Source: Ignavibacteriales bacterium (GTDB taxonomy: Bacteria; Bacteroidota; Ignavibacteria; T3Sed10-11). From it: 5,811 bases of DNA. The position numbers and the translations under genes were made by a program. The notes under the pieces were generated by a model. It had not been told where the DNA came from. It did not search any database and was given only the letters and a program-made list of their open reading frames with translations. Location of the stretch: the NCBI GenBank assembly GCA_003560935.1, contig PWJF01000510.1, positions 1-5,811 on the forward strand, in the 5' to 3' direction. Below are positions 1 through 5,811 of this stretch, piece by piece (position 1 is the first letter of the stretch; each line of letters opens with the position of its first letter).

Positions 1-1
1 A

Positions 2-322
2 GTTGATGAGAAATTCGAAGAATTAAAGACGATGATGTGCGAGGAGTTTGAAAATCTAACTGATGAAGTCAAAAAGCACAATGGAGTTAAACCTATGATT
101 GAGAATCTGGAAAGTAGATTTGAATATCATGTGACTGATTGGAACGCCTTCCAATCCGGACTGCAAACTCAGCAAGCGATTGATGAAGATAAGGAACAAG
201 AGCACCAAAGAGGTATTGATGAGGGTGACAGGCTGTTTAATAAGCGAATTAAACTTGCGGCACTTTACCTCACTGGGGCTGGAATAATTATAGGTGCGTT
301 GGTTCGGATATTATTCTTTTAG
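2..322 (+). CDS. XhlA-like lysis-associated membrane protein (5' end outside window)
   Basis: The frame is open from the first complete codon (position 2) to TAG at 322. The tandem ATGs at 32 and 35 have no convincing ribosome binding site and the acidic helical sequence continues upstream of them, so the real start probably lies before the window. The N-terminal part is charged and helical with a coiled-coil look (VDEKFEELK, then EVKKHNGVKPMIENLE). The last ~24 residues are a hydrophobic segment (LAALYLTGAGIIIGALV), giving an N-in, single C-terminal membrane helix. This layout matches XhlA/haemolysin-type proteins that sit next to holin and endolysin genes in Firmicutes phages and act at the membrane during lysis. 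Its stop codon overlaps the Shine-Dalgarno of the endolysin, implying translational coupling. The family call rests on architecture and position, not on a diagnostic motif. Confidence 0.6.
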   Translation, partial: VDEKFEELKTMMCEEFENLTDEVKKHNGVKPMIENLESRFEYHVTDWNAFQSGLQTQQAIDEDKEQEHQRGIDEGDRLFNKRIKLAALYLTGAGIIIGALVRILFF

Positions 323-333
323 GAGGTGAAGAA

Positions 334-1623
334 TTGAATATTGTGGATTATTACTTATCTATGGGCTGGAGGGTCACCAGTGATTTTGGTTGGAGAAATG
401 ATCCCTTTACTGGAAAAAGAATCCATCACAACGGGATTGATTTTGGAATCCCTGAGCAGAATCGCAGAAATGGCCCCTACAATATACCCGTTTTAACTCC
501 TTACGCTGGTCCCGTTCACGCAGTGGGGGATTTTGGCGACAGAGGGCTCACTGTCGTTCAGCACGTCGCTGGAAGAAATGCGCTGGCTGTTTTTCAACAC
601 CTACACAGGATAGACGTTAGGAAGGGACAGACTTTAAAAAAAGGCAGTTCTGTTGGCTTGGTAGGCAGTACTGGAAGATCGACGCTGATCCACTTACACG
701 CAGAACTTCGAAAGTATAGTGCTGCTGCTTTAGGCAGCGGGCTGTGGGGTAACCCAAGGGATTTTCCAATTTCGGCTGGGGGAGGTAATGGAATTATGGA
801 AACTGTCGTGCTTGATCCGGGTCACGGCGGGGATGGAAGATTGACCAAATTTGGAGCCACGGGGAATGGACTCGTGGAAAAGAATTTGAACTTGACTGTG
901 TGCCGTTTCACTAAAGCTAAGTTGGAGAAGAATTTTGAGTGCAAAGTCGTAATGACTCGAAATTCTGACGTGGATGTTAGTTTTGCTGATAGAGCAGCTG
1001 TTGCGAGAAATGCCAACGCGGCACTCTTATTCTCTGCGCATTTTAACGGCTTCCACGACCCAAATGCGCACGGGTTTGAAACGTTTATTTACAACGGGAC
1101 TTTGAGATCAGAAACCATAAATAATCAGCACGCTATACACGACGCTATACACGCTTATTTGTCCACTTTAGGCATCGCCAATAGAGGCAAAAAGCGCGCC
1201 AATTTCGCCATTCTCAGACTCCCTCCGACTTCGTGCGTGCTGGCTGAGTACTGCTTTATCACTAACCCGAGGGAAGCAGCGTTGGTGAAGAGACCAGGAA
1301 CGCTCGAAAGCATTGGAGAAGCAACGGCAGAGGGAATCGCCAAGGCGCTTAGTCTTCCGCGCAAAGAAGTCGCGCCCCCTCCGCCAGTCCAGCCTCCTTC
1401 CGGCCCGCTCCCTCAGCTAATCAGGCGCGTTGGAATAGAGACGGACGGAGTCATGACTAATGAACCTGCTTTTCTGACTGAAATCCAAGACACGATCGTG
1501 ACGGTGGGCAGGATAACTTATATTGTTGGAGTATGTAATCAAAGACTTAGAGACGCCAAGCTGCCTCCAATTCGAGTCACTGGTCACGGGGACCATATCA
1601 AAATTGATACGGAGGGGAGATAG
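334..1623 (+). CDS. Bifunctional endolysin: M23 endopeptidase + N-acetylmuramoyl-L-alanine amidase (Amidase_3)
   Basis: A 429-aa peptidoglycan hydrolase. It starts at TTG, 5 nt after AGGAGGTG (321-328). Residues ~10-130 are an M23 (LytM-type) zinc metallopeptidase: H32-x3-D36 (HHNGIDFG), H89 in FQHLH, the KGQ...GSTG stretch and H120-L-H122. Such domains cut peptide cross-bridges. After a Gly-rich linker (149-153), residues 155-340 are Amidase_3: DPGHGG with zinc ligand H164, E182 in LVEKNLN, H236 in SAHFN and catalytic E305 in LAEYCFITN. This domain cuts the MurNAc-L-Ala bond. A Pro-rich linker (~345-360) leads to a ~65-aa C-terminal module ending GDHIKIDTEGR, possibly a wall-binding or stalk-like domain. 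There is no signal peptide, so release should depend on a holin. Two catalytic domains on one chain are typical of Gram-positive phages. The next gene starts directly after its stop. Confidence 0.93.
   Translation: MNIVDYYLSMGWRVTSDFGWRNDPFTGKRIHHNGIDFGIPEQNRRNGPYNIPVLTPYAGPVHAVGDFGDRGLTVVQHVAGRNALAVFQHLHRIDVRKGQTLKKGSSVGLVGSTGRSTLIHLHAELRKYSAAALGSGLWGNPRDFPISAGGGNGIMETVVLDPGHGGDGRLTKFGATGNGLVEKNLNLTVCRFTKAKLEKNFECKVVMTRNSDVDVSFADRAAVARNANAALLFSAHFNGFHDPNAHGFETFIYNGTLRSETINNQHAIHDAIHAYLSTLGIANRGKKRANFAILRLPPTSCVLAEYCFITNPREAALVKRPGTLESIGEATAEGIAKALSLPRKEVAPPPPVQPPSGPLPQLIRRVGIETDGVMTNEPAFLTEIQDTIVTVGRITYIVGVCNQRLRDAKLPPIRVTGHGDHIKIDTEGR
778..798 (+). promoter_or_regulatory. Candidate internal ribosome binding site and in-frame ATG inside the endolysin
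   Basis: GGGGGAGGT (778-786) is followed after 9 nt by an in-frame ATG (796-798, codon M155) exactly where Amidase_3 begins (METVVLDPGHGG). Initiation here would give a 275-aa amidase-only protein. Internal starts making short isoforms are documented for several endolysins. Caveat: the Shine-Dalgarno coincides with GGG-GGA-GGT codons of a Gly linker and could be accidental. Confidence 0.45.
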
Positions 1624-2025
1624 ATGGAAAAAAGGCTGTATTCTTTTTTAGACGATGAGTGCGAAAAAGATTCTGAGAGAGTGGAGAAGTTGTTGGAAAA
1701 AGAAGCAAGTGGCACTTTCAGCAAAAAGCTAATAGTGGTGATGCTTATTTTGTTGGTCATATTCGTCGCTGTGGTTTTGCGAAATTTCATTTTGACGGGG
1801 ATGGAGCCCGGCACGCTTATCGTGGCTGTGTTTAGTTTATTCACTGGGCAGTTTGGATTAATGGCTTGGCTCATGAAAAATAAAAGAGATTCTGTTTACC
1901 GTGAAATCACCACTTATCGCGAAGGCCATAATATGCCCATGCCGTTCACGCTCGAAGAATCCACACCCCCAGTAGAAGATGAAGTGGATGCTCATACACG
2001 CGAACATCATTTTGCTGGAGAATAG
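1624..2025 (+). CDS. Two-transmembrane-segment protein of the lysis cassette (holin/antiholin candidate)
   Basis: A 133-aa protein. Its ATG directly follows the endolysin TAG (TAGATG) and has a good site, GGAGGGGAG (1611-1619). An acidic/basic helical N-terminus (residues 1-35, EKDSERVEKLLEKE) precedes two hydrophobic segments: ~36-57 (KLIVVMLILLVIFVAVVL) and ~63-84 (GTLIVAVFSLFTGQFGLMAW). Positive residues KNKR follow at once. A ~45-residue hydrophilic tail rich in Glu, Asp and His ends the protein. By the positive-inside rule (KK before segment 1, KNKR after segment 2) both ends should face the cytoplasm, with a very short external loop. That topology and the place between endolysin and protease fit a holin, antiholin or other lysis regulator. 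No family motif is recognised with certainty, so function is inferred from context and topology. Confidence 0.6.
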   Translation: MEKRLYSFLDDECEKDSERVEKLLEKEASGTFSKKLIVVMLILLVIFVAVVLRNFILTGMEPGTLIVAVFSLFTGQFGLMAWLMKNKRDSVYREITTYREGHNMPMPFTLEESTPPVEDEVDAHTREHHFAGE

Positions 2026-2036
2026 GAGGGGTATAA

Positions 2037-3056
2037 ATGAAAGTGTCTAAAGAGAAATTCAAGCAAGACTTAAAAAAGCGTTTTGCCCAAAATGAGCTTA
2101 TTTCCACGTGGGAAAACCAGCCTCAAATTGATAAAGATGGCGACGAAATTATCAATGTAGGACTGGCCAAAGGGCATCTCACTCTTCAGCAAGCGCAAGA
2201 CTTGCCCACTGAGATAGATGGAGTGAAGATCGTCTATCACTATGAGGGAGAAGTTCGGCTGATGAAGACCACTGATTATTATGACCCCTTGATTGGCGGG
2301 ATCTCTTTTGGATCCATTGATATTACTGCCGGGACGCTTGGAGGCATCGTGTGGGACAAAGAGAACAACGATCCCTTTCTTATCACTAATGAGCACGTGG
2401 TCAGCGACACTAAGAATAACGATCCATCACACCCTCCTATTGGCCACCCCATCGTTCAGCCTGGTCCGCTGGATGGCGGTATGAGCATAGCAGGCAAACT
2501 CGTAAAAGTTGGGGGTATGAAAGAATCAGCGATGGATAACAAAGCGTGTAATATAGACGCTGCGCTGGTCAGGCCGATCAGGGGATTCGCTTCTGAAGAA
2601 TTTTGGGGGATTGGCGACGTAAAGAACTATGCCCACGCGTCAGTAAAGCCTGGCGATCCTATCATTAAATCAGGCAGGACCACGGGCGTGACTACTAATA
2701 CTGTTTTGGCTGTAAATGTTTCTGCTAATATTGGCGGAATCTCTTGGAACTCTCCAGTGGCTATGGAAGGGCTTATACAATCAAGAACTTCGTTTGTCGA
2801 AGGGGGTGATTCAGGAAGTCGGGTTTGGAGGAAGGATACTATGGAGCCAATAGGACTTGTTTTTGCTGGCTCTTGGCTCACTTCTTTCATTATTCCAGCG
2901 CAGACTATTTGCGATGTTTTAGGCGTTTATTTTGGAAGTAAGTACGCCAATAATCCCGACAATCCTGATGAAAATATAGAGAAGAAGGGGTTGTTCAGTA
3001 GGATATGGGGTTTTATTAAGCGAATCATCAAAAGAATCTTTGGAGGAGTGATATGA
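2037..3056 (+). CDS. Trypsin-fold (S1/Nal1-like) serine protease with cationic amphipathic C-terminal tail
   Basis: A 339-aa protein; ATG lies 5 nt after TAGGAGGGG (2023-2031), which overlaps the previous stop. A ~75-residue N-terminal region (NVGLAKG...LPTEIDGVKI...EGEVRLM) resembles the N-terminal part of bacterial Nal1-like proteases, which precedes the catalytic fold. The catalytic domain runs ~80-297. ITAGTLGGIV and LITNEHVV carry H120, NIDAALVRP carries D174, KSGRTTGVTT is the family loop, and EGGDSGS carries the nucleophile S259, followed by GLVFAGS. All three triad residues are present, so it should be active; the substrate is unknown. There is no signal peptide or N-terminal membrane segment. 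After a hydrophilic linker (NNPDNPDENIEKK) the last 22 residues (318-339) form a cationic amphipathic helix, unusual for this family. It lies between two membrane-protein genes of the lysis operon, so a role in lysis or late envelope processing is plausible but inferred. Confidence 0.88.
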   Translation: MKVSKEKFKQDLKKRFAQNELISTWENQPQIDKDGDEIINVGLAKGHLTLQQAQDLPTEIDGVKIVYHYEGEVRLMKTTDYYDPLIGGISFGSIDITAGTLGGIVWDKENNDPFLITNEHVVSDTKNNDPSHPPIGHPIVQPGPLDGGMSIAGKLVKVGGMKESAMDNKACNIDAALVRPIRGFASEEFWGIGDVKNYAHASVKPGDPIIKSGRTTGVTTNTVLAVNVSANIGGISWNSPVAMEGLIQSRTSFVEGGDSGSRVWRKDTMEPIGLVFAGSWLTSFIIPAQTICDVLGVYFGSKYANNPDNPDENIEKKGLFSRIWGFIKRIIKRIFGGVI

Positions 3057-3274
3057 TGAAAGAGCCTATTTGGAAGCAGGAGGAATTTTGGGTTGCCGTG
3101 GTAACTGGTATTTTGGTGATTTTAAACCAGGGACTGGGCCTCGGTATTGACCCTGAGCCTGTGCTGTATATCGTGGCGCTGGTATTCGCGTGGATCGTGG
3201 GCAGTAGCGTAAAGAAAGCTGCTTTTGCTATACGTGAAGCGATCGTCACTGCCGCGAAATTGAAAGACAAATAA
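3053..3274 (+). CDS. Small two-segment holin-like protein
   Basis: A 73-aa protein (72 if the second ATG at 3056 is used). The gene overlaps the protease stop (ATATGATG), with GGAGGAGTG at 3042-3050. Spacing from GGAGG is 6 nt to the first ATG and 9 nt to the second, so either can serve. Segment 1 is ~12-31 (FWVAVVTGILVILNQGLGLG), followed by a short D-P-E-P turn. Segment 2 is ~36-53 (PVLYIVALVFAWIVGSS). A basic helical tail ends in KLKDK. The pattern of a charged N-terminus with Trp/Phe-rich entry, a first segment containing N-Q-G-L-G and a second ending I-V-G is typical of small holin-type proteins in Firmicutes phages. A holin forms membrane lesions that let the cytoplasmic endolysin reach the wall. 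It is the last gene of the plus-strand operon and is followed by a terminator. Confidence 0.72.
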   Translation: MMKEPIWKQEEFWVAVVTGILVILNQGLGLGIDPEPVLYIVALVFAWIVGSSVKKAAFAIREAIVTAAKLKDK

Positions 3275-3326
3275 AGTCTTTCCGCTTGTTGTTATTGTTA
3301 TCCGGTGAGCCCCCTTCCTAACTGGT

Positions 3327-3368
3327 TGCGCCTTTCAGAAGCTACACGCGCTGAGAGGCGCATTTTTT
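3327..3368 (+). terminator. Intrinsic terminator of the lysis operon
   Basis: Arms TGCGCCTTTCAG (3327-3338) and CTGAGAGGCGCA (3351-3362) form a 12-bp stem with one G-U pair around a 12-nt loop, followed at once by T6 (3363-3368). It lies 52 nt after the stop of the holin-like gene. Confidence 0.9.
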
Positions 3369-3380
3369 GTGTCGAGAGTA

Positions 3381-3424
3381 AAGCAAAGGTAGCGGGCGAA
3401 TGTAAATATACACGCCCACTACCT
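3381..3424 (-). terminator. Probable terminator for the minus-strand regulator gene
   Basis: Arms AGGTAGCGGGCG (3387-3398) and CGCCCACTACCT (3413-3424) pair over 12 bp. Read on the minus strand the single irregular pair is a G-U, whereas on the plus strand it is a C-A mismatch. TGTA/TACA inside can extend the stem. On the minus strand it is followed by TTTGCTTT, a weak U-rich tract. It lies ~50 nt after the stop of the RsfA-like gene, opposite to the plus-strand terminator. Confidence 0.65.
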
Positions 3425-3440
3425 AAAATTGCTTAGCGCG

Positions 3441-3462
3441 CAAATCTGTTGGCTTAGATTTG
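3441..3462. other. Small perfect hairpin in the convergent intergenic region
   Basis: CAAATCT (3441-3447) and AGATTTG (3456-3462) form a perfect 7-bp stem with an 8-nt loop. An outer AGCGC (3435-3439) / GCGCT (3472-3476) match could enclose it. It has no adjacent T run, so it is not a terminator alone; it might protect the 3' end of the minus transcript. The rest of 3275-3475, apart from the two terminators, shows nothing recognisable. Confidence 0.3.
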
Positions 3463-3475
3463 AAATAAAGGGCGC

Positions 3476-3886
3476 TCACTTCTGGGTTTTGTTCAATCTT
3501 TCTACTACCCCCTGGGGATCCACGTTGTATTCGAGTCGCTTTTTGATATTCAGCGTGTCTTGCGCCCATTGCTCCAACGTGCGAATCTCTTTTGCGAGGT
3601 CATTTAATTCTTGAATCACTTCAGCGATGCGACACGTTATGGTGATGCTTGTTAATTCCATAGCAGCGTCTCCTAAAGCAGCGCGCGCGTTCGATTCTTT
3701 TTCCTCCCTTTTTCTTGCCACTTCGTGATAGAATTTGGACCTGGTCCCCGATTCGGGACGCCCTGTTTTCTCCATTATACGTCTGATGAGCGTCTCACCA
3801 GTCTCGGTATTGTTGGGGTCAAGAAAGCGCGTGACGCATTCTTCCAATATTACCAGCTCAGACGTTGTCCACTTTTTCGCTCCCAT
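3476..3886 (-). CDS. RsfA/Myb-like DNA-binding protein with C-terminal coiled coil
   Basis: A 136-aa soluble protein. Its ATG at 3886 has AGGAGG (3895-3900) 8 nt upstream. Residues 4-58 look like a Myb/SANT-type helical DNA-binding unit: KKWTTSELVILEECVTRF as the Trp-initiated first helix, an insert with N-N-T-E-T-G, a second helix (ETLIRRIMEKTGRPESG) and a putative recognition helix (TRSKFYHEVARKR). Spacing and the W-T-x-x-E/D start recall RsfA-type prespore regulators of Bacillus and their phage relatives. Residues ~70-120 are heptad-like (IAEVIQELNDLAKEIRTLEQW), suggesting oligomerisation, also typical of RsfA-like proteins. It has its own promoter and lies beyond the terminator of the other minus-strand genes, so it is an independent unit. 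Likely a transcription regulator; target unknown. A small-terminase-like role was considered but nothing specific supports it. Confidence 0.62.
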   Translation of the reverse strand: MGAKKWTTSELVILEECVTRFLDPNNTETGETLIRRIMEKTGRPESGTRSKFYHEVARKREEKESNARAALGDAAMELTSITITCRIAEVIQELNDLAKEIRTLEQWAQDTLNIKKRLEYNVDPQGVVERLNKTQK

Positions 3887-3915
3887 TCATTTTGCCTCCT
3901 TTTTCTTTTTGTTCT

Positions 3916-3943
3916 ATTATACAGGTTTGCTCAATTTCGTTAA
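3916..3943 (-). promoter_or_regulatory. SigA-type promoter for the RsfA-like gene
   Basis: On the minus strand a perfect TATAAT (3916-3921) lies 16 nt downstream of TTAACG (3938-3943, 4 of 6 matches to TTGACA). Expected transcription start is near 3909, giving a leader of roughly 23 nt up to the ATG at 3886 that includes the AGGAGG. It sits just downstream of the terminator ending the neighbouring operon, which supports independent expression. Confidence 0.72.
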
Positions 3944-3963
3944 TGCTTGCCAGGAAAATAGGC

Positions 3964-4006
3964 AAAAAAAAATGCCCCACCCAGCAACATCGTCGCTGGT
4001 CAGGGC
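3964..4006 (-). terminator. Strong intrinsic terminator closing the minus-strand operon
   Basis: On the minus strand, GCCCTGACCAGCGAC (4006-3992) pairs with GTTGCTGGGTGGGGC (3988-3974) over 15 positions with three G-U pairs and one mismatch around a 3-nt loop. It is followed by one A and then T9 (3972-3964). It starts 7 nt after the stop of the RHH gene. Confidence 0.88.
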
Positions 4007-4012
4007 GCGTTA

Positions 4013-4180
4013 TTACTTTTTCCTGTTATACACCGTTCCTTTAGGCGGGTTCTTTTTCTTGTATTCACTGATTGCTTCTCGCACTATAGCAGCCCGGGAT
4101 CGTCCATCCTCTTTAGACTTCTGGGCGAGGTAATTGTACTGCGCGGTGTCGATGTAAAGCTGAAAAAGTACTTTAGGCAT
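4013..4180 (-). CDS. 55-aa ribbon-helix-helix (CopG/Arc-like) DNA-binding protein
   Basis: A short gene starting at ATG 4180-4178, with AGGAGG (4188-4193) 7 nt upstream, and ending TAA at 4013. The protein begins MPKVLFQLYIDTAQYNYLAQ and continues with K-S-K-E-D-G-R-S and a second helix R-A-A-I-V-R-E-A-I-S-E-Y-K-K-K. This is the ribbon-helix-helix layout: a short alternating N-terminal strand (residues 3-10, normally inserted into the major groove by a dimer), helix 1 (~11-24), a turn ending G-R-S (26-28) and helix 2 (~29-43) with the R-E-A-I pattern. The basic tail ends YNRKK. Such proteins are usually small repressors, often acting on their own operon or as antitoxins; no toxin gene is adjacent. 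It is the last gene of the vWA/DUF6744-like operon, 19 nt after the previous stop and just before the strong terminator. Confidence 0.82.
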   Translation of the reverse strand: MPKVLFQLYIDTAQYNYLAQKSKEDGRSRAAIVREAISEYKKKNPPKGTVYNRKK

Positions 4181-4199
4181 AGTTGTTCCTCCTCTCTGT

Positions 4200-5156
4200 T
4201 TAACTGTCTTCAGAAGCCAATTCCATGAGCTTGATGGCTTGCTGCCTTGCTATGTCTAAGTTGGCGCGCGCAGTAGTGGCTTGCGTCTCCAGCATTTCTT
4301 CGTATTCGCTCACTAAGTCTTTCAGTGATTTAATACGATCGGCAAACCCTTTCGCTGCTCTCGTGCTAATTCCCTGTGCGGGGTTCTCCATAACGTTCTT
4401 CATTTCTTGGATTAATGAAGTGGAGCCAGTAAGCACTTGCTCCTCCAAGTTTTCTCCAATCATTTCTCTGTGCTCAGTGGCATCTATAACGGGCACGCTA
4501 TACATTTTCACGCGCCCCTGGTACTGGTTCAGACGTTTACAAAGCCCCTTCACAGCTTCCACTGTCTCTGCGTATTTTTGCGGGATGAATTCTACCCCGC
4601 CATTGGGCCTTACAGAGACGGGATCGCACTGCCTTAAAATGATTTGAATCATGTAGCGGACGTGCGTGCCGTCGTAATGATTACACGCATCTTCTTGGAG
4701 TTGCGGCAGCGATTCTTTCACCACTTTCTCTGATGGAGTCAAGGGGTCAACCAGAGGGGTAATGCCCACATCGCCCGCTTCCCCGATCTCCAACTGCAGA
4801 ACTGGCATGTAATCCAGTCGCTTATTCTCCCCATCCACCACCTCGCGGACGAGTTGGCGAATGACCTCTCCTTCGGCGTATTTTACATCACGCACGAGCA
4901 AGTTGGTGTAGGTGCCTTTGCCATAGGGTTCGCGCTTGAATTCGAACCCTTTGGTGACGCGACGAAAAGCATCACGGGGATTGATTTTCCTCGGCATAAA
5001 CTTCTCCAAGCCATATTCAGCCAGTGCGGCTTCTAAGTCTTCTGTGGGAATTTTTAGAACGTCGCTGACTGTTGACCAAAGCAAATAACCGAGGTATTCC
5101 ACTTCAACGGCATTGCCGCCCTCGATCGCTCTTAGATTTTCAACACTTCGGGTCAT
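4200..5156 (-). CDS. DUF6744-like phage protein
   Basis: A 318-aa soluble protein when started at ATG 5156. An upstream in-frame ATG at 5165 would add three residues (MRT) but abuts GGAGG (5166-5170) with no spacer, whereas the ATG at 5156 has 9 nt; the shorter form is preferred. Visible parts: an N-terminal helical region (LGYLLWSTVSDVL...) leading to DAFRRVTKG; a middle region with lysine/acidic strands (YAEGEVIRQLVREVVDGENK); a segment SVRPNGGVEFIPQKY; and an acidic helical, coiled-coil-like C-terminus (SLKDLVSEYEEMLETQATTARANLDIARQQ). The A-F-R-R-x-T-K and R-P-x-G-G-V-x-F-I-P signatures recall the uncharacterised DUF6744 family of Firmicutes phages; this assignment is from memory and not checked. 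No catalytic motif is apparent. It lies in an operon with a vWA protein, suggesting a shared complex. Function unknown. Confidence 0.65.
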   Translation of the reverse strand: MTRSVENLRAIEGGNAVEVEYLGYLLWSTVSDVLKIPTEDLEAALAEYGLEKFMPRKINPRDAFRRVTKGFEFKREPYGKGTYTNLLVRDVKYAEGEVIRQLVREVVDGENKRLDYMPVLQLEIGEAGDVGITPLVDPLTPSEKVVKESLPQLQEDACNHYDGTHVRYMIQIILRQCDPVSVRPNGGVEFIPQKYAETVEAVKGLCKRLNQYQGRVKMYSVPVIDATEHREMIGENLEEQVLTGSTSLIQEMKNVMENPAQGISTRAAKGFADRIKSLKDLVSEYEEMLETQATTARANLDIARQQAIKLMELASEDS

Positions 5157-5174
5157 GGTTCTCATCCTCCTTAG
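5154..5174 (-). promoter_or_regulatory. Ribosome binding site that decides the start of the DUF6744-like gene
   Basis: On the minus strand CTAAGGAGG (5174-5166) is directly followed by ATG (5165-5163), too close for initiation. A second in-frame ATG (5156-5154) lies 9 nt from GGAGG and is the better start. Confidence 0.75.
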
Positions 5175-5189
5175 AATTTGGTCAAACGC

Positions 5190-5384
5190 TTATTCCACGT
5201 CAACATAATCCATGGTCACTGCGAGCAGGTTATCATAATCGCCTGAAGTGGCTTCTTTGGAGTATTCTTCTACAGCTTCTGCGTGGCCTGCTCTTTTAAG
5301 AGCACTGCGCACCCGCCCGAGAATGGCGAATGCGTTCCCATCGTTACCGACCAGCTGGACTTTTACATCAGGATATTTAGGCAT
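5190..5384 (-). CDS. Conserved 64-aa phage protein
   Basis: A 64-aa acidic protein starting at ATG 5384, with AGGAGG (5393-5398) 8 nt upstream. The sequence has an N-terminal strand (DVKVQLVG), the motif GNDGNAFAILGRV, a helix SALKRAGHAEAVEEYSKEA, the motif TSGDYDNLL and a final strand-like AVTMDYVDVE. This G-x-D-G-N-A-F ... S-G-D-Y-D-x-L-L arrangement is a pattern I recall in many small unnamed proteins of actinobacterial and Firmicutes phages. No enzyme or DNA-binding motif is visible and the function is unknown. It lies between the vWA gene (18 nt between the vWA stop and this ATG) and the DUF6744-like gene (24 to 33 nt after its stop, depending on the start used) in the same orientation, so it is probably co-transcribed with both. 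Confidence 0.78.
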   Translation of the reverse strand: MPKYPDVKVQLVGNDGNAFAILGRVRSALKRAGHAEAVEEYSKEATSGDYDNLLAVTMDYVDVE

Positions 5385-5402
5385 TTTGTTAGCCTCCTTT
5401 CG

Positions 5403-5811
5403 TTATATTTCCTCGAATAGATCGCCCGCCACGTCGTCACCGGATTCCTCCAGGTTTAGCAGGCGCCAAACTTTATTATTCCATGCTTTTAAATCCCCCA
5501 GTGAATCCTCTCCAATCAGGATAGTATAGCACGAAATTTTGTTGCGTTCTTTCCATTCTATGAGACTGGTTACGTGGTCAGGATCGAGGGCGCAATATCC
5601 ATCTGTGATCATTATCATGTCTGCTTTTTCGTATGCTTTGTTTTGTGATTTTCCACCAGCTATTAATTGCGTGGCCCTCTTTAGTGCGGGCGTATAATCT
5701 GTCCCGCCCCCAACTCCTATTCGCGCCATTTTTAAGAAGTCCTCCACGTTTTTTTCGCCAGGAACGAAGTCGAACTCAGCTTGAACTTCTGTATCAAAAA
5801 ATATGGCGCGG
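5403..5811 (-). CDS. von Willebrand factor A (vWA) domain protein, C-terminal part (5' end outside window)
   Basis: The frame is open from the right edge of the window to TAA at 5405-5403, about 135 residues. A GTG at 5747 could be read as a start but has no Shine-Dalgarno. The residues before it (RAIFFDTEVQAEFDFVPGEK) are part of the vWA fold, so the gene continues beyond the window. Visible elements are the central strand I-F-F-D-T-E-V, the metal-binding loop GGGTDYTPAL (Thr codon 5702-5700), the strand and motif ADMIMITDG (Asp codon 5603-5601), and the last strand CYTILIGED. The first D-x-S-x-S part of the MIDAS metal site would lie upstream and cannot be seen. vWA proteins bind partners through a divalent metal and often work with MoxR-type AAA+ ATPases. 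Such an ATPase may be encoded just beyond the right edge; that is inference. Likely the first visible gene of the minus-strand operon. Confidence 0.88.
   Translation of the reverse strand, partial: RAIFFDTEVQAEFDFVPGEKNVEDFLKMARIGVGGGTDYTPALKRATQLIAGGKSQNKAYEKADMIMITDGYCALDPDHVTSLIEWKERNKISCYTILIGEDSLGDLKAWNNKVWRLLNLEESGDDVAGDLFEEI

What the first reader, a model, noticed from the sequence alone, without database searches (positions are those of the whole stretch)
2988..3053. Protease ends in a near-ideal cationic amphipathic helix
Residues 318-339 of the serine protease, plotted by hand at 100 degrees per residue, put every polar or small residue (S321, R322, G325, K328, R329, K332, R333, G336) in one ~140-degree arc. 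Every hydrophobic residue (L319, F320, I323, W324, F326, I327, I330, I331, I334, F335) falls in the rest. With K316/K317 the tail carries about +7 and follows a flexible N/D/P-rich linker. This resembles membrane-active peptides and is not part of the protease fold. It could anchor the protease to the membrane, permeabilise the membrane itself, or be released by cleavage after the K-K pair. A membrane-active tail on a protease in a lysis cassette is, to my knowledge, not a described lysis factor.
Basis: partly seen in the sequence, partly recalled or inferred. Interest (0 to 1): 0.8.

Follow-up and report, generated by a model that had tools for sequence, protein, structure and literature searches.

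The report
Phage protease with swappable membrane anchors
A trypsin-like protease encoded beside likely cell-lysis genes, probably of a bacterial virus, ends in a positively charged two-faced helix that is predicted to hold it on the cell membrane, and close relatives carry at that place a similar helix, a predicted membrane-spanning segment, or a relative of the neighbouring holin-like membrane protein fused on.

Summary
In detail: residues 318-335 form a sharply two-faced cationic segment, predicted helical and beyond the catalytic domain, whose structural matches mostly stop at residue 296-302. One search listed 25 close family members, the window protein included; 24 have a readable end, and a later search gave one more. 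Of these 25 ends, 19 are short cationic amphipathic segments, 2 are single predicted spans, and 4 are fusions to a two-span protein homologous to the holin-like gene directly downstream in the window. The types interleave on the protease tree; the window protein's sister (75% identical) has a span. Amphipathicity is kept (mean moment 0.815, shuffled 0.491, 0 of 1000) while the tail drifts (29% identity against 63% in the catalytic part). Of 157 listed distant relatives, 132 have no long extension. So the tail most likely is an interchangeable anchor placing the protease at the membrane beside the holin. Permeabilisation and release after K-K are poorly supported. A role in lysis, and the substrate, are inferred. 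New variant of a known kind (NAL1-related S1 protease).

The parts
2037..3056 (+). trypsin-like serine protease, 339 aa, no predicted span
   Evidence: ORF; phrog_20754 protease E 1.9e-23; PF25819 E 1.5e-4 and Trypsin_2 E 0.0019, both below cut-off; no span
2037..2261 (+). N-terminal small domain, residues 1-75; no hydrophobic leader by eye
   Evidence: AlphaFold2 model; alignment; sequence
2289..2936 (+). chymotrypsin-fold catalytic domain, residues 85-300; predicted triad H120 (2394-2396), D174 (2556-2558), S259 (2811-2813)
2937..2987 (+). N/D/P-rich linker, residues 301-317
   Evidence: model pLDDT 74 (301-310) and 56 (311-320); sequence
2988..3041 (+). cationic amphipathic helix, residues 318-335; predicted membrane anchor
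   Evidence: moment and angles; helix 312-335 in the model with pLDDT 80 (321-330) and 67 (331-339); family test
3042..3053 (+). codons for GGVI, containing the Shine-Dalgarno-like GGAGG (3042-3046) of the next gene
   Evidence: sequence
3053..3274 (+). two-span holin-like protein (start 3053 or 3056) overlapping the protease stop; homologous to the C-terminal fusions of four relatives
   Evidence: phrog_9987 holin E 1.2e-5; BLAST to fused C-termini; spans
334..1623 (+). endolysin: M23 peptidase plus Amidase_3
   Evidence: Pfam E 7.7e-15 and 1.1e-37
1624..2025 (+). 133-aa protein with two predicted spans, unknown function; possible substrate or partner
   Evidence: spans; phrog_38777 (unknown function) E 4.4e-7
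2..322 (+). protein with a predicted C-terminal span, 5' end outside the contig, same direction
   Evidence: ORF; span 88-106
3348..3361 (+). terminator-like hairpin after the rightward gene group
   Evidence: consensus scan (5 such sites found in 2900-4300, 2.1 expected, sd 1.6)

Best explanation
The tail is most likely a membrane anchor that holds a probable phage trypsin-like protease on the inner face of the cytoplasmic membrane, next to the holin-like protein whose gene overlaps its stop codon. Shown: the helix lies beyond the catalytic domain in the model; a two-faced cationic segment is kept in 19 of 25 readable ends of the clade (window included); in the other 6 its place is taken by a hydrophobic span or by a homologue of the holin-like protein; these types interchange on the tree. 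Inferred: that the helix binds membrane; that the protease faces the cytoplasm (no hydrophobic leader; in the four fusions the hairpin loop has no lysine or arginine while the flank after it has 2 or 3); that the pair is made together late in infection. Least certain is the job, and I commit to this: the anchored protease clips a membrane protein where the holin acts, most likely a lysis protein (the holin-like protein, the 133-aa two-span protein or the upstream one-span protein), so helping to set or complete lysis.
For: Membrane module on 25 of 25 readable ends, classed by moment, hydropathy and eye: 19 amphipathic, 2 span, 4 holin-like fusion. One, P0124, came from a search made after the pattern was seen. 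Swaps on the tree: P0001 against span-bearing sister P0002 (99/94), P0009 against fusion P0013 (100/99), P0012 against fusion P0014 (89/78, weaker); 5 changes needed within the clade. The fused parts match the window's holin-like protein, E 2.7e-15, 4.3e-6, 2.3e-6, 1.8e-8 against four sequences; P0013 also matches phrog_9987 holin, E 6.2e-4 (the other three fusions did not). Tail moment 0.815 against 0.491, 0 of 1000, with tail identity 29% against 63% in the catalytic part. Model: helix 312-335 after a low-confidence linker; 46 of 50 listed structural matches end at residue 302 or before. Fused relative P0025 models as protease, loose linker and two long helices. Precedent: an unrelated amphipathic helix could replace that of Noc, which its authors take as a sign of a membrane-targeting role (PMC4331003, passages).
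Against: No binding or lysis data. In Noc a synthetic span anchored the protein but did not restore function (PMC4331003, passages), so swaps do not prove equivalence. The two single-span tails have net acidic N-flanks and at most one arginine after the span, and the N-flanks of fusions P0013 and P0023 are net acidic too, which by the positive-inside rule (recalled) does not favour a cytoplasmic protease. Four of 50 structural matches, all NAL1, reach model residues 318-323, and I had no PAE or coordinates, so docking of the helix on the protease is not excluded; its own confidence is moderate. Only 10 of 31 inner tree branches are strongly supported. Neighbourhoods of relatives could not be read: linkage to lysis genes is seen in the window, in four fusions, and probably on one 9711-base contig (P0003 and P0122). 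The fusions are gene predictions on metagenome contigs; error cannot be excluded, least of all for single-member P0013.
Confidence: 0.65

Rival explanations
1. The helix is a membrane-disrupting peptide that itself weakens the membrane during lysis, as an accessory holin or as in endolysins with AMP-like C-terminal helices.
For: High moment, aromatic-rich, net +2 to +7 in the best 14 residues of 19 tails; endolysins with predicted AMP-like amphipathic C-terminal helices are published (PMC10053066, listing and abstract start); the binned genome has outer-membrane Omp85 proteins.
Against: Six relatives carry modules without a cationic amphipathic face; five of the 19 helices are only +2; the contig may not belong to that genome.
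Confidence: 0.15
2. The protease and the holin-like protein are one unit in which the protease cleaves itself or its partner to release or arm the holin (a special case of the best explanation).
For: Start-stop overlap with the ribosome site inside the tail's codons; four fusions to a holin-like protein, each with GG then E or D and a nearby Met or Val at the joint, as reading through a ribosome site would give (from protein letters only).
Against: No cleavage site tested or seen; the fusions may be only anchors.
Confidence: 0.25
3. The protease is membrane-tethered but serves something other than lysis, such as superinfection exclusion or attack on host envelope proteins.
For: Five distant family members also have likely C-terminal spans (P0052, P0066, P0125, P0164, P0173), so tethering occurs elsewhere in the family; their contexts were not read.
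Against: Position between endolysin and holin-like genes, and fusion to the latter in relatives; no match in the defence library at 0.01.
Confidence: 0.2
4. The tail is a by-product of the next gene's ribosome site and of chance, without function.
For: GGVI is coded by the ribosome site; GG also lies near the end of three other tails (P0004, P0017, P0020).
Against: The helix 318-335 lies before that site; moment kept despite drift, 0 of 1000 shuffles.
Confidence: 0.04

Closest known systems
NAL1-like S1 proteases (rice NARROW LEAF 1; bacterial PF25819/PF25608 proteins)
   Different: 132 of 157 listed distant relatives have under 15 residues past the fold (capped lists); no cationic tail class seen among them
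Streptogrisin / alpha-lytic type proteases
   Different: Secreted enzymes with cleaved pro-regions (recalled); here no leader and an added C-terminal membrane module
Amphipathic-helix membrane anchors (MinD, FtsA, SepF, Noc)
   Same: Amphipathic helix as membrane anchor of a cytosolic protein (PMC11790237 and PMC4331003, passages)
   Different: Division and nucleoid proteins; here a protease with natural span and holin-fusion alternatives
Endolysins with AMP-like C-terminal helices
   Different: Peptidoglycan hydrolases, not S1 proteases; a swap with spans or holins is not known to me
Capsid-protease fusion with holin-like N-terminus, Gordonia phage EpicDab
   Same: Holin-like domain fused to a protease-containing protein; [quoted passage not shown]
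   Different: Protease and major-capsid fusion with the holin-like part at the N-terminus; not this family

Membership tests
NAL1-like S1 serine protease | chymotrypsin fold | tested here: met
NAL1-like S1 serine protease | His-Asp-Ser triad conserved | tested here: met
   H120, D174, S259 invariant in 42 aligned sequences, (broken fragment P0024 not among them)
NAL1-like S1 serine protease | family profile above curated cut-off | tested here: inconclusive
   window protein below cut-off: PF25819 21.5 of 26.1 bits, Trypsin_2 19.4 of 27.6; PF25819 is precomputed for 11 of the 25 clade members; no NCBIfam match
NAL1-like S1 serine protease | proteolytic activity | not testable with these tools
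   needs an enzyme assay
amphipathic-helix membrane anchor | segregated hydrophobic and basic faces, terminal position | tested here: met
amphipathic-helix membrane anchor | replaceable by another membrane module | tested here: inconclusive
   natural swaps in relatives; no experiment
amphipathic-helix membrane anchor | binds membrane | not testable with these tools
   needs localisation or liposome assay
phage lysis cassette | endolysin and holin-like gene together | tested here: met
phage lysis cassette | on a phage genome with structural genes | tested here: inconclusive
   contig of 5811 bases, none recognised on it; neighbours' nearest named matches are in phages

The most novel reading that the evidence does not exclude
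A hitherto undescribed lysis component: a cytoplasmic trypsin-like protease that phages keep at the membrane by whatever means is at hand (amphipathic helix, membrane span, or fusion to the holin) and that forms one functional unit with the holin, cutting the holin or a partner membrane protein to set the moment of lysis.
Probability: 0.27. Interest if true: 0.82.

Novelty: new variant of a known kind. Interest (0 to 1): 0.6.

Why it matters
Phage lysis is usually told with holins, endolysins and spanins. A protease that repeatedly changes its membrane anchor, and in some relatives is joined to the holin-like protein itself, would add a proteolytic step at the membrane, and its relatives offer a natural set of anchor swaps with which to test that.

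Tried and rejected
Permeabilising peptide as the main reading: set aside because spans and fusions take the helix's place. K-K release: pair directly before the helix in 7 of 19 tails by my reading, 12 of 19 by a looser script window. Tail as part of the fold: 46 of 50 listed structural matches end at model residue 302 or before, 4 (all NAL1) at 318-323. Viral contigs: scans with the protease, its alignment and the holin-like protein found no relative, and a motif scan gave four contigs, none matching by tblastn; each scan rests on a few exact words. Named phages: 3 records match the protease, at 27.0-27.6% (a 484-kb uncultured phage and two copies of an archaeal Alphaspiravirus). Genome contigs: L002, a short 83% match at the end of a contig filed as Bacteroidales, looks like a chimeric joint, and L003 is a short 52% match. 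No match at E 1e-35 in 390 other genomes of the class and 394 of the phylum draw, which overlap; at E 0.001, 13 of 60 relatives have distant family members. Defence library: nothing at 0.01 for five window proteins. Host: the binned genome has eight Omp85 matches and no Spo0A match; the window's GC (0.467) fits it, but its tetranucleotide profile fits poorly (median r 0.16; 14 of 15 readable contig pieces scored higher), so the host stays open. The internal insert of the 484-kb phage's relative scored only 0.53. P0024, whose end is frame-broken, was dropped before counting tails and from the tree. The holin-like search could not see fusions, as it only takes proteins up to 1.75 times the query's length. 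The script stopped on an error after its main output.

Full report
Observation. The 339-aa ORF at 2037-3056 ends in KKGLFSRIWGFIKRIIKRIFGGVI. In this sequence alone the moment is about a 1% event among shuffles (670 to 1,041 of 100,000 for three cuts; 6,061 of 100,000 if K316/K317 are added). It is the strongest 14-residue moment in the protein (0.89).

Relatives. A search of 5.8 billion proteins listed 25 close members including the window protein (relatives 47-75% identical to it by BLASTP), then a drop from 291 to 127 bits to a large family (5501 proteins at E 0.001, best 120 listed). A profile search added one fragment of the same clade, P0124. Leaving out P0024, whose end is frame-broken, 25 C-termini can be read: 19 short cationic amphipathic, 2 single spans (P0002, P0007), 4 fusions (P0013, P0014, P0023, P0025), classed by moment, hydropathy and eye. 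The fused parts match the window's downstream holin-like protein (E 2.7e-15, 4.3e-6, 2.3e-6 and 1.8e-8 against four sequences). Among the 157 distant proteins listed by the two searches, 25 have 15 or more residues past the fold; 15 of these, by my reading, hold a second copy of the N-terminal domain, and 5 a likely span (whose printed totals of 158 and 26 include P0124).

Evolution of the tail. On a tree of the protease part alone (24 clade members, 10 outgroup) the three tail types need 5 changes within the clade. The window protein's sister carries a span (support 99/94); P0009 (helix) is sister to P0013 (fusion) (100/99); P0012 groups with P0014 (89/78). Only 10 of 31 inner branches are strongly supported, but those alone force 4 gains or losses of the helix label, 3 of the fusion label and 2 of the span label. 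Tail identity averages 29% while the catalytic part averages 63% over 153 pairs, yet the mean best moment of 19 tails is 0.815 against 0.491 for shuffled tails (0 of 1000) and 0.49 for 95 distant relatives. Against this: 4 of 18 tails are not individually significant, and the rows are related.

The link to the holin. In the window the stop codon TGA (3054-3056) overlaps the ATG at 3053-3055 (a second ATG follows at 3056), and GGAGG (3042-3046) lies in the codons of G336 and G337. All four fusions show GG followed by E or D and a nearby Met or Val at the joint, which is what reading through such a site would give; this rests on protein letters only. The holin-like protein matches phrog_9987 holin (E 1.2e-5) and, weakly, a Bacillus phage protein placed after an amidase gene (E 0.03). 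Its search returned three proteins including itself; P0122 and protease P0003 are each listed on one 9711-base contig of the same source, likely the same contig.

Mechanism. A helix whose place can be taken by a span or by a membrane protein is best read as an anchor. For Noc an unrelated amphipathic helix restored function, but a synthetic span did not (PMC4331003, passages), so exchange is evidence for location, not proof of equal function. In the four fused hairpins the loop has no lysine or arginine and the flank after the second span has 2 or 3 with net charge +1 or +2; a hairpin has both ends on one side, so the protease would face the cytoplasm. The N-flanks of P0013 and P0023 and of the two single-span tails are net acidic, which weakens this. 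The substrate is unknown; I favour a lysis protein because of the gene order and the fusions.

Is it a phage? Neighbours are an M23 plus Amidase_3 endolysin, a holin-like gene, and opposite-strand genes, one of which (DUF6744) is 31.5% identical to a Moorella phage protein. The protease itself has only distant matches (27%) in 3 named phage records. The contig is too short to show structural genes. It was binned with a genome having Omp85 proteins and similar GC, but its tetranucleotide profile fits poorly and five same-genus genomes lack the protease. Phage origin is likely; the host is open.

Literature. No membrane-tethered protease of a lysis cassette appeared in the titles and abstract starts returned (open-licence PMC full text; I read none of those papers whole). 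[quoted passage not shown]

Verdict.

Noticed in passing
window 2-322: Upstream protein with a charged body and a C-terminal span resembles XhlA-type lysis proteins in layout (recalled; no convincing library match).
   Followed up: no
window 334-1623: Endolysin joins an M23 peptidase and an Amidase_3 domain; none of 174 matching phage records covers 80% of it.
   Followed up: partly
window 1624-2025: 133-aa two-span protein between endolysin and protease, matching only phage families of unknown function (a Pfam match at E 0.0096 is below cut-off).
   Followed up: partly
window 4200-5165: DUF6744 protein on the opposite strand, related to one in Moorella phage MTATph1.
   Followed up: partly
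window 5403-5810: VWA-like protein running off the contig (E 6.5e-5, below cut-off).
   Followed up: no
L024:6001-7008: Distant relative in a 484-kb uncultured phage has an internal insert GLFSKLCQFFKSLFGG that resembles the tail, but with a moment of only 0.53.
   Followed up: partly
L002:1-298: Protease fragment, 83% identical, running into unrelated sequence beside a histidine-kinase-like gene on a contig filed as Bacteroidales; looks like an assembly joint.
   Followed up: partly
P0052, P0066, P0125, P0164, P0173: Distant family members with their own likely C-terminal spans, so membrane tethering may have arisen outside the clade too.
   Followed up: no
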